A stretch of 64,000 nt of DNA from Desulfovibrio mangrovi (lineage in GTDB: Bacteria; Desulfobacterota; Desulfovibrionia; Desulfovibrionales; Desulfovibrionaceae). How positions within the stretch are numbered: the first letter of the stretch is position 1; each line of letters starts with the position of its first letter. Of the stretch, positions 1 to 64,000 are shown piece by piece. The stretch covers positions 3,162,001 to 3,226,000 of the forward strand of contig NZ_CP104208.1 in NCBI RefSeq assembly GCF_026230175.1, written 5' to 3'. Below the pieces are notes generated by a model that did not search any database, was not told where the DNA came from, and saw only the letters and a list, made by a program, of their open reading frames with translations. The position numbers were made by a program, and so were the translations under genes.

Positions 1-1595
1 AAGCGGCTCAGGATATCCTTGAACGGACAGAGTGGATGCCCCTTGAGCAGAAGCTTCATGGTGCCGTAAGCCCGGGCCGCCTCAAGGGCGATGCCGAGCA
101 TGGTGGTGTTTTCCTTCCTGTCTATGGAGCCTGCCAGCAGAATGGCATTTGCCTCGCCTGCGCCAAGCCCTTCGGTCTTGGAGAACAGCCCGTTCACATA
201 GAGGGTGCGGATGGATTCCACTTCTTCCACCCGCGGATATCCGCAGCTTCGGAATTCGGTGGCGCTGTGGCTGCCCGATGCGGCAATGATGTCCGGCAGG
301 GGAAGTTGCAGCGGCAGACGGGCCGCATGGACGGATTCCTCGGCATGGTAGAAGTGGAAGTAGTTGTGCGAGAACGCGGCGTGCTGGAAGCCGATGACGC
401 CGGAAACACCGTTGTCTTGCGCGGCACTGCACAGGGCCTTTTCCCATGCATGCATCTCAAGGCAATAGATGGTGTGCTCCGGTGCCGGAATGCTGCCGAA
501 CAGCGCGTTGTAAGCCGCATGGAAGAGAATGCCTTCTGCGCCGGTCTTGCCTGCGGTGGAGGCAATCCAGTCGCGTCGCAGATAGGCGCGGCATGCGGGG
601 CTGAAGGGAGCCGTGGCTGCGGCATCGCAGACCTGTCCCGACAGCCTGATGCCCTTGCAGGCCAACAGGAACCAGCGGCCCAGCACGGAAAGCAGCGTCA
701 GCGGCGACAGATGCTCCTGCAGCAGAGTGATGCGCGTGCCGTTGGCAAGCTGACTGGCCGCTTCGTCCATAGACTGGCTGAAGCGCTTGCCGCCCAGATT
801 CACGTGCATGCAGAGCCACGCGAGGGATCTGCCCTTTTCGGTGAGCAGTCCCTGCAGGGGGCCGTAGAAGCGGTTCTTGTAGGTATTCGCGTCACCGGCG
901 TTGGCGGGCGAATAGCTCACCATGAGGGTGTCGCCCGTGCGGGGCAGACGTTCCGCCATGGCGGGAAGCTTGCGGCGGGCAATGCAGCCCTGTACGAAAA
1001 AGCGCAGAATCACGGCCAGCGCCATGAGCATCTGCCCTGCGACGCTGTTCATGATGAAGGTGGGCAGGGCCCGTGCCCTATCAAGGAGATTGCGTTTCCG
1101 CACATGGGCGAACACACCGCATTCCGCCGCCACCTGCCGGATGGCGATATTCAGTTCGTGGTCCGCACAGCAGGCATGGCAGGCACCGTATTCGCCGGAT
1201 GCGAGCAGACTGCGTATGACAGCAAGCTGGGCCGCGCGCAGTATCAGGTCGCTCTTGAAGGGGTTGCGTTCCGCCAGCAGGGAGAACCACCATGCGCTGG
1301 CATCGGTATCGCCGATGCGCAGCCATGCCCGGACGGAGCGCGAACCGATGCGTGCCTCGCCGAGGTTGTGGCACCAGTCCGCCAGCGCAGGACGCAAGGC
1401 GTCCACCTGCTCGTTCACCAGCCGGGCGGAAGCGAGCAGGGTGGCCTCGTCGCACTTGTGCGTGAAGACCTCGGCACAGTCCGCTGCGACGACGGGATCG
1501 CCCGAAAGGCAGAACCCGTGAGCGGTGCCACTGAGTGCGGGCAGCAGGGCCAGAGGCTGCCTGCTGTCGAATATGACCAGAGCGGGTTTTGTCAT
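1..1595 (-). CDS. Large surface-carbohydrate biosynthesis protein, C-terminus beyond window
   Basis: Reading the minus strand from the ATG at 1595 gives an uninterrupted frame to base 1 (531 codons), so the gene continues outside the window. The start lies 2 bases after the stop of the CMP-sugar synthetase gene, which suggests translational coupling. The protein starts MTKPALVIFDSRQPL and has a WWFSLLAERNPFKSD stretch near residues 101-115, a hydrophobic segment around 200, and a C-terminal half with alternating beta/alpha character (GFQHAAFSH, LLAGSIDRKENTTM, LLLKGHPLCPF) like the nucleotide-binding half of GT-B or capsule-transferase proteins. It resembles the large family annotated as surface carbohydrate biosynthesis protein (TIGR04326-like), from memory. 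It could attach or polymerise the sugar made by the upstream module. The long plus-strand ORF over the same bases is a shadow. Confidence 0.65.
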   Translation of the reverse strand, partial: MTKPALVIFDSRQPLALLPALSGTAHGFCLSGDPVVAADCAEVFTHKCDEATLLASARLVNEQVDALRPALADWCHNLGEARIGSRSVRAWLRIGDTDASAWWFSLLAERNPFKSDLILRAAQLAVIRSLLASGEYGACHACCADHELNIAIRQVAAECGVFAHVRKRNLLDRARALPTFIMNSVAGQMLMALAVILRFFVQGCIARRKLPAMAERLPRTGDTLMVSYSPANAGDANTYKNRFYGPLQGLLTEKGRSLAWLCMHVNLGGKRFSQSMDEAASQLANGTRITLLQEHLSPLTLLSVLGRWFLLACKGIRLSGQVCDAAATAPFSPACRAYLRRDWIASTAGKTGAEGILFHAAYNALFGSIPAPEHTIYCLEMHAWEKALCSAAQDNGVSGVIGFQHAAFSHNYFHFYHAEESVHAARLPLQLPLPDIIAASGSHSATEFRSCGYPRVEEVESIRTLYVNGLFSKTEGLGAGEANAILLAGSIDRKENTTMLGIALEAARAYGTMKLLLKGHPLCPFKDILSR

Positions 1596-1597
1596 GG

Positions 1598-2335
1598 CTA
1601 CATGTAACGCTGTCTGATGGTGTCTGCCTTCATGTATTCCCGAATGATATCAAGATCTTCAGGGGTGTCCACGCTGATCTTGGCGGAAGACAGGTGCACG
1701 GCGCGGATGCGCTCGCCGTGTTCGAGAATTCTGAGATATTCGTTGTACTCGATGGTTTCCAGCGGGGTGGGGGCCCAGGCCGCGTACTGGCGCAGGAATT
1801 CCGTGCGGAAGGCCACGAGGAACACCATTTTGAACATGGTGTCCACTGTGGTGCGGGCTTCGCTGGGCAGGTCGGTGCGCGAGCAGTACATGACGTTGTT
1901 GTTCAGGTCGAGCACGGCCTTGATGTCCGAGCCGCGATTCTTTTCCTTGTAGGGGGTGACGCCAAGGGCGCACTTGACCGTGGTGTCGCCCTTGATCTCG
2001 TCCACGATGCGTTCGAGGTGTTCGGGGTTCAGCAGCGGTTCGTCGCCCTGCACGTTCACCACGATGTCGGACTCCACCTTGTTGATGGCTTCGGCGATTC
2101 TGTCGGAGCCGGTCGGGTGCGCGGTGCTGGTCATGATGACCTGAATGCCGTGCTTTTCCGCCTCTTCCCTGATCTTTTCGCTGTCGGTGGCAAGATAGAC
2201 AGCGTCGATATTGCGGGCGAGCATGGCGCGCTTGCAGGTATGGATGACCATGGGCAGGCCTTCGATGTCGATGAGTGCCTTGCCGGGCAGGCGGCTGGAT
2301 TCGAGGCGTGCGGGGATCATGGCAATGACTTTCAT
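1598..2335 (-). CDS. KdsB-like CMP-sugar (3-deoxy-ulosonate) cytidylyltransferase
   Basis: 245 aa from the ATG at 2335, which has a GAGG ribosome site about 8 bases upstream; an upstream in-frame Met would sit inside the aldolase gene. The N-terminus IPARLESSRLPGKAL is the CTP-binding signature of CMP-Kdo synthetases, followed by LATDSEKI, HPTGSDRIAEA and VNVQGDEPLL, all diagnostic of KdsB. The enzyme should transfer CMP from CTP to the anomeric oxygen of a 3-deoxy-2-ulosonic acid in the cytoplasm. Its neighbours are a pyruvate aldolase and a HAD phosphatase, not the usual KdsA/KdsC of lipid A-core synthesis. The substrate may therefore be another ulosonic acid rather than Kdo itself; family is certain, substrate is inference. 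Confidence 0.85.
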   Translation of the reverse strand: MKVIAMIPARLESSRLPGKALIDIEGLPMVIHTCKRAMLARNIDAVYLATDSEKIREEAEKHGIQVIMTSTAHPTGSDRIAEAINKVESDIVVNVQGDEPLLNPEHLERIVDEIKGDTTVKCALGVTPYKEKNRGSDIKAVLDLNNNVMYCSRTDLPSEARTTVDTMFKMVFLVAFRTEFLRQYAAWAPTPLETIEYNEYLRILEHGERIRAVHLSSAKISVDTPEDLDIIREYMKADTIRQRYM

Positions 2336-2357
2336 GGGAGATTCCTCGTGTGTTCCG

Positions 2358-3137
2358 TTATTCACCGATGACGTTCTTGAAGGTACCCACCGCGCCGGTG
2401 AATGCCTGATGGATGGCGGCGCAATCGGGCAGGTAGGTGATGAACTGCATGCCGATATCCACCATCCAGCGCATGTCGGCCTCGGTTCTGGCCACATAGC
2501 CGCCTGCGGCGACGCCTGCGTCGCGGATCTTGCGAATGCAGGATTCCATGTAGGCGCGCACTTCGGGGTGGTTCACCTGCCCCGGCATGCCCAGCGCCTG
2601 CGACAGGTCGTACGCGCCGATGTAGATGAGATCGAGGTGCTCGGTCTGCAGCACGTCATCAAGGGCCTCAATGCCCTTCTTGCCTTCCAGAATGACGCCC
2701 ACGAGGGTCTTATCGTTCTGGATTTCGGCATGGCGTGCGATCTCGCCGCCGGAGTAGTTGCCCGCCCGCGTGAAGGGGGAGAAGCCACGGGTGCCGAGGG
2801 GATGGTACTTGCAGCAGCGCACGGCGTTGCAAGCGTCTGCGCCGGATTCCACATGGGCGGTGATCACGCCTTCCACGCCGATGTCCAGCGACTTGAGGAT
2901 GCTTTCCTCATGCACGCTGCCGAGACGAATGATGGGGTGGCAGCCTGCGGAAGCCGCGGCGCGGGCCATGTCTTCTGCGGTCTGGAAGCTGGTGGGACCG
3001 TGTTCCAGATCGATGATGGCGAAGTCGAATCCGGCGGCGGCGGTGACGTTCATGACCGCTGCGGAGGGGATGACGCACCAGGGGCCGAAGACCACTTTAC
3101 CGGCGCGGAGTTTTTCCTTGAGGGTACCGTTGAGCAT
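2358..3137 (-). CDS. HpcH/HpaI-family pyruvate aldolase
   Basis: 259 aa from the ATG at 3137, with GAGGT about 7 bases upstream and only 5 bases after the HAD phosphatase stop. Motifs of class II pyruvate aldolases are visible: IIDLEHGPTSF near residue 40, IIRLGS near 70, VGVILEGKKGIEALDD near 145 carrying the metal-binding Glu, and IYIGAYDLSQALG near 170 carrying the metal-binding Asp. Family members reversibly add pyruvate to an aldehyde to give a 4-hydroxy-2-oxo acid. In this operon it sits directly before a CMP-ulosonate synthetase, so I infer that it runs in the synthetic direction to form a 3-deoxy-2-ulosonic acid for a surface glycan. An upstream extension in the same frame is not supported. 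Confidence 0.85.
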   Translation of the reverse strand: MLNGTLKEKLRAGKVVFGPWCVIPSAAVMNVTAAAGFDFAIIDLEHGPTSFQTAEDMARAAASAGCHPIIRLGSVHEESILKSLDIGVEGVITAHVESGADACNAVRCCKYHPLGTRGFSPFTRAGNYSGGEIARHAEIQNDKTLVGVILEGKKGIEALDDVLQTEHLDLIYIGAYDLSQALGMPGQVNHPEVRAYMESCIRKIRDAGVAAGGYVARTEADMRWMVDIGMQFITYLPDCAAIHQAFTGAVGTFKNVIGE

Positions 3138-3142
3138 AATTC

Positions 3143-3901
3143 TTACCTCACATGCATATGTGAAATGTCGTCGATGACGTAGGGGGTCAGCCCTGCGAGT
3201 GTTTCCGTTGTGGTCAGGCCGCTGCCCACGCCGATGGAAGCGGCGCAGCGGGCCGCAAGCCCTGCCTGCACGTCCGATCTGGCGTCGCCCACCATGATGC
3301 TGCGGGATTCGGGAACGCCCAGCTCCCTGCAGCACAGAAGGATGGTGTCCGGTGCGGGTTTGGCTTCCGCCACGGAATCCGCACCCGCGATGTAGCTCAC
3401 GTGGTCGCCGAGGCCGAGATGGCGCATGCACAGCCACGCGCGTTCGGTCTTGTCCGTGGTGGCCAGCGCAATGGCCACGCCGTGTTCGCGCAGGGCGTCG
3501 AACAGGGCAAAGAGGCCGGGCAGCGGACGGATGAAGGTATCCAGCAGATCCAGCGACACTCTGTCCACCTCGGCGAACACGTCCACGAACAGCTGGTGCG
3601 TGTCCGTGATGCCTTTGGCGGCGAGGTAGTCCACGCCGGCCTGGAGGACGATTTCCCGCTTTTTCAGGCCCACGGGGCCTTCGGGCTTGATGCGCATGGC
3701 GCGGACATCCACGCCCATGGCTTCCATGATGCCGGTGGCGTCCTCGGCGGACAGGCCGAGAGCGGCCCGCACGCGTTCGGCGCGCAGCTTGACCATGTTG
3801 GCCCAGTACGTGTGGATGTCGATGAGCGTGCCGTCCTTGTCAAAGACGGCCAGCCCCACATCGGGGATTTCGCTCTGCGGCAGAATGATGGTCGCGGCCA
3901 T
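3143..3901 (-). CDS. HAD-superfamily phosphatase
   Basis: 252 aa from the ATG at 3901, preceded by AAGG within the end of the upstream Fe-S gene whose stop is at 3904. HAD motif I is AVFDKDGTL (nucleophile and acid/base aspartates), motif II is the ALATTDKT strand, and motifs III/IV are KPAPD and SIMVGDARSDVQAG. The helical cap between motifs I and II (about residues 30-100) is of the C1/phosphoglycolate-phosphatase kind. It is probably a sugar-phosphate or ulosonate-phosphate phosphatase of the operon, taking the role KdsC plays for Kdo; substrate not determinable from sequence. An ORF extending upstream to 4312 overlaps the Fe-S gene in another frame and is rejected as the start. Confidence 0.85.
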   Translation of the reverse strand: MAATIILPQSEIPDVGLAVFDKDGTLIDIHTYWANMVKLRAERVRAALGLSAEDATGIMEAMGVDVRAMRIKPEGPVGLKKREIVLQAGVDYLAAKGITDTHQLFVDVFAEVDRVSLDLLDTFIRPLPGLFALFDALREHGVAIALATTDKTERAWLCMRHLGLGDHVSYIAGADSVAEAKPAPDTILLCCRELGVPESRSIMVGDARSDVQAGLAARCAASIGVGSGLTTTETLAGLTPYVIDDISHMHVR

Positions 3902-3903
3902 GG

Positions 3904-4914
3904 CTACCTTGCGATGTACTTGAGGTTGTCCTGCACCAGCTTGACGCCCTTGGCCACACTGGAGCGGATGGCGTCGAGATTGGTGTCGAAGTCGTCCAGC
4001 GCCAGTTCTTCGCGCACAAGGTTGCGGGCGAAGGTGCCGATGGAAACGCCGTGCACGGTCAGGCCGCACATGGCGGAGAGTTCGCCGGTCTTGCTGTTGG
4101 TGCCGCCGGAGAGCAGAATCTTGCAGGGGATGCCGGTCTTCTCGGTCAGTTCCGCGCAGGCCACGGCCTGCAGGGTGGTGCGGAAGGTGTCCGGTCCGCC
4201 GCTCATGGGCGCACCGTCGGCCTGAATCATCAGGCGATCGCCCGCCACTTCCTTTGCCTGCCGCATGCGGTTGGTGAAATGCTTGTTGGAAAGCTCGGAT
4301 CTGTCGATACACATGCTGATGAACTGGTCGGGCACGAGGGCGGCAATGGTCTTCCAGTCACGCATCACGGCCTCGTCATCGGGGATGATGGCGTGCAGTT
4401 CCACGTTCTCCGCGCCTGCGGCGAGGCAGCGGGGAATGATGTCGTTGAAGTCCACCTTGCGGGTGAAGAACTCGATGGCCTCGTTGGGGCATACGTCTGC
4501 ACAGTTGCCGCAGCCGATGCAGCGCGCGGTGATGACGGAATAGGGTTCGCCCTCCTGAATGGCCAGCTGGTCGCACACGGGCAGGCAGTTGCCGCAGGCG
4601 ATGCAGTCGTCGGCGCGGATGAGCGCCTTGCGCACGTGCGGGTCGCCTTTCAGGCCCACGCTCACATTGATGAAGGGGCGCACGGTCAGCTCGATGCCCA
4701 GTTCCGGAGCCAGTTCGAAGGCGCGGTCGATGCCGCGCATGCCTGCGCGGACCACTTCCTCGTTGGCGGAAAGGTCAATGCCGTGGGCACCGGCAAGGGT
4801 GTAAATGATGCACAGCTTGTAGACCTCTACGGGGTCTTCGTTGCCTGCGCCGCACACGACCTTGAAGTAGCGGCCGCTGTCGAGAATGGATTTGAGTTCT
4901 TCGTATCTGTTCAT
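3904..4914 (-). CDS. LdpA-like ferredoxin/TIM-barrel protein in glycan operon
   Basis: 336 aa. The N-terminal part (YFKVVCGAGNEDP, YTLAGAHGIDLSA) and the C-terminal part (TVHGVSIGTFARN) look like halves of a TIM barrel as in cyanobacterial LdpA. In the middle are two classical 4Fe-4S motifs, CIACGNCLPVC near residues 107-117 and CIGCGNCADVC near 133-143. LdpA-type proteins are known mainly as redox-sensing partners of the cyanobacterial clock; nothing here suggests that role. Placement between an HMGL aldolase (4 bases upstream) and a HAD phosphatase suggests either a redox enzyme on the sugar precursor or an Fe-S-dependent isomerase/lyase. No predicted membrane segment. The family resemblance is from memory and the function is unknown. 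Confidence 0.7.
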   Translation of the reverse strand: MNRYEELKSILDSGRYFKVVCGAGNEDPVEVYKLCIIYTLAGAHGIDLSANEEVVRAGMRGIDRAFELAPELGIELTVRPFINVSVGLKGDPHVRKALIRADDCIACGNCLPVCDQLAIQEGEPYSVITARCIGCGNCADVCPNEAIEFFTRKVDFNDIIPRCLAAGAENVELHAIIPDDEAVMRDWKTIAALVPDQFISMCIDRSELSNKHFTNRMRQAKEVAGDRLMIQADGAPMSGGPDTFRTTLQAVACAELTEKTGIPCKILLSGGTNSKTGELSAMCGLTVHGVSIGTFARNLVREELALDDFDTNLDAIRSSVAKGVKLVQDNLKYIAR

Positions 4915-4918
4915 GGTC

Positions 4919-6628
4919 TTACATGTACTCGCTTATGGGGGTGTAGAATGCAGAATGGCCCGTGGGAGTGATGATGTGCAGTCCCTCGTGCCCCCTTCTG
5001 GTAAGCCACGCGTCAATCTGATGCAGGAACCGTTCGTTCCAGCGGTGGCGTTCCAGATTGAGCGCGTGCTCGTGGGGATCAAATTTTTCGTCGTAGTGCA
5101 ACGTTCTGTGGCTGTTCAGGTAACCGTCCATGCCCGCGATGAAGACGCGCTTGGCACCCATGACGATGGCAATGCCCGCCAGCAGCACGGAGATCGTGCG
5201 GCAGTTGCAGGTGACCATGCCGTTGGCGATGTCAAAGTCGGCATCGAGAATGTCGTTGAACACGAGCGGCTCGTAGGGGCGGTCGAGGTAATCGTCGATC
5301 AGGTCGCCGGGCAGGTTGATGCCGAGCAGCAGGTTCGCATCCTGATGCACGGACTCGATGTGCGAGACAAAGCGCTTGGCGTTGTTGAACGCATGGTAGT
5401 CCGGCACGAACAGGCCGCCGAGGTTGTTTGCGCCGAGCACGATGGGCTTGTGGCGCTTGATGAACTGGCGGATTTCGTCCTGCTTCTCCTTCAGGCTGGG
5501 GCCGTTGGCGAGAATGAGGAAGTCCTTGCCTGCATGGCGGTTCTGATAGGGCGGATGCGGTGCGGGGATGCAGGATTCCTTCTCTTCACCGGGCACGCAG
5601 AAATGCTTGGCGCCCATGTAGCCCACAACGCCCTGCCCGATGAGTTCGTCCACCAGACGCGGATTGAAGCCCGTGGGATTCAGCTTGCGGATGTACGACA
5701 TGGCGTTCCAGATCTCGTCCATGCGGTATTCCTGACGCTTCATGAGCTCCTTGGGATAATTGGGGTGCACGTTGAAGATGCCGGAGATCATGTACGGCAG
5801 CTGGTAGCCCCACGGCGTCTTGCGCATGATGTCGAGGAAGTAACGCTCAATCACGTTCAGTACGGGCGAGGGATTGTAGCGGTCCATGCCCTGCACCTTC
5901 AGGTAGCCGAGCAGGATTTCCGTGGGCAGGTTGCCTGCGCCGCGGCCGATGCCGAAGATGGTGGAATCCACAATGTCCACGCCTGCGGCCAGCGCCTCGA
6001 TGGTGCTTGCAAAGGCCATCTGGGTGTTGTTGTGGGGATGGAAGCCGATCTTCAGGTGCTTCAGCTCCAGCAGCGGCTCGAATATGGGCCGGACATGGAA
6101 GGGGAAGATGGAGCCGTAGCTGTCGCCCACATAGGCATAGTCGATGTCGGCATCGGCAAGGCGCGTGATCAGTTCCTTGCGCTCGCTTTCGGTAAAGCAT
6201 ATGTAGCCCATGCACTGCAGGGAGGAGATGTAGCCCTTCTGCTTGACCTTCTCGCAGAACGCCAGCGCACCGGGAATGTCGCCCTTGTTCGCGGCAATGC
6301 GGATCATGCGCGCCACGGATTCTTCGGCGGGCGGCAGGTCTTCAAGGTCTATCTTGCCGTAGTCGCCCATGAGGGCGATGGGCGGCCCCTGAATGTTGCC
6401 CACGGTTTCGCGGAGCAGCTCTTCGGGCGTGATGCGCCAGATGCCGGTGTTGGCCTTGGAAAAATACTTCTCCGAGCTGCGGAAGCCGAGCTCGACGAAA
6501 TCCACGCCGGTTTTGGACAGGGCCTTGTAGGACTCGCGCACCAAGAGCTGCGAGAAGTCCCAGTTGTTTACGTAGCCGCCGTCCCGGATGGAGCAATCCA
6601 ATATTTCAAAAGGCTTTTGAATCGTCAT
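4919..6628 (-). CDS. HMGL-like aldolase fused to DUF115-like domain
   Basis: 569 aa from the ATG at 6628, with GAGG about 6 bases upstream; an in-frame Met at 6646 has no ribosome site. Residues 1 to about 340 form an HMG-CoA-lyase/4-hydroxy-2-oxovalerate-aldolase type TIM barrel: LDCSIRDGGYVNNW gives the catalytic R-D and metal Asp, GFHPHNNTQMA the metal His pair, STIFGIGRGAGN the glycine-rich loop. From about 385 a Rossmann-like segment begins (DFLILANGPSLKEKQ, VLGANNLGGLFVPDY, VMGAKRVFIAGMDGY) resembling DUF115/MptE-like domains found in flagellin glycosylation Maf proteins. The pair would make and perhaps recognise or transfer a 2-oxo acid sugar. First gene of a five-gene tightly packed module; domain calls are from motifs. 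Confidence 0.8.
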   Translation of the reverse strand: MTIQKPFEILDCSIRDGGYVNNWDFSQLLVRESYKALSKTGVDFVELGFRSSEKYFSKANTGIWRITPEELLRETVGNIQGPPIALMGDYGKIDLEDLPPAEESVARMIRIAANKGDIPGALAFCEKVKQKGYISSLQCMGYICFTESERKELITRLADADIDYAYVGDSYGSIFPFHVRPIFEPLLELKHLKIGFHPHNNTQMAFASTIEALAAGVDIVDSTIFGIGRGAGNLPTEILLGYLKVQGMDRYNPSPVLNVIERYFLDIMRKTPWGYQLPYMISGIFNVHPNYPKELMKRQEYRMDEIWNAMSYIRKLNPTGFNPRLVDELIGQGVVGYMGAKHFCVPGEEKESCIPAPHPPYQNRHAGKDFLILANGPSLKEKQDEIRQFIKRHKPIVLGANNLGGLFVPDYHAFNNAKRFVSHIESVHQDANLLLGINLPGDLIDDYLDRPYEPLVFNDILDADFDIANGMVTCNCRTISVLLAGIAIVMGAKRVFIAGMDGYLNSHRTLHYDEKFDPHEHALNLERHRWNERFLHQIDAWLTRRGHEGLHIITPTGHSAFYTPISEYM

Positions 6629-6703
6629 GGGAACCTCGTTCCGCAAGGATACCGCTCAGATGACTGCCGGGATGTGCCGGCGGGCAGATGTCTGTCGGGC
6701 TGA

Positions 6704-7225
6704 TCAGTGAACTTTCCAGTGGGGGCGCTTTTCCAGAAGGTCGCTTTGCTCGAATTCGCGGAGGGACATGACCATGGTCCGAATCTTGCGCCCGAGTTTC
6801 TTTTCAATGGGCAGGGCAACGTTTTGCAGTTTCACGGGGTCCACGTTGCCGATGACCAGAACGTCTATGAGGCCTGAATCCACGCCTCTGGCGTAATCAT
6901 CGAGAATGAATACCTGCTGTACGTCGCCGAGGTGGGTGAGAATCTGATCGATAACTCTGTCTATTCCCAGATGCTTGCGCACGATGGAGCTGATTTCGGG
7001 GAAGAAAGGGTGCTTGGCGTTGGCCTTGTAGAAGATGTTTCTCCCTTTCTTTTCCTTGTCCAGATAGCCGGCCTGGCTCAGACCGTCGAGTTCCTCCTTC
7101 AGCGCGTTGGGCGAAAGTTCGAACTCGGCGGAAAGCTCTCTAAGGTACGAAGATACCTCAGGATTGAGAAAGAGCTTCAGCAGCAGCTTGATGCGTGTCT
7201 TGGATGTGAAGAGTTTGTCGAGCAT
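6704..7225 (-). CDS. Winged-helix regulator with degenerate nucleotidyltransferase domain
   Basis: 173 aa. Residues 1-75 form an ArsR-like winged helix (FTSKTRIKLLLKLFLN, YLRELSAEF, LSPNALKEELDGL, NIFYKAN). Residues about 90-150 have the nucleotidyltransferase fold pattern (VQQVFILDDYARGVDSGLIDVLVIG), but the usual GS...DxD catalytic motif has become DD...IDV, so catalysis is unlikely and ligand sensing is plausible. No ribosome site precedes the ATG, and a good promoter ends 6 bases before it, so the mRNA is probably leaderless. Its promoter sequence recurs before the ABC flippase gene, which makes it the likely regulator of this glycan locus (inference). Confidence 0.75.
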   Translation of the reverse strand: MLDKLFTSKTRIKLLLKLFLNPEVSSYLRELSAEFELSPNALKEELDGLSQAGYLDKEKKGRNIFYKANAKHPFFPEISSIVRKHLGIDRVIDQILTHLGDVQQVFILDDYARGVDSGLIDVLVIGNVDPVKLQNVALPIEKKLGRKIRTMVMSLREFEQSDLLEKRPHWKVH

Positions 7226-7231
7226 GGTTTT

Positions 7232-7260
7232 ATGTTAAGGAAAACTGTACAAAATGTCAA
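7232..7260 (-). promoter_or_regulatory. Promoter of winged-helix regulator, shared with flippase operon
   Basis: On the minus strand TTGACA (7260-7255), a 17-bp spacer and TAACAT (7237-7232) form a strong sigma-70 promoter. The spacer holds TTTTGTACAGTTTTCCT, repeated almost unchanged before the ABC transporter gene at 13579-13606. The predicted transcription start falls on or next to the ATG at 7225, which implies a leaderless transcript. Confidence 0.65.
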
Positions 7261-7351
7261 AGGGCGGGGCTGTTCCCCTTTGCGCAGGAGACAGTTGCCT
7301 CCGGCGGCCTTCATCGCTTTTCCGCAGTGGAAAGTGCCCGTTCATGCGGTG

Positions 7352-8065
7352 TTACTCCCCGTCGTTCCTGTGCAGGTCGTTGTAGATGAGTTCGACGAGA
7401 TGGAAGTCCCACGGGGTATCAATGTCAAAGGCCCGTTCCACCGGAACCTCCACGGCTTTGACCACGCCTCCGAAGAGCGTCTCATGACGCAGCACGGCGT
7501 CCGGTCTTGAGGCATAGCACACGGGGGTGATGTCAAAGCAGGCGGGGGCATCCTGCCGTCTGGTGAAGACGGATTCCACGGGCACCACGATGCGTGCGTT
7601 GGCTTCCGCATCAAGGGTCACCATGTTGAAGAAGGGGCTGCGCGTGGTCTTGGCAACGGTGAATACGGTGTCCGCATCGGTGCTGATGAGCTTTTCCACG
7701 CAGGCGTCAATGTCTTCCGGCTTGCGCAGGGGGGCCACGGTGGGCACGGAAACGAAGACGTCAAAGTCGCTGTCCCTGTCATTGGCGCGCACGTATTCGA
7801 TGGCGTGCCGCCATGCCAGACGTTCAGGCGCGGTGTCCGAGGCCAGTTCCGCAGGACGCATGAAGGGAACTTCCGCTCCGTGCTTCTGTGCGATGCGGGC
7901 AATGACCTCGCAGTCCGTGGATACGATGACGCGCTTGATGTAGCTGCTCGCAAGCGCCTGTTCAATGGCGTGGACGATGAGCGGCTTTCCGCCGAGCAGT
8001 TTGACGCTCTTGCGAGGCAGGCCCTTGGAACCGCCCCGTGCAAAGATGAACCCTATGGCTTTCAT
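7352..8065 (-). CDS. neuA: NeuA-type CMP-nonulosonic acid synthetase
   Basis: 237 aa, usual length for the family. FIFARGGSKGLPRKS near residue 7 is the CTP-binding loop of acylneuraminate cytidylyltransferases, followed by VIVSTDCEVI, LASDTAP and the C-terminal DIDTPWDFHLVE metal-binding stretch. It activates a nonulosonic acid (sialic, legionaminic or similar) with CTP for a glycosyltransferase. It follows the NeuC/NeuB homologues in the same direction, with one unidentified gene between. The exact sugar cannot be told from sequence. The locus thus holds two different CMP-sugar synthetases, this one and the KdsB-like gene near 2 kb. Confidence 0.88.
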   Translation of the reverse strand: MKAIGFIFARGGSKGLPRKSVKLLGGKPLIVHAIEQALASSYIKRVIVSTDCEVIARIAQKHGAEVPFMRPAELASDTAPERLAWRHAIEYVRANDRDSDFDVFVSVPTVAPLRKPEDIDACVEKLISTDADTVFTVAKTTRSPFFNMVTLDAEANARIVVPVESVFTRRQDAPACFDITPVCYASRPDAVLRHETLFGGVVKAVEVPVERAFDIDTPWDFHLVELIYNDLHRNDGE

Positions 8066-8207
8066 GTTTGTTTCTCTTGCTGTGCTGCGCTGTAACGCTT
8101 TGGCTGTCTGCGTGTTCCGCCTTGTGAGCTGTGCGGGGCAACGCTTCCTTCCGGTTGTCTCATTTTTACGGACACTGTCGCATGATTTTGTATGCTATGC
8201 CATCAGC

Positions 8208-9380
8208 CTATTGCCGTCGGGCAAGGGCTTCACGGATGGCGGGGTGCGCGGTCAGCAGGTCCGCCGCCGCATCCCAGAAAGGTTTTTCCGCAGTGCCCGG
8301 CACCTTGATGTAGTCCTCGATGAATTCGCGGTACCGGACATCGGGCGTGGTGACGAAGTCGGCAAAGCTGTCCGGTGCATGTACATCCATGTTCAGGGCT
8401 CTGGCCCTGAATGCGTCGAGCAGCTTGTGGAAATATCTGATGCCCACGTATCCGTTCTCAAGCTGGCTGGTGGTGGCAAAGAGCATGGGTTTGCCGAACA
8501 ACGCCGCAAAGGAGACGGACGTGGAGTTGTGCAGAATGACCAGCTTGCAGCGGCTGATCATCTCCGCACTCATGCCCTTGATGATTTCGCGGTCGCCAAA
8601 CACGCCGGGATGCTTTTCGTATTCCGAGCGCGGATGCGCGGCGATGGTGACCCGCAGGCCGGTCTGCTTTTCCACGGCATCGAACAGGCGGCACATCTTG
8701 GGGTAGTAGTCGTCAGGAGTTGCCCCCATCTTCGAGCCGTGAGTCATGGCCTCGGGATGGTAGGGAAAATACTGGTCGAGGAAAACGGCGGTTTTTGTCT
8801 CCGGCTGCGGTGCGGCCATGCATTTCAGGTACTGGTCGTAGTCCAGCGCGTGAATGAAGGCGATGCGCGCATTGGGGCCGAACCATGTCTGGGTGAATTT
8901 GCCTGCGCCCAGAATCAGCACCGGCCTGTCGATCTCCGGCTTGGGATAGAAGGGGAGGCGCTGGATTGCCTGAACCGCCTTTTTCCATGTGAACGATTTG
9001 AGCGAACGCAGAATGCGCTCGCGCAGCGTGAAGTTCGGAACAGGAATGGCCATGAGGCCTGCCGTGACATAGGGCAGGCGGTGTTCCTTCAGGATGCCCA
9101 GCACCTTGCGGTCCGTGGGAGTGGCTCCCAGATAGCTGATGGCGACGGATTCCTTCGGGGCGGTGGCAATGGCGGCGCGCACATCCCCCATGGTCTGCGC
9201 CTTGATGAAGGACGCGGCTCCCTCGGGGACGAAGTCCGTATGGGCCACGTTCCGGCTGTAGAACAGACGGGACATGACCAGCACATGTACGCGGAATCCC
9301 TTGCGGATCATCGCGTCGATGCCGAAGCGCTCACAGTCCCGCTGCGAAATGTTGAAGGGGAAGAGGTAGTATATGTCCAT
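8208..9380 (-). CDS. Putative glycosyltransferase or capsule-type surface glycan protein
   Basis: 390 aa, starting MDIYYLFPFNIS. I do not recognise a named family with certainty. The layout is that of a GT-B-like protein: an N-terminal Rossmann-like half (VLVMSRLFYSRN, ESVAISYLGATPTD) and a C-terminal half with VTIAAHPRSEYEKHPGVFGD, CKLVILHNSTSVSFAALFGKP. The latter (AHPR...HNSTS...GKP) resembles the nucleotide-sugar or CMP-sugar binding half of sialyl/Kdo transferases and capsule proteins. It lies between the NeuB and NeuA homologues in one operon, so it is a good candidate for the enzyme that uses the CMP-activated sugar (inference). There is no signal peptide or clear membrane helix. Confidence 0.6.
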   Translation of the reverse strand: MDIYYLFPFNISQRDCERFGIDAMIRKGFRVHVLVMSRLFYSRNVAHTDFVPEGAASFIKAQTMGDVRAAIATAPKESVAISYLGATPTDRKVLGILKEHRLPYVTAGLMAIPVPNFTLRERILRSLKSFTWKKAVQAIQRLPFYPKPEIDRPVLILGAGKFTQTWFGPNARIAFIHALDYDQYLKCMAAPQPETKTAVFLDQYFPYHPEAMTHGSKMGATPDDYYPKMCRLFDAVEKQTGLRVTIAAHPRSEYEKHPGVFGDREIIKGMSAEMISRCKLVILHNSTSVSFAALFGKPMLFATTSQLENGYVGIRYFHKLLDAFRARALNMDVHAPDSFADFVTTPDVRYREFIEDYIKVPGTAEKPFWDAAADLLTAHPAIREALARRQ

Positions 9381-9422
9381 GGTCTGCCGGATTGTTCCTG
9401 TTTGTTCCCTGTGCCGGTCAGC

Positions 9423-10496
9423 CTAGCTGTCCAGTTCTATGAGCGAATCTGCGGCGAAGTCGGCGCAGGCCGCCGTGCCGAGCAGTTCCCAGTAGCGCAT
9501 GGGCGAGATGCCCGTTCCGGGACGCTTTACGGTCATGTTCCGCTCCGTGAGCAGCTCGCCTTTCCTGATGTCGCAGGCGGCGACAAGGCTCTTGCGGGCT
9601 ATGGCCATGTTGCCCAGTTCGCTCGGCTGGGGCTTCTTTTCACCGCTGCCGAGGGCCGGCTCGACACTGCGGATGGCGCGTACCATCTCCGCCAGTTCCT
9701 GCGGTTCAAGGGATGCCTTGTGGTCGGGGCCGGGAAGGTTTCTGTCCAGCGTGAAATGCTTTTCTATCATCACCGCGCCGCGCGCCACGGCGGCAACGGG
9801 TATGGTGATGCCCTCGGTGTGGTCGGAATAGCCCACGGGCAGCTTGAACAGGCTGGACAGCGTGTCCATGCCCCGCAGGTTCACGTCCTCGTAGGGGGTG
9901 GGATACTGCGTGGTGCAGTGCAGCAGGGTCAGGCGTTCTGCCAGCAGCGCTCCCGCCTTTTCCGTGGCGGCTTGCAGTTCTCCGGGGGTGGGGGTGCGTT
10001 CCGGTTCCGTCATGCCGAAGGCCAGCACGGTGATGGCATTGCGGATTTCCTCCGGCGTGGACATGCCCGTGGAAAGGATGAGGGGCAGCCCTGTGCGCGC
10101 AATGGCGAGCAGCAGGGGGCCGTTGGTCAGTTCGCCGGACGGGATTTTCATTCTCTGCACGCCAAGGTCCATGAGCAGTTGCAGGCTCTCCAGATCAAAG
10201 GGCGTGGACATGAATTCAATGCCCAGTTCGCAGCAGCGGGCCTTGAGTATCTCGTGGTCCTCTGCGCTGAGTTCCAGCTTCTTGAGCATCTCCAGCTGGG
10301 ATTCGTTCGCGCCGGTGGTCTTTTTCTGATACTCGGCCTTGCCTGCCTTGGCAGAGGCGATGCTGGACGCCTTGAAAGTCTGGAACTTCACGGCATCCGC
10401 ACCGGCGGCATGGGCCGCTTCGACGAGTTGCAGGGCCATGTCGAGAGAACCGTTGTGATTCACGCCTGCTTCGGCAATGACATATACGTGCTGCAT
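9423..10496 (-). CDS. neuB: NeuB-type nonulosonic acid synthase
   Basis: 357 aa. VIAEAGVNHNGSLDMA at the N-terminus, DAVKFQTFK near 35, MSTPFDLESLQ, KIPSGELTN, LILSTGMSTPEEI and PVGYSDHTEGI are the standard NeuB barrel motifs; EKHFTLDRNLPGPDHKAS supplies metal and substrate ligands. The last 65 residues (RKSLVAACDIRKGELLT to the end) form the antifreeze-like SAF domain. The reaction condenses phosphoenolpyruvate with an N-acetylmannosamine-type sugar to give neuraminic or legionaminic acid. The start lies 2 bases after the NeuC stop, so the two are translationally coupled. Family certain; the sialic versus legionaminic product is undecided. Confidence 0.92.
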   Translation of the reverse strand: MQHVYVIAEAGVNHNGSLDMALQLVEAAHAAGADAVKFQTFKASSIASAKAGKAEYQKKTTGANESQLEMLKKLELSAEDHEILKARCCELGIEFMSTPFDLESLQLLMDLGVQRMKIPSGELTNGPLLLAIARTGLPLILSTGMSTPEEIRNAITVLAFGMTEPERTPTPGELQAATEKAGALLAERLTLLHCTTQYPTPYEDVNLRGMDTLSSLFKLPVGYSDHTEGITIPVAAVARGAVMIEKHFTLDRNLPGPDHKASLEPQELAEMVRAIRSVEPALGSGEKKPQPSELGNMAIARKSLVAACDIRKGELLTERNMTVKRPGTGISPMRYWELLGTAACADFAADSLIELDS

Positions 10497-10498
10497 GA

Positions 10499-11662
10499 TC
10501 AGGCTCCTGCCACCATGTGAAAGGGCTTTCGGATAAGGGCGGAAAAGTCCGGAATGGAGGCCAGCGATTCCACGATGAGCCGTGCCGTGTTTCCGCTGCC
10601 GTACGGGTTGACGACACTGGAGCAGTCCATGCTCAGGGCCTTGCGGATGGCCGTCAGAATGGCGTCGCCGGATGCCTCGCAGTCGATGACGGATGCCGCA
10701 CGCAGTCTGCCCTTCTGGCGGTCCCCGATGTTGACCGAGGGTACGCGCAGGCTCGGCGCTTCATAGAGGCCGCTGGAGGAATTCCCCACCACGACGGCGG
10801 CGGCTTTCATGGCGCTGACATAGAGCCTGTGGTCCAGCGAGGTGTGCGCGCTGACGTGGTCACGCTCCATGGCATATTCCCCGATAAGGCGCATGAGCTG
10901 GCGGCCGCCGGTGTCGGCATTGGGCATGGAGAACAGGATGCTGCAGTCGGCGTCGGTAGCGTAGTAGGCGTCCAGTGCTGCAAGCAGTTCGGCAAGCTGG
11001 TCCGCGCAGGAAATGTGTCCAAGCGTCTCAGGATGGTAGGTGGCAAGAATCAGGCGTTTGCGCAGCACCATGCCGAGTTGCTCTTCCAGTTCGTTGCGGG
11101 TGTAGAAAGGTTTTTCGAACATGGCGTCGATTCCGGAACTGCCCACGTTGAATATCCGCTCCGGGTTTTCGCCCATCTGGCGTACCCGCGCTGCGGCTTC
11201 CGCATTGCTGACGAAGTGAATGTGCGACATCTTGGTGATGGCATGGCGGATGGATTCGTCAAACGCGCCTTCCGTGATGTCGCCGCCGCACAGGTGTGCC
11301 ACGGGAATGCGGGCGATGAGCGCGGCCTGCGTTGCGGCAAGAATCTCGAAACGGTCGCCGAGAAGGATGATCAGGTCCGGCGCAAGACGGGCAAAGGCGT
11401 CCGCGAATCCGATGACCCCAAGACCCATGGACTTGGTGATACCCACGGCGGTGTCGCTGGAAAGCAGCATCTCCACCCGCTCGTCAATGCGGAACCCGTC
11501 ATCAAGGATGCGCTGGGCCGTGTTGCCGAACTCGTGAGACAGGTGCATGCCGGTGGCAATGATCTGCAGCGAGAAGGCCCCGTGCTCCTCCACGTGTCGC
11601 ATGACAGGGCGCAGCAGACCGTAATCGGCTCGTGTTCCGGTAACAATGCATATCTTTCGCAT
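10499..11662 (-). CDS. neuC: NeuC-type UDP-GlcNAc 2-epimerase (hydrolysing)
   Basis: 387 aa. The N-terminus KICIVTGTRADYGLLRPV is the NeuC/LegG hallmark, followed by LGDRFEILAATQAAL, PVAHLCGGDITEGAFDESIRHA, and the C-terminal VVVGNSSSGLYEAPSLRVPSV. GT-B fold. The enzyme inverts C2 of UDP-GlcNAc (or a 2,4-diacetamido derivative) and hydrolyses UDP to give the mannosamine that NeuB uses. No genes for a 4,6-dehydratase or aminotransferase of legionaminic acid synthesis are visible in this window, so either the product is a simple neuraminic acid or those genes lie elsewhere. Confidence 0.92.
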   Translation of the reverse strand: MRKICIVTGTRADYGLLRPVMRHVEEHGAFSLQIIATGMHLSHEFGNTAQRILDDGFRIDERVEMLLSSDTAVGITKSMGLGVIGFADAFARLAPDLIILLGDRFEILAATQAALIARIPVAHLCGGDITEGAFDESIRHAITKMSHIHFVSNAEAAARVRQMGENPERIFNVGSSGIDAMFEKPFYTRNELEEQLGMVLRKRLILATYHPETLGHISCADQLAELLAALDAYYATDADCSILFSMPNADTGGRQLMRLIGEYAMERDHVSAHTSLDHRLYVSAMKAAAVVVGNSSSGLYEAPSLRVPSVNIGDRQKGRLRAASVIDCEASGDAILTAIRKALSMDCSSVVNPYGSGNTARLIVESLASIPDFSALIRKPFHMVAGA

Positions 11663-11731
11663 CGATTTATACCATCAGTCCATGTGTGTTCGGGATAGAC
11701 ATCAACCCTTCCTCAGTCTGTGCGCGTGCCC

Positions 11732-13543
11732 TCATTGTTGTTCTCCGGCGGCCTCAAGGCTGGCGCGGTAATGGGGGAGCACCTCGTCCGGCGTGCCGTC
11801 CATGATGATTTTTCCGTCCTCAAGCCAGACAATGCGGTCGCAGTGCTCCACCGTGGTCAGGCGGTGAGCGATGATGAGCATGGTGAGCGAGCCGGCCAGA
11901 TTGCGCACGGTCCGCTGAATGGCGTTTTCGCTCTGCTGGTCCAGTGCGCTGGTGGCTTCGTCAAGCACCAGCAGTCTGGGAGAGCGGTACAGGGCACGGG
12001 CAATGGCGATGCGCTGACGCTGGCCGCCGGAAAGCTTGGCGGCGCGTTCGCCGAGAGGCTGGTCGTAGCCTTCCGGCAATTGGGCGATAAGCGTCTCCAG
12101 TGCTGCCATGGTGCAGCAGCGGGCCACCTTGTCGCGGTCAACCTCGGCTTCAGGAATGCCGAAGGCCACGTTTTCCGTGATAGTGCCGTCCGTGAAGAAG
12201 GGAGCCTGCCCCACATAGCCGACATTGGCCCGCCAGCGGTGCAGGTGGGCTGCGTCAAGCGGGCTGTCGTCGATGGCGATGTCGCCTCCGGTCGGGGTGA
12301 GCAGGCCGATGATCAGGTCGGCAAGGGTGCTTTTGCCGGAGCCGGAACGCCCCACCAGGCCGACGGTTTCTCCGGTTCTGATCGTCATGGAGACGTCCGA
12401 CAGGGCCTTCTTCTCCGCATCGGCGTAGTTGAAGGTGACGTTGCGCACGGCAATGCCCTGCTCAAAGGCCAGAGGCTGGACGGCACTCTTGTCCTGCGGC
12501 TGGGCGGGCATGTCGTTGATGGCGTTGATGACGGCTTCTGCGCGGGGCAGATAATCGCGAACAGAGGAAAGGCTGTTCACAATGCGGTTGAATGCCGGAA
12601 TGGAACGCCATGCCACCACAGCCAGCAGGGCCACGGGGCCGGTTATGGCGGCGGGGGATGATTCGTTCGAGAAGGTGATGGAAACCAGTATGACGCCGCA
12701 CAGGGTGATGAAACCTGCAGTCTCGAACGCCCACGAAGGGATGCGCGAGAGTAGGTGCACCTTGGACTGCGAACGGGAGGCGCACTCCACATCTTTCTGG
12801 TAAAGATCGAAAAAGTACGGCTGGTTGGATGAGATGATGATTTCCTTGATGCCCTGCGCAATGTTGGAGATGCGCTTGTTGATCTCCATTTCGAAGCGGG
12901 CGCAGGTTTTCGCATGCCGGTCGATGCGGGGGCGCAGGGCTCTGTATATGAACATGCCGATGAGCCCCAGCGGGATGATCGAACCGATGGAAACAAGGGG
13001 AGCGGTGATCAGCAGAACCAGCCCCATCATGCTGACGAGCACGATGTCATTGAGGGCGAGCATGCCCATGTACCACACCATGATCACGTTCTTGCGCCAC
13101 GAACCGGCGGTGACAAGGTCTGCGGAATGCCTGCCCACGTGCCATTCGTAATCGTGCCCGAGATAATTCTGCAGAAGCAGCCCGCCGAAGTGGGCGTCTA
13201 TCTTGGCGGCAAGACGGGAATAGGCATAGGTGACGCTGCCCGCAACGCCGTTCTTGGCGAGCATGAGGAACGAGGCGAAGAGTCCCAGCGCGATGATGAA
13301 GTTCTTGTCAGAGGCCAGAATCTGCGGCGGGATGAAGTCCCGTATCGCATTGAAGTAAGGGGAGCCAAGGACAATGGCAGGATCGTTGATGGAGGAGATG
13401 AACAGCGCGATGACGGCCACCGCACCTGTTTCCACTATGGAGGAAAGGAGGATGCCCAGAGTGATGAGCACCAGTCGTCTCCGCCATGCTGCCGGTATGA
13501 TGGAGATGGTTTTGACGAAGAAGTTGTTTGATGCCAGAGACAT
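11732..13543 (-). CDS. ABC transporter, fused permease-ATPase (glycan flippase type)
   Basis: 603 aa from the ATG at 13543 (GAGG about 10 bases upstream); the further upstream Met at 13651 would place the promoter inside the gene. Residues 1 to about 310 hold six membrane helices of a type I exporter. The ATPase half has Walker A GRSGSGKST, a Q-loop at VGYVGQAPF, signature LSGGQRQRIAIARAL and Walker B LLVLDEATSALD. As the head of a nonulosonic acid operon it is most likely a lipid-linked oligosaccharide flippase of the PglK/MsbA kind in the inner membrane. An AT-rich 234-bp region with divergent promoters separates it from the perR-like gene. Confidence 0.88.
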   Translation of the reverse strand: MSLASNNFFVKTISIIPAAWRRRLVLITLGILLSSIVETGAVAVIALFISSINDPAIVLGSPYFNAIRDFIPPQILASDKNFIIALGLFASFLMLAKNGVAGSVTYAYSRLAAKIDAHFGGLLLQNYLGHDYEWHVGRHSADLVTAGSWRKNVIMVWYMGMLALNDIVLVSMMGLVLLITAPLVSIGSIIPLGLIGMFIYRALRPRIDRHAKTCARFEMEINKRISNIAQGIKEIIISSNQPYFFDLYQKDVECASRSQSKVHLLSRIPSWAFETAGFITLCGVILVSITFSNESSPAAITGPVALLAVVAWRSIPAFNRIVNSLSSVRDYLPRAEAVINAINDMPAQPQDKSAVQPLAFEQGIAVRNVTFNYADAEKKALSDVSMTIRTGETVGLVGRSGSGKSTLADLIIGLLTPTGGDIAIDDSPLDAAHLHRWRANVGYVGQAPFFTDGTITENVAFGIPEAEVDRDKVARCCTMAALETLIAQLPEGYDQPLGERAAKLSGGQRQRIAIARALYRSPRLLVLDEATSALDQQSENAIQRTVRNLAGSLTMLIIAHRLTTVEHCDRIVWLEDGKIIMDGTPDEVLPHYRASLEAAGEQQ

Positions 13544-13578
13544 GTGTCTGTTTGCCTCGTATATTGTTCTAGTGTTTA

Positions 13579-13606
13579 TTGTTAAGAAAAACTGAACAAA
13601 AGTCAA
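13579..13606 (-). promoter_or_regulatory. Promoter of ABC flippase operon
   Basis: Minus strand: TTGACT (13606-13601), 16-bp spacer TTTGTTCAGTTTTTCT, TAACAA (13584-13579). The spacer and -10 nearly match the promoter of the winged-helix regulator gene at 7232-7260 (17-bp spacer TTTTGTACAGTTTTCCT). The predicted leader is about 30 bases and contains a GAGG ribosome site, unlike the leaderless copy. Confidence 0.6.
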
Positions 13607-13777
13607 GAGGCGCTCTGTCTGGTGCAGCGTGCAACAGGAAACATGAATCAATTCTGTTTACAAGAATTTCCAAGAAAATCGAGAGACTGCTGTTGAGGAA
13701 TATGGAGCTTGCTATCTTTATGAAAAATGATTACTGATAACAAGTAGGATCAACTCTGGCATATTAATGAGGTGGAT

Positions 13778-14167
13778 ATGGCTCCCCAGACTCGCATGAC
13801 GAAACAGCGTAAAGTAATTTTGGAAGAGTTGCGCAAAGTGACTTCGCATCCCACGGCGGATGAGGTCTATGATATGGTGCGGCAGCGTCTGCCGCGTATC
13901 AGCCTTGGAACGATCTATCGCAATCTCGACGTTCTTGCCGAGAGCGGCGAAATTCTCAAGCTGGAGAGTGCGGGCAGCCAGAAGCGTTTTGACGGCAACC
14001 CCATGCCCCATGCGCATATCCGTTGCACCCGTTGCGGCAGAGTGGGAGATGTCATGCATCTCGACGTGCAGGTGTCCATTGACGGCATGGACGTCAACGG
14101 GTTCACCGTGACCGCTGCCCGTGTGGAGTTTGACGGCGTTTGTGACGCCTGCCAGAGTACGAACTGA
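13778..14167 (+). CDS. perR: Fur-family regulator, PerR-type
   Basis: 129 aa from the ATG at 13778 with GAGG 5 bases upstream; the GTG at 13772 overlaps that site. The winged helix is residues 1-80 (RMTKQRKVILEELRK, HPTADEVYDMV, LGTIYRNLDVLAE). The regulatory metal site KRFDGNPMPHAHI has the Asp plus His-X-His arrangement of PerR, and CTRCG with CDAC near the C-terminus forms the structural zinc site. PerR proteins repress peroxide-stress genes and sense hydrogen peroxide by oxidising a metal-bound His. The gene is monocistronic: divergent from the flippase gene and closed by a strong terminator. Fur or Zur specificity is less likely given the His-X-His context. Confidence 0.85.
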   Translation: MAPQTRMTKQRKVILEELRKVTSHPTADEVYDMVRQRLPRISLGTIYRNLDVLAESGEILKLESAGSQKRFDGNPMPHAHIRCTRCGRVGDVMHLDVQVSIDGMDVNGFTVTAARVEFDGVCDACQSTN

Positions 14168-14203
14168 TTTTTGCCTCTGTCATCGACTATCTGCTGAATA
14201 CAT

Positions 14204-14232
14204 AAAGGCCGGATCATGTGATCCGGCCTTTT
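14204..14232 (+). terminator. Rho-independent terminator after perR
   Basis: A 13-bp perfect inverted repeat (AAAGGCCGGATCA with its complement) around a two-base centre, ending in TTTT, 37 bases after the perR stop. Confidence 0.85.
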
Positions 14233-14308
14233 GCATGTCTGGCGGTTGGGGCATGGCTTTCTGACATCCTGAAAGGCCACGCCCCATGTCCCCCCTCTGT
14301 CCGGATGC

Positions 14309-14530
14309 CTATTCAGGCTCCTTGGCCATAAACGTATGGTCGCCTTGCGGTCTGCCGCTCCACTGCCGGGAAGGTAGTGGTGCATGAAAGCAGACCTTTT
14401 CCCTGCCGCGCAGAAAGTCGTCCGCGCGGTACAGCCGGAATCTGGCTACGCAAAACAGAAAGATTACCGCCAGCAGGCTCAGGATTCCAAGATACCAGGA
14501 CACATGGCGCTCCTTGCGCTGCCTCTGCAT
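14309..14530 (-). CDS. Small hypothetical membrane protein
   Basis: 73 aa from the ATG at 14530, where a GGAG lies about 10 bases upstream; the frame extends to 14626. A basic N-terminus (MQRQRKERH) is followed by one strong membrane helix (WYLGILSLLAVIFLFCVA) and a short soluble tail, so the protein would sit in the inner membrane with its N-terminus inside. No family recognised. The gene stands alone on the minus strand between perR and the large regulator. An imperfect hairpin at about 14249-14286 lies downstream. It is short and may not be real. Confidence 0.4.
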   Translation of the reverse strand: MQRQRKERHVSWYLGILSLLAVIFLFCVARFRLYRADDFLRGREKVCFHAPLPSRQWSGRPQGDHTFMAKEPE

Positions 14531-14717
14531 TTTCTGCCGCTCCGCTCGGACGCATGGTTCGGGCGCATGGTTCGGGAGGATGGGCGATGCTTCGAATTTG
14601 AATCGTCTTGCCACAGGATCTCTCACTTTTTTCTTACCCGTGACGCAGGTTCCGGATAACCAGTAGAAATCTTACAGGAACAAGAAGAGGAGGGCACAGG
14701 GTTTCATTGACGCCCGC

Positions 14718-14758
14718 GAGGGATTCCTATTAGTCAACGAGGAGGGGGGGAATCCCTC
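14718..14758 (+). promoter_or_regulatory. Leader hairpin before STAND regulator
   Basis: Perfect 10-bp inverted repeat GAGGGATTCC / GGAATCCCTC with a 21-base loop that is very rich in G, 44 bases before the GTG start of the giant regulator. There is no T-tract, so it is not an obvious terminator; it could be an operator or an RNA element controlling translation. Confidence 0.4.
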
Positions 14759-14802
14759 CTTGTCGTGAACGGGACACGAAGAACTGTAGAAGGGGACAGA
14801 TA

Positions 14803-17800
14803 GTGAGCGCTTTAGTCGGGTTTCATGCGAAGACTGTTCAGCCAGCCGTGGACATGGAGTTGTTGCTTCCGCGTCACGCGTTGCTGGAAAGCGTCATGCC
14901 CACAAGGGGCAAGGGCGGACGCCTGCTTGTGGAAGCCAGGGCGGGACAGGGTAAAACCACGTTCGCCCTCCAGTACCTGCAGGCAGTTGGCGGTCGCTCT
15001 CTGTGGTATCAATGCGGAACGGAGGATGCTGACCTTGTCTGCATGGTTGCCGCCTTGGTTGAGGGCCTGCGGCGTACTCTGCCGGGATTTGCCTGTCCTG
15101 ACGTGGAGGGTGGGCTCAAGGAAGGCGGCGCGGGATTTGACGATCTGTCCTGGGTAGCTCGGGCGCTGGTTGCCGGGGTAGAGCGGACTCGCGCCGGTCT
15201 GCTGCATTTCGTGTTCGACGATGTGCATCTGCTTGAGGGAGCGCCTCAGGCGCTCGTCTTGCTGAGGGAGCTGCTTTTCGCCGCAGGGCAGTCCATCGGT
15301 ATCGTATTTCTTTCCAGACGCCCTTGCATGCTTGATGGAGTTCCTCTGTTTCCGCAGGGGGTTGTGGAGCATGTGCGCAATGCCAGACTGGCGTTCACCC
15401 TGCCGGAAACGGCGGAATTGCTGACCGGTATTCTTGCCGCCCCCGCAACCGCAAGCACCCTGAGCCGGCTGCATGCCATGACGGAAGGTTGGCCCATGGG
15501 CATTGTCATGTCCCGGGAAATGCTGTCAGCAGGTGGAGAACTGGCTGAAGATATTCCCCACGGCATGGAGGATGATCTGGCATGCCATCTTCATGAGGCG
15601 TACCTCGAATCCCTTTCCGTTCAGGAACGCGAGGTGTTGCTGCGCCTAGCCCTGCTGAACAGCGTTACGGAAGGAAAGGCGGACATAGCGGCCCCGGGAA
15701 TGCATGCCATGCAGACATTGGGGAAATTGACGCAGTTTGGCGGCTTCGTCCGCAAATCCGGTGACAGGTACGGTTTTCATCACCTCTTCAGAAGTTGTCT
15801 TTCCTCCATGGCATGGAATGTCTTGGGCGAGAATGTCTGCAAGGGGGTATTGGTTCGCGTTGCCGAGTGGTGTGCAGCCAACGGTGAAGAGGAAGAGGCC
15901 TTCGAGTACCTCGTTGAGGCGGGAGATGTTCGCGGGGCTGCGAAGCTGCTGGGCCGATACGGCCTTTCCCTCGTGGAGAACAACCGGCTGGCTACGCTTG
16001 GCAAGGCGCTGGAACGGCTCTCGCCCGACGTGGTGGAGGCGGATCCGTGGCTGTCATGCTATCAGGGAATCACTCTGCTCAATGTCGCGCCGGACACGGC
16101 CATGGAGATTCTCGGCAGGGCGCTCGCCATGTTTGAAGCCCGCAATGACCATGTCGGCGAGTTACATGTCATTGTCCACCAGATCCTCTATCAGCTGGTC
16201 GTAAGCGGCTACGACTCCAGAGCGCCGGAATACGTCAGGCACGCCGAAGAGATTCTCGCTTCAATGTCTGATTTGCCCGCGCACTTCGTGTTTCATATCG
16301 AAAAGGCGCTTGTTACATGGCGTATCTTCTATCTGGAGGAGCAGGAATCCGTTCGGGAGAAGCTGGATCATATATTCCAATATGCCCGGATGAACGATTT
16401 GCATAACGCTATCACGGAAACGGCCATGATGAACTGCATCAGGCTGTCTCTGTGCTCTAAGTTCAGCACTGCCTGCGATGTTCTGGAAACCGCTTATGAC
16501 ATGCTGCCCAGTCCTCGGCTTTCCGTGTTCCTCCGTGCAGCTGTCCATCTGACACTGATCAATCTGCATGCCATGACGGGCGACCGTTTCAACTATGCCA
16601 GAACCCGCTGCTATCTGGATGCCCCGGGTATCAGGGAAGTAGCGGAAAAAACATCGCTCGGGGCTTTCAGGGAGCTGTTTGACATTGATTCCGCCCTTGC
16701 CGAAGGCAACCTCTCTTTGGCAGCGGAGCGTGTTTCCAGACTGGAAGGGGGGCTCGCCAATGGCAACGCGCATCTTTTGAGTCAGTGCCTGCACTACAAG
16801 GCGTTGGTGCTGTCTCTGGCCGGGGATCGGGAGGGCGTTGCAACCGCTGCGGAAGCCTGCCTGCTGCAGCGTTCGCTCGTGCCGCGTCCCTATTTCGTCA
16901 GGCTGTCGAGGATGTTCCTTGGTGGCGCGTTTGCGCAGGTCGGGGATGTGCAACAGGCGGAAGAGCTGCTTTGCGGGGTGATAGAGGAATATGTCCGTAT
17001 CGGGGAGACCCATTGCCGTTCCGCCGCCTTGTTCCATCTGGCTGCTCTGCGTTTGCGGATCGGGAGCGGGGACGCTCTGGAAACTGTGAGGCAGGCTGTC
17101 GTCTGTCTCAAGGACGCGGGACACGAACATTTCTTCAGTTGGTTGCCGCAGGTGGACGAGGCGGTTCTGTCAGCTGCCGTGGTAAATGGCATAGAGCCCG
17201 ACTTCTGCTACAAATTGGGGGTGCGTAGGCTGGATAAGGCTCTGCTGGCGGACGGAAGGGTGTTGCCTGTCCTCTGTGTGCAGAGTTTTGGCGGCTTCCG
17301 TATCCGTTGCGGAGAGAAGGTGCTGGAAGATGGCGATTTCACGTCGGCGCAACGGGAACTGCTTGCCCTGCTTGTTGTGTCGGGCGGTTCCGTTTCGCAG
17401 GAGCGGGTACAGGAATTTCTTTGGCCGGACCGCTCCAGAGAGATGGCGCGAAGCGCGTTCGATACCCTTCTGTCGCGGACGAGAAAGGCGCTTGCCGATG
17501 GCTTTGGCAAGGATCTGAGCAGAGAATATCTTGTGTTGCAAAAAGGCGTGCTGGCATTGCGGCATGCCCGTCTCGACACGGTTGCCTATGATGAGGCCCT
17601 GTTGCAGGGGGATCGCCTGTATGTGGAAGGGCGGCGTTGGCAGGCGGGTTGCGCTTACGCGCTGGCTGAGCATCTGTGGGCGGGAGAGCTTTTTCCTGCG
17701 GTGCAGGGGCCGGATGTGCTGCACGAGCAGCGGGAGCTTGGCACGGCACGGTTTGTGGCCATGGCGCCGCGCCTTTCTGAGCTGTTGGTGCACGAAGGGG

Positions 17801-18021
17801 CGCATGTCGAGGGGGTGCGGGTGTTGGAAAAGGCCCGCAGGAGCGATATGACCAATACTGCCGTGGTCCGTTCGCTGCACGATCTGTATTGCAAGGCGGC
17901 CGAGCCGGTTCGGGCGGCAAGGGTCGTCCGGGAGATGCGGCAGGCCCTGACCGACGAGGGGTACTCCAGAACCGAGATAGACGAAATCATGGATGCGTTC
18001 TGGAGCGTTCAAAAGCCCTAG
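14803..18021 (+). CDS. Giant STAND ATPase transcriptional regulator with SARP/BTAD tail
   Basis: 1072 aa, GTG start with AAGGGGA about 6 bases upstream. A P-loop (EARAGQGKTTFAL, Lys51) and Walker B (LLHFVFDDVHLL) lie in a MalT-like STAND NTPase of about 300 residues. Next comes an alpha-helical TPR-like region (about 350-800), and at about 822 an OmpR/SARP winged helix starts (VQSFGGFRIRCGEKVL, FTSAQRELLALLV, FLWPDRSREMARSAFDTLLSRTRKAL), followed by a BTAD helical domain to the end. Such proteins bind ATP and an inducer, oligomerise, and activate transcription. It converges with the AsnB-like gene and has no partner on its own strand, so the target cannot be read from context; the AsnB/acyltransferase pair is one candidate. 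Confidence 0.85.
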   Translation: MSALVGFHAKTVQPAVDMELLLPRHALLESVMPTRGKGGRLLVEARAGQGKTTFALQYLQAVGGRSLWYQCGTEDADLVCMVAALVEGLRRTLPGFACPDVEGGLKEGGAGFDDLSWVARALVAGVERTRAGLLHFVFDDVHLLEGAPQALVLLRELLFAAGQSIGIVFLSRRPCMLDGVPLFPQGVVEHVRNARLAFTLPETAELLTGILAAPATASTLSRLHAMTEGWPMGIVMSREMLSAGGELAEDIPHGMEDDLACHLHEAYLESLSVQEREVLLRLALLNSVTEGKADIAAPGMHAMQTLGKLTQFGGFVRKSGDRYGFHHLFRSCLSSMAWNVLGENVCKGVLVRVAEWCAANGEEEEAFEYLVEAGDVRGAAKLLGRYGLSLVENNRLATLGKALERLSPDVVEADPWLSCYQGITLLNVAPDTAMEILGRALAMFEARNDHVGELHVIVHQILYQLVVSGYDSRAPEYVRHAEEILASMSDLPAHFVFHIEKALVTWRIFYLEEQESVREKLDHIFQYARMNDLHNAITETAMMNCIRLSLCSKFSTACDVLETAYDMLPSPRLSVFLRAAVHLTLINLHAMTGDRFNYARTRCYLDAPGIREVAEKTSLGAFRELFDIDSALAEGNLSLAAERVSRLEGGLANGNAHLLSQCLHYKALVLSLAGDREGVATAAEACLLQRSLVPRPYFVRLSRMFLGGAFAQVGDVQQAEELLCGVIEEYVRIGETHCRSAALFHLAALRLRIGSGDALETVRQAVVCLKDAGHEHFFSWLPQVDEAVLSAAVVNGIEPDFCYKLGVRRLDKALLADGRVLPVLCVQSFGGFRIRCGEKVLEDGDFTSAQRELLALLVVSGGSVSQERVQEFLWPDRSREMARSAFDTLLSRTRKALADGFGKDLSREYLVLQKGVLALRHARLDTVAYDEALLQGDRLYVEGRRWQAGCAYALAEHLWAGELFPAVQGPDVLHEQRELGTARFVAMAPRLSELLVHEGAHVEGVRVLEKARRSDMTNTAVVRSLHDLYCKAAEPVRAARVVREMRQALTDEGYSRTEIDEIMDAFWSVQKP

Positions 18022-18025
18022 GTAG

Positions 18026-18041
18026 CGGGGCGTCCGCCCCG
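18026..18041 (+). terminator. GC hairpin between convergent genes
   Basis: CGGGGCG-TC-CGCCCCG begins 5 bases after the stop of the giant regulator. A second partial repeat, CCCCGGAATCGGGG, lies about 35 bases on. There is no T-tract; a weak terminator or processing element is the best guess. The remainder of 18042-18182 shows nothing else. Confidence 0.35.
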
Positions 18042-18182
18042 AATTTCCAGAGTCAGCCGAAAGCTCTGTGCTCCCCGGAATCGGGGCGGGAGCTGCTTGT
18101 GGGCGTAATGCATCCGTCATGCCCCCGTTGAGCACGTCGACGGCGGGCAGCTGACATGGAGCCCAAGGCAATGTGGGCGAAC

Positions 18183-19970
18183 TCATGCCCCCAGTATGCC
18201 CTCCGGAGTGTCTCCATATTTCCACAGCCAGTTCTCTATCTTCACTAGGTGCTGGTCGGCCATTGGCGGGACCATTTTTTGGAAACGCCAGTGGTTCCTG
18301 ATGTATGCAGGCAAAATGCGTTCGCCGCCTGCGTGCATGATGCATCTTGCGTTCGCCTGTCTCAGCCATTTTCCGGAGTAGATTTCCCTCTTGGCAGCCC
18401 TGCCGGATCGCAGGCTTTCTTTGAGCATGCCCGTCCAGAAGGGCGTGCGCGCTGCCTGATAATCGGTCCCCATCCCCGCTTTTACCGGCGGTGTCGAGAG
18501 CTGCTGTGTGACCTCGGGAGGGAAGGGGGCTGAGGTGAAGGGTAATGAGAACATGCGAGGGTCGAGCAGCTCCATGACCTTGAGAAAGAGCAGGCCGCCG
18601 CGTCGGTACCGGGCCGGAATGCGCAGGAGCTGCCTGTGCAGGGAGGCAACTCCAAAGGGCGCTCGAAGCGGTTGCCAGAAGAATGTTATGGGGTTCAGCC
18701 ATTTCCCGCCGCCAAGGTGGTCGTGGTTCAAGAAGCAGCGGATGTTGTTGAGCAGGTAGTATTTGAGTGCCCTGTTCTCGTCCTCGCCATAGTCCCTGTT
18801 GTCGGTGATGGCGGAAAAGCTGCTTGCCGCACGTTCGCATATGTCAGGCGAGAAGAATGTGCGGAATGTGGATAGCCTGTCCCTTTCAATGGCCGCGAAG
18901 TCGGGGAGCAGCCCCCTGAGATAGCCGGAGAAGTGGCCGTGGATGCCGTACTCCAGGCGGAGTGGCCGCAAGGATTCGTAGAGGTCCGTCTGTTCTTCGG
19001 GCAGGGTCTTCAGTGCAGAGGGGGACTGCGGTACCGAGTGCTTCAGGCCGAAGGTGTCGGCGATCTGCGTTGCTATGAGGACGTCACGATCCTTATTTGC
19101 CGTAAGGTGTGGACTGCATATGGTCACCCAATCCATGGATTGCCTGACGGAGTCCGGCAGGCACGCCATGATGAGGCGGCTGTCGTACCCCCCGGTAATG
19201 GGCATGGCTGGCACCTTATTGTCCAGCAGAAACGCGGCCAGCGTCTTCTGCATCAGCGAGCCGACAGCCTCTGCGGCGGCCTCAAGAGACAGGGAATGGT
19301 CAATGGCATAATTCCAGTCGTCATAGCAGGCGTATGAAATCTCCGGGGCATCGTTTCCGGCGTAGATTGTCACATCGGCGGCAGGCGGCAGACTCCTGAG
19401 GTCAAGCAAGGGGGTTCGGCCCTCGCAACCGAATCCGTACAGGGCCCACTCCGCAAGGAACTGGATGTCGAGCGTGCGGGGAAACCCGAGCTCAAGGAGT
19501 ACCTGATACTCTGTGGCAAAGGCTGTCCACCCGGGGGCCTTCATCATGTAGAGCGGGTATAGTCCGAGAGCATCATTGATAATGCGCATGGTGCGGGATT
19601 GGTGGCAGTAGCGAACTATGCAGAAGTGCCCGTCCAGAGAACGTAGCCGCACATTGCCGTCGTCAGCAAACAGGCTGTGCAGAAAATTCTTTCCCCGTGC
19701 TGAGTCCAGACGGTCAGGAACCGGCTCTGAGAAGGGGGCAGCAAAGAATTCTCCGCCAACAAGATAGGTGTATCCGTTCTGCTCATCCGTTATCAGGCAG
19801 CGAACGTCTTCCGGAGAAAAGCCCCCCAGAAGGGCGTGGTGTGGCGTGCATATCTGCAGCTCCCGCGCGCCGTTCAGGGAGGCTGCGCGGAGCATGTCCG
19901 GGATAGGGGGGCGAGACGCTGTTTCCCTTTCTTGCTGCCCGGTAAAGAGTATGCCGAAAATCATGGTCAT
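18183..19970 (-). CDS. AsnB-like asparagine synthetase homologue lacking glutaminase Cys
   Basis: 595 aa, close to the usual length of class B asparagine synthetases. The N-terminal Ntn domain is recognisable (SLDGHFCIVRYCHQSRTMRIINDALGLYPLYM), but the protein starts MTMIFGILF: there is no Cys after the initiator Met, so glutamine hydrolysis should be impossible. The synthetase half keeps the ATP-pyrophosphatase loop PITGGYDSRL near residue 262. Homologues of this type occur in exopolysaccharide, lasso-peptide and antibiotic loci and amidate carboxylates by other routes. It is co-directional with the DUF1624 acyltransferase 50 bases upstream. Function: ATP-dependent amide or ester-type activation of an unknown substrate (inference). 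Confidence 0.75.
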   Translation of the reverse strand: MTMIFGILFTGQQERETASRPPIPDMLRAASLNGARELQICTPHHALLGGFSPEDVRCLITDEQNGYTYLVGGEFFAAPFSEPVPDRLDSARGKNFLHSLFADDGNVRLRSLDGHFCIVRYCHQSRTMRIINDALGLYPLYMMKAPGWTAFATEYQVLLELGFPRTLDIQFLAEWALYGFGCEGRTPLLDLRSLPPAADVTIYAGNDAPEISYACYDDWNYAIDHSLSLEAAAEAVGSLMQKTLAAFLLDNKVPAMPITGGYDSRLIMACLPDSVRQSMDWVTICSPHLTANKDRDVLIATQIADTFGLKHSVPQSPSALKTLPEEQTDLYESLRPLRLEYGIHGHFSGYLRGLLPDFAAIERDRLSTFRTFFSPDICERAASSFSAITDNRDYGEDENRALKYYLLNNIRCFLNHDHLGGGKWLNPITFFWQPLRAPFGVASLHRQLLRIPARYRRGGLLFLKVMELLDPRMFSLPFTSAPFPPEVTQQLSTPPVKAGMGTDYQAARTPFWTGMLKESLRSGRAAKREIYSGKWLRQANARCIMHAGGERILPAYIRNHWRFQKMVPPMADQHLVKIENWLWKYGDTPEGILGA

Positions 19971-20020
19971 CGCGTTCCGTACCTGTCTGCACTTGTCTGT
20001 CGGGCAAGACTCGAAAGCAC

Positions 20021-21118
20021 TTAGCGTATTCCTTTCACACGGATGAACAGCAGGGCTGCGGGGAACATGCAGGCTGTCGTGAACGCGGCGAGAATGTAGA
20101 CCGTATACAAGGGAAAGAAGCCCTCAGGCGTTGTCGATAGAAACGGCATGGCAGAGAATACGGAAGGGTACCAGTTGATGGCATTCCTCAACAGTTGCAG
20201 GAAGATGAGGTGAGCCATGTAAATGACAAGGGGAGCTTTGCCGAGGCAGGTAAAAAGCCGGAGTGCCGTGTCGGCTGCACTGCCGCTGTGTTCATGTATC
20301 CGTTCAACAGTGATGTACAGAAGGAGATTCATGCCGGTTGTGAGAAGCAGAAAATCCGGATGCGGGGGGTACTTGTGAACATTGAGAAAGCCCATCCATG
20401 AATTATCGGCTGCCGATGCCCAGCGAATTGCGGCGAACAGGATAAGGAAAAGCAGTCCGGTCGTCCCCATGATCTTTTTCCGGAAACCGGGAGGGGCGTT
20501 GAGAAGCGCAGGGGCCGCAATATAGCCTGTCCACATGATCCCGAACCACGGCAGGATGGGGTAGGTGGTGTGAAATTGCATGCCGTTGGGCAAACTGAAG
20601 GTGCCGGGGGTGCACAGAAGGGCGTTCAGCAGTTCGATAGGGGTGTCCACCATTCCCGTTATGGGAGGGAGAGCGTAGGGGGAAAGGATGCAGCACAAGG
20701 CCGCCGGGAGCGCAATCCTTCGCGGAACGGCAAGACAGCCGGCGAGCAGTATCATGGACCACCCGATAGCCCAGATGACCTGCAGATACGTCATGGAAAA
20801 GTCCATGTGGTAGTTCCAGCAGAACTTCACCAGTGTCAGTTCCAGAAGGGCGATCATGATTCCCCGGCGCAGCAGGAAGGGCCGGGTCCGCTGTTCTCCA
20901 TGGCGCTGCCCGTACAGGTGGATGCTGACACCGGCCAGAAGGATAAAGGCCACTGCCGCAATATGGGTAATCCAGCGCGTGGCGAACAGGGCGGGCGTAG
21001 TATGCTGCAGGTCGGTTGGAGAGAACGCCGAGGTGCTGAAAAAGAAACGCGTATGATCCAGAATCATCAGGGTGATGGCGATGCCTCTGACGGTATCAAT
21101 GGCTGGAAGACGTTTCAT
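20021..21118 (-). CDS. DUF1624/HGSNAT-like membrane acyltransferase
   Basis: 365 aa, about ten membrane helices. The N-terminus RLPAIDTVRGIAITLMILDHTRFF contains the conserved D-x-x-R-G and the DH pair of the heparan-alpha-glucosaminide N-acetyltransferase/acyltransferase-3 clan, in which the His is proposed to carry the acyl group across the membrane. APLVIYMAHLIFLQLLR near the C-terminus is another conserved His region. It probably O- or N-acylates a sugar of a surface glycan at the inner membrane. It heads a two-gene minus-strand unit with the AsnB-like gene. The specific acceptor is unknown. Confidence 0.75.
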   Translation of the reverse strand: MKRLPAIDTVRGIAITLMILDHTRFFFSTSAFSPTDLQHTTPALFATRWITHIAAVAFILLAGVSIHLYGQRHGEQRTRPFLLRRGIMIALLELTLVKFCWNYHMDFSMTYLQVIWAIGWSMILLAGCLAVPRRIALPAALCCILSPYALPPITGMVDTPIELLNALLCTPGTFSLPNGMQFHTTYPILPWFGIMWTGYIAAPALLNAPPGFRKKIMGTTGLLFLILFAAIRWASAADNSWMGFLNVHKYPPHPDFLLLTTGMNLLLYITVERIHEHSGSAADTALRLFTCLGKAPLVIYMAHLIFLQLLRNAINWYPSVFSAMPFLSTTPEGFFPLYTVYILAAFTTACMFPAALLFIRVKGIR

Positions 21119-21622
21119 GGTTGTTTCGTGGGGTTTGCGGTTTTGCTTTTGTGTAACGGGTTGCGGGCGATATCGGTATTACCGGGGGCAGTCCTGCGGG
21201 TGGGCGTAAGATCTGGAAGATTTGCACCCGGAATCGGTACAGGCGGTAGGTGAGCTGTCCTTAGTTTTTTATTGCATCTGCACCGGCAGGACTTGTCTTG
21301 GCGATTTCTGGTGCTACTATTTTATAGATAGGATTCAGGATGATTTTACAACAGCAGTGTCATCCTCATGTAGTGTGTCGAATGAAAAAACCTTTTGATA
21401 TTGGTGTGTTTCGTTTTTGAGCATGTGGCGCGTAATGTACAGGCGGTTGTACTTCGGTCCGGTACCAGCATTTCATCCTCGTTCTGCGTTCACCCTATTG
21501 GAATATGGCAGGAAGCAACGTGCCATTATAATTCCCTCCCGGGCGTATCCTTACCTTGGGGAGTGTAGTACTCTCATGGTGTCAATGTATGCGGTGAGGG
21601 GGGGACCACAGGAGGTCGCGCC
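21119..21622. other. 504-bp intergenic region between acyltransferase and PilZ genes
   Basis: No convincing gene. Short plus-strand frames here (for example around 21417) have poor composition. A possible plus-strand promoter is TTGTCT (21293-21298), 16-bp spacer, TACTAT (21315-21320), which would give the PilZ gene a leader of about 300 bases. AGGAGG lies just before the PilZ start. Confidence 0.4.
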
Positions 21623-21970
21623 ATGGAAGAAAGAAGATCGTATCCGCGTTATGATCTCGGGCAGCAATACTATTGTGAGCTGATAAATGCTCAGGGCGAT
21701 AGTTATTACGGGCGGTTGGACGACATAAGCCAGTACGGAGCCCGAATCGTATTCTCAAAGGATTTCTATCCGAATGAGGTGAAGGCCGGCGACAAGGTTT
21801 ACATCTACGGGTACAAATCCGACGCCTCGCCGGATGGAGGCAAAATGGCTGCTACAGCAGTATGGACCGACAAGCAGTGTTATGGCATTCAGTTCTACAC
21901 CTCGGTGTATGGTTCTGCAGAAAGCTTGATGTCCATGTATCCCGATGCCGTTCCCCAATTCTATTCCTAG
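21623..21970 (+). CDS. PilZ-domain protein (c-di-GMP binding)
   Basis: 115 aa, a single PilZ domain. The N-terminal RRSYPRYDL supplies the R-x-x-x-R c-di-GMP motif and DDISQYGARIVF the D/N-x-S-x-x-G motif; the remainder is beta-rich (KVYIYGYK, AATAVWTDKQCYGIQFY). It should bind cyclic di-GMP and relay it to an unknown partner, commonly exopolysaccharide or motility machinery. An AGGAGG site precedes the ATG, and a terminator follows at once, so it is monocistronic. Confidence 0.85.
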   Translation: MEERRSYPRYDLGQQYYCELINAQGDSYYGRLDDISQYGARIVFSKDFYPNEVKAGDKVYIYGYKSDASPDGGKMAATAVWTDKQCYGIQFYTSVYGSAESLMSMYPDAVPQFYS

Positions 21971-21983
21971 ATGAGACTGGCTA

Positions 21984-22020
21984 CACGCCCCCTGCCGCAA
22001 GGCCAGGGGCGTTTTGTTTT
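21984..22020 (+). terminator. Terminator after PilZ gene
   Basis: ACGCCCCCTG ... CAGGGGCGT stem with one bulged C, followed by TTTTGTTTT, 14 bases after the stop codon. Confidence 0.8.
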
Positions 22021-22152
22021 GGTTCACTGCAGGGGTGCTTAACCTTGCATGCGGGCCGTGGATAGCCTTGCTGCTTGCGTTGCAGGTGGTGTAGGCTCGG
22101 GCCTGAACAGGATGTGTTACGGGCTGTTGCGGTGCCATGAAAGGAGGTTGCA

Positions 22153-22965
22153 ATGCATGTGTTGAACTCACAGACAAGCCACAGGGTGCTCTACCTTTCA
22201 CACGGTGCGGGCCCCATGCCCCTGCTCGGCGATGAAGGGCATGCCGGTATGATAGATACCCTGCAGGGCATCGCCCGTTCCATGCCGCGTCCGGAAGCTA
22301 TTGTGCTGATAAGTGCCCACTGGGAAGAGGCTCGGCCCACGGTCACGTCCGGCGTGGACCTGCCGCTTATCTACGATTATTACGGGTTTCCTGAAGAAGC
22401 CTACAATATCGCCTACCCCGCCCCTGCGGCCCCGGATGTGGCGCAGGAGGCGTTTGACTGCCTGCATGCAGAGGGCGTCGCGCCTGTGTCGGATGCGGAG
22501 CGCGGCTACGACCACGGCATGTTTGTGCCGTTGAAGATCATGTATCCCGAGGCGGATATTCCCTGCATCCAGATTTCGCTGGTGAAGGGGCTGAACCCCG
22601 ACGTGCATCTCCGCATGGGCAAGGCTCTGGCGGGGATGAAGCGGCCGGGGCTGCTGTTTATCGGTTCCGGCTTTTCCTTCCATAACATGCGTGCCTTCTT
22701 CATGCCGGATACGCCGGAAAGGCGGGGCATGAACGAAGGCTTTGATAGCTGGCTGGCCGAAACCTGCTCGGGAGAGGTTCTGACGGCGGAAGAGCGCCTC
22801 GGCTGTCTGTCCGCATGGGAAACAGCGCCTCATGCCCGCTACTGTCATCCCAGAGAGGAGCACCTGCTGCCTTTGCATGTCTGCTGCGGCATTGCACAGG
22901 GGGCCTGCGCCAAGTCATTCAGTCTGGAGCTGCTGGGTAAGAAGACCAGCATGTTCTTGTGGTGA
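22153..22965 (+). CDS. DODA-type extradiol ring-cleavage dioxygenase family protein
   Basis: 270 aa. LYLSHGAGPMPLL near residue 17, VLISAHWEEARPTV near 55, GYDHGMFVPLKIMYPEAD near 118 and LLFIGSGFSFHNMRAF near 172 hold the His ligands of the LigB/DODA (YgiD) family, which bind Fe or Zn. YgiD members cleave DOPA-like catechols with oxygen; in an anaerobe the substrate and reaction are uncertain. An AGGAGG-like site (AAAGGAGG) precedes the ATG. The GNAT gene follows after 4 bases, so the two are co-transcribed. Confidence 0.82.
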   Translation: MHVLNSQTSHRVLYLSHGAGPMPLLGDEGHAGMIDTLQGIARSMPRPEAIVLISAHWEEARPTVTSGVDLPLIYDYYGFPEEAYNIAYPAPAAPDVAQEAFDCLHAEGVAPVSDAERGYDHGMFVPLKIMYPEADIPCIQISLVKGLNPDVHLRMGKALAGMKRPGLLFIGSGFSFHNMRAFFMPDTPERRGMNEGFDSWLAETCSGEVLTAEERLGCLSAWETAPHARYCHPREEHLLPLHVCCGIAQGACAKSFSLELLGKKTSMFLW

Positions 22966-22969
22966 TTGC

Positions 22970-23728
22970 ATGAGCGCATTGATGCAGAGCGGAGGACCAC
23001 CATCCCGGCGTTTGAAGCAGGCGTATCTGGCATCGCTGGAGGAGACGCAGGAGCTGCTGCTGGAGGAACTGGGGCGGGGTGGTCAGGTCTGGACCATGGG
23101 GGACTGGGCCTACGCGGTCGTCAGCGGTGGGACGTTGGTAGAATTCTACGTGTCCGATGAAAGGCAGCAGGATGCCGGATTGTTCTTCCGCAGGGTTATT
23201 GAGGCTGGTGGCGTCACAGAGGTGCTGTGTAAATCGTTCAACGCTCTTTTGCTGCAGACCTTGGGGAGCGCTGTTGCCCGGGCAGAAACCGTTGGCCTGC
23301 TGTTCCGACGCATTGCCGACGCGGCCTTTGTGTCCATGCGGAATCATGCCTTCCGGCAGGGGGCCGCGGCGGATGTTGATGCCATTTTCGTCTTCAACGA
23401 CGGCTTTTTCGCCGGATGTGAAGAAATAGCCAGATATGTCGAAGCGGGGCGTCTGTATGTGCTGGAGTCGCCGGAAGGAATGCTGGGGTGCGGCATCGTG
23501 ACCCCTGTGCTGCCGGACAGTCTCTGCATGGATATTGGCATGGTTGTGGCTCCGGTGCATCGCCGCAAGGGCTACGGAACACATATCGTTTCCTACCTCA
23601 AGGCCATGCTGCTGGAGCAGGGCTATCGTCCCCAGTGCGGATGCGATGCGGCCAATACGGCCTCGGCGCGGACGCTTGCCCGCGCCGGATTCGTCTGCGA
23701 GCATAGCTTGCTGCGCATTGCCTTGTAG
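22970..23728 (+). CDS. GNAT-family N-acetyltransferase
   Basis: 252 aa from the ATG at 22970, 4 bases after the dioxygenase stop; an in-frame ATG at 22832 would overlap the upstream gene. The C-terminal half is a GNAT fold: MDIGMVVAPVHRRKGYGTHIVSYL contains the acetyl-CoA pyrophosphate loop (R/Q-x-x-G-x-G/A pattern), followed by CDAANTASARTLARAGFV. The N-terminal 120 residues are less conserved and may be a second degenerate GNAT lobe. Substrate unknown. Confidence 0.8.
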   Translation: MSALMQSGGPPSRRLKQAYLASLEETQELLLEELGRGGQVWTMGDWAYAVVSGGTLVEFYVSDERQQDAGLFFRRVIEAGGVTEVLCKSFNALLLQTLGSAVARAETVGLLFRRIADAAFVSMRNHAFRQGAAADVDAIFVFNDGFFAGCEEIARYVEAGRLYVLESPEGMLGCGIVTPVLPDSLCMDIGMVVAPVHRRKGYGTHIVSYLKAMLLEQGYRPQCGCDAANTASARTLARAGFVCEHSLLRIAL

Positions 23729-23753
23729 CCCGTCTTGCCTGCATGAAACGTTG

Positions 23754-23802
23754 AAGGCTGTCCGGTTCTTCCCTGTTGCGGGAGAACCGGACAGCCTTTC
23801 TT
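23754..23802 (+). terminator. Terminator between GNAT and M20 genes
   Basis: A 16-bp perfect stem (AAGGCTGTCCGGTTCT and complement) with a 13-base loop, followed by TTTC-TT on the plus strand. The convergent M20 gene ends 20 bases away, so it may act in both directions. Confidence 0.88.
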
Positions 23803-23821
23803 GTCCCATGGGCGGAACGTT

Positions 23822-24970
23822 CTATTTCATGACTTCTTCGAGCAGCTCGGCAAAGAGCGAGGCGCCGGTCAGAATGACCTGATCGTTGAAGTCATACTTG
23901 CTGTTGTGGATTACCGGAGAGTCAACCCCGTTGCCTATCCAGACAAAACATCCCTTGGTGTTCTGCATGAAGAAGGCGTAATCCTCGCTGCCCATGGCAG
24001 GCAGCTCTTCTGTCAGCACGTTTTCGCGGCCTACGACGCGGGTAGCCGCAGCCACGGCCAGTTCCGGCATGGAATTGACCAGCGGGGGGTGCTTGCGATG
24101 GTAGGCGAACGTTGCCGTTACGCCGTAGATGGCCTCCAGTCCCGCGGCCAGCTGGCCGAGGGATTCTTCTATGCGGTCCTGCACGGCGGCGCAGGTGGTA
24201 CGCACGTTGCCGCGTACAACCACTTCATCGGGGATGATGTTGTAGGCGCTGCCGCCGTGCACCTGCGTGATGCTGATAACCGCCTTGTCGTGGGCGGAAA
24301 TCCTGCGGGCGATGACGGACTGGGCCCCCTTGATGAAGTCGGCCACGGCGGCAAAGGGTTCCACGCAGGCGTGGGGAACGGACGCGTGTCCGCTTCTGCC
24401 GCGAATGACCAGATCAAAGCGGTCTTCGGAAGCCATGGCGGTTCCGTGGTGCACCACGATCTGGTTCTCTGCGTATCCGGGCCAGTTGTGCATGCCGAAC
24501 ATGCAGTCGATGCGGTACTTATCGAACAGTCCGTCCTTGACCACTTCCAGCGCGCCGCCGAAGCCTTCTTCGCCGGACTGGAACAGCAGCAGAACGGTGC
24601 CGTCAAGGTCCCTGTGATCCGCAAGATAGCGGGCAAATGCCAGCATGGTGGCGGTGTGTCCGTCGTGTCCGCAGGCGTGCATGCGCCCCTTGGTGGCGGA
24701 CTGGTAGGGCAGGCCGGTTTCTTCCGTGGTCTCCAGCGCGTCCATGTCGGCGCGGAAGGCCACTGTCTTACCGGGGCCACGCCCTTCCACCTTCGCCAGC
24801 AGGGAGTTCACCCCTATATCTTCATAACCGATGCCGTAGCGGTCGAGCTGTTCTTTCACGAAGGCAACGGTTCTTACGGTCTCAAGGCCTATTTCGGGAC
24901 AGGAATGAAGGTGCTGACGCATACTCTTCAGTTCGTCGAAGCAGGCCGCAATCTCTGGCTTAACGGGCAT
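23822..24970 (-). CDS. M20-family amidohydrolase (hippurate/N-acyl amino acid hydrolase type)
   Basis: 382 aa. HLHSCPEIGLET near residue 20, AFRADMDALETTEETGLPY near 71, MHACGHDGHTATML near 97 and LLFQSGEEGFGGALE near 129 give the metal-binding His/Asp/Glu set of the di-metal M20D peptidases, with the dimerisation lid in the middle (GRSGHASVPHACVEP). These cytoplasmic enzymes release an amino acid from an N-acyl or amide conjugate. It is the last gene of an operon after the two DUF3100 membrane proteins, with an SD GGAGAGA overlapping the end of the upstream gene. The conjugate taken up is probably its substrate. Confidence 0.88.
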   Translation of the reverse strand: MPVKPEIAACFDELKSMRQHLHSCPEIGLETVRTVAFVKEQLDRYGIGYEDIGVNSLLAKVEGRGPGKTVAFRADMDALETTEETGLPYQSATKGRMHACGHDGHTATMLAFARYLADHRDLDGTVLLLFQSGEEGFGGALEVVKDGLFDKYRIDCMFGMHNWPGYAENQIVVHHGTAMASEDRFDLVIRGRSGHASVPHACVEPFAAVADFIKGAQSVIARRISAHDKAVISITQVHGGSAYNIIPDEVVVRGNVRTTCAAVQDRIEESLGQLAAGLEAIYGVTATFAYHRKHPPLVNSMPELAVAAATRVVGRENVLTEELPAMGSEDYAFFMQNTKGCFVWIGNGVDSPVIHNSKYDFNDQVILTGASLFAELLEEVMK

Positions 24971-25417
24971 CTAGATCTCTCCGAGGGACTTCAGCACCAC
25001 ATGGGCGATGGCGGCGGAACCTACATAGGTGCCCGCCATGACGAACAGGCTGACCACCACGATGCGCCAGCCGGTCTGCTTCAGCGCGGGCAGGTCCTTG
25101 CCGATGCCGACACCGGCGTAGGCCAGAATGGGGGTGGTGAGCGCAAGGAAGTTCACCTTGGAGACCCATGCGGCAAAGGTTTCACTGCCGGGAACGCCGG
25201 GCATGGTCACGACCATGCCGAAGGTGATGACATACAGAACGGTGGGCAGCTTGTAGACATAGGTGTTGGCAAGGATGCCCAGAATGCAGATGCCGAGCAG
25301 CACGGCCATGCCGGGCAGGGCCTCGGCGATGCCGAATCCCCAGCCGATGCGGTTGCCCACGAGGGTGATGGCGGCCACGATGAGAAGAACGATGGTGGAT
25401 TCCAGTATCTTGTTCAT
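24971..25417 (-). CDS. DUF3100-type carrier, small subunit
   Basis: 148 aa, four membrane helices (STIVLLIVAAITLVG, GMAVLLGICILGILA, VLYVITFGMVVTM, IVVVSLFVMAGTYVG). It is adjacent to the 265-aa DUF3100-like membrane protein and resembles half of a split transporter. The ribosome site GGAGG overlaps the stop of the upstream gene, so the two should be made in fixed ratio. The M20 amidohydrolase directly follows. Probably transports an amidated or acylated compound into the cell; direction and substrate unproven. Confidence 0.7.
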   Translation of the reverse strand: MNKILESTIVLLIVAAITLVGNRIGWGFGIAEALPGMAVLLGICILGILANTYVYKLPTVLYVITFGMVVTMPGVPGSETFAAWVSKVNFLALTTPILAYAGVGIGKDLPALKQTGWRIVVVSLFVMAGTYVGSAAIAHVVLKSLGEI

Positions 25418-25420
25418 GTG

Positions 25421-26218
25421 TTACGCCTCCACGGGCTTGCCGAACTTGAGTCGGTACAGGAAGTTGTAGAGCTTGTTGGACAGGGGCAGGGCGATGAGCA
25501 TGGACATGTACACGCCGTCCAGACCGGAAAGGGTGTTGCTGGCCACGCCGAAGGCCTGAATCTTGTCGGCCATCTCAGGATAAATGGCGGAAAGGCTGCC
25601 CACGGTGGCGGTCATCATGCTGGCGGAACCCACGCCGGAAGCCATGGCCAGCGCATAGGGGTGGAACACGTTCAGGATGCTCAGGAAAGAGGCAGCCAGA
25701 CCGAAGAAAATGGTGCCGAACACGGTGCCGCAGATGTACACGCCCATGACCCCGCGACCTTCAGCGGAATCAAGGCCGTAGATGTCGCCGATGAGGGCCA
25801 CGTTGGGCTCGCGGGCAATGGAATGCGCCGCGCCCACGGCTTCACGCTTGAGGCCGAGGAACATGGCAATGGGAATGCCTATGAGCAGGGTGCCGAGGTT
25901 GCCGAATTCCTGCAGCACGAGGGCGGGACCCGCCTTGAGGATTTCAAAGAACTTGGGGCCCACAAGGGTGCCGTAACGGGCCATGAGCAGCATCAGGGTC
26001 AGACTGACCAGCGCGCTGGCGTGGCCCATGTCCTTGTCCTTGACGACCTTAAGAAACTTGGGACCGAGAAAGGTGCCGATGAATACGGCGTAGAGCATGG
26101 GCAGCAGTACCAGCATGCCCGGGCCGACCTTGAATTTGAGAATGCCGATCGCTTCGGATGCGGCCACCAGAATCAGAACGATAAGGTGGATCTTCACATT
26201 CTTGATTGCGTCTAACAT
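25421..26218 (-). CDS. DUF3100-family membrane carrier, large subunit
   Basis: 265 aa, seven or eight membrane helices. GVGSASMMTATVGSLSAIYP is a glycine/serine-rich re-entrant-like stretch typical of carriers, and GILKFKVGPGMLVLLPMLYA opens the N-terminal domain. DUF3100 proteins cluster with M20 amidohydrolases, as here. The ATG at 26218 has AGGA 7-8 bases upstream. The 234 bases before it contain its promoter and the end of a divergent-function regulator gene on the same strand. Confidence 0.75.
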   Translation of the reverse strand: MLDAIKNVKIHLIVLILVAASEAIGILKFKVGPGMLVLLPMLYAVFIGTFLGPKFLKVVKDKDMGHASALVSLTLMLLMARYGTLVGPKFFEILKAGPALVLQEFGNLGTLLIGIPIAMFLGLKREAVGAAHSIAREPNVALIGDIYGLDSAEGRGVMGVYICGTVFGTIFFGLAASFLSILNVFHPYALAMASGVGSASMMTATVGSLSAIYPEMADKIQAFGVASNTLSGLDGVYMSMLIALPLSNKLYNFLYRLKFGKPVEA

Positions 26219-26452
26219 GATAAAATCCTGTTGTTTCGAATTGTGGCTGTTATTCTGCCCCGGCAGCGTTGCCTTTCGTCGCCCACGAAAGACAGGCTTC
26301 CTCGTACCGAAGCATCCTCCTCATAATAACGCTCACACATGGGATGTTCTTTCCCCTTTGTTGGTTTCCGCCCCCTCCTTGTTTAAAGGATTTCGTCTCG
26401 GTTTTCGGTCTTGTCAAAAATATGTCCGAAATTGACCAAAAAATATTGTGTA

Positions 26453-27742
26453 CTAAATTTCGATCTTTATGAGCATTTTTGGCCTGCCGACCTGATGTGC
26501 GGTTTCCTTTCCGGCCAGTGAAGCGTAGCCGCTGTCCAGAAAGCGCTTCAGAATCCTGCGGGCGCTGCGTTCACTTATGCCGAGGCAGGCGGCAAGGTCT
26601 GTGGAGTCGAAAACGCTCTTGCCGGTCTTGTCCATGACCGCGCGTATGCGGTCCACATGGCTGGGGCTGATGCCTATCTCCTCGGCTATGCGCAACTGGG
26701 CGGGGTCTTCAACGCGGGTCCGGTAGCGCAGTTCGTCTTCTTCGGCCAGCGGGCCGCGGATGAAGTCGCCGTGTACGAGAAAGAAGCCACCCTGCGGCAA
26801 GCGGCGGCCGCGTCCCAGCGCTTGGCGTGCGGATTTTTCTGCCTCGAAGGCTGTGGAGCCTATGCCGATGCCGGAGGAGAGCACGATGCCGTTGTCGCGT
26901 CCCCACGACATGAGGTGTGAGAACATGTCCAGATGCACGGGGCTTTCCATGACGCCGCGGGTGGAGAAAATGGCAAACTCCCCTTTGCCTACGTTGAACA
27001 GGCTGCCCTGCACTGCGCGCACGTAGTTGAGCAGTTCGGGGAATATGCGCCCTTCATCCCGCATGTATTCATACTCGTTTTTGTTCTGTTCATCGCTGCG
27101 GTGCAGGCTGACGATCTGGATGGCAATGCCTGCGGAACGCAGGTCGCGGGCGGCGATGTCAGCAAGGAGGCGCTCCATGGTTTCCCGTACCTGCAGGGCG
27201 CTGGGCAGCATGCGGAACGCAGGCAGGCCGAGGGCCGACAGTTCGCTGTATACGGAGCCGAAACCGGAGATGGCCAGATCGGCCTGTCCGGATTCCAGCA
27301 GTTCACGGTGTCGCTGCAGATACGCTTCTTCCCTGTGCTGCACGGCAAAGGGCATGGAGTGCACCTTGTGGAAGGAGATGCCGTACTCGCGAATAACCTC
27401 GCGAAGAATGGCGTTGGTTACCACGTCTATGCTGATGCGTTCAAAGGGAATGCCGCTGCGCTGGATTTCGGAAAAGACGCGCAGCAGGGAATATGCGCCT
27501 CGTTCGATCTGGGCATAAGGCTTGGTCACCACGCCGCGGGCCTTGGCCGCCTCCTGCACGCCGATGCCGGAAAAGAGCAGGCCGTCACATTCGCGCTGAC
27601 TTTGCTCCAGCACTTCATAGGTGTCTTCTATGTGCTCGCGAATGTAGCTCCGGAAGTTCAGGTCGGGAAAGAAGCGCGTGGCAGCTTCAAGCATGACCTG
27701 TACGGAGTCTGATGGACCTATGAGGGCGATTGTTTCACTCAT
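26453..27742 (-). CDS. Putative sensor-regulator with GGDEF-like middle and C-terminal HTH
   Basis: About 429 aa if it starts at the ATG at 27742 (MSETIALIGPS); in-frame Mets up to 27886 exist and no start has a clear ribosome site. Residues 1-200 look like a two-lobed ligand-binding region. About 205-350 has the pattern of a degenerate GGDEF/GTP-cyclohydrolase-III fold (NVGKGEFAIFSTRG, SSGIGIGSTAFEAEKSARQAL), and about 370-429 is a winged helix (GISPSHVDRI, DLAACLGISERSARRILKRF). It is upstream of, and co-directional with, the DUF3100/M20 operon, and divergent from marR. It likely regulates the DUF3100/M20 genes (inference). I do not know a named family. Confidence 0.6.
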   Translation of the reverse strand: MSETIALIGPSDSVQVMLEAATRFFPDLNFRSYIREHIEDTYEVLEQSQRECDGLLFSGIGVQEAAKARGVVTKPYAQIERGAYSLLRVFSEIQRSGIPFERISIDVVTNAILREVIREYGISFHKVHSMPFAVQHREEAYLQRHRELLESGQADLAISGFGSVYSELSALGLPAFRMLPSALQVRETMERLLADIAARDLRSAGIAIQIVSLHRSDEQNKNEYEYMRDEGRIFPELLNYVRAVQGSLFNVGKGEFAIFSTRGVMESPVHLDMFSHLMSWGRDNGIVLSSGIGIGSTAFEAEKSARQALGRGRRLPQGGFFLVHGDFIRGPLAEEDELRYRTRVEDPAQLRIAEEIGISPSHVDRIRAVMDKTGKSVFDSTDLAACLGISERSARRILKRFLDSGYASLAGKETAHQVGRPKMLIKIEI

Positions 27743-27911
27743 CTCTTGCAAGGGAGTCCGGTTGCCGGTGGTTCGCATGTATTCGGTGCGCATGTCTGAT
27801 GTCATGGCCGGAATAGGACCGTAATTCTCGGTACAGTGCCGCGAAATGACAATGATGTCAAGAATGTGGCGGGTGATACCTTGCAAATTGTGAGTGTTTG
27901 CTTTATCTTTA

Positions 27912-27944
27912 CGTCAAGATAATTCACGTGAAGAATAATTGACG
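27912..27944. promoter_or_regulatory. Nested palindrome in the regulator/marR divergent region (operator candidate)
   Basis: CGTCAA (27912-27917) and TTGACG (27939-27944) flank, almost concentrically, the perfect palindrome TTCACGTGAA (27923-27932). The element ends 19 bases before the marR start, where MarR-family repressors normally bind their own promoter. Confidence 0.5.
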
Positions 27945-27963
27945 GCAAGCAAGGAGACTGCAC

Positions 27964-28446
27964 ATGGATATGATAGACCGCCTGCAGGAGCAGTGGGCAG
28001 CGGAGCGGCCCGACCTGGATGCCTCGTTCATGGGGGTGTGCGGGCGTCTCATGTTGGTGAACAAGCTGCTGGATCAGCGCGCGGAGAGTTTTCTCAAGCC
28101 CTATTGTCTGACCCAGCCGGAGTTTGATGTGCTGGCGGTGCTGCGGCGGTTCGGAGAACCCTACAGGCTTTCTGCCGGGGAGCTGTGCGAGCATGCCCTG
28201 CTTTCTAGCGGTGCCATGACCAACCGTATAGACAGGTTGGAATCGAAAGGGCTTGTGCGGCGCGAGCCAAATCCTCAGGACCGGCGGGGCGTGTTCGTCT
28301 CGCTTACCGCGAGCGGACTGGCGCTTATTGACGGTCTGATGCCGGAACGGCTGGAAAGCCTGCGCGATGCAGTGTCCGTGTTGTCCGATGACGACAGGAA
28401 CCAGTTGGATGCCATTCTCAAACGGTTGGTGACGGCGCTTGCCTGA
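27964..28446 (+). CDS. MarR-family transcriptional regulator
   Basis: 160 aa. Winged helix at residues 45-115: LTQPEFDVLAVLRRFG, LSAGELCEHALLSSGAMTNRIDRLESKGLVRREPNPQDRRGVFVSLT, the last including the D-x-R-x wing motif of MarR proteins. Flanking helices form the dimer. AAGGAG precedes the ATG. It is followed after 25 bases by a LOG-family gene, so it probably controls itself, that gene and possibly the divergent regulator, through the palindrome at 27912-27944. Inducer unknown. Confidence 0.88.
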   Translation: MDMIDRLQEQWAAERPDLDASFMGVCGRLMLVNKLLDQRAESFLKPYCLTQPEFDVLAVLRRFGEPYRLSAGELCEHALLSSGAMTNRIDRLESKGLVRREPNPQDRRGVFVSLTASGLALIDGLMPERLESLRDAVSVLSDDDRNQLDAILKRLVTALA

Positions 28447-28471
28447 GCGCGTCTGAACAGGAGGAAAAGCA

Positions 28472-29020
28472 GTGCAGTCCATTTGCATTTTTCTGGGGGC
28501 CAGCTGCGGCAATGACCCTATTTATATGGATGCGGCGTCCGCCATGGGGCGCGAGCTTGCCGCACGTGGCATAACCTGTGTGTATGGCGGTTCCTGCACG
28601 GGACTCATGAACCGTCTTGCAGACAGCGCGCTGGAGGCAGGGGGCCGGGTCGTGGGAGTGACCGTGCAGGCCCTCAAGGATAAGGAAGAGTTCCACAGGG
28701 GGCTCAGCGAACTGCATGTGATGCCGACCATGCACGCACGCAAGAAGCTCATGTTTGATCTTTCCGAAGCGTTCATTGCCCTGCCGGGCGGCATAGGAAC
28801 CTATGAAGAGTTCTTCGAGGTCTACACGCACAGGCAGATGGGGCTTCATTCCAAGCCCTGCGCCCTGCTGAACGTGAACGGATTCTATTCTCCCATGGAG
28901 CTCATGATGCGCAAGGCCGCGCAGGAAGGCTTCATGAAGACGCCGCACGAAGAGTCCATCCTCATTGCCGAGACTCCCGCAGAGATGTTGGACAGGCTGC
29001 TGGGGTTGCCGCGCGGTTGA
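28472..29020 (+). CDS. LOG-family protein (TIGR00730 Rossmann fold, nucleotide 5'-monophosphate phosphoribohydrolase type)
   Basis: 182 aa, GTG start with GGAGG about 10 bases upstream. ICIFLGASCGNDPIY at the N-terminus, YGGSCTGLMNRLADSAL near 38, and the diagnostic LPGGIGTYEEFFE near 101 (PGGxGTxxE) define the lysine-decarboxylase-like/LOG family, which hydrolyses AMP or cytokinin nucleotides. The Arg of the MHARKKLMFD segment is also conserved. It forms an operon with marR and is followed by a strong bidirectional terminator. Confidence 0.85.
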   Translation: MQSICIFLGASCGNDPIYMDAASAMGRELAARGITCVYGGSCTGLMNRLADSALEAGGRVVGVTVQALKDKEEFHRGLSELHVMPTMHARKKLMFDLSEAFIALPGGIGTYEEFFEVYTHRQMGLHSKPCALLNVNGFYSPMELMMRKAAQEGFMKTPHEESILIAETPAEMLDRLLGLPRG

Positions 29021-29053
29021 TAGGGCACAACACGTCTGCAGCCCTGAAACAAG

Positions 29054-29090
29054 AAGCGGGAGGCCGGATCTGATCCGGTCTCCCGCTTTT
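29054..29090. terminator. Bidirectional terminator between LOG and MerR genes
   Basis: 17-bp stem AAGCGGGAGGCCGGATC with a single-base loop and one G-U pair, followed by TTTT on the plus side. The convergent merR gene ends 18 bases further on. Confidence 0.85.
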
Positions 29091-29107
29091 CATGCATGGA
29101 ATGGCGG

Positions 29108-29959
29108 TTAGGCCACTGCGCCCTGACGGGTTGCCTTGATGAGGATTTCCGTCACGAACTGGCTGTCGTTGCGCGTGGTCCAGTAGTCAGTGACATAGCG
29201 CTCGTAAGTCTCTTCGCCGAGAGCGTATCCGAACTTGTTGGCCCAGCGGCATATCTTGCTGTAGGTCTCGTGAAGGGTGTCGTGCGTGCCGATGTGGTAG
29301 CACGATGCCATCAGGTATCCTCCCAGCTTGACGCGGGTTGTTTCAGGCGCAGGCATCAGCGTTTTCTGCAGAATGCGGATATGCTGCGGTTTGTTCTGCA
29401 TTCTGCTCTTGAGAGAGGAAAAGTTCAGGATGACGGGGCCGGTAATTTCGTTGTTCTGGCTTTCGACATAGTTGGTCCATTCAATATTGATGATGGCCCC
29501 CTTGATGTCGTTGTCGAATTCCTGCTCCTGAAACATGTATTCGCTGGACTCGACGAACTTGATGGAAACTTCGCGGATATCGTTCTCGAGCACCATCTCC
29601 GCTTCGGAGATGAGGTCGTACCAATCCTTGACGGAGACATACTGCCTGCGAATGTCTTCTTGCAGCTTCTCGAGTTCTTCGATCTTGGATGTGAAGGAAC
29701 TTTTGATGGCTTTGTACACGTTGGATGTCGTCTTCCCTTCGATGAAGTCGCGCATCTCTTCGAGCTTGAAGCCCATCTGCTTGTAATATTTGATAACCGG
29801 AACAGCCAGCAGGGATTCGTAGGTGTAGTATCGGTAGTTGTTATAGTCCTGCCGCTGTGAGGTGATAAGATCTATGTTGTCGTAATATCGCAACGCCTTT
29901 TTGGATATGTTGCAGATTCGACTCACATCTCCGATGGAGTATTTGATCTTACTCTTCAT
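29108..29959 (-). CDS. BmrR-like MerR-family regulator of the cut locus
   Basis: 283 aa. MerR DNA-binding domain at 1-75 (YSIGDVSRICNISKKALRYYDNIDL, NYRYYTYESLLAVPVIKYYKQMGF), coiled-coil dimer helix at about 80-125, then a GyrI-like/BmrR-type effector domain (GGYLMASCYHIGTHDTLHETYSKI, EETYERYVTDYW, FVTEILIKA). BmrR-type pockets bind lipophilic or quaternary cations, so choline, trimethylamine or a related amine is the natural candidate ligand here. Both promoters that leave the 31.6-32.1 kb intergenic region have the long spacer and dyad that MerR proteins need. The regulator role is inference from this match. Confidence 0.85.
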   Translation of the reverse strand: MKSKIKYSIGDVSRICNISKKALRYYDNIDLITSQRQDYNNYRYYTYESLLAVPVIKYYKQMGFKLEEMRDFIEGKTTSNVYKAIKSSFTSKIEELEKLQEDIRRQYVSVKDWYDLISEAEMVLENDIREVSIKFVESSEYMFQEQEFDNDIKGAIINIEWTNYVESQNNEITGPVILNFSSLKSRMQNKPQHIRILQKTLMPAPETTRVKLGGYLMASCYHIGTHDTLHETYSKICRWANKFGYALGEETYERYVTDYWTTRNDSQFVTEILIKATRQGAVA

Positions 29960-30172
29960 GGTGTCTACCTCGTCTTGTTGCGCTCGCCTGATTTCGCCCG
30001 CCCGCTTCCCTCGCCGGAATTCTTGCCGCTAACGTTTGTGCCGCTGCAAAAAAAGTCCGATGCGGTGTCATGAACGAAAATCAGCTGCAATAACCCTTGG
30101 CGTCCCTCAAGAAATAATGATGCCGCACTGTTAAGGGACGTCTTGCCCTGACACGCAATGCCCAATTTAATA

Positions 30173-30209
30173 AAAAAGAGGGCCCCCCTGCAGCAGGACA
30201 GCCCTCTTA
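30173..30209 (-). terminator. Terminator of small-protein/DMT carrier operon
   Basis: On the minus strand AAGAGGGC ... GCCCTCTT followed by TTTT, starting 22 bases after the stop of the small gene. A short frame (29965-30234) that overlaps this hairpin is not a gene. The remainder, 29960-30172, is the merR promoter region without a dyad as good as those near 32 kb. Confidence 0.8.
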
Positions 30210-30230
30210 TACAGTCATTCAACCTTACAA

Positions 30231-30497
30231 TCAATCCTTGATGTAGCGGTTGATGGTGGCGGCACCTTCGTCGTGTGCCCGGTAGTAGACCCGCAGTTCG
30301 TTGGCGTGGTCCATGTCGAAGCGGGCCTCTTCAAGCAGGCCGTTGGCTTCGGCGGTCATCAGTGCGTTGATGACAGCGGGCTTCTTGAAGGCCTGGAAGT
30401 GACCGTAGCTGTCCTTCAGGGCAGCCATCACGTCGTCTGCGCAGGCTTCTTCAACCTTGGTGAAATGCTTCAGAATTGCATAGTTAAGCGGTTGCAT
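30231..30497 (-). CDS. Small conserved-looking protein co-transcribed with DMT carrier
   Basis: 88 aa, soluble. YAILKHFTKVEEACADDVMAALKDSYGHF, VINALMTAEANGLLEEARFD and LRVYYRAHDEGAATINRYI read as a small winged-helix-like fold of three helices and a beta hairpin. There is no signal peptide, membrane helix or cysteine cluster. It lies 8 bases after the DMT carrier and before the terminator. No family recognised; a small regulator or cytosolic partner of the carrier is possible. Confidence 0.65.
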   Translation of the reverse strand: MQPLNYAILKHFTKVEEACADDVMAALKDSYGHFQAFKKPAVINALMTAEANGLLEEARFDMDHANELRVYYRAHDEGAATINRYIKD

Positions 30498-30505
30498 GTG
30501 TCCTC

Positions 30506-31579
30506 CTACTTCTTCTTGAGCAGATCAAAGGGGTTCATGGCGATGATGAAGATACCGGCAACCATGACAACAGCTGCTGCCCATGCGACGGGAGGCATGG
30601 ACCAGCCGTCCATACCGAATGCGAGACCGAGAACGATCCAGCAGCAGAAGGGGCCCCAGAAGGAGAAGGTGCCGTTGCAGGACATGCCCAGTGCGGCGCC
30701 GCACATGGCGTTGCCCTTGTACCAGAACATGAAGGTCAGGTAGGCGCTCAGACCGGCCAGAACGAACCATACCATGGCTTCGCCGTCGGTGAAGGAACGC
30801 ATGACCATGCCCACGGTGTCAACTTCGGAGATCATGCCGAAGAGGGGCACCAGAATGATCAGGTTGGAAAGACCGGAAGTAACCTGACGGATGGTGATGC
30901 CGATTTCGGGGTCGATCATGGAGGTGCCGTAACCGCACACGCAGCCTTCAATACCCCAGCACAGAGCAGCGATGAAGCCGAAGAACATGCCCATGACAAG
31001 GCCGTCCGGCACTTCGTCGCCCAGACCGGTGCTGCCGATCATGAAGCTGGCGAGGAAGCAGATGGCGATACCGAGCAGCATGCGGCTGGTCAGTTCCTGC
31101 TTGAAGAGGAAACGGCCGAGAATGGCGCCGATGGCGGGGCACAGAGCGCTGATCGGAACAACGATGGAACCGGCTTTCTGCAGACCTACAACGTAGGCGG
31201 TGCTGGCGAGGGGGCCGCCGATGATGGCAGCGGCAACCATGACCAGACCGGGCTTGGTCTTGATGCAGCGTACAAAGTCACCGAAGCGGCCGCGGGCCTT
31301 GGCAATGCCCATGGCCCAGAAGGCGCTGCAGGTGTCAGTGGTTGCGGCACCGAGTGCGCTCAGCAGGTAGGTTACGGCAAATACGGAAAGGCCGGAATTT
31401 TCGCCGTACCATTCAATCCATACACCCTTGGACATGCCGAGGGTCATGAATGCGGTATAGAAACCGTACAGCAGGCCGGAAAGCAGGGCGATGATGATGC
31501 CCTTACGCTTGAAGTCAGCCGCCAGTCTGGTTTTGGCAGCAATGGCTGCCGGGTTAGGTAAAACTAAGGTTTGCCCCAT
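30506..31579 (-). CDS. DMT-superfamily (EamA-like) transporter of the cut locus
   Basis: 357 aa from the ATG at 31579, 6 bases after AAGGAG; the frame extends upstream without support. Ten membrane helices in two EamA-like repeats (GIIIALLSGLLYGFYTAFM, GLVMGMFFGFIAALCWGIEG, VAWAAAVVMVAGIFIIAM). AYVVGLQKAGSIVVPISALCPAIGAILGRFLF is the classical end of an EamA repeat. Its promoter carries the same dyad as the cut operon promoter, so it belongs to the regulon. It may import choline or export trimethylamine; both fit, and no other choline carrier is visible in the window. Confidence 0.82.
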   Translation of the reverse strand: MGQTLVLPNPAAIAAKTRLAADFKRKGIIIALLSGLLYGFYTAFMTLGMSKGVWIEWYGENSGLSVFAVTYLLSALGAATTDTCSAFWAMGIAKARGRFGDFVRCIKTKPGLVMVAAAIIGGPLASTAYVVGLQKAGSIVVPISALCPAIGAILGRFLFKQELTSRMLLGIAICFLASFMIGSTGLGDEVPDGLVMGMFFGFIAALCWGIEGCVCGYGTSMIDPEIGITIRQVTSGLSNLIILVPLFGMISEVDTVGMVMRSFTDGEAMVWFVLAGLSAYLTFMFWYKGNAMCGAALGMSCNGTFSFWGPFCCWIVLGLAFGMDGWSMPPVAWAAAVVMVAGIFIIAMNPFDLLKKK

Positions 31580-31671
31580 GTTCATCTCCTTGCACCTATT
31601 GGTAGTTTCGGGTTCTACCATTTTGTGTGTGTAATGTAGCCCACTTGTGCACGTAGGGTTTTCCAATTGTT

Positions 31672-31702
31672 GTCATAGCATTCCCCTTAAGGGGAAGGTC
31701 AA
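31672..31702 (-). promoter_or_regulatory. MerR-type promoter of the DMT carrier operon
   Basis: Minus strand: -35 TTGACC (31702-31697), 19-bp spacer, -10 TATGAC (31677-31672). The spacer begins with the perfect 16-bp dyad TTCCCCTTAAGGGGAA (31681-31696), which abuts the -35. A 19-bp spacer with central dyad symmetry is the signature of promoters activated by MerR-family DNA twisting. The leader to the ATG is about 85 bases. Confidence 0.75.
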
Positions 31703-32044
31703 TGGCAAATTGTAAGAATGCACAAAAGTGGCGCTCTAAAAAATCAAAGGGCGCACCTGCAAAATAGTCTTTTTGCTTCAATGTCGCGCTATTGAGGGCG
31801 CGTGTGCTTTTTTTCACCGCTTGAAAATATTTTTTCAGGAAAGCCGCTGTTTGTACGCACAATTCGTAAAATCAGGCCCTTAAGGGCACCTTTCTTCCCT
31901 CCAAGGGGCATTTTTTGGCCCGAATCTCATCCCTTTTCTGCCCATTTCCGATGCCTGCGATTTTTTTCTCAAGGCAAAATCAAATAAAATCTCCTGCGAT
32001 AACAGGGTGTAAAAGCCCTATCCCCGTTTTTTTTTGAAAGGGTG
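31703..32044. other. AT-rich control region between divergent cut promoters
   Basis: 342 bases with no credible gene. It holds a perfect palindrome GCCCTTAAGGGC (31876-31887), a degenerate copy of the promoter dyad TTCCCT-CCAA-GGGGCA (31895-31910), and long T/A tracts up to the cut promoter. These could be auxiliary MerR sites or bend elements. Confidence 0.5.
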
Positions 32045-32076
32045 TTGACTTTCCCCTTTGGGGGAAGGGCTAGGGT
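32045..32076 (+). promoter_or_regulatory. MerR-type promoter of the cut microcompartment operon
   Basis: -35 TTGACT (32045-32050), 20-bp spacer, -10 TAGGGT (32071-32076). The dyad TTCCCCTTTGGGGGAA (32051-32066) abuts the -35 exactly as in the opposite promoter at 31672-31702. The leader of about 80 bases before the first shell gene includes a small hairpin (GCCTC-ATCCC-GAGGC). Confidence 0.78.
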
Positions 32077-32163
32077 TTACGCACGCTGGGCAAAAGTAGG
32101 CCCGAAGGAGACGCCTCATCCCGAGGCATAAATGAAATAGCTAAGCACTGAGGTGGTAGCGGA

Positions 32164-32790
32164 ATGGGTGAATTTAAGAGGTACTACGGCGAAGAGGCTC
32201 TGGGACTCATCGAGACCCTCGGAATGGTTCCGGCAATCAACGGCGCGGACAAGATGCTCAAGGCCGCCAATGTTGAACTGATTTCTTACGAAAACGTGGG
32301 CTCCACGCTGGTAACCGTTATGGTGAAGGGCGACGTGGCTGCCGTTCAGGCCGCTGTGGACGCAGGCAAGGTTGCCGCCGGCGAAATCGGCAAGCTGACC
32401 GCATACAATGTTATGCCCCGTCCCATCCGCCCCGTGGGCGAAATCGTTTCCGTGCACGGCATTGAAGACGAAGAACTGGAAGGCAGCAGCGAACGCCCCC
32501 GTGCCATGGGCCTGATCGAAACCTTCGGCATCGTATACGTGCTTGAAGCTGCTGACGCAATGCTCAAGACCGCCGACGTGGAACTGATCGGCTACGAAAA
32601 CGTGGCTTCCGGCTACATCTCCGTTCTGGTTCAGGGCGACGTTGCAGCATGCAAGGCTGCTGTTGAAGCCGGTGTGAAGGCTGTGGAAGCCATGGGCACC
32701 AACGTATACAGCTCCCTCGTCATTCCCACCCCCCATCCTGACGTAGCCCGCATTACCAAGCGTTACAGACTGGAAAACCTGCTTCCCTAA
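32164..32790 (+). CDS. Tandem-domain shell protein (BMC-T trimer)
   Basis: 208 aa with two BMC domains. The first (about 8-92) has GLIETLGMVPAINGADKMLKAANVELISYENVGSTLVTVMVKGDV in the usual order; the second (about 115-198) repeats GLIETFGIVYVLEAADAMLKTADVELIGYENV. An acidic linker of about 20 residues connects them. Such proteins form pseudo-hexameric trimers in microcompartment facets, some with gated pores. The pore loops VGST and VASG differ between the halves, and there is no cysteine at either, so no Fe-S cluster is expected. First gene of the cut operon, about 90 bases downstream of the MerR-type promoter. Confidence 0.92.
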   Translation: MGEFKRYYGEEALGLIETLGMVPAINGADKMLKAANVELISYENVGSTLVTVMVKGDVAAVQAAVDAGKVAAGEIGKLTAYNVMPRPIRPVGEIVSVHGIEDEELEGSSERPRAMGLIETFGIVYVLEAADAMLKTADVELIGYENVASGYISVLVQGDVAACKAAVEAGVKAVEAMGTNVYSSLVIPTPHPDVARITKRYRLENLLP

Positions 32791-32894
32791 CGGAACACCG
32801 AGGCAGTGAGGACTGCCGGACGTGAAGTCGGTCCCTCCGGACTGCCGCTTCCGCTCCGGCCACAAGGAATACGAAGGCCAAGGGGTACACGATA

Positions 32895-36952
<4,058 letters not shown>

Positions 36953-37029
36953 CTGATCGACATACTGATTGAATAAACCCTTCGGGATTCGAACTACCGC
37001 AAGCAACCGGAAACACCAGAGGCAAGACC

Positions 37030-37959
37030 GTGATCGAAAGAAAAGCTCTCATTTTCAACATACAGAAATACAACATGTATGATGGTCCCGGCGTGCGCAC
37101 ACTGGTGTTCTTCAAGGGATGCCCCCTGCGTTGCAAGTGGTGTTCGAATCCTGAAGGGCAGCTCAGGCAGTATCAGGTGCTTTTCAAGAAGAACAGCTGC
37201 GTCAACTGCGGCGCGTGCGTGCAGGTCTGCCCCGCAGGCGTGCACCGCATGACCGCCGACAATCTGCACGAGATCGTCGAATCCGCCGAATGCATCGGCT
37301 GCCGCAAGTGCGAGCAGGCATGCCCTGCCACCGCGCTAGCCATTGCCGGTGAGAGCAAGACCATCTCCGAGCTGCTGGACATCATCGAGGAAGACCGTCC
37401 CTTCTACGAAGTCTCGGGCGGCGGCGTTACCCTTGGCGGCGGCGAAGTGCTCATGCAGCCGGAAGCGGCCACCAGCCTGCTCATGGCCTGCAAGCAGCGC
37501 GGCATCAACACCGCCATGGAGACCTGCGGCTATGCGCGTCCCGAGGTGATCATGAAGGTGGCCGAATTCACCGACCTCTTCCTCTTCGACATCAAGCACA
37601 TGGACTCCGACAAGCATTACGAGCTTACCGGCGTGCGCAACGAGTGGATTCTCAACAACCTCAAGTGCCTGCTGGAAAACAGGAACAACGTGAAGATCAG
37701 AGTGCCCCTGATGCGGGGCGTGAATGACGCCGAGCACGAGATCGTTCAGATGATCGAGTTCCTGAAGCCGTATCAGGATATGAAGAATTTCAAGGGAATA
37801 GATCTGTTGCCTTACCACAAGATGGGCGTGAACAAGTACAACCAGCTGCGCTGGGAATACCCCATGGAAGGCAAGCCGGACCTGAACGAGGAAGACCTCG
37901 CCCGTATCGAGGCAGTGATCCGGAAGTACGATTTTCCGGTGGCCGTGGTCCGGCATTAA
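37030..37959 (+). CDS. cutD: Choline TMA-lyase activating enzyme (radical SAM)
   Basis: 309 aa, GTG start. KGCPLRCKWCSNPEG holds the radical-SAM C-x3-C-x2-C motif, followed by two ferredoxin-type 4Fe-4S motifs (CVNCGACVQVCPAG, CIGCRKCEQACPA), VSGGGVTLGGGEVLMQ and FLFDIKHMD. It abstracts H from Gly821 of CutC using S-adenosylmethionine. The 77-base gap after cutC has no terminator. The same family as the activase at 55-56 kb, but paired with its own lyase. Confidence 0.96.
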   Translation: MIERKALIFNIQKYNMYDGPGVRTLVFFKGCPLRCKWCSNPEGQLRQYQVLFKKNSCVNCGACVQVCPAGVHRMTADNLHEIVESAECIGCRKCEQACPATALAIAGESKTISELLDIIEEDRPFYEVSGGGVTLGGGEVLMQPEAATSLLMACKQRGINTAMETCGYARPEVIMKVAEFTDLFLFDIKHMDSDKHYELTGVRNEWILNNLKCLLENRNNVKIRVPLMRGVNDAEHEIVQMIEFLKPYQDMKNFKGIDLLPYHKMGVNKYNQLRWEYPMEGKPDLNEEDLARIEAVIRKYDFPVAVVRH

Positions 37960-37994
37960 CCGCACGCAACGTCTGTGAGTGAGGAGAAAACGCC

Positions 37995-38765
37995 ATGAAA
38001 GCACTTGGACTCATCGAAACAAAGGGGCTTCTCGCCGCCGTTGAAGGCGCGGATGCCATGCTCAAGACCGCTGACGTGCGTCTGCTTGAGAAGAATCTCG
38101 CGGGCGGCGGGCTGGTCACCATCACCATCGCCGGAGAGGTTTCCGCCGTGCGCGCTTCCGTGGACGCAGCCGTGTCCGCCATCAGCCGCATCAACGGCGC
38201 TGTGCTGGTTTCCGAGCATGTGATTGCCCGTCCCGATGAGGAACTGACCCGGATTCTTTCCTTTGCCGAAATGGCTGCTGCGCCCGAGGCTCCGGTAGCG
38301 CCTGTCGCCCCCGTCGCGCCTGTCGCTCCTGCTGCTCCGGCAGCGCCCGCCGCACAGGAAGCCCTTGCCGCACCCGAAGTGCCTGCGGTGCCGGAAGAAG
38401 CCGGTGTAGCTGAAAGCGCCGATGAACAAATTTACTCTGATGATGCCGGTAACACCGCAAACCCCGACCCCGCAGCGGGTTCACCGGCGACTGCGAGGGG
38501 CTTGACTGAAGAGATCGTGGCAGAAGGGGCTTCTATGCCTGCCCATCCTTCCCCGCAGCCCGAGGCAACAGCTTCGGTCAAGCCCTCGAAATCAGAGCCC
38601 GTACGACACGAAGTTTCACAGTTGAAGAAAATGAGCGTGAACAGGTTGCGACAGATCGCCGCATCCCTGAGCGGCATCTCCCTGAGTAAGGAAGAGGTCC
38701 GCAAGGCGGTCAAGAAGGACCTGGTCGAAGCAATCATCAATGCATACAGGCAGATAGAGGAGTAG
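37995..38765 (+). CDS. BMC-H shell protein with long Ala/Pro linker and Rho_N-like tail
   Basis: 256 aa. Residues 1-90 are a BMC domain (GLIETKGLLAAVEGADAMLKTADV, NLAGGGLVTITIAGEV). Residues 95-200 are low-complexity Ala/Pro/Val and acidic, with near-repeats of APVAP. Residues about 208-256 (LKKMSVNRLRQIAASL, SKEEVRKAVKKDLVEAIINAYRQ) form a basic helix-turn-helix-like unit similar to Rho_N or SAP-type helix-extended-loop-helix folds. PduK-type shell proteins also carry C-terminal extensions, though with different content. The tail may anchor enzymes, nucleic acid or a positioning system. GAGGAG precedes the ATG; cutF starts 4 bases after the stop. Confidence 0.88.
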   Translation: MKALGLIETKGLLAAVEGADAMLKTADVRLLEKNLAGGGLVTITIAGEVSAVRASVDAAVSAISRINGAVLVSEHVIARPDEELTRILSFAEMAAAPEAPVAPVAPVAPVAPAAPAAPAAQEALAAPEVPAVPEEAGVAESADEQIYSDDAGNTANPDPAAGSPATARGLTEEIVAEGASMPAHPSPQPEATASVKPSKSEPVRHEVSQLKKMSVNRLRQIAASLSGISLSKEEVRKAVKKDLVEAIINAYRQIEE

Positions 38766-38769
38766 TCCC

Positions 38770-40212
38770 ATGGTAGACAAGGATTTATTGTCCATTCAGG
38801 AAGCCCGTGCCCTGGTGCGAGCAGCACGTAAGGCACAGGCAGAATTTGCCCTGATGGATCAGGAGCATGTTGACGCCATTGTGAAGGCTATTGCCGACGC
38901 AGCCGCTGCGCACGCAGAGACGCTGGCAGCCATGGCTGTGGAAGAAACCGGCTTCGGTAAGGTTCAGGACAAGAAGACCAAGAACCTGCTGGCCAGCGAA
39001 AAGCTGTACGAAGCCATCAAGTACATGAAGACCATCGGCGTCATCAATGATGACAAGGACCACAAGATTGTGGAAATCGCCGTGCCCATGGGTGTTATCG
39101 CGGGTATCATTCCCTCCACCAACCCCACGTCCACGACCATCTACAAGTCCATCATCGCTCTGAAGTCCGGTAACGCCATCGTCTTCACCCCGCACCCCAG
39201 CGCCAAGAAGTGCATCGCCAAGACCGTGGAAATGATCCGCGGCGTGCTGCATGACTGCGGCGTGTGCGAAGATCTCGTCAGCTGCATGAGCGTGCCCACC
39301 ATCGAAGGCAGCGGCGAGCTGATGAAGGTTGTTGACCTGATTCTGGCCACCGGTGGCCCCGGCATGGTCAAGGCTGCATACAGCTCCGGTACCCCCGCCC
39401 TCGGCGTTGGGGCCGGTAACGTACCCGCCTACATCGAGCGTTCCGCGAACATCGAAGACGCCGTCACCAAGATCTTCGCCAGCAAGACCTTCGACAACGG
39501 TACCGTGTGCGCCTCCGAGCAGGCCATCGTGACCGACGCCGTCATCGCCGACAAGGTGAAGGCAACCCTGATCGCACAGGGCGCGTACTTCCTCGAAGGT
39601 GACAAGCTGGAGAAGGTGAAGCGCGTTATGGAACGCGGCAACGGTTCCATGAACCCCGACATCGTTGGCCGCGACGCCAGCTACATCGCCAAGCTGGCTG
39701 GCATCGAAGTGCCCGCCGGAACCCGTCTGCTGGTTTCCGACGAAAAGGGCGTAGGTCCCAAGTATCCCTTCTCCAAGGAAAAGCTCACCGCTCTGCTGGG
39801 CTTCTACGTGGTGGAAGACTGGAAGGAAGCCTGCGAGATGTGCCACGCGCTGCTGAAGAACGGCGGCATCGGCCACTCCCTGTCCATCCATTCCATGAAT
39901 GAGGAAGTAATCCGCGAGTTCGGTCTGAAGAAGCCCGTATCCCGCCTGCTGGTGAACACCCCCTCCACCCATGGTGCCGTGGGTATCACCACCGGTCTGT
40001 TCCCCTCGTTCACCCTCGGTTGCGGCGCTGTCGGCGGCAGCTCCACTTCCGACAACGTAACCCCCCTGAACCTGATGAACGTTCGCCGTGTTGCGTACGA
40101 TCTGGGCGCTCCCTGCTGCGCTCCGCAGGCTCCGGCAAAGACTGACGCTCAGAATCTCGACATCAACGCCATCACCGCGATGATCATCGAGCAGCTCAAG
40201 CAAATGGCCTAA
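38770..40212 (+). CDS. cutF: CoA-acylating acetaldehyde dehydrogenase of the microcompartment
   Basis: 480 aa. Catalytic Cys247 in SKTFDNGTVCASEQ, nucleotide loop GVGAGNVPAYIERSANI, and IPSTNPTSTTIYKS typical of PduP/EutE relatives. It oxidises acetaldehyde with NAD and CoA to acetyl-CoA. The C-terminus, after a Pro/Ala linker, ends in a short amphipathic helix (DINAITAMIIEQLKQMA), a classic shell-encapsulation peptide. Acetyl-CoA goes to the PduL homologue encoded nearby. Paired with a cysteine-less paralogue upstream at 32.9 kb. Confidence 0.95.
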   Translation: MVDKDLLSIQEARALVRAARKAQAEFALMDQEHVDAIVKAIADAAAAHAETLAAMAVEETGFGKVQDKKTKNLLASEKLYEAIKYMKTIGVINDDKDHKIVEIAVPMGVIAGIIPSTNPTSTTIYKSIIALKSGNAIVFTPHPSAKKCIAKTVEMIRGVLHDCGVCEDLVSCMSVPTIEGSGELMKVVDLILATGGPGMVKAAYSSGTPALGVGAGNVPAYIERSANIEDAVTKIFASKTFDNGTVCASEQAIVTDAVIADKVKATLIAQGAYFLEGDKLEKVKRVMERGNGSMNPDIVGRDASYIAKLAGIEVPAGTRLLVSDEKGVGPKYPFSKEKLTALLGFYVVEDWKEACEMCHALLKNGGIGHSLSIHSMNEEVIREFGLKKPVSRLLVNTPSTHGAVGITTGLFPSFTLGCGAVGGSSTSDNVTPLNLMNVRRVAYDLGAPCCAPQAPAKTDAQNLDINAITAMIIEQLKQMA

Positions 40213-40271
40213 TCCCTCAGTGGATTCGGTTTCTCATATAGAAGAAAAACAAACTGTATAAGGAGATAGAC

Positions 40272-40553
40272 ATGTCATCTTCCAACGCACTCGGTATGAT
40301 TGAGACCAAGGGTCTCGTAGGCGCCATCGAAGCAGCAGACGCAATGGTCAAGGCTGCAAACGTAACCCTCATCGGCCGCACTCAGGTTGGCGGCGGTCTC
40401 GTGACCGTTATGGTTCGCGGCGACGTGGGCGCAGTTAAGGCTGCTACCGACGCTGGCGCAGCTGCTGCCAAGCACGTGGGTGAACTGGTTAGCGTTCACG
40501 TTATCCCCCGCCCCCACGGCGAAGTGGAAATCATCCTGCCCAAGATCGGCTAA
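40272..40553 (+). CDS. BMC-H hexameric shell protein (Gly-Gly-Gly pore)
   Basis: 93 aa, single BMC domain of the PduA/EutM type: [20 protein letters not shown], pore loop [24 protein letters not shown]. Nearly identical (about 80 of 88 aligned residues) to the protein at 44298-44576, but the pore-lining position is Gly here and Ser there. Expected to be a major facet protein. GGAG about 6 bases before the ATG. Confidence 0.94.
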
Positions 40554-40872
40554 CCCTGCCGGTATGGTCCGGTTCCGACGGAATCCGGATTCCGGCGGAA
40601 CGGGAACCGGTCAGGCGACCTTTCCTGACCCCTCGCGGCTCTGCTGAGGCGGCACCCGCAGGAGGCAGGAGCAACGAAAACGGCGTTTTCGCAGCACGAG
40701 GAGGGGGACTCCCGTCCCCCTCCGCTGCCCGCTCCCGAAAGGGGCGGACGGCATGATGACAACAGTCCCGGACCATGCAGCAGGCATACGGGGCGATACC
40801 ATGAACGGACGCGTCGATATCGGCAGCACGTCCGGACTAACCAAGCCGGCATATTTTTCAAGCGGAGCGAAC
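40554..40872 (+). other. Structured intercistronic region between BMC-H and pduL
   Basis: 319 bases with no gene. It has several GC hairpins: CGAAAAC-GGC-GTTTTCG and AGGGGGAC-TCCC-GTCCCCCT, plus interleaved TTCCG/CGGAA repeats at 40567-40600. No T-tracts, so these look more like RNA processing or stability elements than terminators. They could set a high level of the BMC-H message relative to downstream genes. An ATG at 40753 is in frame with pduL but not supported as its start. Confidence 0.5.
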
Positions 40873-41598
40873 ATGGACGAGAGAGCCATTAAAAATATTG
40901 TTGAAGGGGTACTCAAGAACGTGCTGAGCCAGATGGAAGCCCAGAAGGGCAGCCATACTGCTGGCCAGGCTTACGAAGCCCCCTGCTGTGAGGGCGGCGA
41001 TGCCCCCATTCCGGTAGAACTTTCCGCGCGCCACGTGCACCTGAGCGAAAAGGACGCAATCGCCCTGTTCGGCGCGCCTCTCACCCACGCACGCGATCTT
41101 TCCCAGCCCGGGCAGTTCCTTGCCAAGGAGCGCGTCCGTCTCATCGGTCCCAAGGGCGTCATGGACAACGTGGCCGTTCTTGGTCCCTCCCGCGGCAGCT
41201 CGCAGGTGGAAATCTCCAAGACTGACGCCCGTATCCTCGGCATTGAGGCTCCGGTTCGTCAGTCCGGCGACACCAAGGGAACCCCCGGCATCATCCTCGC
41301 CTCCCTGACCGGCATTGTGGGGCTTGAGGAAGGCGTCATCGTCGCTTCCCGTCATATTCACATGTCTCCCGAAGACGCAAAGAAGCACTGCGTGGCTGAC
41401 AATGATCTGGTCAGCGTGCGCATCGACGGCGACCGCCCCCTGGTTCTTGAAGATGTGCTGATCCGCGTGAACGAGCAGTTCAGCCTGGCCATGCACATCG
41501 ACCCCGACGAAGGCAACAGCTCCGGCTGGAACTCCAAGGTAACCGGCAGAATCATCTGCAGGAAGAATGGTGCCTCTCATGGACTTTGTAAGCATTGA
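40873..41598 (+). CDS. pduL: PduL-type phosphate acyltransferase
   Basis: 241 aa from the ATG at 40873, with GGAG about 6 bases upstream. The two zinc-binding motifs of PduL are PVELSARHVHLSEKD and IVASRHIHMSPEDAK. The N-terminus (DERAIKNIVEGVLKNVLSQ) is an amphipathic helix of the shell-encapsulation type. It converts acetyl-CoA and phosphate to acetyl phosphate and recycles CoA in the shell; an acetate kinase outside could then make ATP. The 3' end overlaps the start of the EutJ-like gene by about 20 bases. Confidence 0.93.
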   Translation: MDERAIKNIVEGVLKNVLSQMEAQKGSHTAGQAYEAPCCEGGDAPIPVELSARHVHLSEKDAIALFGAPLTHARDLSQPGQFLAKERVRLIGPKGVMDNVAVLGPSRGSSQVEISKTDARILGIEAPVRQSGDTKGTPGIILASLTGIVGLEEGVIVASRHIHMSPEDAKKHCVADNDLVSVRIDGDRPLVLEDVLIRVNEQFSLAMHIDPDEGNSSGWNSKVTGRIICRKNGASHGLCKH

Positions 41599-42412
41599 TC
41601 AACAAATCAGCGCCCTTGAGCACTGCATTGAGCACACCGTTCCGGTCACTGCCAATGAGAAGCTTCATGTGGGCGTTGACCTCGGCACGGCCTACATCGT
41701 GGTCGTGGTGCTGAACAGCGCCAAGGAACCCGTGGCCTGTGCCATGGAGTTTGCGCAGGTCATCAAGGACGGGCTGGTGGTGGACTACATCGGCGCCTCC
41801 CGCATCGTGCGCAAGCTGGTGAACGAGCTTGAAGAGCGGCTGGGTCGTAAACTGACCCACGCCGCCATCGCCGTTCCCCCCGGTACCGGTGAGAAGGACT
41901 GCGGCACCCACCGCCACGTGGTGGAAGGCGCAGGACTGGAAGTGACCACCATTCTGGACGAGCCCACCGCCGCCAACGCCGTGCTCGGTGTTGAAAACGG
42001 CGTGATCGTGGACATCGGCGGCGGCACCACGGGCCTTTCCGTTCTCGAAGACGGCAAGGTGACCTACGTGGCCGACGAACCCACCGGCGGAACCCATGTG
42101 AGCCTCGTACTCGCAGGCAACATGGACGTGTCCTTCGAAGAAGCGGAAAAGCTGAAGAAGGAACCCGAGCGCCAGACCGAAGTGCTGGTGGTGGTCCGCC
42201 CGGTGGTGCAGAAGATGGCTTCCATCATCAACAAGCATATTCAGGGGCGCGATATTGCCGCCATCTATCTTGTGGGCGGCACCTGCTGCCTGAAGAACAT
42301 GGAAGCGGTCATCGCCAAGGACACCGGAAAGCCGGTCTGCAAGCCAGCCAACCCGTTCCTTGTCACCCCTCTGGGCATTGCCCTGAACTGCTACGCGCAG
42401 AACAACGCCTAA
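41579..42412 (+). CDS. eutJ: EutJ-like Hsp70/actin-fold protein
   Basis: 277 aa from the ATG at 41579 (ATG at 41567 also possible; the AGGAAG site at 41560-41565 is 13 and 1 bases away respectively). GVDLGTAYIVVVV, VDYIGASRIVRKL, EPTAANAVLGVENG and VDIGGGTTGLSVLEDGKVTYVADEPTGGTHVSL match EutJ closely, which itself is an actin-like ATPase-fold protein of unknown role, possibly a chaperone for microcompartment enzymes. No nucleotide-exchange or substrate-binding domain follows. Starts inside the pduL gene. Confidence 0.9.
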   Translation: MDFVSIDQQISALEHCIEHTVPVTANEKLHVGVDLGTAYIVVVVLNSAKEPVACAMEFAQVIKDGLVVDYIGASRIVRKLVNELEERLGRKLTHAAIAVPPGTGEKDCGTHRHVVEGAGLEVTTILDEPTAANAVLGVENGVIVDIGGGTTGLSVLEDGKVTYVADEPTGGTHVSLVLAGNMDVSFEEAEKLKKEPERQTEVLVVVRPVVQKMASIINKHIQGRDIAAIYLVGGTCCLKNMEAVIAKDTGKPVCKPANPFLVTPLGIALNCYAQNNA

Positions 42413-42433
42413 CGGTCTGTGCAGGAGAACGTA

Positions 42434-43024
42434 ATGGACGTGAATGAACTGGTCAGCGCCATCGCGCGGGAAGTGCTCAAGCAACTGAACGGCAAGCCGG
42501 AAAAGCCGTGCGTCATGATTCTTGGCGCGCGGGACGGCAAGGTAGCCGCCAAGGTGCAGGCGCATCTCGATGAAGAAGCGGACTTTGTCTACTTCATGGA
42601 GCCCACCAACGGCCGTACGCCTTCCCGCTATATCCTGCCGCATCTGTGCTGCGCTTCCATGGCCGATCTCGCATTGGGCAGGGCCTCCGGTTCGCTGATG
42701 ACCGAAGTGCTGCGCCTGCTGCTTTCCGGCGTGACCATAGAGACGCTGGAGTTCGGCTACAAGGCTTACACTCAGACGGCTCCCGACAGCCTCTACAAGC
42801 TGTACGAGTCTTATGAGAAGACGCTGGCGGGCTTCGGCCTGAAGGAATTCAGCAAGAAGCGGCCGGAAGCCATCTGGTTCCGCGAGAGCCTCGTGACGGA
42901 AAAAGACGTTGCCGGGGCCGGTGAACAGGGCGCAACCACGCTCATGGTGCCTGCGGCAGCCGTGGTGACGCCTCTTGCAGTGGAAGCGGCGAAGAACCTG
43001 AATATCAACATTGTCAAAGGGTAA
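42434..43024 (+). CDS. Microcompartment-associated protein with N-terminal targeting helix (EutJ-adjacent, function unknown)
   Basis: 196 aa from the ATG at 42434 with GGAG upstream. The N-terminus MDVNELVSAIAREVLKQLNG is an amphipathic shell-targeting helix. The rest (CVMILGARDGKVAAKVQAHL, FVYFMEPTNGRTPS, TTLMVPAAAVVTPLAVEAAKNLNINIVKG) has a flavodoxin/Rossmann-like alternation and ends with a motif shared by EutQ/EutT-type proteins (LTP-A---A---gI). It resembles the TIGR02536-type hypothetical ethanolamine utilisation proteins of Firmicutes, from memory. Encapsulated cofactor handling is possible. Confidence 0.7.
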   Translation: MDVNELVSAIAREVLKQLNGKPEKPCVMILGARDGKVAAKVQAHLDEEADFVYFMEPTNGRTPSRYILPHLCCASMADLALGRASGSLMTEVLRLLLSGVTIETLEFGYKAYTQTAPDSLYKLYESYEKTLAGFGLKEFSKKRPEAIWFRESLVTEKDVAGAGEQGATTLMVPAAAVVTPLAVEAAKNLNINIVKG

Positions 43025-43038
43025 TAGGCGGTACGCGT

Positions 43039-43302
43039 ATGATGATCGGCAGGGTGATCGGTAATGTGTGGGCCACGCGGAAGGAAGATTCCCTTAACGG
43101 CCTCAAGCTCATGATCGTGCAGCGGATGGATTCCGTGAGCGGTGAAAGCCTTGAGAATTTTGTGGCCGTGGACTGTGTCGGCTCCGGTATCGGCGACAAG
43201 GTGCTGGTAACCACCGGCAGCTCCGCCCGCAAGGCGCTGCGCAATCCCGAGTCCCCTGTGGACGCATCCATCGTCGGCATCATCGACGAAGCCAAGGATT
43301 AA
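43039..43302 (+). CDS. eutN: EutN/CcmL-type pentameric vertex protein (BMC-P)
   Basis: 87 aa. MIGRVIGNVWATRKEDSLNGLKLMIV at the N-terminus and GSGIGDKVLVTTGSSARKAL, PVDASIVGIID later are diagnostic of the OB-like BMC-P family, which caps the vertices of the shell. The only vertex gene in the locus. It starts 14 bases after the preceding stop. Confidence 0.95.
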   Translation: MMIGRVIGNVWATRKEDSLNGLKLMIVQRMDSVSGESLENFVAVDCVGSGIGDKVLVTTGSSARKALRNPESPVDASIVGIIDEAKD

Positions 43303-43311
43303 CCCGGGGGC

Positions 43312-43869
43312 ATGACTGGAATGGATACTCTGGGCGTAGTGGAAAGTCGCGGCATTGCCGCAGGTGCGGTACTCGCGGACAGCATGGTGAAGGCTGCGGA
43401 CGTGGAACTCGTTCGCGCATCGACCATCTGCTCCGGCCGGTATCTCATCTTCGTTTCCGGTGACCGTCAGGCCGTGCAGACGGCTGTGGATGTGGCGCGG
43501 AATTCCGAGCGTTCCCTCTCCGGAAGCTTTGTCATCTCCAACGTGTCCCGACAGGTGCTGGACGTGCTGAAGAAAAGCGGCACGGCCAACGAGGGCGATG
43601 CGCTCGGCGTCATCGAATGCCGCAACGTCTCGTCCGGCATCAATGCGGCGGACTGCGCCGTGAAACAGTCTGCTGTAACTCTTGCCCGCCTCGTTACGGG
43701 GCAGGGCATCAACGGCAAGTCATATTTCGTGCTCAGCGGAGACGTAGCCTCCGTTGAGGAGGCCGCAGAGGCGGCTAAATCGGCTCTCGGCCAGAACCTT
43801 GTCGATGCGGTGGTGATTCCCCGTCCCTCCGCCTCGGTCGTCAGGGCCTTAACAAGCGGTGTGAGGTAA
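43312..43869 (+). CDS. pduT: PduT-like tandem BMC-T shell protein with Fe-S cysteine (copy 1)
   Basis: 185 aa (ATG at 43321 is an alternative). Two BMC domains: LGVVESRGIAAGAVLADSMVKAADVELV and LGVIECRNVSSGINAADCAVKQ. The pore loop of the first domain is STICSGRYLIF, with the Cys in the position where PduT coordinates a central 4Fe-4S cluster in its trimer. The protein can be an electron relay through the shell. A second PduT-like gene lies at 47257-47808 beside pduS, so the locus has two. Confidence 0.9.
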   Translation: MTGMDTLGVVESRGIAAGAVLADSMVKAADVELVRASTICSGRYLIFVSGDRQAVQTAVDVARNSERSLSGSFVISNVSRQVLDVLKKSGTANEGDALGVIECRNVSSGINAADCAVKQSAVTLARLVTGQGINGKSYFVLSGDVASVEEAAEAAKSALGQNLVDAVVIPRPSASVVRALTSGVR

Positions 43870-43871
43870 CC

Positions 43872-44255
43872 ATGAAAAAGAAACTGGTGGAAAAAGACGG
43901 AATCGATGCCTGCATCTGCAAGGCAACGGGAAAGGTCTATGCCGACGGCTCCATCATCCTGACGGCAGGCGCCAAGGATGAACTGAGCAAGCGCGGCATC
44001 ACCATTGTCTACGGACCCAAGCCCGAAACGGCTGCGTGTCCTCCCGGCTGCACTTGCGAAGCATGCACCGCCAAGGCGCATGCCTGTCCGCCTGACTGCA
44101 CCTGTCCGGCCTGCACTGCCGCAGCTGAAGCCGACCTTGAGCGGCTCATGCTCGGTGTGGCCGCAATGCTGAAGACGGAATACGGGGTGGAAGACCTGGA
44201 ACAGCTGCAGGCCATCAGCTGGCAGGTTGCAAAGACCATCCGCGAAAACATCTGA
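43872..44255 (+). CDS. Cysteine-rich putative metal- or cluster-binding protein
   Basis: 127 aa. Residues 1-50 (DGIDACICKATGKVYADGSIILTAGAKDELSKRGITIVYG) resemble the N-terminal unit of EutQ/EutT-type proteins. Then a duplicated 10-residue motif CPPGCTCEAC and CPPDCTCPAC (Cys56, 60, 62, 65 and 72, 76, 78, 81; C-x3-C-x-C-x2-C twice), then a helical tail (LERLMLGVAAMLKTEYGVEDL). Eight ordered cysteines suggest zinc or Fe-S binding. It sits between a PduT-like shell gene and a BMC-H gene. No named family known to me. Confidence 0.75.
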   Translation: MKKKLVEKDGIDACICKATGKVYADGSIILTAGAKDELSKRGITIVYGPKPETAACPPGCTCEACTAKAHACPPDCTCPACTAAAEADLERLMLGVAAMLKTEYGVEDLEQLQAISWQVAKTIRENI

Positions 44256-44297
44256 TTGTAGAGAAATTTCCGAGAAAAGGATCGAAGGAGAAAAATT

Positions 44298-44576
44298 ATG
44301 CTTAACGCACTGGGTATGATTGAAACCAAGGGCCTTGTCGGCGCCATTGAAGCCGCAGATGCCATGGTAAAGGCTGCCAACGTTGAACTCGTGGGCCGGG
44401 AACAGGTTGGCAGCGGTCTCGTGACCGTTATGGTCCGCGGCGACGTGGGTGCCGTGAAGGCCGCTACCGATGCAGGCGCAGCAGCAGCTTCCCGCGTGGG
44501 TGAACTGGTTAGCGTGCACGTAATTCCCCGCCCGCACGGCGAAGTGGAAGTTATTCTGCCCAAGTGCAGCAAGTAG
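44298..44576 (+). CDS. BMC-H hexameric shell protein (Gly-Ser-Gly pore)
   Basis: 92 aa, near-duplicate of the protein at 40272-40553. The pore loop is [11 protein letters not shown], identical to the PduA pore (GSG), with differences also at Thr/Glu35-like surface positions and a C-terminus ending KCSK. AAGGAG lies 7 bases before the ATG. A GC hairpin follows the stop. Confidence 0.94.
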
Positions 44577-44591
44577 CAGTTTTGCGAGGCA

Positions 44592-44615
44592 CAGGCCGGA
44601 GCCTGCTCCGGCCTG
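44592..44615 (+). terminator. Hairpin after second BMC-H gene (partial terminator or stability element)
   Basis: Perfect 10-bp stem CAGGCCGGAG / CTCCGGCCTG with a 4-base loop, 15 bases after the shell gene stop. The following CCTTGTTCTTT is only a weak U-tract, so partial read-through into the alcohol dehydrogenase gene is expected. Confidence 0.55.
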
Positions 44616-44689
44616 CCTTGTTCTTTGTGCTCTTCCTGCAGTGACCTTATTTTGATTCAAACGCATTTTATCAGTTGGAGAATTCGAGG

Positions 44690-45799
44690 GTGACACAGTT
44701 CTACGGAAAAACCAAAATCTGCTATGGCGAAGATGCCCTTGAGACCCTCGAGCATTTGCCGGCAAAGCAGGCCTTCATCGTGACGGACCCGTTCATGGTG
44801 AAGACCGGCTTCATTGACCGCATCAAGAGCCATCTTGACCGCAGCGGTATTGCCCACCGCACGTTCGACGGTGTTGAACCCGATCCGTCGCTGGAAACCG
44901 TGACCAAGGGCACCAGGCTCTTCATGCAGGATCAGGCGGATGCGGTTATCGCCCTTGGCGGCGGCTCTGCCATCGATGCGGCCAAGGCCATCATGTATTT
45001 CGCCTACAAGGCGGGCGGCGAAGTGAAAAAGCCGTTGCTGGTAGCCATTCCCACCACCAGCGGCACCGGTTCCGAAGTGACGGCCATCTCCGTGGTGACG
45101 GACAAGGTCAATGAGGTGAAGATTCCCCTCAACGACGAGCTCCTGATTCCCGACATGGCCATTCTGGACGCGCGCTTCACCCGTACCGTTCCGCCCCACG
45201 TGACTGCAGCCACCGGCATGGACGTGCTGACGCACGCCATCGAGGCTTACACGTCGCGCAAGGCAAACGCGTTTACGACGATCTATGCGGAACACGCCAT
45301 CCGTTACGTGTTCAAGTACCTGCTTCGCGCCTACCGCCACGGCGACGACATGGAAGCACGCGAAATGATGCTTCTTGCGTCCTGCATGGCCGGTCTGGCC
45401 TTCAACAACAGCGGGCTCGGCATTACGCACAGCATCGCCCACAGCCTTGGCGGCATCTTCCATGTGCCCCACGGCCTTGCCAACTCCGTGGTGCTGCCCT
45501 TCGTCATCCGCTTCAACAGCTTTGACGTGGGTGTGAAGTACCGCGAAATCGCGGATATCCTCGGCCTTCCCTGTTCCTCTGTGGAGGAAGGCACCACCAG
45601 CCTTATCAAGGCTGTGCGTGACCTGAACGAGGCCATGGGCATTCCCGGCAGAATCGGCGCGCTGAAGATCGACGAAACCATCTTCCGTGAGCATCTGGAT
45701 ACCATGTCCAAGAATGTGCTCGAAGACATCTGCACGGCTGGCAACCCCAGAAGACCGTCAGAGGACAATATCAGGCAGCTCCTTGAGCAGGCCTGGTAG
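44690..45799 (+). CDS. cutO: Iron-dependent alcohol dehydrogenase of the microcompartment
   Basis: 369 aa from a GTG at 44690 with TTGGAG 9 bases upstream; the TTG at 44675 overlaps that site. ALGGGSAIDAAKA gives the NAD-binding loop, PTTSGTGSEVT the nicotinamide loop, and DVLTHAIEAY, GITHSIAHSLGGIFHVPHG the iron-ligand histidines (Asp, three His). It is a PduQ-type enzyme that reduces acetaldehyde to ethanol and regenerates NAD inside the shell for the aldehyde dehydrogenase. Second-half genes PduS and PduT provide an alternative route for electrons. Confidence 0.93.
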   Translation: MTQFYGKTKICYGEDALETLEHLPAKQAFIVTDPFMVKTGFIDRIKSHLDRSGIAHRTFDGVEPDPSLETVTKGTRLFMQDQADAVIALGGGSAIDAAKAIMYFAYKAGGEVKKPLLVAIPTTSGTGSEVTAISVVTDKVNEVKIPLNDELLIPDMAILDARFTRTVPPHVTAATGMDVLTHAIEAYTSRKANAFTTIYAEHAIRYVFKYLLRAYRHGDDMEAREMMLLASCMAGLAFNNSGLGITHSIAHSLGGIFHVPHGLANSVVLPFVIRFNSFDVGVKYREIADILGLPCSSVEEGTTSLIKAVRDLNEAMGIPGRIGALKIDETIFREHLDTMSKNVLEDICTAGNPRRPSEDNIRQLLEQAW

Positions 45800-45914
45800 G
45801 AGTTTGATTACAATCCCCAATGCATGAATAGCCGCCGCATCTGTTAGCGCCATGGGTCGGACAGATGGATGCGGCGGCGAAACGGGCCGGTTTGCCGCCG
45901 GCGAGGGCAGTTCC

Positions 45915-47240
45915 GTGGGAGAACAGATAGTAGATATAATCAGGAATGCAGGCGTTGTCGGTGCTGGCGGCGCGGGGCTTCCGACACATGTAAAGGCTGC
46001 CGCCACGGTTGATACCGTGCTGGTGAACGGGGCCTCCTGTGAGCCGTTGCTCATGAGCGACCCCTACCTTCTGGAAGCCGAGATCGAGACCGTCATCCGC
46101 GGCCTGAAGGCCGTGATGGAATGTACCAAGGCCACCAGAGGCATCATCTGTCTCAAGGGCAAGCACGGCAAGGCCATGGCCGCCGTTCGCGAGGCCGTTG
46201 CGCGTCATGCCGGTGAAGGTCTTGAAGCCTTCGAACTCAGAGATTTCTACCCCGCAGGGGACGAGCATGTGCTCGTGCATGAAGTGCTGGGCAAGACCGT
46301 GCCTGAGCGCGGCATTCCCCTGCAGATCGGCGCGGTTGTGAGCAACGTGGAGTCGCTCTACAACATTGCGCTGGCCATGGACGGCAAGCCCGTCACCCAT
46401 CGCTACCTCACCATCACCGGCGAAATCGCCCACCCCATGGTGGTGAAGGTGCCCGTGGGCACGCTCGTTTCCGACGTGATTGCGTTTGCAGGCGGTGCGA
46501 CCATTGCCGATTACCGCGTAGTGGACGGCGGTCCCATGATGGGACGCGTGCTGCCGGACGTGAACCAGCCCGTGACCAAGACCACCAGCGGCCTCATTCT
46601 GCTGCCGCCAGACCACACCGTTGTGGCTGGCAAGGTCATGGATCCCGTGCGTATGCGTCGCATCACCAACTCCGTGTGCTGCCAGTGTACCCGCTGTACG
46701 GACCTGTGCCCCAGAAACCTGCTCGGGCACTCCCTGCATCCCCACAAGCTCATGCGTATTCCGGACAGCCTTGTGGCCTCCAGCCCCGTTGCCCGTGAAG
46801 CGCTGCTTTGTTCCGAATGCGGCATCTGCGAAAAGTTCGCCTGCCCCATGATGGTTTCCCCCCGCGAAGTGAACGCCCAGATCAAGAAGGTACTCATGCG
46901 CGAGGGCGCAAAGTGGGAATCCTCCGGCAAGGAACTGGTGACCAATCCCTTCCGCGCCAGCCGTCAGATTCCTACCATGCGGCTTATTCAGCGCCTCAAT
47001 ATTGAAAAGTACTACTCGCACACCGAGTTCGGCGGCGAGTTCACCCCCTCCGTGGTGCAGATCCGTCTTGGTCAGCACATCGGAGCCCCCGCCGCATGCG
47101 TTGTTGCCGTTGGCGACAAGGTGCTGCAGGGCGACCTCATCGGCGAGATTCCGGAAAAGGCCATGGGCGCGCGCATTCACGCGAGCATCAGCGGCACGGT
47201 AGAAGCCATCGCGGATGGCGTGGTAACCATCAGGGCTTAG
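45915..47240 (+). CDS. pduS: PduS/RnfC-like Fe-S flavoprotein
   Basis: 441 aa from the GTG at 45915 with GAGGG 7 bases upstream; an ATG at 45852 is in frame, but homologues start here. GVVGAGGAGLPTHVKA and the adjacent VNGASCEPLLMSD are the RnfC-type NADH/FMN region; SLBB-like VPVGTLVSDVIAFAGG follows. CCQCTRCTDLCP and CSECGICEKFACP hold two 4Fe-4S clusters. A C-terminal barrel (GDKVLQGDLIGEIPEKAMGARIHASISG) resembles a biotinyl-like/RnfC tail. PduS reduces its cluster partner PduT or cobalamin in Pdu systems; no B12 enzyme is present here, so shell electron transfer is the likely role. Confidence 0.92.
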   Translation: MGEQIVDIIRNAGVVGAGGAGLPTHVKAAATVDTVLVNGASCEPLLMSDPYLLEAEIETVIRGLKAVMECTKATRGIICLKGKHGKAMAAVREAVARHAGEGLEAFELRDFYPAGDEHVLVHEVLGKTVPERGIPLQIGAVVSNVESLYNIALAMDGKPVTHRYLTITGEIAHPMVVKVPVGTLVSDVIAFAGGATIADYRVVDGGPMMGRVLPDVNQPVTKTTSGLILLPPDHTVVAGKVMDPVRMRRITNSVCCQCTRCTDLCPRNLLGHSLHPHKLMRIPDSLVASSPVAREALLCSECGICEKFACPMMVSPREVNAQIKKVLMREGAKWESSGKELVTNPFRASRQIPTMRLIQRLNIEKYYSHTEFGGEFTPSVVQIRLGQHIGAPAACVVAVGDKVLQGDLIGEIPEKAMGARIHASISGTVEAIADGVVTIRA

Positions 47241-47256
47241 GATCTAGGTGAATACT

Positions 47257-47808
47257 ATGAATTTGCGCACTATAGGTTGTGTTGAGCTGAACAGCGTGGC
47301 GCTGGGCATGCAGGCCGCAGACGCCATGGTCAAGGCTGCGGAAGTGGAAATCGTCATGGCCCGTCCCACCTGTCCGGGACGCTACCTTATCATCGTCACC
47401 GGCGATACCGGTGCCGTGAAAAGCTCTGTTGAAGCCGGACGCGCCATCAGCAAGGACATGCTCGTGGACTGGTTCACCATTCCCAGCGTGCACCGCGACG
47501 TTATTCCCGCACTCAGCGGTACCGCCCAGACCTCCGAGATCAACGCGCTGGGCATCATTGAAACCTGCACCGCAGCCTCCTGTATTCTGGCAGCGGATGC
47601 CGCCGCCAAGTCCGGTCAGGTCTGGCTGCTGGAAATCCGCATCGCAGCCGGTCTCGCAGGCAAGGCCTTCGTGGTCATGACCGGTGACGTTTCCTCCGTG
47701 CAGGCTTCCGTGGAAGCCGGTGTGGCAGGCGTTGCCGAAGCTGGCCCCGTGCTCAGCCATGTAGTTATTCCTTCCCCCAGCGAAAGCCTGAAGGCTCAGC
47801 TGGTATAA
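47257..47808 (+). CDS. pduT: PduT-like tandem BMC-T shell protein with Fe-S cysteine (copy 2)
   Basis: 183 aa from the ATG at 47257; AGGTGA is 5 bases upstream, so the GTG at 47248 is part of that site. Pore loop of the first domain ARPTCPGRYLIIV, whose Cys fits the PduT 4Fe-4S ligand (PduT: KTICPGKF). Second BMC domain: LGIIETCTAASCILAADAAAK. More PduT-like than copy 1 and directly downstream of pduS, as in Pdu operons, so it is the probable electron partner. Confidence 0.92.
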   Translation: MNLRTIGCVELNSVALGMQAADAMVKAAEVEIVMARPTCPGRYLIIVTGDTGAVKSSVEAGRAISKDMLVDWFTIPSVHRDVIPALSGTAQTSEINALGIIETCTAASCILAADAAAKSGQVWLLEIRIAAGLAGKAFVVMTGDVSSVQASVEAGVAGVAEAGPVLSHVVIPSPSESLKAQLV

Positions 47809-47839
47809 GAGTAGATTGTTTGAATTGCGCCTCCGGCGG

Positions 47840-47860
47840 GCAGGGGGATAATCCCCCTGC
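47840..47860. repeat. 21-nt palindromic element, copy 1
   Basis: Perfect 9-bp arms GCAGGGGGA / TCCCCCTGC around TAA. The same arms occur at 52845-52865, and a related copy at 47980-48000. It lies in the 273-bp gap between pduT and the PduU-like gene, with no T-tract. Confidence 0.6.
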
Positions 47861-47979
47861 ACCCCGTGGGTGCGATTTCAGGCAGTCTATAGTTTCCAGC
47901 TTCGGCTTATTCCCACTCCGGCCTTGATTAAGCCGGAATTGTGGGTATACCCGCTCAGGCGGTGTCGCCAGTCGGGGGT

Positions 47980-48000
47980 GCAGGGGGCCGTGGTCCCTGC
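47980..48000. repeat. 21-nt palindromic element, diverged copy
   Basis: Outer arms GCAGGG / CCCTGC at the same spacing as the other two copies, with a changed centre (GGCCGTGGT). Preceded by the same GTGCAGG context. Between copies 1 and this lies a partial hairpin CCGGCCTTGATTAAGCCGG. Confidence 0.5.
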
Positions 48001-48081
48001 CGGGTGCGGTCAGAGCCCGCCCCTCTTGCCCATCTGTTGGCGGATTAAACAGTTACCTGCTCTTCCAGACGGAGAACGGAC

Positions 48082-48441
48082 GTGACCATACTTGCAGACG
48101 AACCCAAGCAGCGAGTCATACAGGAATATGTGCCGGGTAAGCAGATTACTCTGGCGCATGTGATCGCCAGCCCCCAGAAGAGCATCTACCTGAAGCTCGG
48201 TCTGGATAACGAGACCTGCGATGCCATCGGCCTTTTGACCATCACCCCCAGCGAGGGCGTGATCATTGCTGCGGACATCGCCACCAAGGCCGCCGGTGTG
48301 GACATCGGCTTTCTGGACCGTTTCGGCGGCTCCCTGCTGATCACGGGCGACGTTGGTAGTGTGGAAGCGGCTCTGCGCGGCGTTCTGGATTATTTCGACG
48401 GCGTGCTGCACTACGCGTCCGTTCCCATGACCCGTTCCTAG
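48082..48441 (+). CDS. pduU: PduU/EutS-like permuted BMC shell protein
   Basis: 119 aa, GTG start. N-terminal beta-barrel strand ([21 protein letters not shown]) and then a circularly permuted BMC domain ([51 protein letters not shown]). This is the PduU/EutS class with a plugged pore. It follows a 273-bp gap and precedes the GTPase gene, as pduU-pduV and eutS-eutP do. Confidence 0.94.
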
Positions 48442-48480
48442 TCTGTTTCGGACCGGACGCGGCTTTTACAGGCTCCATAC

Positions 48481-48903
48481 ATGAAGAAGACCATGCTCAT
48501 CGGCGAGACCGGCGCGGGCAAAAGCTCGCTCATCAGCGCGCTTTCCGGTGAGCATTTTGTTTCCCGCAGACCCATGGCGCTGGAGTTCTGCGGCCCCTTC
48601 ATCAACACTCCCGGCGAGTTCCTCGAAAACCGCCGATTCTACCACGCCCTCATCACCACCTCCGCCGACTGCGAAATCCTGCTCATGGTGCAGGATGCCA
48701 CCCGCAGAACCAGCGTATTCCCCCCGCAGTTTGCCCCCATTTTCAACCGAACCGTCATTGGTGTCATTACCAATACCGACGCCCCCGACGCCAATCCCGA
48801 CCGTGCCGAACGCTTCCTGCACACCGCAGGAGCCCGTGAGATGTTCCGCGTGAGCACCGCCACCGGCGAAGGCCTTGCCCCTCTCTGGAAACGGTTGGGG
48901 TAA
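48481..48903 (+). CDS. pduV: EutP/PduV-type small GTPase-like protein
   Basis: 140 aa. P-loop MLIGETGAGKSSLISAL (residues 6-18 region), later INTPGEFLENRRFYHAL in place of the G3 DxxG, and VITNTDAPD approximating the G4 N/T-KxD motif. EutP/PduV proteins associate with the shell and its positioning. Last gene of the cut operon, 39 bases after the PduU-like gene. Confidence 0.88.
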   Translation: MKKTMLIGETGAGKSSLISALSGEHFVSRRPMALEFCGPFINTPGEFLENRRFYHALITTSADCEILLMVQDATRRTSVFPPQFAPIFNRTVIGVITNTDAPDANPDRAERFLHTAGAREMFRVSTATGEGLAPLWKRLG

Positions 48904-49086
48904 GCGCATAAGGGGATTCCGCCCCTGAGACTGCGATAGACCGTCATGCATCCTTTCTGAGTTCTTTCTCCTGATGGAGGGCAAGGCAGCCTTTAGTCCG
49001 TTTTTTCTGTACTTTTTTCTTCGGATGTAGAACTGTTCAATCTGCGCGTACCGCACTGAGCATATGCATACATACTGGAGGCGGGT

Positions 49087-49737
49087 ATGAAGTTTTCCGG
49101 CGTCAACCTATTGGATGAACTGGAAAAAGAAGAGCTTGCGGGGCTTCGGGCCGTGTTTCATGAACGGTCCTTTCCCAAGTCGCAGGTCATCTATGCGGCG
49201 GACGACGAAGAGGATGCGGTCTTCATCATCGCACGCGGCAGGGTTCGGGTTTACCTTGCGTATGAAGACAAGGAGTTCACGCTCGGCATTCTGTCTCGCG
49301 GCGACATCTATTCCACCCACGCGGGCTGCTACATTCAGGCCATGGACGATACCGTGCTGCTGACAACGGACGTGCAGTCCGTGAAGCGGGTCATGATTGA
49401 GGTGCCTCTCTTCAACCGTACCATGGTCAGGGTGCTCGGCAACATTCTGAATAATGCCTTTTCCATCATCGGCGGCCTTGCCTTCAAGGATATCTACAAG
49501 CGTCTCATCAGCTATATTCTGCAGGAAGCGGAGGAGCACGGTGTGCCTGAGGCCGACGGCGTGGAACTGACGCTGAATCTGACTATCGAGCAGCTTGCTC
49601 AGCTCATGGGAGCGACCCGCCAGACCGTTTCCACCCTGCTGAACGACATGGTGCGTGCCGAGCTGATGCAGAAGCGCGGCAGGGGGCGTTATCTCATTCC
49701 CGATCTGGCCGCGCTGGAGCGAGCGGCAGGTGCCTGA
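49087..49737 (+). CDS. cooA: CooA-type CO-sensing CRP/FNR regulator
   Basis: 216 aa. The effector domain reads GRVRVYLAYEDKEFTLGILSRGDIYSTHAGCYIQA, closely parallel to Rhodospirillum CooA (GRLRVYLVGEERE, MHSGCLVEA). His78 fits the proximal haem ligand His77; the position of the ferric ligand Cys75 is Ser76 here. DNA-binding helix LAQLMGATRQTVSTLLNDM. It faces cooS directly, and a CooA operator lies between. It binds haem b and, on binding CO, activates cooSC. A terminator follows the gene. A general CRP call would miss this function. Confidence 0.93.
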   Translation: MKFSGVNLLDELEKEELAGLRAVFHERSFPKSQVIYAADDEEDAVFIIARGRVRVYLAYEDKEFTLGILSRGDIYSTHAGCYIQAMDDTVLLTTDVQSVKRVMIEVPLFNRTMVRVLGNILNNAFSIIGGLAFKDIYKRLISYILQEAEEHGVPEADGVELTLNLTIEQLAQLMGATRQTVSTLLNDMVRAELMQKRGRGRYLIPDLAALERAAGA

Positions 49738-49750
49738 GCGTTAGAACTAT

Positions 49751-49779
49751 GGAGTCCTGTTATGCAGGACTCTTTTTTT
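49751..49779 (+). terminator. Terminator after cooA
   Basis: GAGTCCTG-TTATG-CAGGACTC followed by seven T, 14 bases after the cooA stop. It insulates cooA from the cooS promoter immediately downstream. Confidence 0.92.
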
Positions 49780-49796
49780 CATGGTATGATCCCGAA

Positions 49797-49812
49797 TGTC
49801 GGGTAGCCGACA
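49797..49812 (+). promoter_or_regulatory. CooA operator in the cooS promoter
   Basis: TGTCGGGTAGCCGACA: perfect half sites TGTCGG and CCGACA with a 4-base gap, the consensus for CooA. A -10-like TAGAGT lies at 49834-49839, which puts the operator centre near -41 to -43, so CooA would act as a class II activator. Confidence 0.88.
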
Positions 49813-49880
49813 TACCCAGGATTTCTTCTGCGCTAGAGTATGCCGAAAGAGTAGGCAATTTCTCACTTTCACCTTTCCGA

Positions 49881-49916
49881 AGGGGCATGTTGCCCCCCGC
49901 ATGCGGGGATGCCCCT
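49881..49916 (+). promoter_or_regulatory. Leader hairpin before cooS
   Basis: Nested inverted repeats: outer AGGGGCAT / ATGCCCCT, inner palindrome CCCCGCATGCGGGG (49895-49908). It starts about 35 bases after the predicted transcription start and ends 25 bases before the cooS ATG. No T-tract. It may stabilise the mRNA or mask the ribosome site region. Confidence 0.5.
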
Positions 49917-49941
49917 GACGAACCGAGACAAGGAGGCGTGT

Positions 49942-51819
49942 ATGGCGAAGGAACCGAGACCGGTGGACGATCTGACCATATGGGATGACGCCAAGGCGAT
50001 GATCCTGAAGGGCAGAGCAGAGGGTATTGAAACCGTGCATGAGCGGCTTGCCCAGCAGACCCCGCATTGCAAATTCTGCGAACTGGGCACAACCTGCCGT
50101 AACTGTACCATGGGTCCGTGCCGCATCAGCGAAAAGATGCCGCGAGGCGTGTGCGGCGCAGACGCAGACGTGGTGGTGGCCCGTAACTTCGGCCGGTTTG
50201 TTGCCGGCGGCGCTGCAGGGCATTCCGACCACGGGCGTGACCTCATTGAGGTGCTGGAAGCCATTGTGGAAGGCGAAACCAGTGACTACCGCATTACGGA
50301 CGAAGCCAAGCTGCGCGCCATTGCCGCCGAAGTGGGCGTGGCAACGGAAGCACATGGCATCATGGATATTGCGCGGGATCTGCTGGAAGTGTTTTTCGGT
50401 GACTTCGGCAGCCGCAAGAAGGAGGTTGCCTTCCTTTCCCGCGTGCCGCAGAAGCGCAAGGATATCTGGAAGAAGCTGGGCATGACCCCCCGCGGTGTGG
50501 ACCGCGAGATTGCGGAAATGATGCACCGCACGCACATGGGCTGCGACAACGATGCGCCCAACACCCTCATCCATGCGGCCCGTACAGCCCTTGCCGACGG
50601 CTGGGCCGGTTCCATGATCGGCACCGAATTGTCCGACGTCATCTTCGGCACGCCCACGCCCAAGATGTCCACCGCCAACCTTGGCGTCATCAAGCAGGAT
50701 CAGGTCAATATTCTGGTGCACGGGCATAATCCGGTGGTTTCGGAAATGATTCTGGCCGCCGCCCGCGATCCCGAACTGGTCGCCAAGGCCAAGGCGCTCG
50801 GCGCAAGCGGCATCAATGTGGCCGGTCTGTGCTGCACCGGCAACGAGCTGCTCATGCGGCAGGGCATTCCCATGGCGGGCAACCACCTCATGACGGAACT
50901 GGCCATCATCACCGGTGCGGTGGAGGCCGTAGTGGTGGACTATCAGTGCATCATGCCGAGCCTCGTGCAGATTTCCGGCTGCTACCACACCAAGTTCATC
51001 GATACCGCCCAGAAGGCCCGTTTCACCGGCGGCATCCACTTCGACATTCACCCGCACAATGCACTGGAACAGGCGAAGAAGATCGTGGAAATCGCGGTGA
51101 ACGGCTTTGCAGAGCGCGACGCCTCTCGTGTGGACATTCCCTGCCAGCCTGTGGATATTATGACCGGCTTCTCCAACGAGGCCGTTATCAAGGCGCTGGG
51201 CGGCTCGCTCGATCCGCTGGTGCAGGCCATCGCCGGTGGCGACATCCGCGGCGCGGTCGCCATTGTGGGCTGCAACAACCCCAAGTTCAAACAGGACTCC
51301 ATGAACGTGGGCCTCGCCAAGGAACTCATCAAACGCGACATTCTGGTCATTGCCACGGGCTGTGTCACCACGGCGGCAGGCAAGGCCGGACTGCTGGTGC
51401 CCAAGGGCATAGAGATGGCCGGTCCCGGCCTGAAGAAGGTCTGCGGCGCGTTGGGCATTCCACCCGTGCTGCATTACGGCTCCTGCGTGGACAACTCGCG
51501 CATCATGCAGCTGTGCGCGGCGCTGGCGAATACCTTGGGCGTGGACATCTCCGACCTGCCTGTGGGCGCATCCTCGCCGGAATGGTATTCGGAGAAGGCC
51601 GCCGCCATCGGGCTGTATGCCGTTGCCAGCGGCATCTACACGCATCTCGGCCATCCGCCGCACATCCTCGGCTCCAAGACCGTGACGGACCTTGCCGTTT
51701 CCGGCCTTGAAGGGCTTGTGGGCGCAACCTTCTTCATCGAACCCGATCCGGTGAAGGCTGCGGAGATGTTTGATGTGCGCATCAAGGCCAAGCGCAAGGC
51801 GCTGGGGCTGAGCGAATAG
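49942..51819 (+). CDS. cooS: Ni-Fe carbon monoxide dehydrogenase CooS
   Basis: 625 aa from the ATG at 49942 with AAGGAGG upstream; the ATG at 49909 lies in the hairpin. Cysteines C43-x2-C46 (D-cluster type C-x2-C, which in D. vulgaris binds a 2Fe-2S cluster), then C52, C55, C60, C71 (B-cluster). The C-cluster set is seen as NILVHGHNPVV (His), GLCCTGNEL, VDYQCIMP, AIVGCNNPK, VIATGCVTTAAGKAG and HYGSCVDNSRI. It oxidises CO to CO2 in the cytoplasm. No CooF ferredoxin or hydrogenase genes follow, so electrons probably go to a ferredoxin encoded elsewhere. Followed by cooC after 142 bases. Confidence 0.96.
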   Translation: MAKEPRPVDDLTIWDDAKAMILKGRAEGIETVHERLAQQTPHCKFCELGTTCRNCTMGPCRISEKMPRGVCGADADVVVARNFGRFVAGGAAGHSDHGRDLIEVLEAIVEGETSDYRITDEAKLRAIAAEVGVATEAHGIMDIARDLLEVFFGDFGSRKKEVAFLSRVPQKRKDIWKKLGMTPRGVDREIAEMMHRTHMGCDNDAPNTLIHAARTALADGWAGSMIGTELSDVIFGTPTPKMSTANLGVIKQDQVNILVHGHNPVVSEMILAAARDPELVAKAKALGASGINVAGLCCTGNELLMRQGIPMAGNHLMTELAIITGAVEAVVVDYQCIMPSLVQISGCYHTKFIDTAQKARFTGGIHFDIHPHNALEQAKKIVEIAVNGFAERDASRVDIPCQPVDIMTGFSNEAVIKALGGSLDPLVQAIAGGDIRGAVAIVGCNNPKFKQDSMNVGLAKELIKRDILVIATGCVTTAAGKAGLLVPKGIEMAGPGLKKVCGALGIPPVLHYGSCVDNSRIMQLCAALANTLGVDISDLPVGASSPEWYSEKAAAIGLYAVASGIYTHLGHPPHILGSKTVTDLAVSGLEGLVGATFFIEPDPVKAAEMFDVRIKAKRKALGLSE

Positions 51820-51961
51820 AACAGCATGCTGCGGGGCGGAGTGAGGCTTCGCCCCGCATTCTTGACGCGGGTTCGCGAAGGACGCGGAGACAGACAGGTG
51901 TGCCGGATGTTCGTTCCATACAGGGCGCGGACGCGTTGGTTTGAAGCAGGCGGGAAGGATT

Positions 51962-52738
51962 ATGAAGATTGCTTTTGCAGGAAAGGGCGGGGTGGGCAAG
52001 ACCTCGCTGGCGGCATGGACGGCTGACTGGCTGGCGCGGTCGGGCCGTAACGTCTGGATGGTGGATGCGGATACGGCCCTGTCGCTTGGGCAGGCTTCCG
52101 GCGTTTCAGCGGATGCCCTGCCGGAACCGCTCATCAGACGGGCTGATCTGGTGCGCGAACGCATCCATGCGGACGGTTTTCTCAAGCTGAATCCCGAGGT
52201 GGGCGACCTGCCGGAATCGCTGGCCGTGGACGTGCCGCTTGGTGGCCCTGTGCCTGATGGCGTGACTGCCGGACGTAAGCGGCTGTTGGTGATGGGAGCC
52301 GTGACCAACGCAGGCGGCGGCTGTGCCTGTGATGCCAACGCCCTGCTCAAGGCGGTGCTGGCGAATCTGATTGTGGATCGTGACGACTGGGTCATTGTCG
52401 ATCTTGAAGCAGGAGTGGAGCATCTGGGACGCGGTACGGTGGCCCATGTGGACGGGCTGATCGTGGTCAGCGAACCTTCCATGCGCAGCCTGCAGACCGG
52501 TGCCGAAGTGGGCCGCATGGCTTCCGATTTGGGGTTGCATCGTCAGGTGCTGGCACTGAACCGCTTTCGCGGCGGGCAGGTGCCGGAGCTTGCGGGCCTG
52601 CCGACATCCTGCGTGACCATTCCCCAGCTGGACGGCCTGCTGGACAGACAGATGCAGAACGCCTCCGTTCTCGGCCTGCCGGAGTCCGAGGCCATTGACG
52701 CGCTGGTGCAGGATTGCCTCGGAAAACTGGCAGAATAA
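51962..52738 (+). CDS. cooC: CooC-type nickel-insertion ATPase
   Basis: 258 aa from the ATG at 51962 with GGAAGG upstream; a Met 21 bases earlier is in frame but overlaps that site. Deviant Walker A FAGKGGVGKTSLAAW, the C-x-C metal motif in GGCACDANALL, DLEAGVEHLGRGT and LNRFRGG. CooC dimers bind Ni or Zn at the C-x-C motif and load nickel into the CooS C-cluster using ATP. The 142-base gap after cooS has no terminator, so the two are co-transcribed. Confidence 0.93.
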   Translation: MKIAFAGKGGVGKTSLAAWTADWLARSGRNVWMVDADTALSLGQASGVSADALPEPLIRRADLVRERIHADGFLKLNPEVGDLPESLAVDVPLGGPVPDGVTAGRKRLLVMGAVTNAGGGCACDANALLKAVLANLIVDRDDWVIVDLEAGVEHLGRGTVAHVDGLIVVSEPSMRSLQTGAEVGRMASDLGLHRQVLALNRFRGGQVPELAGLPTSCVTIPQLDGLLDRQMQNASVLGLPESEAIDALVQDCLGKLAE

Positions 52739-52844
52739 TGATTCCCTGCTGCTCAGGGTAACGACAAATTCTGATTTGTCGGATTTCCCAATTCCATTAA
52801 GCCGAGATTGAGTTCAGAAACGGATTTCGATCGCTTACACGGGT

Positions 52845-52865
52845 GCAGGGGGATTATCCCCCTGC
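52845..52865. repeat. 21-nt palindromic element, copy 2
   Basis: Same 9-bp arms as 47840-47860 (GCAGGGGGA / TCCCCCTGC) around TTA, about 100 bases after the cooC stop and before the shared terminator. Confidence 0.6.
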
Positions 52866-52901
52866 GAAGAAAAATATTCAAATGGCTTTGTCAGCAAGCT
52901 G

Positions 52902-52937
52902 AAAAGGGCCAGAACGCACGTTCTGGCCCTTTTCGTT
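52902..52937. terminator. Bidirectional terminator of cooC and hypD
   Basis: 14-bp stem AAAAGGGCCAGAAC / GTTCTGGCCCTTTT with a 4-base loop and T-runs on both strands; the hypD stop is 32 bases away on the other strand. Confidence 0.88.
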
Positions 52938-52968
52938 TCTAAACAATAGCGAACGCTATCGTGTGATA

Positions 52969-55329
52969 CTATCCCAGTTCCTGCTCCGTGCGGCTGATGA
53001 TCTCTTCCTGATGATCGGCGTCCAGATCGACAAAGTAGTCGCTGTAGCCAGCCACGCGGACGAGCAGGTTGCGGTATTCATCCGGTGTTTCCTGGGCCTT
53101 GCGCAGGGTTTCGGTATCCACCACGTTGAACTGGATGTGGTGGCCGTTCATGGCAAAGTAGGTGCGGATGAGTTTGACCAGCTTGTCGAGATCCGCATCC
53201 CCCGCGAGCACGCTGGGCAGAAACCGCTGGTTCAGCAGCGTGCCGCCGGACTTGATCTGATCCATTTTGCTCAGGGACTTCACCACGGCGGTGGGGCCGT
53301 GGCGGTCTGCGCCGTGCGAGGGCGAGGTGCCGTCGGATTCGGGCAGGTGGGCGTAACGTCCGTTGGGCGTTGCCCCCAGCATCTTGCCGAAATAGACGTG
53401 GCAGGTGGTGGAGAGCATGTTCAGGTGGTACACGCTGCCCTTGGTGTTCGGCTTGCCGTCTATTGTGCAAAAGAGTGAATCGTATACGCGGCGCATGATG
53501 TTGTCTGCGCGGTCGTCGTCGTTGCCGAAGAAGGGCGTCTTGTTCCACAGGCGCAGGCGCAGGGCCTCGTGCCCCTCGAAGTTGGCGGCAAGGGCTTCCA
53601 GCAGGATGCGCATGCTCACCTTCTTCTGCTCGAACACGTGCGTTCTGATGGCGGAAAGACTGTCCGTGACGGTGCCGATGCCGCAGCACTGGATGTAGTT
53701 GGTGTTGTAGCGCGGGCCGCCGTCGTAGTAGTCGCGGCCGTTTTCTATGCAGTCGCGGATGACCACGGAGAGGAAGGGCGCGGGCGAATGGGCGGCATAC
53801 ATGCGCTCAATGTAGTTGTTCACGCGGACCTTCAGGTCCACCACGTATTCAAGCTGGCGGGTGAAGGCGGCGTAGAGTTCCTCGAAGTCGCGGAACTCGC
53901 GGGCATCGCCGGTTTCCGGCCCCACGCGCTTGCCCGTGAGCGGGTCCACGCCGTTGTTCAGGGCCACTTCCAGCACCTTGGGCACGTTCAGGTAGCCTGT
54001 GAGAATGTAGGCTTCCTTGCCGAACGAGCCGGTTTCTATGCAGCCGCTTGTGCCGCCTTCGCGGGCGTCTTCCACGCTCTTGCCCACGCGGATCTGCTGC
54101 ATGACAACTGTGTCTGTGTTGAACACGCTGGGGTAGCCGTAGCCTTTGCGGATGACCTTGGCCGCAGCCTTGAGGAAGCGGTCCGGCGTCTGGCTGCTGA
54201 CGTGTACGCTGGGCTGGGGCTGCAGCAGGTGCAGGTCGTCCACCACCTCGAGTATGAGATAGGAAACCTCGCTCACGCCGTCGGTGCCGTTGCGTTTGAG
54301 CCCGCCGAGGTTGATCTGGGTAAAATCGTTGTAGGTGCCGCTTTCCTTGGCGGTAACGCCCACCTTGGGCGGTGCGGGATGGTTGTTCACCTTGATCCAG
54401 AAACAGCTGAGAAGCTCCTTGGCGGCATCGCGCGTCAGGCTGCCGTCGGCGAGTCCTGCCTCGTAGAAGGGGGCAAGGTGCTGGTCAAGGTGCCCCGGAC
54501 TCATGGCGTCCCAGCCGTTCAGTTCGGTGATGGTGCCAAGGTGCACGAACCAGTACATCTGTAGCGCTTCATGGAAGGTGCGCGGCGCGTTGGCAGGCAC
54601 GTGGCGGCAGACGGCGGCGATATGCAGCAGTTCGGCCTTGCGGCTGGTGTCCGTCTCCGCTTCCGCCATGCGCTCGGCAAGCTCTGCGTGACGGTGGGCA
54701 AAGAGGATGACGGCGTCGCAGGCGATGTCCATGGCCTTGAGCTGGTCGGCGCGGGCCGAGGCGTGCGGGTCGTTCAGGTAGTCCAGACGGGCGATGCGGT
54801 CGGCTATGCGGGCCTTCAGGTCGTTGAGGCCGTTTTCGTAGATCATGCCGTCCAGCGCGGTGTGGCCGGGGGCGCGCTGTTCCATGAACTCGGTGAACAG
54901 GCCGGATTCATAGGCGTCGCGCCATTCCTGCGGTACGTGCGCAAACACGCGGTCGCGCATGGAGCGACCCTGCCAGTAGGGAATGACCTCACGTTCGTAG
55001 GTGGCGATGTCTTCTTCGGCGACCGTGTAATTGGCCATTTCGCGGCTGTTCAGAATGCGCAGGTCGTCGGCGGAATGGCAGGTCAGCTCGGGAAAGGTGG
55101 GCACAACCTTGGGTGCGGGGCCGCGCTCGCCCACGATAAGCTCATCGGGGCCGATATGGATGGTCTTGCGCTCGCACAGAAATTTGAAGAACAGGGCACG
55201 CAGCACCGGCAGCGGATGCCTGCCGTATTCGGCCTTGTAGAATTCGGTCTCCAGCAGCGCCCGCTCTATGGAGATGGCGGGCTTTGCCTCGAAGCTTTCC
55301 TTGCGCAGATTCCAGATTCGCTGATTCAC
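52969..55329 (-). CDS. hypD: trans-4-hydroxy-L-proline dehydratase (glycyl radical enzyme)
   Basis: 786 aa, GTG start with GGAGG upstream. GRE motifs: thiyl Cys430 and Glu432 in TSGCIETGSFGKEA and Gly761 in VRVAGYSDY. Further residues His156 (APGHTALD), Asp274, Ser330, Asp335-Phe336 (YNDFTQINLGG), Tyr446 and Thr641 each sit exactly 4 below the numbers I recall for C. difficile HypD (160, 278, 334, 339-340, 450, 641+4), which is strong support against PFL, glycerol dehydratase or isethionate lyase. It dehydrates trans-4-hydroxyproline to pyrroline-5-carboxylate. No P5C reductase gene is nearby. Follows its activase by 1 base. Confidence 0.88.
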   Translation of the reverse strand: MNQRIWNLRKESFEAKPAISIERALLETEFYKAEYGRHPLPVLRALFFKFLCERKTIHIGPDELIVGERGPAPKVVPTFPELTCHSADDLRILNSREMANYTVAEEDIATYEREVIPYWQGRSMRDRVFAHVPQEWRDAYESGLFTEFMEQRAPGHTALDGMIYENGLNDLKARIADRIARLDYLNDPHASARADQLKAMDIACDAVILFAHRHAELAERMAEAETDTSRKAELLHIAAVCRHVPANAPRTFHEALQMYWFVHLGTITELNGWDAMSPGHLDQHLAPFYEAGLADGSLTRDAAKELLSCFWIKVNNHPAPPKVGVTAKESGTYNDFTQINLGGLKRNGTDGVSEVSYLILEVVDDLHLLQPQPSVHVSSQTPDRFLKAAAKVIRKGYGYPSVFNTDTVVMQQIRVGKSVEDAREGGTSGCIETGSFGKEAYILTGYLNVPKVLEVALNNGVDPLTGKRVGPETGDAREFRDFEELYAAFTRQLEYVVDLKVRVNNYIERMYAAHSPAPFLSVVIRDCIENGRDYYDGGPRYNTNYIQCCGIGTVTDSLSAIRTHVFEQKKVSMRILLEALAANFEGHEALRLRLWNKTPFFGNDDDRADNIMRRVYDSLFCTIDGKPNTKGSVYHLNMLSTTCHVYFGKMLGATPNGRYAHLPESDGTSPSHGADRHGPTAVVKSLSKMDQIKSGGTLLNQRFLPSVLAGDADLDKLVKLIRTYFAMNGHHIQFNVVDTETLRKAQETPDEYRNLLVRVAGYSDYFVDLDADHQEEIISRTEQELG

Positions 55330-55330
55330 G

Positions 55331-56257
55331 CTAGCCTCCTATGCGGACCTTGAGTCCGTATCCTTCGAGCGTGCGCACGGCGCGCTGCACGTCCTCGGGT
55401 GCGGATTTGGGAATGTCGGCGCCTTTGTACTCCATGCCCAGCTTGGTGTACTTTGCCTTGGCAATGCCGTGGTAGGGCAGCACGTCGATATGCCTGATGC
55501 CGGGCAGACCGGAAACGAATTCGCCCGTGGCTCTCAGGTTCTTCTCATCATCGTTGATGCCCGGAATGAGCGGCATGCGTACCTGCACGGCGTGACCCTG
55601 CCGCGCCAGTGAGCGCAGGTTTTCCAGAATGCGTTCGTTGGGCACGCCGGTGTATTGCTCGTGAAGGGCGCTGTCCATGTGCTTGAGGTCGAAGAGGAAC
55701 AGGTCGGTTTCCTTCGCCACGTGGAGCAGCAGGGAGTTTTCCGCAAAGCCGCTGGTGTCTACCACGCGGTGCAGGCCGCGCTTGCCGCACAGGCGCAGCA
55801 TCTCCAGCAGAAAACCGGGTTGCGAGAGCGGTTCGCCGCCGGAAAAGGTCACGCCCCCCTGTGAGCCGTTGTAAAAGGCGCTGTCCTTTTCAATGGTCTG
55901 CAGCACCGCATCCGCCTGAACCGTATAGCCTGTGGCCTCGTGCGCCAGTGCGGGGCAGGTTTCCGCGCACAGGCCGCATGCCTTGCACAGATCGAGCTTT
56001 CTGCGCGGCCCCGATGAAGAAATCTTCAATGCCTTTTGCGGACAGACGTCTATGCATTCGCCGCAGCCCACGCACTTTTCCGCCACGGTGACCATGCCTA
56101 TGTCGTGCCGCAGCCCTTCCGGATTGTGGCACCACCAGCACGAGAGCGGGCAGCCCTTGAAAAACACCGTGGTGCGGAGGTCCGGCCCGTCATGGATGGC
56201 GTAGCGTTTGATGGCGAAAATGGTTCCTTCTGTCTTGGCGGGGCAGATGCCGAGCAT
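55331..56257 (-). CDS. Glycyl radical enzyme activase for HypD (radical SAM)
   Basis: 308 aa. KGCPLSCWWCHNPEG gives the radical-SAM C-x3-C-x2-C set; CVGCGECIDVCP and CKACGLCAETCP hold two auxiliary 4Fe-4S clusters; FSGGEPLSQPGF is the usual SAM-binding GGE motif and FLFDLKHMD follows. It installs the Gly761 radical on the HypD homologue whose GTG starts 1 base after this gene ends. Transcribed first in the two-gene operon. Confidence 0.94.
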   Translation of the reverse strand: MLGICPAKTEGTIFAIKRYAIHDGPDLRTTVFFKGCPLSCWWCHNPEGLRHDIGMVTVAEKCVGCGECIDVCPQKALKISSSGPRRKLDLCKACGLCAETCPALAHEATGYTVQADAVLQTIEKDSAFYNGSQGGVTFSGGEPLSQPGFLLEMLRLCGKRGLHRVVDTSGFAENSLLLHVAKETDLFLFDLKHMDSALHEQYTGVPNERILENLRSLARQGHAVQVRMPLIPGINDDEKNLRATGEFVSGLPGIRHIDVLPYHGIAKAKYTKLGMEYKGADIPKSAPEDVQRAVRTLEGYGLKVRIGG

Positions 56258-56343
56258 GGTTCAGGCTCCTTCTCAATTAGTAATGGCTACCAATAAAAGA
56301 TAGCTTCGGCAACAGGAATGTGCGAAGGGCGCGTCCGATCTGA

Positions 56344-56688
56344 TCATGAGCGGAAGATGAAATAGACCGCACCCAGCAGGCAGAGGCTGGCCCACAGGTA
56401 GTCCAGCTTGAGGGGCTGCCCCATGTACCAGATGGAAAAGGGGGCGAACACGGCAAGCGCAATGACTTCCTGCATGATCTTGAGCTGGGGAAGCGTGAAG
56501 GTGCCGTAGCCGATTCGGTTGGCCGGAACCTGGATCATGTATTCGAAAAAGGCGATGCCCCAGCTCGCTATGGCCGCCACATACCATGCCCTGCCGGACA
56601 GGTTTTTCAAGTGCGCGTACCATGCAAAGGTCATGAATACATTGGAAAGGAACAGGAGTCCAACAGTGCGGAATGCAACGGAGACCAT
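56344..56688 (-). CDS. DUF486 family membrane protein (DMT-like)
   Basis: 114 aa from the ATG at 56688 with GAGGT 6 bases upstream; the frame runs to 56763 without support. Four membrane helices of the small-multidrug-like fold: VGLLFLSNVFMTFAWYAHL, AWYVAAIASWGIAFFEYMIQVPANRIG, LKIMQEVIALAVFAPFSIWYMG, LWASLCLLGAVYFIF. The QVPANRIG segment is characteristic of DUF486. Role unknown, perhaps small-molecule efflux. Confidence 0.82.
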   Translation of the reverse strand: MVSVAFRTVGLLFLSNVFMTFAWYAHLKNLSGRAWYVAAIASWGIAFFEYMIQVPANRIGYGTFTLPQLKIMQEVIALAVFAPFSIWYMGQPLKLDYLWASLCLLGAVYFIFRS

Positions 56689-56834
56689 GACGGACCTCGT
56701 GGTGGGAAGGAATATGCGCCCGTCGTCCTGCCTTGGAAAAAGGCGTTCGGACAACGGGCGCATTCAAGCAATAGGGCGGTTTTTCGGTTCCTGCAAGAGG
56801 GGGGATTGCCTTGGGCTGCGAAGCCAGAAGCTCC

Positions 56835-58997
56835 CTAGTCCTCCATCTGCAGATAGGCTTCCATGATCACCTTCAGGCCGAAGCCGGGGAAGTTGACCCG
56901 GTATTTGTCCGGCGGCACGTGCTGCACCAGCTTGCCGCGTCCGAATATCTTGTGCGTGCAGTAGCCCAGCTTGCGCTGGCTGGTGCGCGATGCGGCTGGT
57001 GCGTCCGGGGCGGTGCGCTGGAATGCGTTCGGAGAATCGGGGGCGGGGGGCACGCTGTCGCCAAGGCGCATGGTGCGCTGCTGGTGGTATTCGCGCTGCA
57101 TCAGGGCACCGGTGTAGTTCTCCTTCCACTCCTCGTACAGGTAGATAGGCAGGTCGCGCACAAAGGGGCTGGGCATGGCTGGCTCGTTGCCACCGCCTCC
57201 ACGGCTGTAGATGGAAGAGGGCACAAAGAGCCCGAGGTATTCCCGTGCGCGGGTGCAGGCCACGTACATGAGGCGGCGCTCCTCTTCCAGATCGTCGGCT
57301 TTCTGCAGGGCTTGCTTGGAGGGGAAGCGTTCTTCCACCAGATCGATGACCAGCACGGCGTCCCACTCAAGCCCCTTGGCAGAATGCACCGTTGAGAGCG
57401 TGATGTGGTTCTCGGCTGCTGCGGCATCCGGATTGGGGTCTTCCAGCGAAAGGTCGGAGACGAAGAGGTCCAGCTCGCGGTAGGTGGCCGCAATCTGCAC
57501 CAGTTGCTCAAGGCCGTGTTCGCGGCGGGGGTAGTCGTCGGGATAGAGCTGCATCAGTCTGGGTTTGTAGACCTCCAGCACCTCTTCCAGCACTTCCACG
57601 GGCTCAAGGCGCTGTCTGCGCAGGCTGTCTATCAGCTCAAGGTCCTTGGCAAAGTCGGGATACTTCTTCAGCAGCCTGTCCAGCGCGGAAGGATCGGCAA
57701 GGCGCGAAGCCTCGTAAATCTTCAGGGCCGTCTTGGGGCCCACGCCTTTCACGTTGGCGGCAAGGCGCTGGAATGCGGGCAGGTCCAGCGGGTTGATGAG
57801 CAGGCGCACGTAGCTCATCACGTCCTTCACGTGTGCGGCGTCGGAATACTTCACGCCGCCGTACTTTCTGAAGGGAATGCCCGCCTTGGAAAGCTGCATT
57901 TCAATATGGTAGGACTGGTAGCCCGCGCGGAAGAGCACGGCGATGTCCTTGGGCTCGTAGGTCCGGCGCAGTTCCGCGATCTTGTTCACCACCTGATTGG
58001 CCTGCGTGAGGTCCGACAGGGGCTTCACGAGCTGCGGCAGCGAGCCGCCCGTGCGGCTGGTGAACAGGTTCTTTTGGAAGGCTACGGGCGCTTCGGCCAG
58101 AATGGCGTTGGTCAGATCCAGCACGGGCTGTACGGAGCGGTAGTTCTCTTCCAGCTTCACGATGCGCGTGCCGGGGAACATGGCAGGAAATTCCAGAATA
58201 TTCTGCACGTTGGCGCCGCGGAAGGCGTAGATGGACTGGGCGTCGTCGCCCACGGCCATGACGTTGCGGTGTCCGCCCGCCAGCAGCTGTACCAGTCGCG
58301 CCTGCACGAGGTTGGTGTCCTGATACTCGTCCACCATGATGTATTTGAAGCGGTGGCGGTAATAGTCCAGCAGGTCGTCGCGGCTGCGCAGCAGGTTTTC
58401 CATCTCGAAGAGCAGGTCGTCGTAGTCCAGCAGGCCGTGTTCGCGCTTGTAGTTGTTGTAGCCGCCAGCGATCTCCACGATGTCGTCGCGGTAGGCGGCA
58501 AGGTGGAAGGCCTCGCGCTGCAGAATGTCGCCGATCTCGCGTTCCTTGTTGCGCGCCTTGGAGAGCATGCCCATGACCGTGGCTGTCTTGGGGAACGACT
58601 TGTCGCCCTTGCCCAGCCCCAGCGTATCCTTGCAGTACTTGAGTGCCTCGGTGGCGTCTGCCGAATCCATGATGGAAAGGCCGCCTTCGTAGCCCTGCGG
58701 GGGGTGCTGGCGCAGCACGGAATAGGCGAAACCGTGGAAGGTGCCGCCGGATACCGCACCAATGCCGCGGCCGAGCAGCTCGCCCGCGCGGTGCAGCATT
58801 TCCTGCGAGGCCTTGCGGGTAAAGGTGAGCAGCAGAATATCGTGGGCGGCAATGCCCTGTTCGACCATGTTGGCCAGCCGGTACACTACCGTGCGCGTCT
58901 TGCCGGAGCCCGCGCCCGCAATGCAGAGCAGGGGGCCGTCCAGCGTCATGGCCGCTTCGTATTGGGCAGGATTCAGTTCTTTCTTGTAATCGATCAT
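56835..58997 (-). CDS. UvrD/PcrA-type superfamily 1 DNA helicase
   Basis: 720 aa from the ATG at 58997 (a Met 63 bases upstream lacks support). Motif I IAGAGSGKTRTVVYRL, motif II VDEYQDTNLVQ, motif III AVGDDAQSIYAFRGANV, motif IV NYRSVQPVL, motif V TVHSAKGLEWDAVLVIDL, motif VI YVACTRAREYL. The C-terminal 60 residues (HKIFGRGKLVQHVPPDKYRVNF) form the Tudor-like tail of PcrA/UvrD that contacts RNA polymerase. ATP-driven 3'-5' helicase for DNA repair. Could be a second copy beside a housekeeping UvrD. Confidence 0.93.
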   Translation of the reverse strand: MIDYKKELNPAQYEAAMTLDGPLLCIAGAGSGKTRTVVYRLANMVEQGIAAHDILLLTFTRKASQEMLHRAGELLGRGIGAVSGGTFHGFAYSVLRQHPPQGYEGGLSIMDSADATEALKYCKDTLGLGKGDKSFPKTATVMGMLSKARNKEREIGDILQREAFHLAAYRDDIVEIAGGYNNYKREHGLLDYDDLLFEMENLLRSRDDLLDYYRHRFKYIMVDEYQDTNLVQARLVQLLAGGHRNVMAVGDDAQSIYAFRGANVQNILEFPAMFPGTRIVKLEENYRSVQPVLDLTNAILAEAPVAFQKNLFTSRTGGSLPQLVKPLSDLTQANQVVNKIAELRRTYEPKDIAVLFRAGYQSYHIEMQLSKAGIPFRKYGGVKYSDAAHVKDVMSYVRLLINPLDLPAFQRLAANVKGVGPKTALKIYEASRLADPSALDRLLKKYPDFAKDLELIDSLRRQRLEPVEVLEEVLEVYKPRLMQLYPDDYPRREHGLEQLVQIAATYRELDLFVSDLSLEDPNPDAAAAENHITLSTVHSAKGLEWDAVLVIDLVEERFPSKQALQKADDLEEERRLMYVACTRAREYLGLFVPSSIYSRGGGGNEPAMPSPFVRDLPIYLYEEWKENYTGALMQREYHQQRTMRLGDSVPPAPDSPNAFQRTAPDAPAASRTSQRKLGYCTHKIFGRGKLVQHVPPDKYRVNFPGFGLKVIMEAYLQMED

Positions 58998-59146
58998 GGT
59001 GGCTCTATGTAATGCATGCCCCGGGCGGCCAAGGGGCATGATGCCCTTTGGAGTCCCCACCCGTGCGTTGGTTCAAGTCATGCCGCGTGCGGCTTGTCTG
59101 CACTACTACGGATCGGCTGTGACGGCAAATGCAGGGGCGGGGACGA

Positions 59147-59178
59147 TAAAAAAGGGCGCATCCTCGCGGACACGCCCC
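59147..59178 (-). terminator. Terminator after ablB
   Basis: Minus strand GGGCGTGTCC-GCGA-GGATGCGCCC (10 bp including two G-U pairs) followed by TTTTTT, 20 bases after the ablB stop. Confidence 0.85.
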
Positions 59179-59197
59179 ATTGCGGCATGTGGAGCGC

Positions 59198-60046
59198 CTA
59201 TTCAGCCAGCGATTTGCACCAGACGTTCATACTTTCCAACCCGCCGGAGATATTTGTGTTGTTGGGCAAGGTTCCGCCAAAGACATAGCCCGCGCGGGCA
59301 AAGACACTGTTCATGGCCGGACTGACGGCCCGCGCAATGGTGTAGGCCGAAACAAAGCCCTTTTCCCTCACCGCGTTTTCCATGGCTGTGAGCAGCCGAA
59401 GGGCAGCTCCGCGCTTGCGGTATTCCGGCAGTGTGGCAAAGTCCGTCATTTCGGCGCAGCCCCAGTCGGTGTCCAGCTCTGCGGAAGAGGCCGCCACCAG
59501 CCGTCCCCGGCGGAAGATTCCGAAGAACAGCACATGACTGCGCATGGTGTCGCGAAGATAGGCAGGGTCATCGACCGGAAAGGGGTAGGAGTCGAAGACC
59601 GTGTCATAGAGCGCGGCCAGTTCCTCTGCGTGCTCTGCATCAAGGGCAACGACAGAGGCGGTATCCACCTCGTCGGGGTCTATAACCGTTTTGGCATCCG
59701 CAATTTCCAGCACGTTGCGTATTGTTGCGGCATCACACTGTTCTGCGCGGGAAGGATTGAGATATTTGCCAAGAAAGACACCGGAGCGTTCGCCGCGGTA
59801 CAAGCCCGGGGCGTTGGCTTCGGGGGCGAAGCCGCGATCCAGAAAGACCTTTGCCGCAAAGGCCGGAACCTTGGCAAAGAGCTTGGAATATCCATTCTCC
59901 CTGCCGAGGCTTTCCATTTCGTCCACGATATCCGGCAGGTCTGCCGTATCCAGCTTCATGAGATAGACGCGGTCGTTGAGCGGCCCGTGCTGGATGCATG
60001 TGTTACCGTTGTTTCCCACTTTGGTCACAATATCAGGCTGCATCAT
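59198..60046 (-). CDS. ablB: Beta-lysine N6-acetyltransferase
   Basis: 282 aa from the ATG at 60046 with GGAG 7 bases upstream; it overlaps the end of ablA by 14 bases. N-terminal [36 protein letters not shown] is the AblB-specific region; the GNAT core is at about 140-265 ([46 protein letters not shown]). It acetylates beta-lysine at N6 to give the compatible solute N-epsilon-acetyl-beta-lysine. Confidence 0.93.
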
Positions 60047-61346
60047 CCCTCCGCTCCATACGGTCGGTGTTCTCGGGGGTGAGGCAGGTGGTATCATCCC
60101 AGTCTGAAAGCAGTTTTTCTATGCCTATGGCCCGTTCTTCCGCGTCCTCTTCCTTCAGCTTGAGGTTGCAGGTGCCGCAATTGCGGTCGCAGTAGCTTGG
60201 CTCATAGGATGCGGGCTCGTTGTAGGTGGTGATGACACCCTCATAGTTCCGGAGAACAACCTTGTTGGTCCCCCACGAGACAATGTAGTTGGGCGAAACT
60301 GGAATCTTGCCGCCGCCACCGGGGGCGTCGACCACATAGGTAGGTACGGCGTAGCCGCTGGTATGCCCGCGCAGGCTTTCGATAATCTCAATGCCTTTGC
60401 TGATGGGGGTGCGGAAGTGGGTGAGGCCCTCTGAGAGGTCGCACTGGTAAAGGTAATAGGGGCGCACCCTGTTCTGCACCAGCTTCTGATTGAGTTTTTT
60501 GATCAGACGAGGGCAGTCGTTTACGCCAGCGAGCAGAACGCTCTGATTGCCGAGGGGAATCCCCGCATCGGCTAGTCGCCGCAAGGCCTGTCGCGAGGAC
60601 TGGGTCAGCTCTCTCGGGTGGTTGAAATGCGTGTTGATCCATAGCGGGTGATGCTTTTTGAGTATCTCCACCAGCGAATCCGTGATGCGGTACGGCAGTA
60701 CCACCGGCATTCTGGTGCCGATGCGGACAACTTCCACATGCTCGATTTCCCGCACCTTGGAGAGAATCCAGTCCAGCCGTTCGTCGGAGAGCATGAGGGG
60801 ATCGCCGCCGGAGAGCAGAACGTCGCGTATCTGGGGGGTGTTTCTTATGTATTCCAGTCCTTCCTCAAGCACGTCCTTGGTGGGAATGGAGTCCTTGTCA
60901 CCCACTTTGCGTTTGCGGGTGCAATGGCGGCAGTACATGGAGCAGAGGTTGCTGATGTGAAAGAGCACCCTGTCGGGATAACGGTGCGTGATGCCGGGGG
61001 CGGGGCTGTCAGCGTCTTCATGCAGCGGGTCCACCATGTCGGAGCGTTCGATGTTCAATTCCTCGGCAGAGGGAAAAGCCTGCATGAATGTGGGATCGTT
61101 GCGGAAGTCTTCTGCCTCGATCAACGAAAGATAGTATGGCGTAACAGCCATGGGAAATTTTTTGAGGGTCAGCTCATACAGGCGTTTCTCGGTGGAGGAA
61201 AAGGAGATGCCGAGCACTTTTTCCACATCTTCCACAGACCGGACAGTGTTGCGGATGTGCCACTTCCAGTCGGTCCAGTCGCTACGGGATGCCCCGTCCT
61301 GCAGAGATTGGGCAACATCGCGCTGGTGTTCGGTGAATATTTTCAA
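60033..61346 (-). CDS. ablA: Lysine 2,3-aminomutase
   Basis: 437 aa, TTG start with AAGGAG 5 bases upstream. Radical-SAM motif [16 protein letters not shown] lysine region [16 protein letters not shown], and [22 protein letters not shown]. It converts alpha-lysine to beta-lysine in the cytoplasm using SAM and PLP. The C-terminus has [12 protein letters not shown], a zinc-site-like cluster. With ablB it makes an osmolyte known from methanogens and some anaerobes, so this operon probably responds to salt stress. Confidence 0.95.
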
Positions 61347-61707
61347 AACAACTCCTTGGTTAAAGGTCCGGCCGGATGCAACGGGAGACTCCCCCCATGC
61401 CGGCAGTTCCCCTCTGCCCCTCTGTCTCGTGGCCGCAAAAGCAGGGCTGACGCTGTCAGGCCTGAAAAATGATGGGAGTAAGGGGGCGCACGAGGTCGGG
61501 GGTATCGGTCTGGCTACAGTGGTCCTAGTGGTCTTGCAGCGCAGTTCCCGAAGGGGGCGAGATGCTTAGGATCTCGATCTTGCTGATTATGCGAGATAAT
61601 GGGCAGCTGGAAAAGGGGAAGAATCAGGGGTGAATCGGGTATGTGACTCCCCGAATTCGCAGGCGGTTGGGATGGGCGAGGTGAAGCTACGAAGGCGTTC
61701 GGGATGG
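61347..61707 (-). other. Upstream region of ablA, no gene
   Basis: 361 bases. I find no credible ORF; plus-strand frames here continue into antisense of ablA. It should hold the ablA promoter and the end of the phosphodiesterase transcript. No clear terminator hairpin with a T-tract was seen. Confidence 0.5.
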
Positions 61708-63069
61708 CTAGCCTATGAGAAGGTTTCCGATAGCTGTTGGTTCCGCAAGGCCGAACCAGCGCAGAATCTCTTTGCCGACATCCCGCACCCGAACGACGGG
61801 GCCATGGGCTTCTGCGGCGCTGTCGAAGAAAAAGACGTCGTGCACCGTATGCGTACCTGTTCTGCCGAAGGTGCCGAAGGCTTTGCGCCGGTTGAACTTG
61901 GCCTTGAGGTCGAAGCCGGGGTGCGTTTCGCAGACAAGGTCCGGCGCATAGGGGCGCATGGGGCCGTTGTACAGTGCATCAGCTGTGTGGATTTCCTTGA
62001 AAACGGGTTGCCCCTGATAGCGGATGTCCATGAGTGCGGTGCGGATGCGCTGCGTCAGGCCGGCGGCCTCTGCCGCATCCACACTGCCGCGCGCAAAGCG
62101 GTCGCGCCGGTGCAGGTAGATGCGTCCGGGGTCCAGCGCAAAGGCCTTGGTCGCGGGCGTTATGCCCGTGGCGTCCAGATCGTCGCAGGCTTCGGGGGGC
62201 AGGGCGGTGTGCAGTAGGCCCATGTCGCGCAGCAGGGCGTTCACATCCACTTCCGTGATCAGGCGGGTGAAACCGTGGTCCGCCAAGGCCAGCAGACGCT
62301 TGGGTTCCGGCAGTGCCTCGTAGCGGTCCAGCAGTTCGCCGATCAGCACATCCCATTCGGCCAGAAGCTCCATGCAGGGGCCATGCAGCGGGTGCAGGGC
62401 ATCCTCCACGGCATCGAAGAGGAAATGGAAGAGCCGGTCTGTCTCCGTGAGCACGAATATGAAGCAGTTCCACGCAAGGTCCGGCCAGAGCATGTTCAGA
62501 GCGTTGCGGCGGGATTTGACGGTGCGTCGCAGTTCCGAAAGCAGGTGCAGCGGTTCCTGCGCGGCGTGGGCGGTGTCCGCTTCCAGCAGATAGCCCTTGT
62601 CGCGGAGCATGCCAGCCAGCATGGGCGGGAATACGGCACGCGACAGTTCTTCCGCCACGAAGCCGGAAATCAGCATGCCCTTGATGGGGCGCGCTGGATA
62701 GGTGTTCGGCAGATTGATGCTGCGCGAGGAGAATCCGGCCTGTCCCAGCTTGTCGAAGAGCGTGGGAACCTGCACGTGCGCGAAATTGGTCAGTCCCATC
62801 TCGTAGGTATGGGCGTGGATGCGGGTGAAGCCGAACACCCCGTGCTCCTCCGGTCCGGCGGCGGTCATGAAGCTGGTCCAGTTGACGGGCGAAAGCTCCG
62901 GCAGTTCCGCTGTAATGGCGCGGGCGTGCGTGACGAGTCTGCCGAGGTTGGGGCAGGTGCCTCCGGCCACCAGCCGATGCGCGAGGCTGAGCGGAAGGCC
63001 GTCCAGCCCCAGCACGACAAGTCGGGGGTGTGCCTGCAGGGAATCGGTCGCGGAACTGAATGCTGTCAT
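61708..63069 (-). CDS. Alkaline-phosphatase-superfamily nucleotide/phosphodiesterase
   Basis: 453 aa from the ATG at 63069 (frame open to 63165). LVVLGLDGLPLSLAHRLV holds the first metal Asp, TAELPELSPVNWTSFMTAAGPEEHGVFGF the Thr/Ser nucleophile region, VLTETDRLFHFLFDA the Asp-x-x-x-His pair and LLALADHGFTRL the D-H-G metal motif. Type I phosphodiesterase/nucleotide pyrophosphatase family. No signal peptide, so probably cytoplasmic. Substrate unknown. Confidence 0.85.
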   Translation of the reverse strand: MTAFSSATDSLQAHPRLVVLGLDGLPLSLAHRLVAGGTCPNLGRLVTHARAITAELPELSPVNWTSFMTAAGPEEHGVFGFTRIHAHTYEMGLTNFAHVQVPTLFDKLGQAGFSSRSINLPNTYPARPIKGMLISGFVAEELSRAVFPPMLAGMLRDKGYLLEADTAHAAQEPLHLLSELRRTVKSRRNALNMLWPDLAWNCFIFVLTETDRLFHFLFDAVEDALHPLHGPCMELLAEWDVLIGELLDRYEALPEPKRLLALADHGFTRLITEVDVNALLRDMGLLHTALPPEACDDLDATGITPATKAFALDPGRIYLHRRDRFARGSVDAAEAAGLTQRIRTALMDIRYQGQPVFKEIHTADALYNGPMRPYAPDLVCETHPGFDLKAKFNRRKAFGTFGRTGTHTVHDVFFFDSAAEAHGPVVRVRDVGKEILRWFGLAEPTAIGNLLIG

Positions 63070-63344
63070 GCCTGCGGGTGTAGCAAAAGGTTGATGGATG
63101 CGCCAGTTGCACTGGAGGCCCTTCTTTGGGGGCGCGCCATTGCGGACTTTGTGGCGGCAGGTCAATCCATTGAGATTGCAGATGAATTGACGCAGGGCTC
63201 CGGCGGGGTGTATATATGGGAGGACAGCCTTTCATTCCTTGCGAACAGGCAGCGGGAGGCGGTGTTCCGGCCTTGTGTCGCGGGGGCGACGACTGGCCGG
63301 AGACTTCGGCAGAAATCTTCGGGGGACGCCAAGGAGTATGATTG

Positions 63345-63776
63345 ATGGCCAAGCATGACTGCGAAGTGTTCGGACACATGCTGTACAGCTCCGAGCTCAG
63401 TTACAATGAGCTCTATGCCATTGAAGCCGATCTGATTGATGAGTTGCAGGCCGCGCTTGAGCGCATCAACGCCGAGCATATTGACCTTGTGGGGCTGGGA
63501 GACGCGCTGCGGATGCAGTGCGTTCTGACCGACTACGACGAGATCGTGTTTCACGAACTCTGCGATGCCGTGGCTGCCTTCCTGCCCAAAAAGGTGCAGG
63601 GCCGCCTGCTCTTTGTACATAAGGATCTCTCCATCGTGCATCTCTACTGCTTCATGGATGGCGGCTGGAAGGAGGCTGCGGTGGATATTTCGATGAAGGC
63701 CTGCCGCATCGGCGAAGAGATTGAGCCTGCCATCATGCGCACCGACCTGAACGGCGAATTGCCCGACGGCGGTTAG
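63345..63776 (+). CDS. Hypothetical soluble protein
   Basis: 143 aa from the ATG at 63345, with AAGGAG 8 bases upstream. Acidic and soluble: HMLYSSELSYNELYAIEADLIDELQAALERI, CVLTDYDEIVFHELCDAVAAFLP, GRLLFVHKDLSIVHLYCFMDGGWKEAAVDI. No known motif, signal peptide or membrane helix. It stands alone between a minus-strand phosphodiesterase gene and a tRNA gene; a GC hairpin (CGCCCTGT/ACAGGGGCG, 63797-63823) follows. I do not recognise it. Confidence 0.75.
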   Translation: MAKHDCEVFGHMLYSSELSYNELYAIEADLIDELQAALERINAEHIDLVGLGDALRMQCVLTDYDEIVFHELCDAVAAFLPKKVQGRLLFVHKDLSIVHLYCFMDGGWKEAAVDISMKACRIGEEIEPAIMRTDLNGELPDGG

Positions 63777-63954
63777 CAGCGCGGCGAGGCAATCTGTTCG
63801 CCCTGTCTCCTGAACAGGGGCGACATGTGGGTTCTTTCCCGCTCCTCAGCTGCGATGCCCGAAAAATCACGCTTCCGAGTCGAAATAGGCCCTAAACAGG
63901 CCCGAAAAGGTTGACGCACTGACGCTCTCCATACTACGAAGCGTCACTTCCCAC

Positions 63955-64000
63955 GCCCGGGTGGTGGAATTGGTAGACACAAGAGACTTAAAATCTCTCG
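63955..64000 (+). tRNA. tRNA-Leu (UAA), 3' part beyond window
   Basis: GCCCGGGTGGTGGAATTGG opens the acceptor and D arm, and AGAGA-CTTAAAA-TCTCT is the anticodon arm with TAA at 34-36. The molecule is truncated at base 64000. A TTGACG at 63911-63916 with TACTAC at 63932-63937 is a possible but short-spaced promoter. Confidence 0.93.

Follow-up and report, generated by a model that had tools for sequence, protein, structure and literature searches.

A MerR-family regulator as the probable common switch of two divergent long-spacer promoters at the cut locus of Desulfovibrio mangrovi

The regulator and its described relatives

Bacterial choline cleavage is the source of trimethylamine in the gut. 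In Desulfovibrio alaskensis, the MerR-like protein Dde_3291 is reportedly, in work by Kuehl and colleagues in mBio in 2014, a choline-dependent activator of the choline cluster. The D. alaskensis homologue in the NCBIfam family NF053782, which we take to be Dde_3291 (the model name reads dde3219), belongs over the cut-off to the same family as the regulator considered here and has the same position next to a type I cut cluster. MerR proteins bend and undertwist the DNA and thereby activate promoters whose spacers measure 19-20 bp; the activators BmrR, from Bacillus subtilis, and EcmrR, from Escherichia coli, work at promoters with 19-bp spacers (PMC8113463; PMC9909328).

We analyzed a 64,000-nucleotide stretch of the D. 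mangrovi genome (NZ_CP104208.1, positions 3,162,001 to 3,226,000; hereafter the window), in which a MerR-family regulator of 283 amino acids is encoded on the minus strand at 29108..29959. The protein passes NF053782, named "choline utilization transcriptional activator", with 495.4 bits against a cut-off of 450, and is therefore a regulator of the named kind; because the family already bears this name, the role of choline activator is not new. It combines an N-terminal MerR winged helix-turn-helix (PF00376, 44.5 bits, cut-off 28.2; PF13411, 44.3 bits, cut-off 21.6) with a GyrI-like effector domain (PF06445, 50.3 bits, cut-off 26). In a confident single-chain AlphaFold2 model (mean pLDDT 91.5, pTM 0.78), a long helix at residues 81-125, a feature of dimer coiled coils, follows the DNA-binding domain. 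The best Foldseek matches were EcmrR and BmrR, among them an entry titled BmrR bound to acetylcholine. An earlier sequence-only reading of this DNA had attributed a BmrR-like pocket to the regulator, with which both the Pfam domain and the Foldseek matches agree.

Domain order and fold are thus common to the window's MerR, BmrR and EcmrR, whereas sequence identity to the latter two is about 20% or less. In an alignment of 50 of the 57 MerR sequences collected from the class (A1; L063, L065, L082, L084, L086, L088 and L091 were left out), E253, W260 and E271 are invariant and Y255 is nearly so. E253, Y255 and W260 face identical letters of EcmrR in a significant alignment, the alignment with BmrR at this place being non-significant (0.6 bits). 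In BmrR, the cationic ligand is contacted by a buried acidic residue, E253. The BmrR-type sensors control a drug pump, whereas the predicted targets here are a microcompartment operon and a carrier; the sites described below precede an EamA carrier of unknown substrate and the cut operon, not a multidrug efflux gene. CueR, ZntR, SoxR and MerR itself are like the window's protein in the DNA-binding domain and in their long-spacer promoters, but it scores far below the NCBIfam cut-offs of these regulators (44.5 against 147.4 bits for CueR) and carries a different sensor domain.

The signal is likely to be choline rather than trimethylamine, as judged from the NCBIfam name and the reported D. alaskensis work. 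The sequence-only reading had predicted a switch for either compound; the family name bears out choline, and no support was found for trimethylamine. A regulator that acts as we propose below and responds to another effector, be it a quaternary amine, trimethylamine or a downstream product such as acetaldehyde, is unlikely, albeit the most probable of the alternatives weighed here. BmrR-like pockets bind varied cations, and the computed results do not separate choline from betaine or carnitine. The family name, the occurrence of acetylcholine-bound BmrR in the match list of the sensor domain and the joint control of the CutC operon, which fits sensing of the substrate, all argue for choline.

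Two divergent promoters with long spacers

The regulator gene lies behind a minus-strand unit that starts with a DMT/EamA-family membrane carrier (30506..31585, Pfam EamA, start at 31585 or 31579). The next gene of that unit encodes an 88-amino-acid protein of unknown function (minus strand, 30231..30497), which stands beside the carrier in most of the compared loci and has no match in Pfam or NCBIfam. Between this gene and the MerR gene, a terminator scan placed terminator-like hairpins at 30177..30199 on the minus strand. The scanned stretch held five such sites where 2.8 were expected, hence the hairpins only weakly suggest that the MerR gene has a promoter of its own. On the plus strand, the cut operon opens with a tandem BMC shell protein (32164..32790, Pfam BMC), followed by an acylating acetaldehyde dehydrogenase-like gene (32895..34397; best NCBIfam match EutH_ACDH, below its cut-off), cutC for choline trimethylamine-lyase (34412..36952; TIGR04394, 1644.6 bits, cut-off 1050) and cutD for the activating enzyme (37030..37959; TIGR04395, 564.9 bits, cut-off 360).

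The two promoters diverge between these units and extend from -10 box to -10 box over 31672-32076, the coordinates of the sequence-only reading being exact to the base. By inspection of the sequence, the DMT promoter (minus strand) has its -35 box TTGACC at 31697..31702, directly 3' of it the dyad TTCCCCTTAAGGGGAA at 31681..31696, and the -10 box TATGAC at 31672..31677, preceded by TGC, at a spacer of 19 bp, where a TA recurs in relatives. The promoter of the shell (BMC/cut) operon (plus strand) has the -35 box TTGACT at 32045..32050, directly followed by the dyad TTCCCCTTTGGGGGAA at 32051..32066 within a 20-bp spacer, and the -10 box TAGGGT at 32071..32076, placed from the sequence and from the -10 spacing of relatives. 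All 16 bp of the DMT dyad form a perfect palindrome, and in the shell dyad the 6-bp arms flank an asymmetric TTTG; the dyads end 101 and 97 bases, respectively, before the start codons used. Both -10 boxes are weak matches to TATAAT, and a search of 29900-32200 for conventional promoters (spacers of 16-18 bp) reported none at either place. A palindrome within the 19-20 bp spacer of a sigma-70 promoter is a feature of the MerR family and is present on both sides. The observation that TTCCCC-N4-GGGGAA dyads abut the -35 boxes within spacers of 19 bp (DMT) and 20 bp (shell) is therefore correct to the base and, as a whole, confirmed. Its classification as MerR-type is supported by layout and conservation, and the further statement that the two architectures are identical holds for the common design but not for the spacers, whose difference recurs across genomes. 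The interpretation then built on it was right in outline, half of it being known already, and is partly supported.

We consider it probable (about 0.84) that one one-component MerR switch works both sides of this control region. A dimer of the 29108-29959 product would sit on each 16-bp dyad, as knowledge of MerR proteins leads one to expect. With a good -35 and a weak -10 box 19 bp (carrier) or 20 bp (shell/cut operon) apart, RNA polymerase would be poorly able to use both boxes as long as the ligand is absent. Choline, the inducer suggested by the database name and the reported D. alaskensis work, would fill the BmrR-like C-terminal pocket, and the liganded protein, if it behaves as MerR proteins generally do, would kink and undertwist the spacer so that the boxes align. 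The carrier unit and the microcompartment/CutC operon would in this way be switched on together.

Exact TTCCCC-N4-GGGGAA dyads occur five times in the 3.95-Mb genome, twice in the window and there both times in the control region. When TTGAC is required one base upstream, a first-order Markov model predicts 0.0006 sites for a whole genome and 3e-7 for the control region of 584 bp; because two such sites were found, 342 bp apart, their origin by chance is excluded. The three remaining exact dyads have no preceding TTGAC and were rejected as further targets, 106235 and 107521 lying around an EamA gene and 2169303 inside a receiver-domain gene. The pair near the EamA carrier (G000:C1:106235 and 107521; L005) is partly retained elsewhere, one of the two dyads being kept in G210 (G210:C13:114346, L138). 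As these two flank a gene, lack a -35 box and look terminator-like, the palindromes of the control region could be read as terminators or chance repeats too, but this is scarcely credible given the Markov expectation, the fixed distance to both boxes across loci and a terminator scan that found no match at either dyad. When up to three mismatches were allowed, the window's genome held 20 sites against 18 in the reversed control; there is no excess at this level, and therefore we place weight only on exact or near-exact sites.

Conservation of the operator and its association with the regulator

In a search with NF053782 across 348 genomes of the class (Desulfovibrionia), 21 genomes lay over the cut-off; scores of 317 bits or more were reached at 57 loci, which belong to 52 genomes, the next scores being 55. 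Cut-linked relatives with the same operator are left out by the 450-bit cut-off, with 317-426 bits in the class. Of the 20 other loci that pass the cut-off, 17 have MerR, the 88-aa gene and the carrier divergent from BMC1, aldehyde dehydrogenase and cutC. Sites were scored as matches to 17 fixed positions, with 700 bp examined upstream of DMT genes. Of the 31 loci with BMC1, 29 have a site of at least 14/17 upstream of that gene, and of the 35 loci with DMT, 25 have one upstream of DMT, so that the dyad does recur in other cut loci, a check that the sequence-only reading had itself proposed. Two of the ten DMT genes that have no site of their own (L087 and L090) were dropped from the DMT spacer count, their match being the shell site on the other strand, and eight have no match. 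In five of these eight (L083, L084, L086, L088 and L091), the carrier is not divergent from the shell operon, and their genomes still have sites where the cut operon begins (gene layout inspected in G203 and G207).

With -10 boxes scored by weights that approximate E. coli frequencies, 28 of 29 shell sites have their best -10 box at spacer 20, and 20 of 25 DMT sites have theirs at spacer 19. The carrier and shell promoters thus keep different spacers, 19 versus 20 bp. Sites also occur in other settings. Where the DMT gene, the 88-aa gene and MerR are parted from the cut operon (L062 near 6556, minus strand; G138:C3:23056, minus strand), the site faces away from DMT and towards no clear gene. 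In G240, a site with a 19-bp spacer and the box TATCAT (L139:4877, minus strand) precedes a BMC and aldehyde dehydrogenase operon on a different contig from cutC.

The promoter of the MerR gene itself was considered as a target and rejected: the best upstream score was at most 13/17 in 54 of 57 loci, the window's included, and the remaining three matches (14/17; L064-L066) are the shell site read backwards. Given the hairpins upstream of the MerR gene and the absence of a site there, the gene is likely to be expressed on its own here and not to be autoregulated through the dyad.

The site follows the regulator gene rather than cutC. When no more than one mismatch was allowed, a scan of the 348 genomes gave 58 sites, spread over 47 genomes (20 in 15 in the reversed control), 49 of the 58 within 6 kb of a CutC gene. 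CutC is present in 51 of the 52 genomes with an NF053782 match of at least 300 bits, and among 66 CutC genomes the site is present in 43 of the 51 that have the regulator and in 1 of the 15 that lack it (Fisher p = 5e-8, which overstates the case because related genomes are not independent). The single regulator-free case, G155, was discounted, its site being on another contig and within an open reading frame, as were the sites in G195, G214 and G305, which have neither CutC nor MerR and whose sites overlap mechanically listed open reading frames or adjoin unrelated genes. The best score in the fetched stretches of the 15 regulator-free CutC genomes was 13, and none of the five MerR-free loci with BMC1 upstream of cutC (G202, G200, G071, G015 and G182) has a site. 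Eight genomes with both CutC and MerR have no match at up to one mismatch, among them G288 and G307, which score 15/17. G205 has a site at two mismatches of a longer pattern, and in G282 and G309 the MerR gene lies about 24 kb from cutC, yet the shell promoter has a site of 15/17 with spacer 20. G242, G244 and G245, which have CutC and MerR, reach only 12-13/17, and this counts against our explanation. The claim that the MerR gene at 29108-29959 is the partner of the dyads is upheld, since the site follows that gene across genomes.

The layout alone names no protein, and genes for a MarR (27964-28446) and an HTH_23 protein (26453-27886) lie nearby; in PMC9909328, a LacI-type regulator, FruR, is named at a promoter with a 20-bp spacer. 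That the dyads serve such a different type of factor, binding in the 20-bp spacer, is nevertheless very improbable, as the site tracks the NF053782 gene even where the two are unlinked and recurs beside it in Bacillota. A relative of the regulator itself deserves more weight. The window's gene had been called the only MerR gene nearby, which is true of the neighborhood, but a second MerR of the same family is encoded elsewhere in the genome (G000:C1:3007191-3008024; L073:9192-10025). It scores 420 bits, is 60% identical over its length to the window's protein and is sister to the cut-linked protein within the genus (clade support 99/95), and it could share the two sites. Its own locus was rejected as a target, having no site within three mismatches near the gene, which leaves room for the paralogue, alone or with its neighbor, to act at both dyads. 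We regard this as improbable: a second strong family member occurs in only five of the 52 genomes that have one (G000, G100, G118, G138 and G210), yet the site is found in 43 of 51 genomes with CutC and MerR, and the paralogue adjoins lpd, EamA and YitT genes, not cut genes.

The switch proposed for the window's MerR appears to extend beyond the class. When named genomes were searched with the regulator alignment, 80 of 153 relatives were retained, comprising 46 Bacillota, 14 other sulfate-reducing/delta and 20 Desulfovibrionia loci (groups assigned by hand), with many Bacillota (Clostridium, Lacrimispora, Anaerovorax) and other sulfate reducers (Desulfoluna, Desulfobotulus, Desulfopila). Sites of at least 15/17 were present in all 14 other sulfate-reducing/delta loci and in 31 of the 46 Bacillota loci; first-order shuffles reached this score in 0 of 70 and 0 of 230 cases, respectively. 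Five of the 20 Desulfovibrionia loci in this set have a strong site, and several of the 15 rows without one are short contigs or have the MerR gene away from the cut promoter. The 14 sulfate-reducing/delta loci hold 27 sites, with a spacer of 19 in 10 and of 20 in 17. In Bacillota, the best -10 box lies exactly 20 bp from the -35 box in 48 of 48 strong sites and reads TATAAT, TATACT or, once, TACAAT. Because these boxes are near consensus, the Bacillota sites are, at the level of sequence, the clearest evidence for a real long spacer. Three Bacillota proteins match NF053782 below the cut-off, at 348-415 bits. Eleven Bacillota loci (L242, L245, L272, L275, L278, L281-L284, L286 and L290) also have a site about 120 bases before the MerR gene, near position 4880, suggesting that MerR may be autoregulated there, which is not seen in the window's class.

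A candidate third target and the meaning of the switch

One of the 58 sites precedes an alkaline phosphatase gene (Pfam PF00245), which is followed by a YibE/F gene; sites before this gene pair lie at L137:5011 and, in the window's own genome, at G000:C1:2278553-2278574 (L105:9954). Close orthologues of this phosphatase (at least 74% identity in the genus) are present in six of the 10 genomes of the genus, the window's own included, and all six have an upstream site scoring 14-16, a background of 9 in 400 random 1600-base stretches reaching 14. When the otherwise diverged upstream regions of the phosphatase genes are aligned, the longest invariant block is TTGACCTT, followed after one base by CCC. 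A TA-led -10 box lies at spacer 20 in four of the six, the -10 box being poor in the window's species and in G210. A scan of the genus with the longer pattern gave 16 matches against one in the control, of which nine lie at the start of the cut operon, three before DMT, three before the phosphatase and one elsewhere. Outside the genus, no site was found at 12 phosphatase orthologues in genus g33 or at those of G088 and G288, and the orthologue of G307 has a site scoring 14. At the phosphatase, the window's genome also has a second, weaker dyad, about 190 bp upstream. On these sequence comparisons, the phosphatase is a good candidate for a third target of the regulator within the genus.

Taken together with the range of the operator, this leads us to a tentative proposal, for which we would offer somewhat less than even odds: an old, portable choline MerR switch may belong to the type I cut clusters of sulfate reducers and Bacillota, and a secreted alkaline phosphatase may have been recruited to it in the genus. 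The operator of such a switch would take the form TTGAC-N-TTCCCC-N4-GGGGAA, followed by a -10 box at 19 or 20 bp. We would guess that the phosphatase could split phosphocholine outside the cytoplasm and that the choline released would supply the microcompartment.

Our literature search returned general MerR papers and none dealing with the operator or with MerR control of cut genes, an absence that means little. As far as the searched literature tells, the operator itself, the way it follows the regulator, its occurrence in two phyla, the conserved split between 19 and 20 bp and the phosphatase candidate are new.

In summary, a short conserved operator paired with one regulator family provides a sequence test of which cut clusters answer to this regulator, and the operator is a possible promoter part for a choline biosensor. 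A catabolic organelle, not a drug pump, is the predicted target of this MerR protein of the drug-sensor type, and the alkaline phosphatase may be a choline-scavenging partner.
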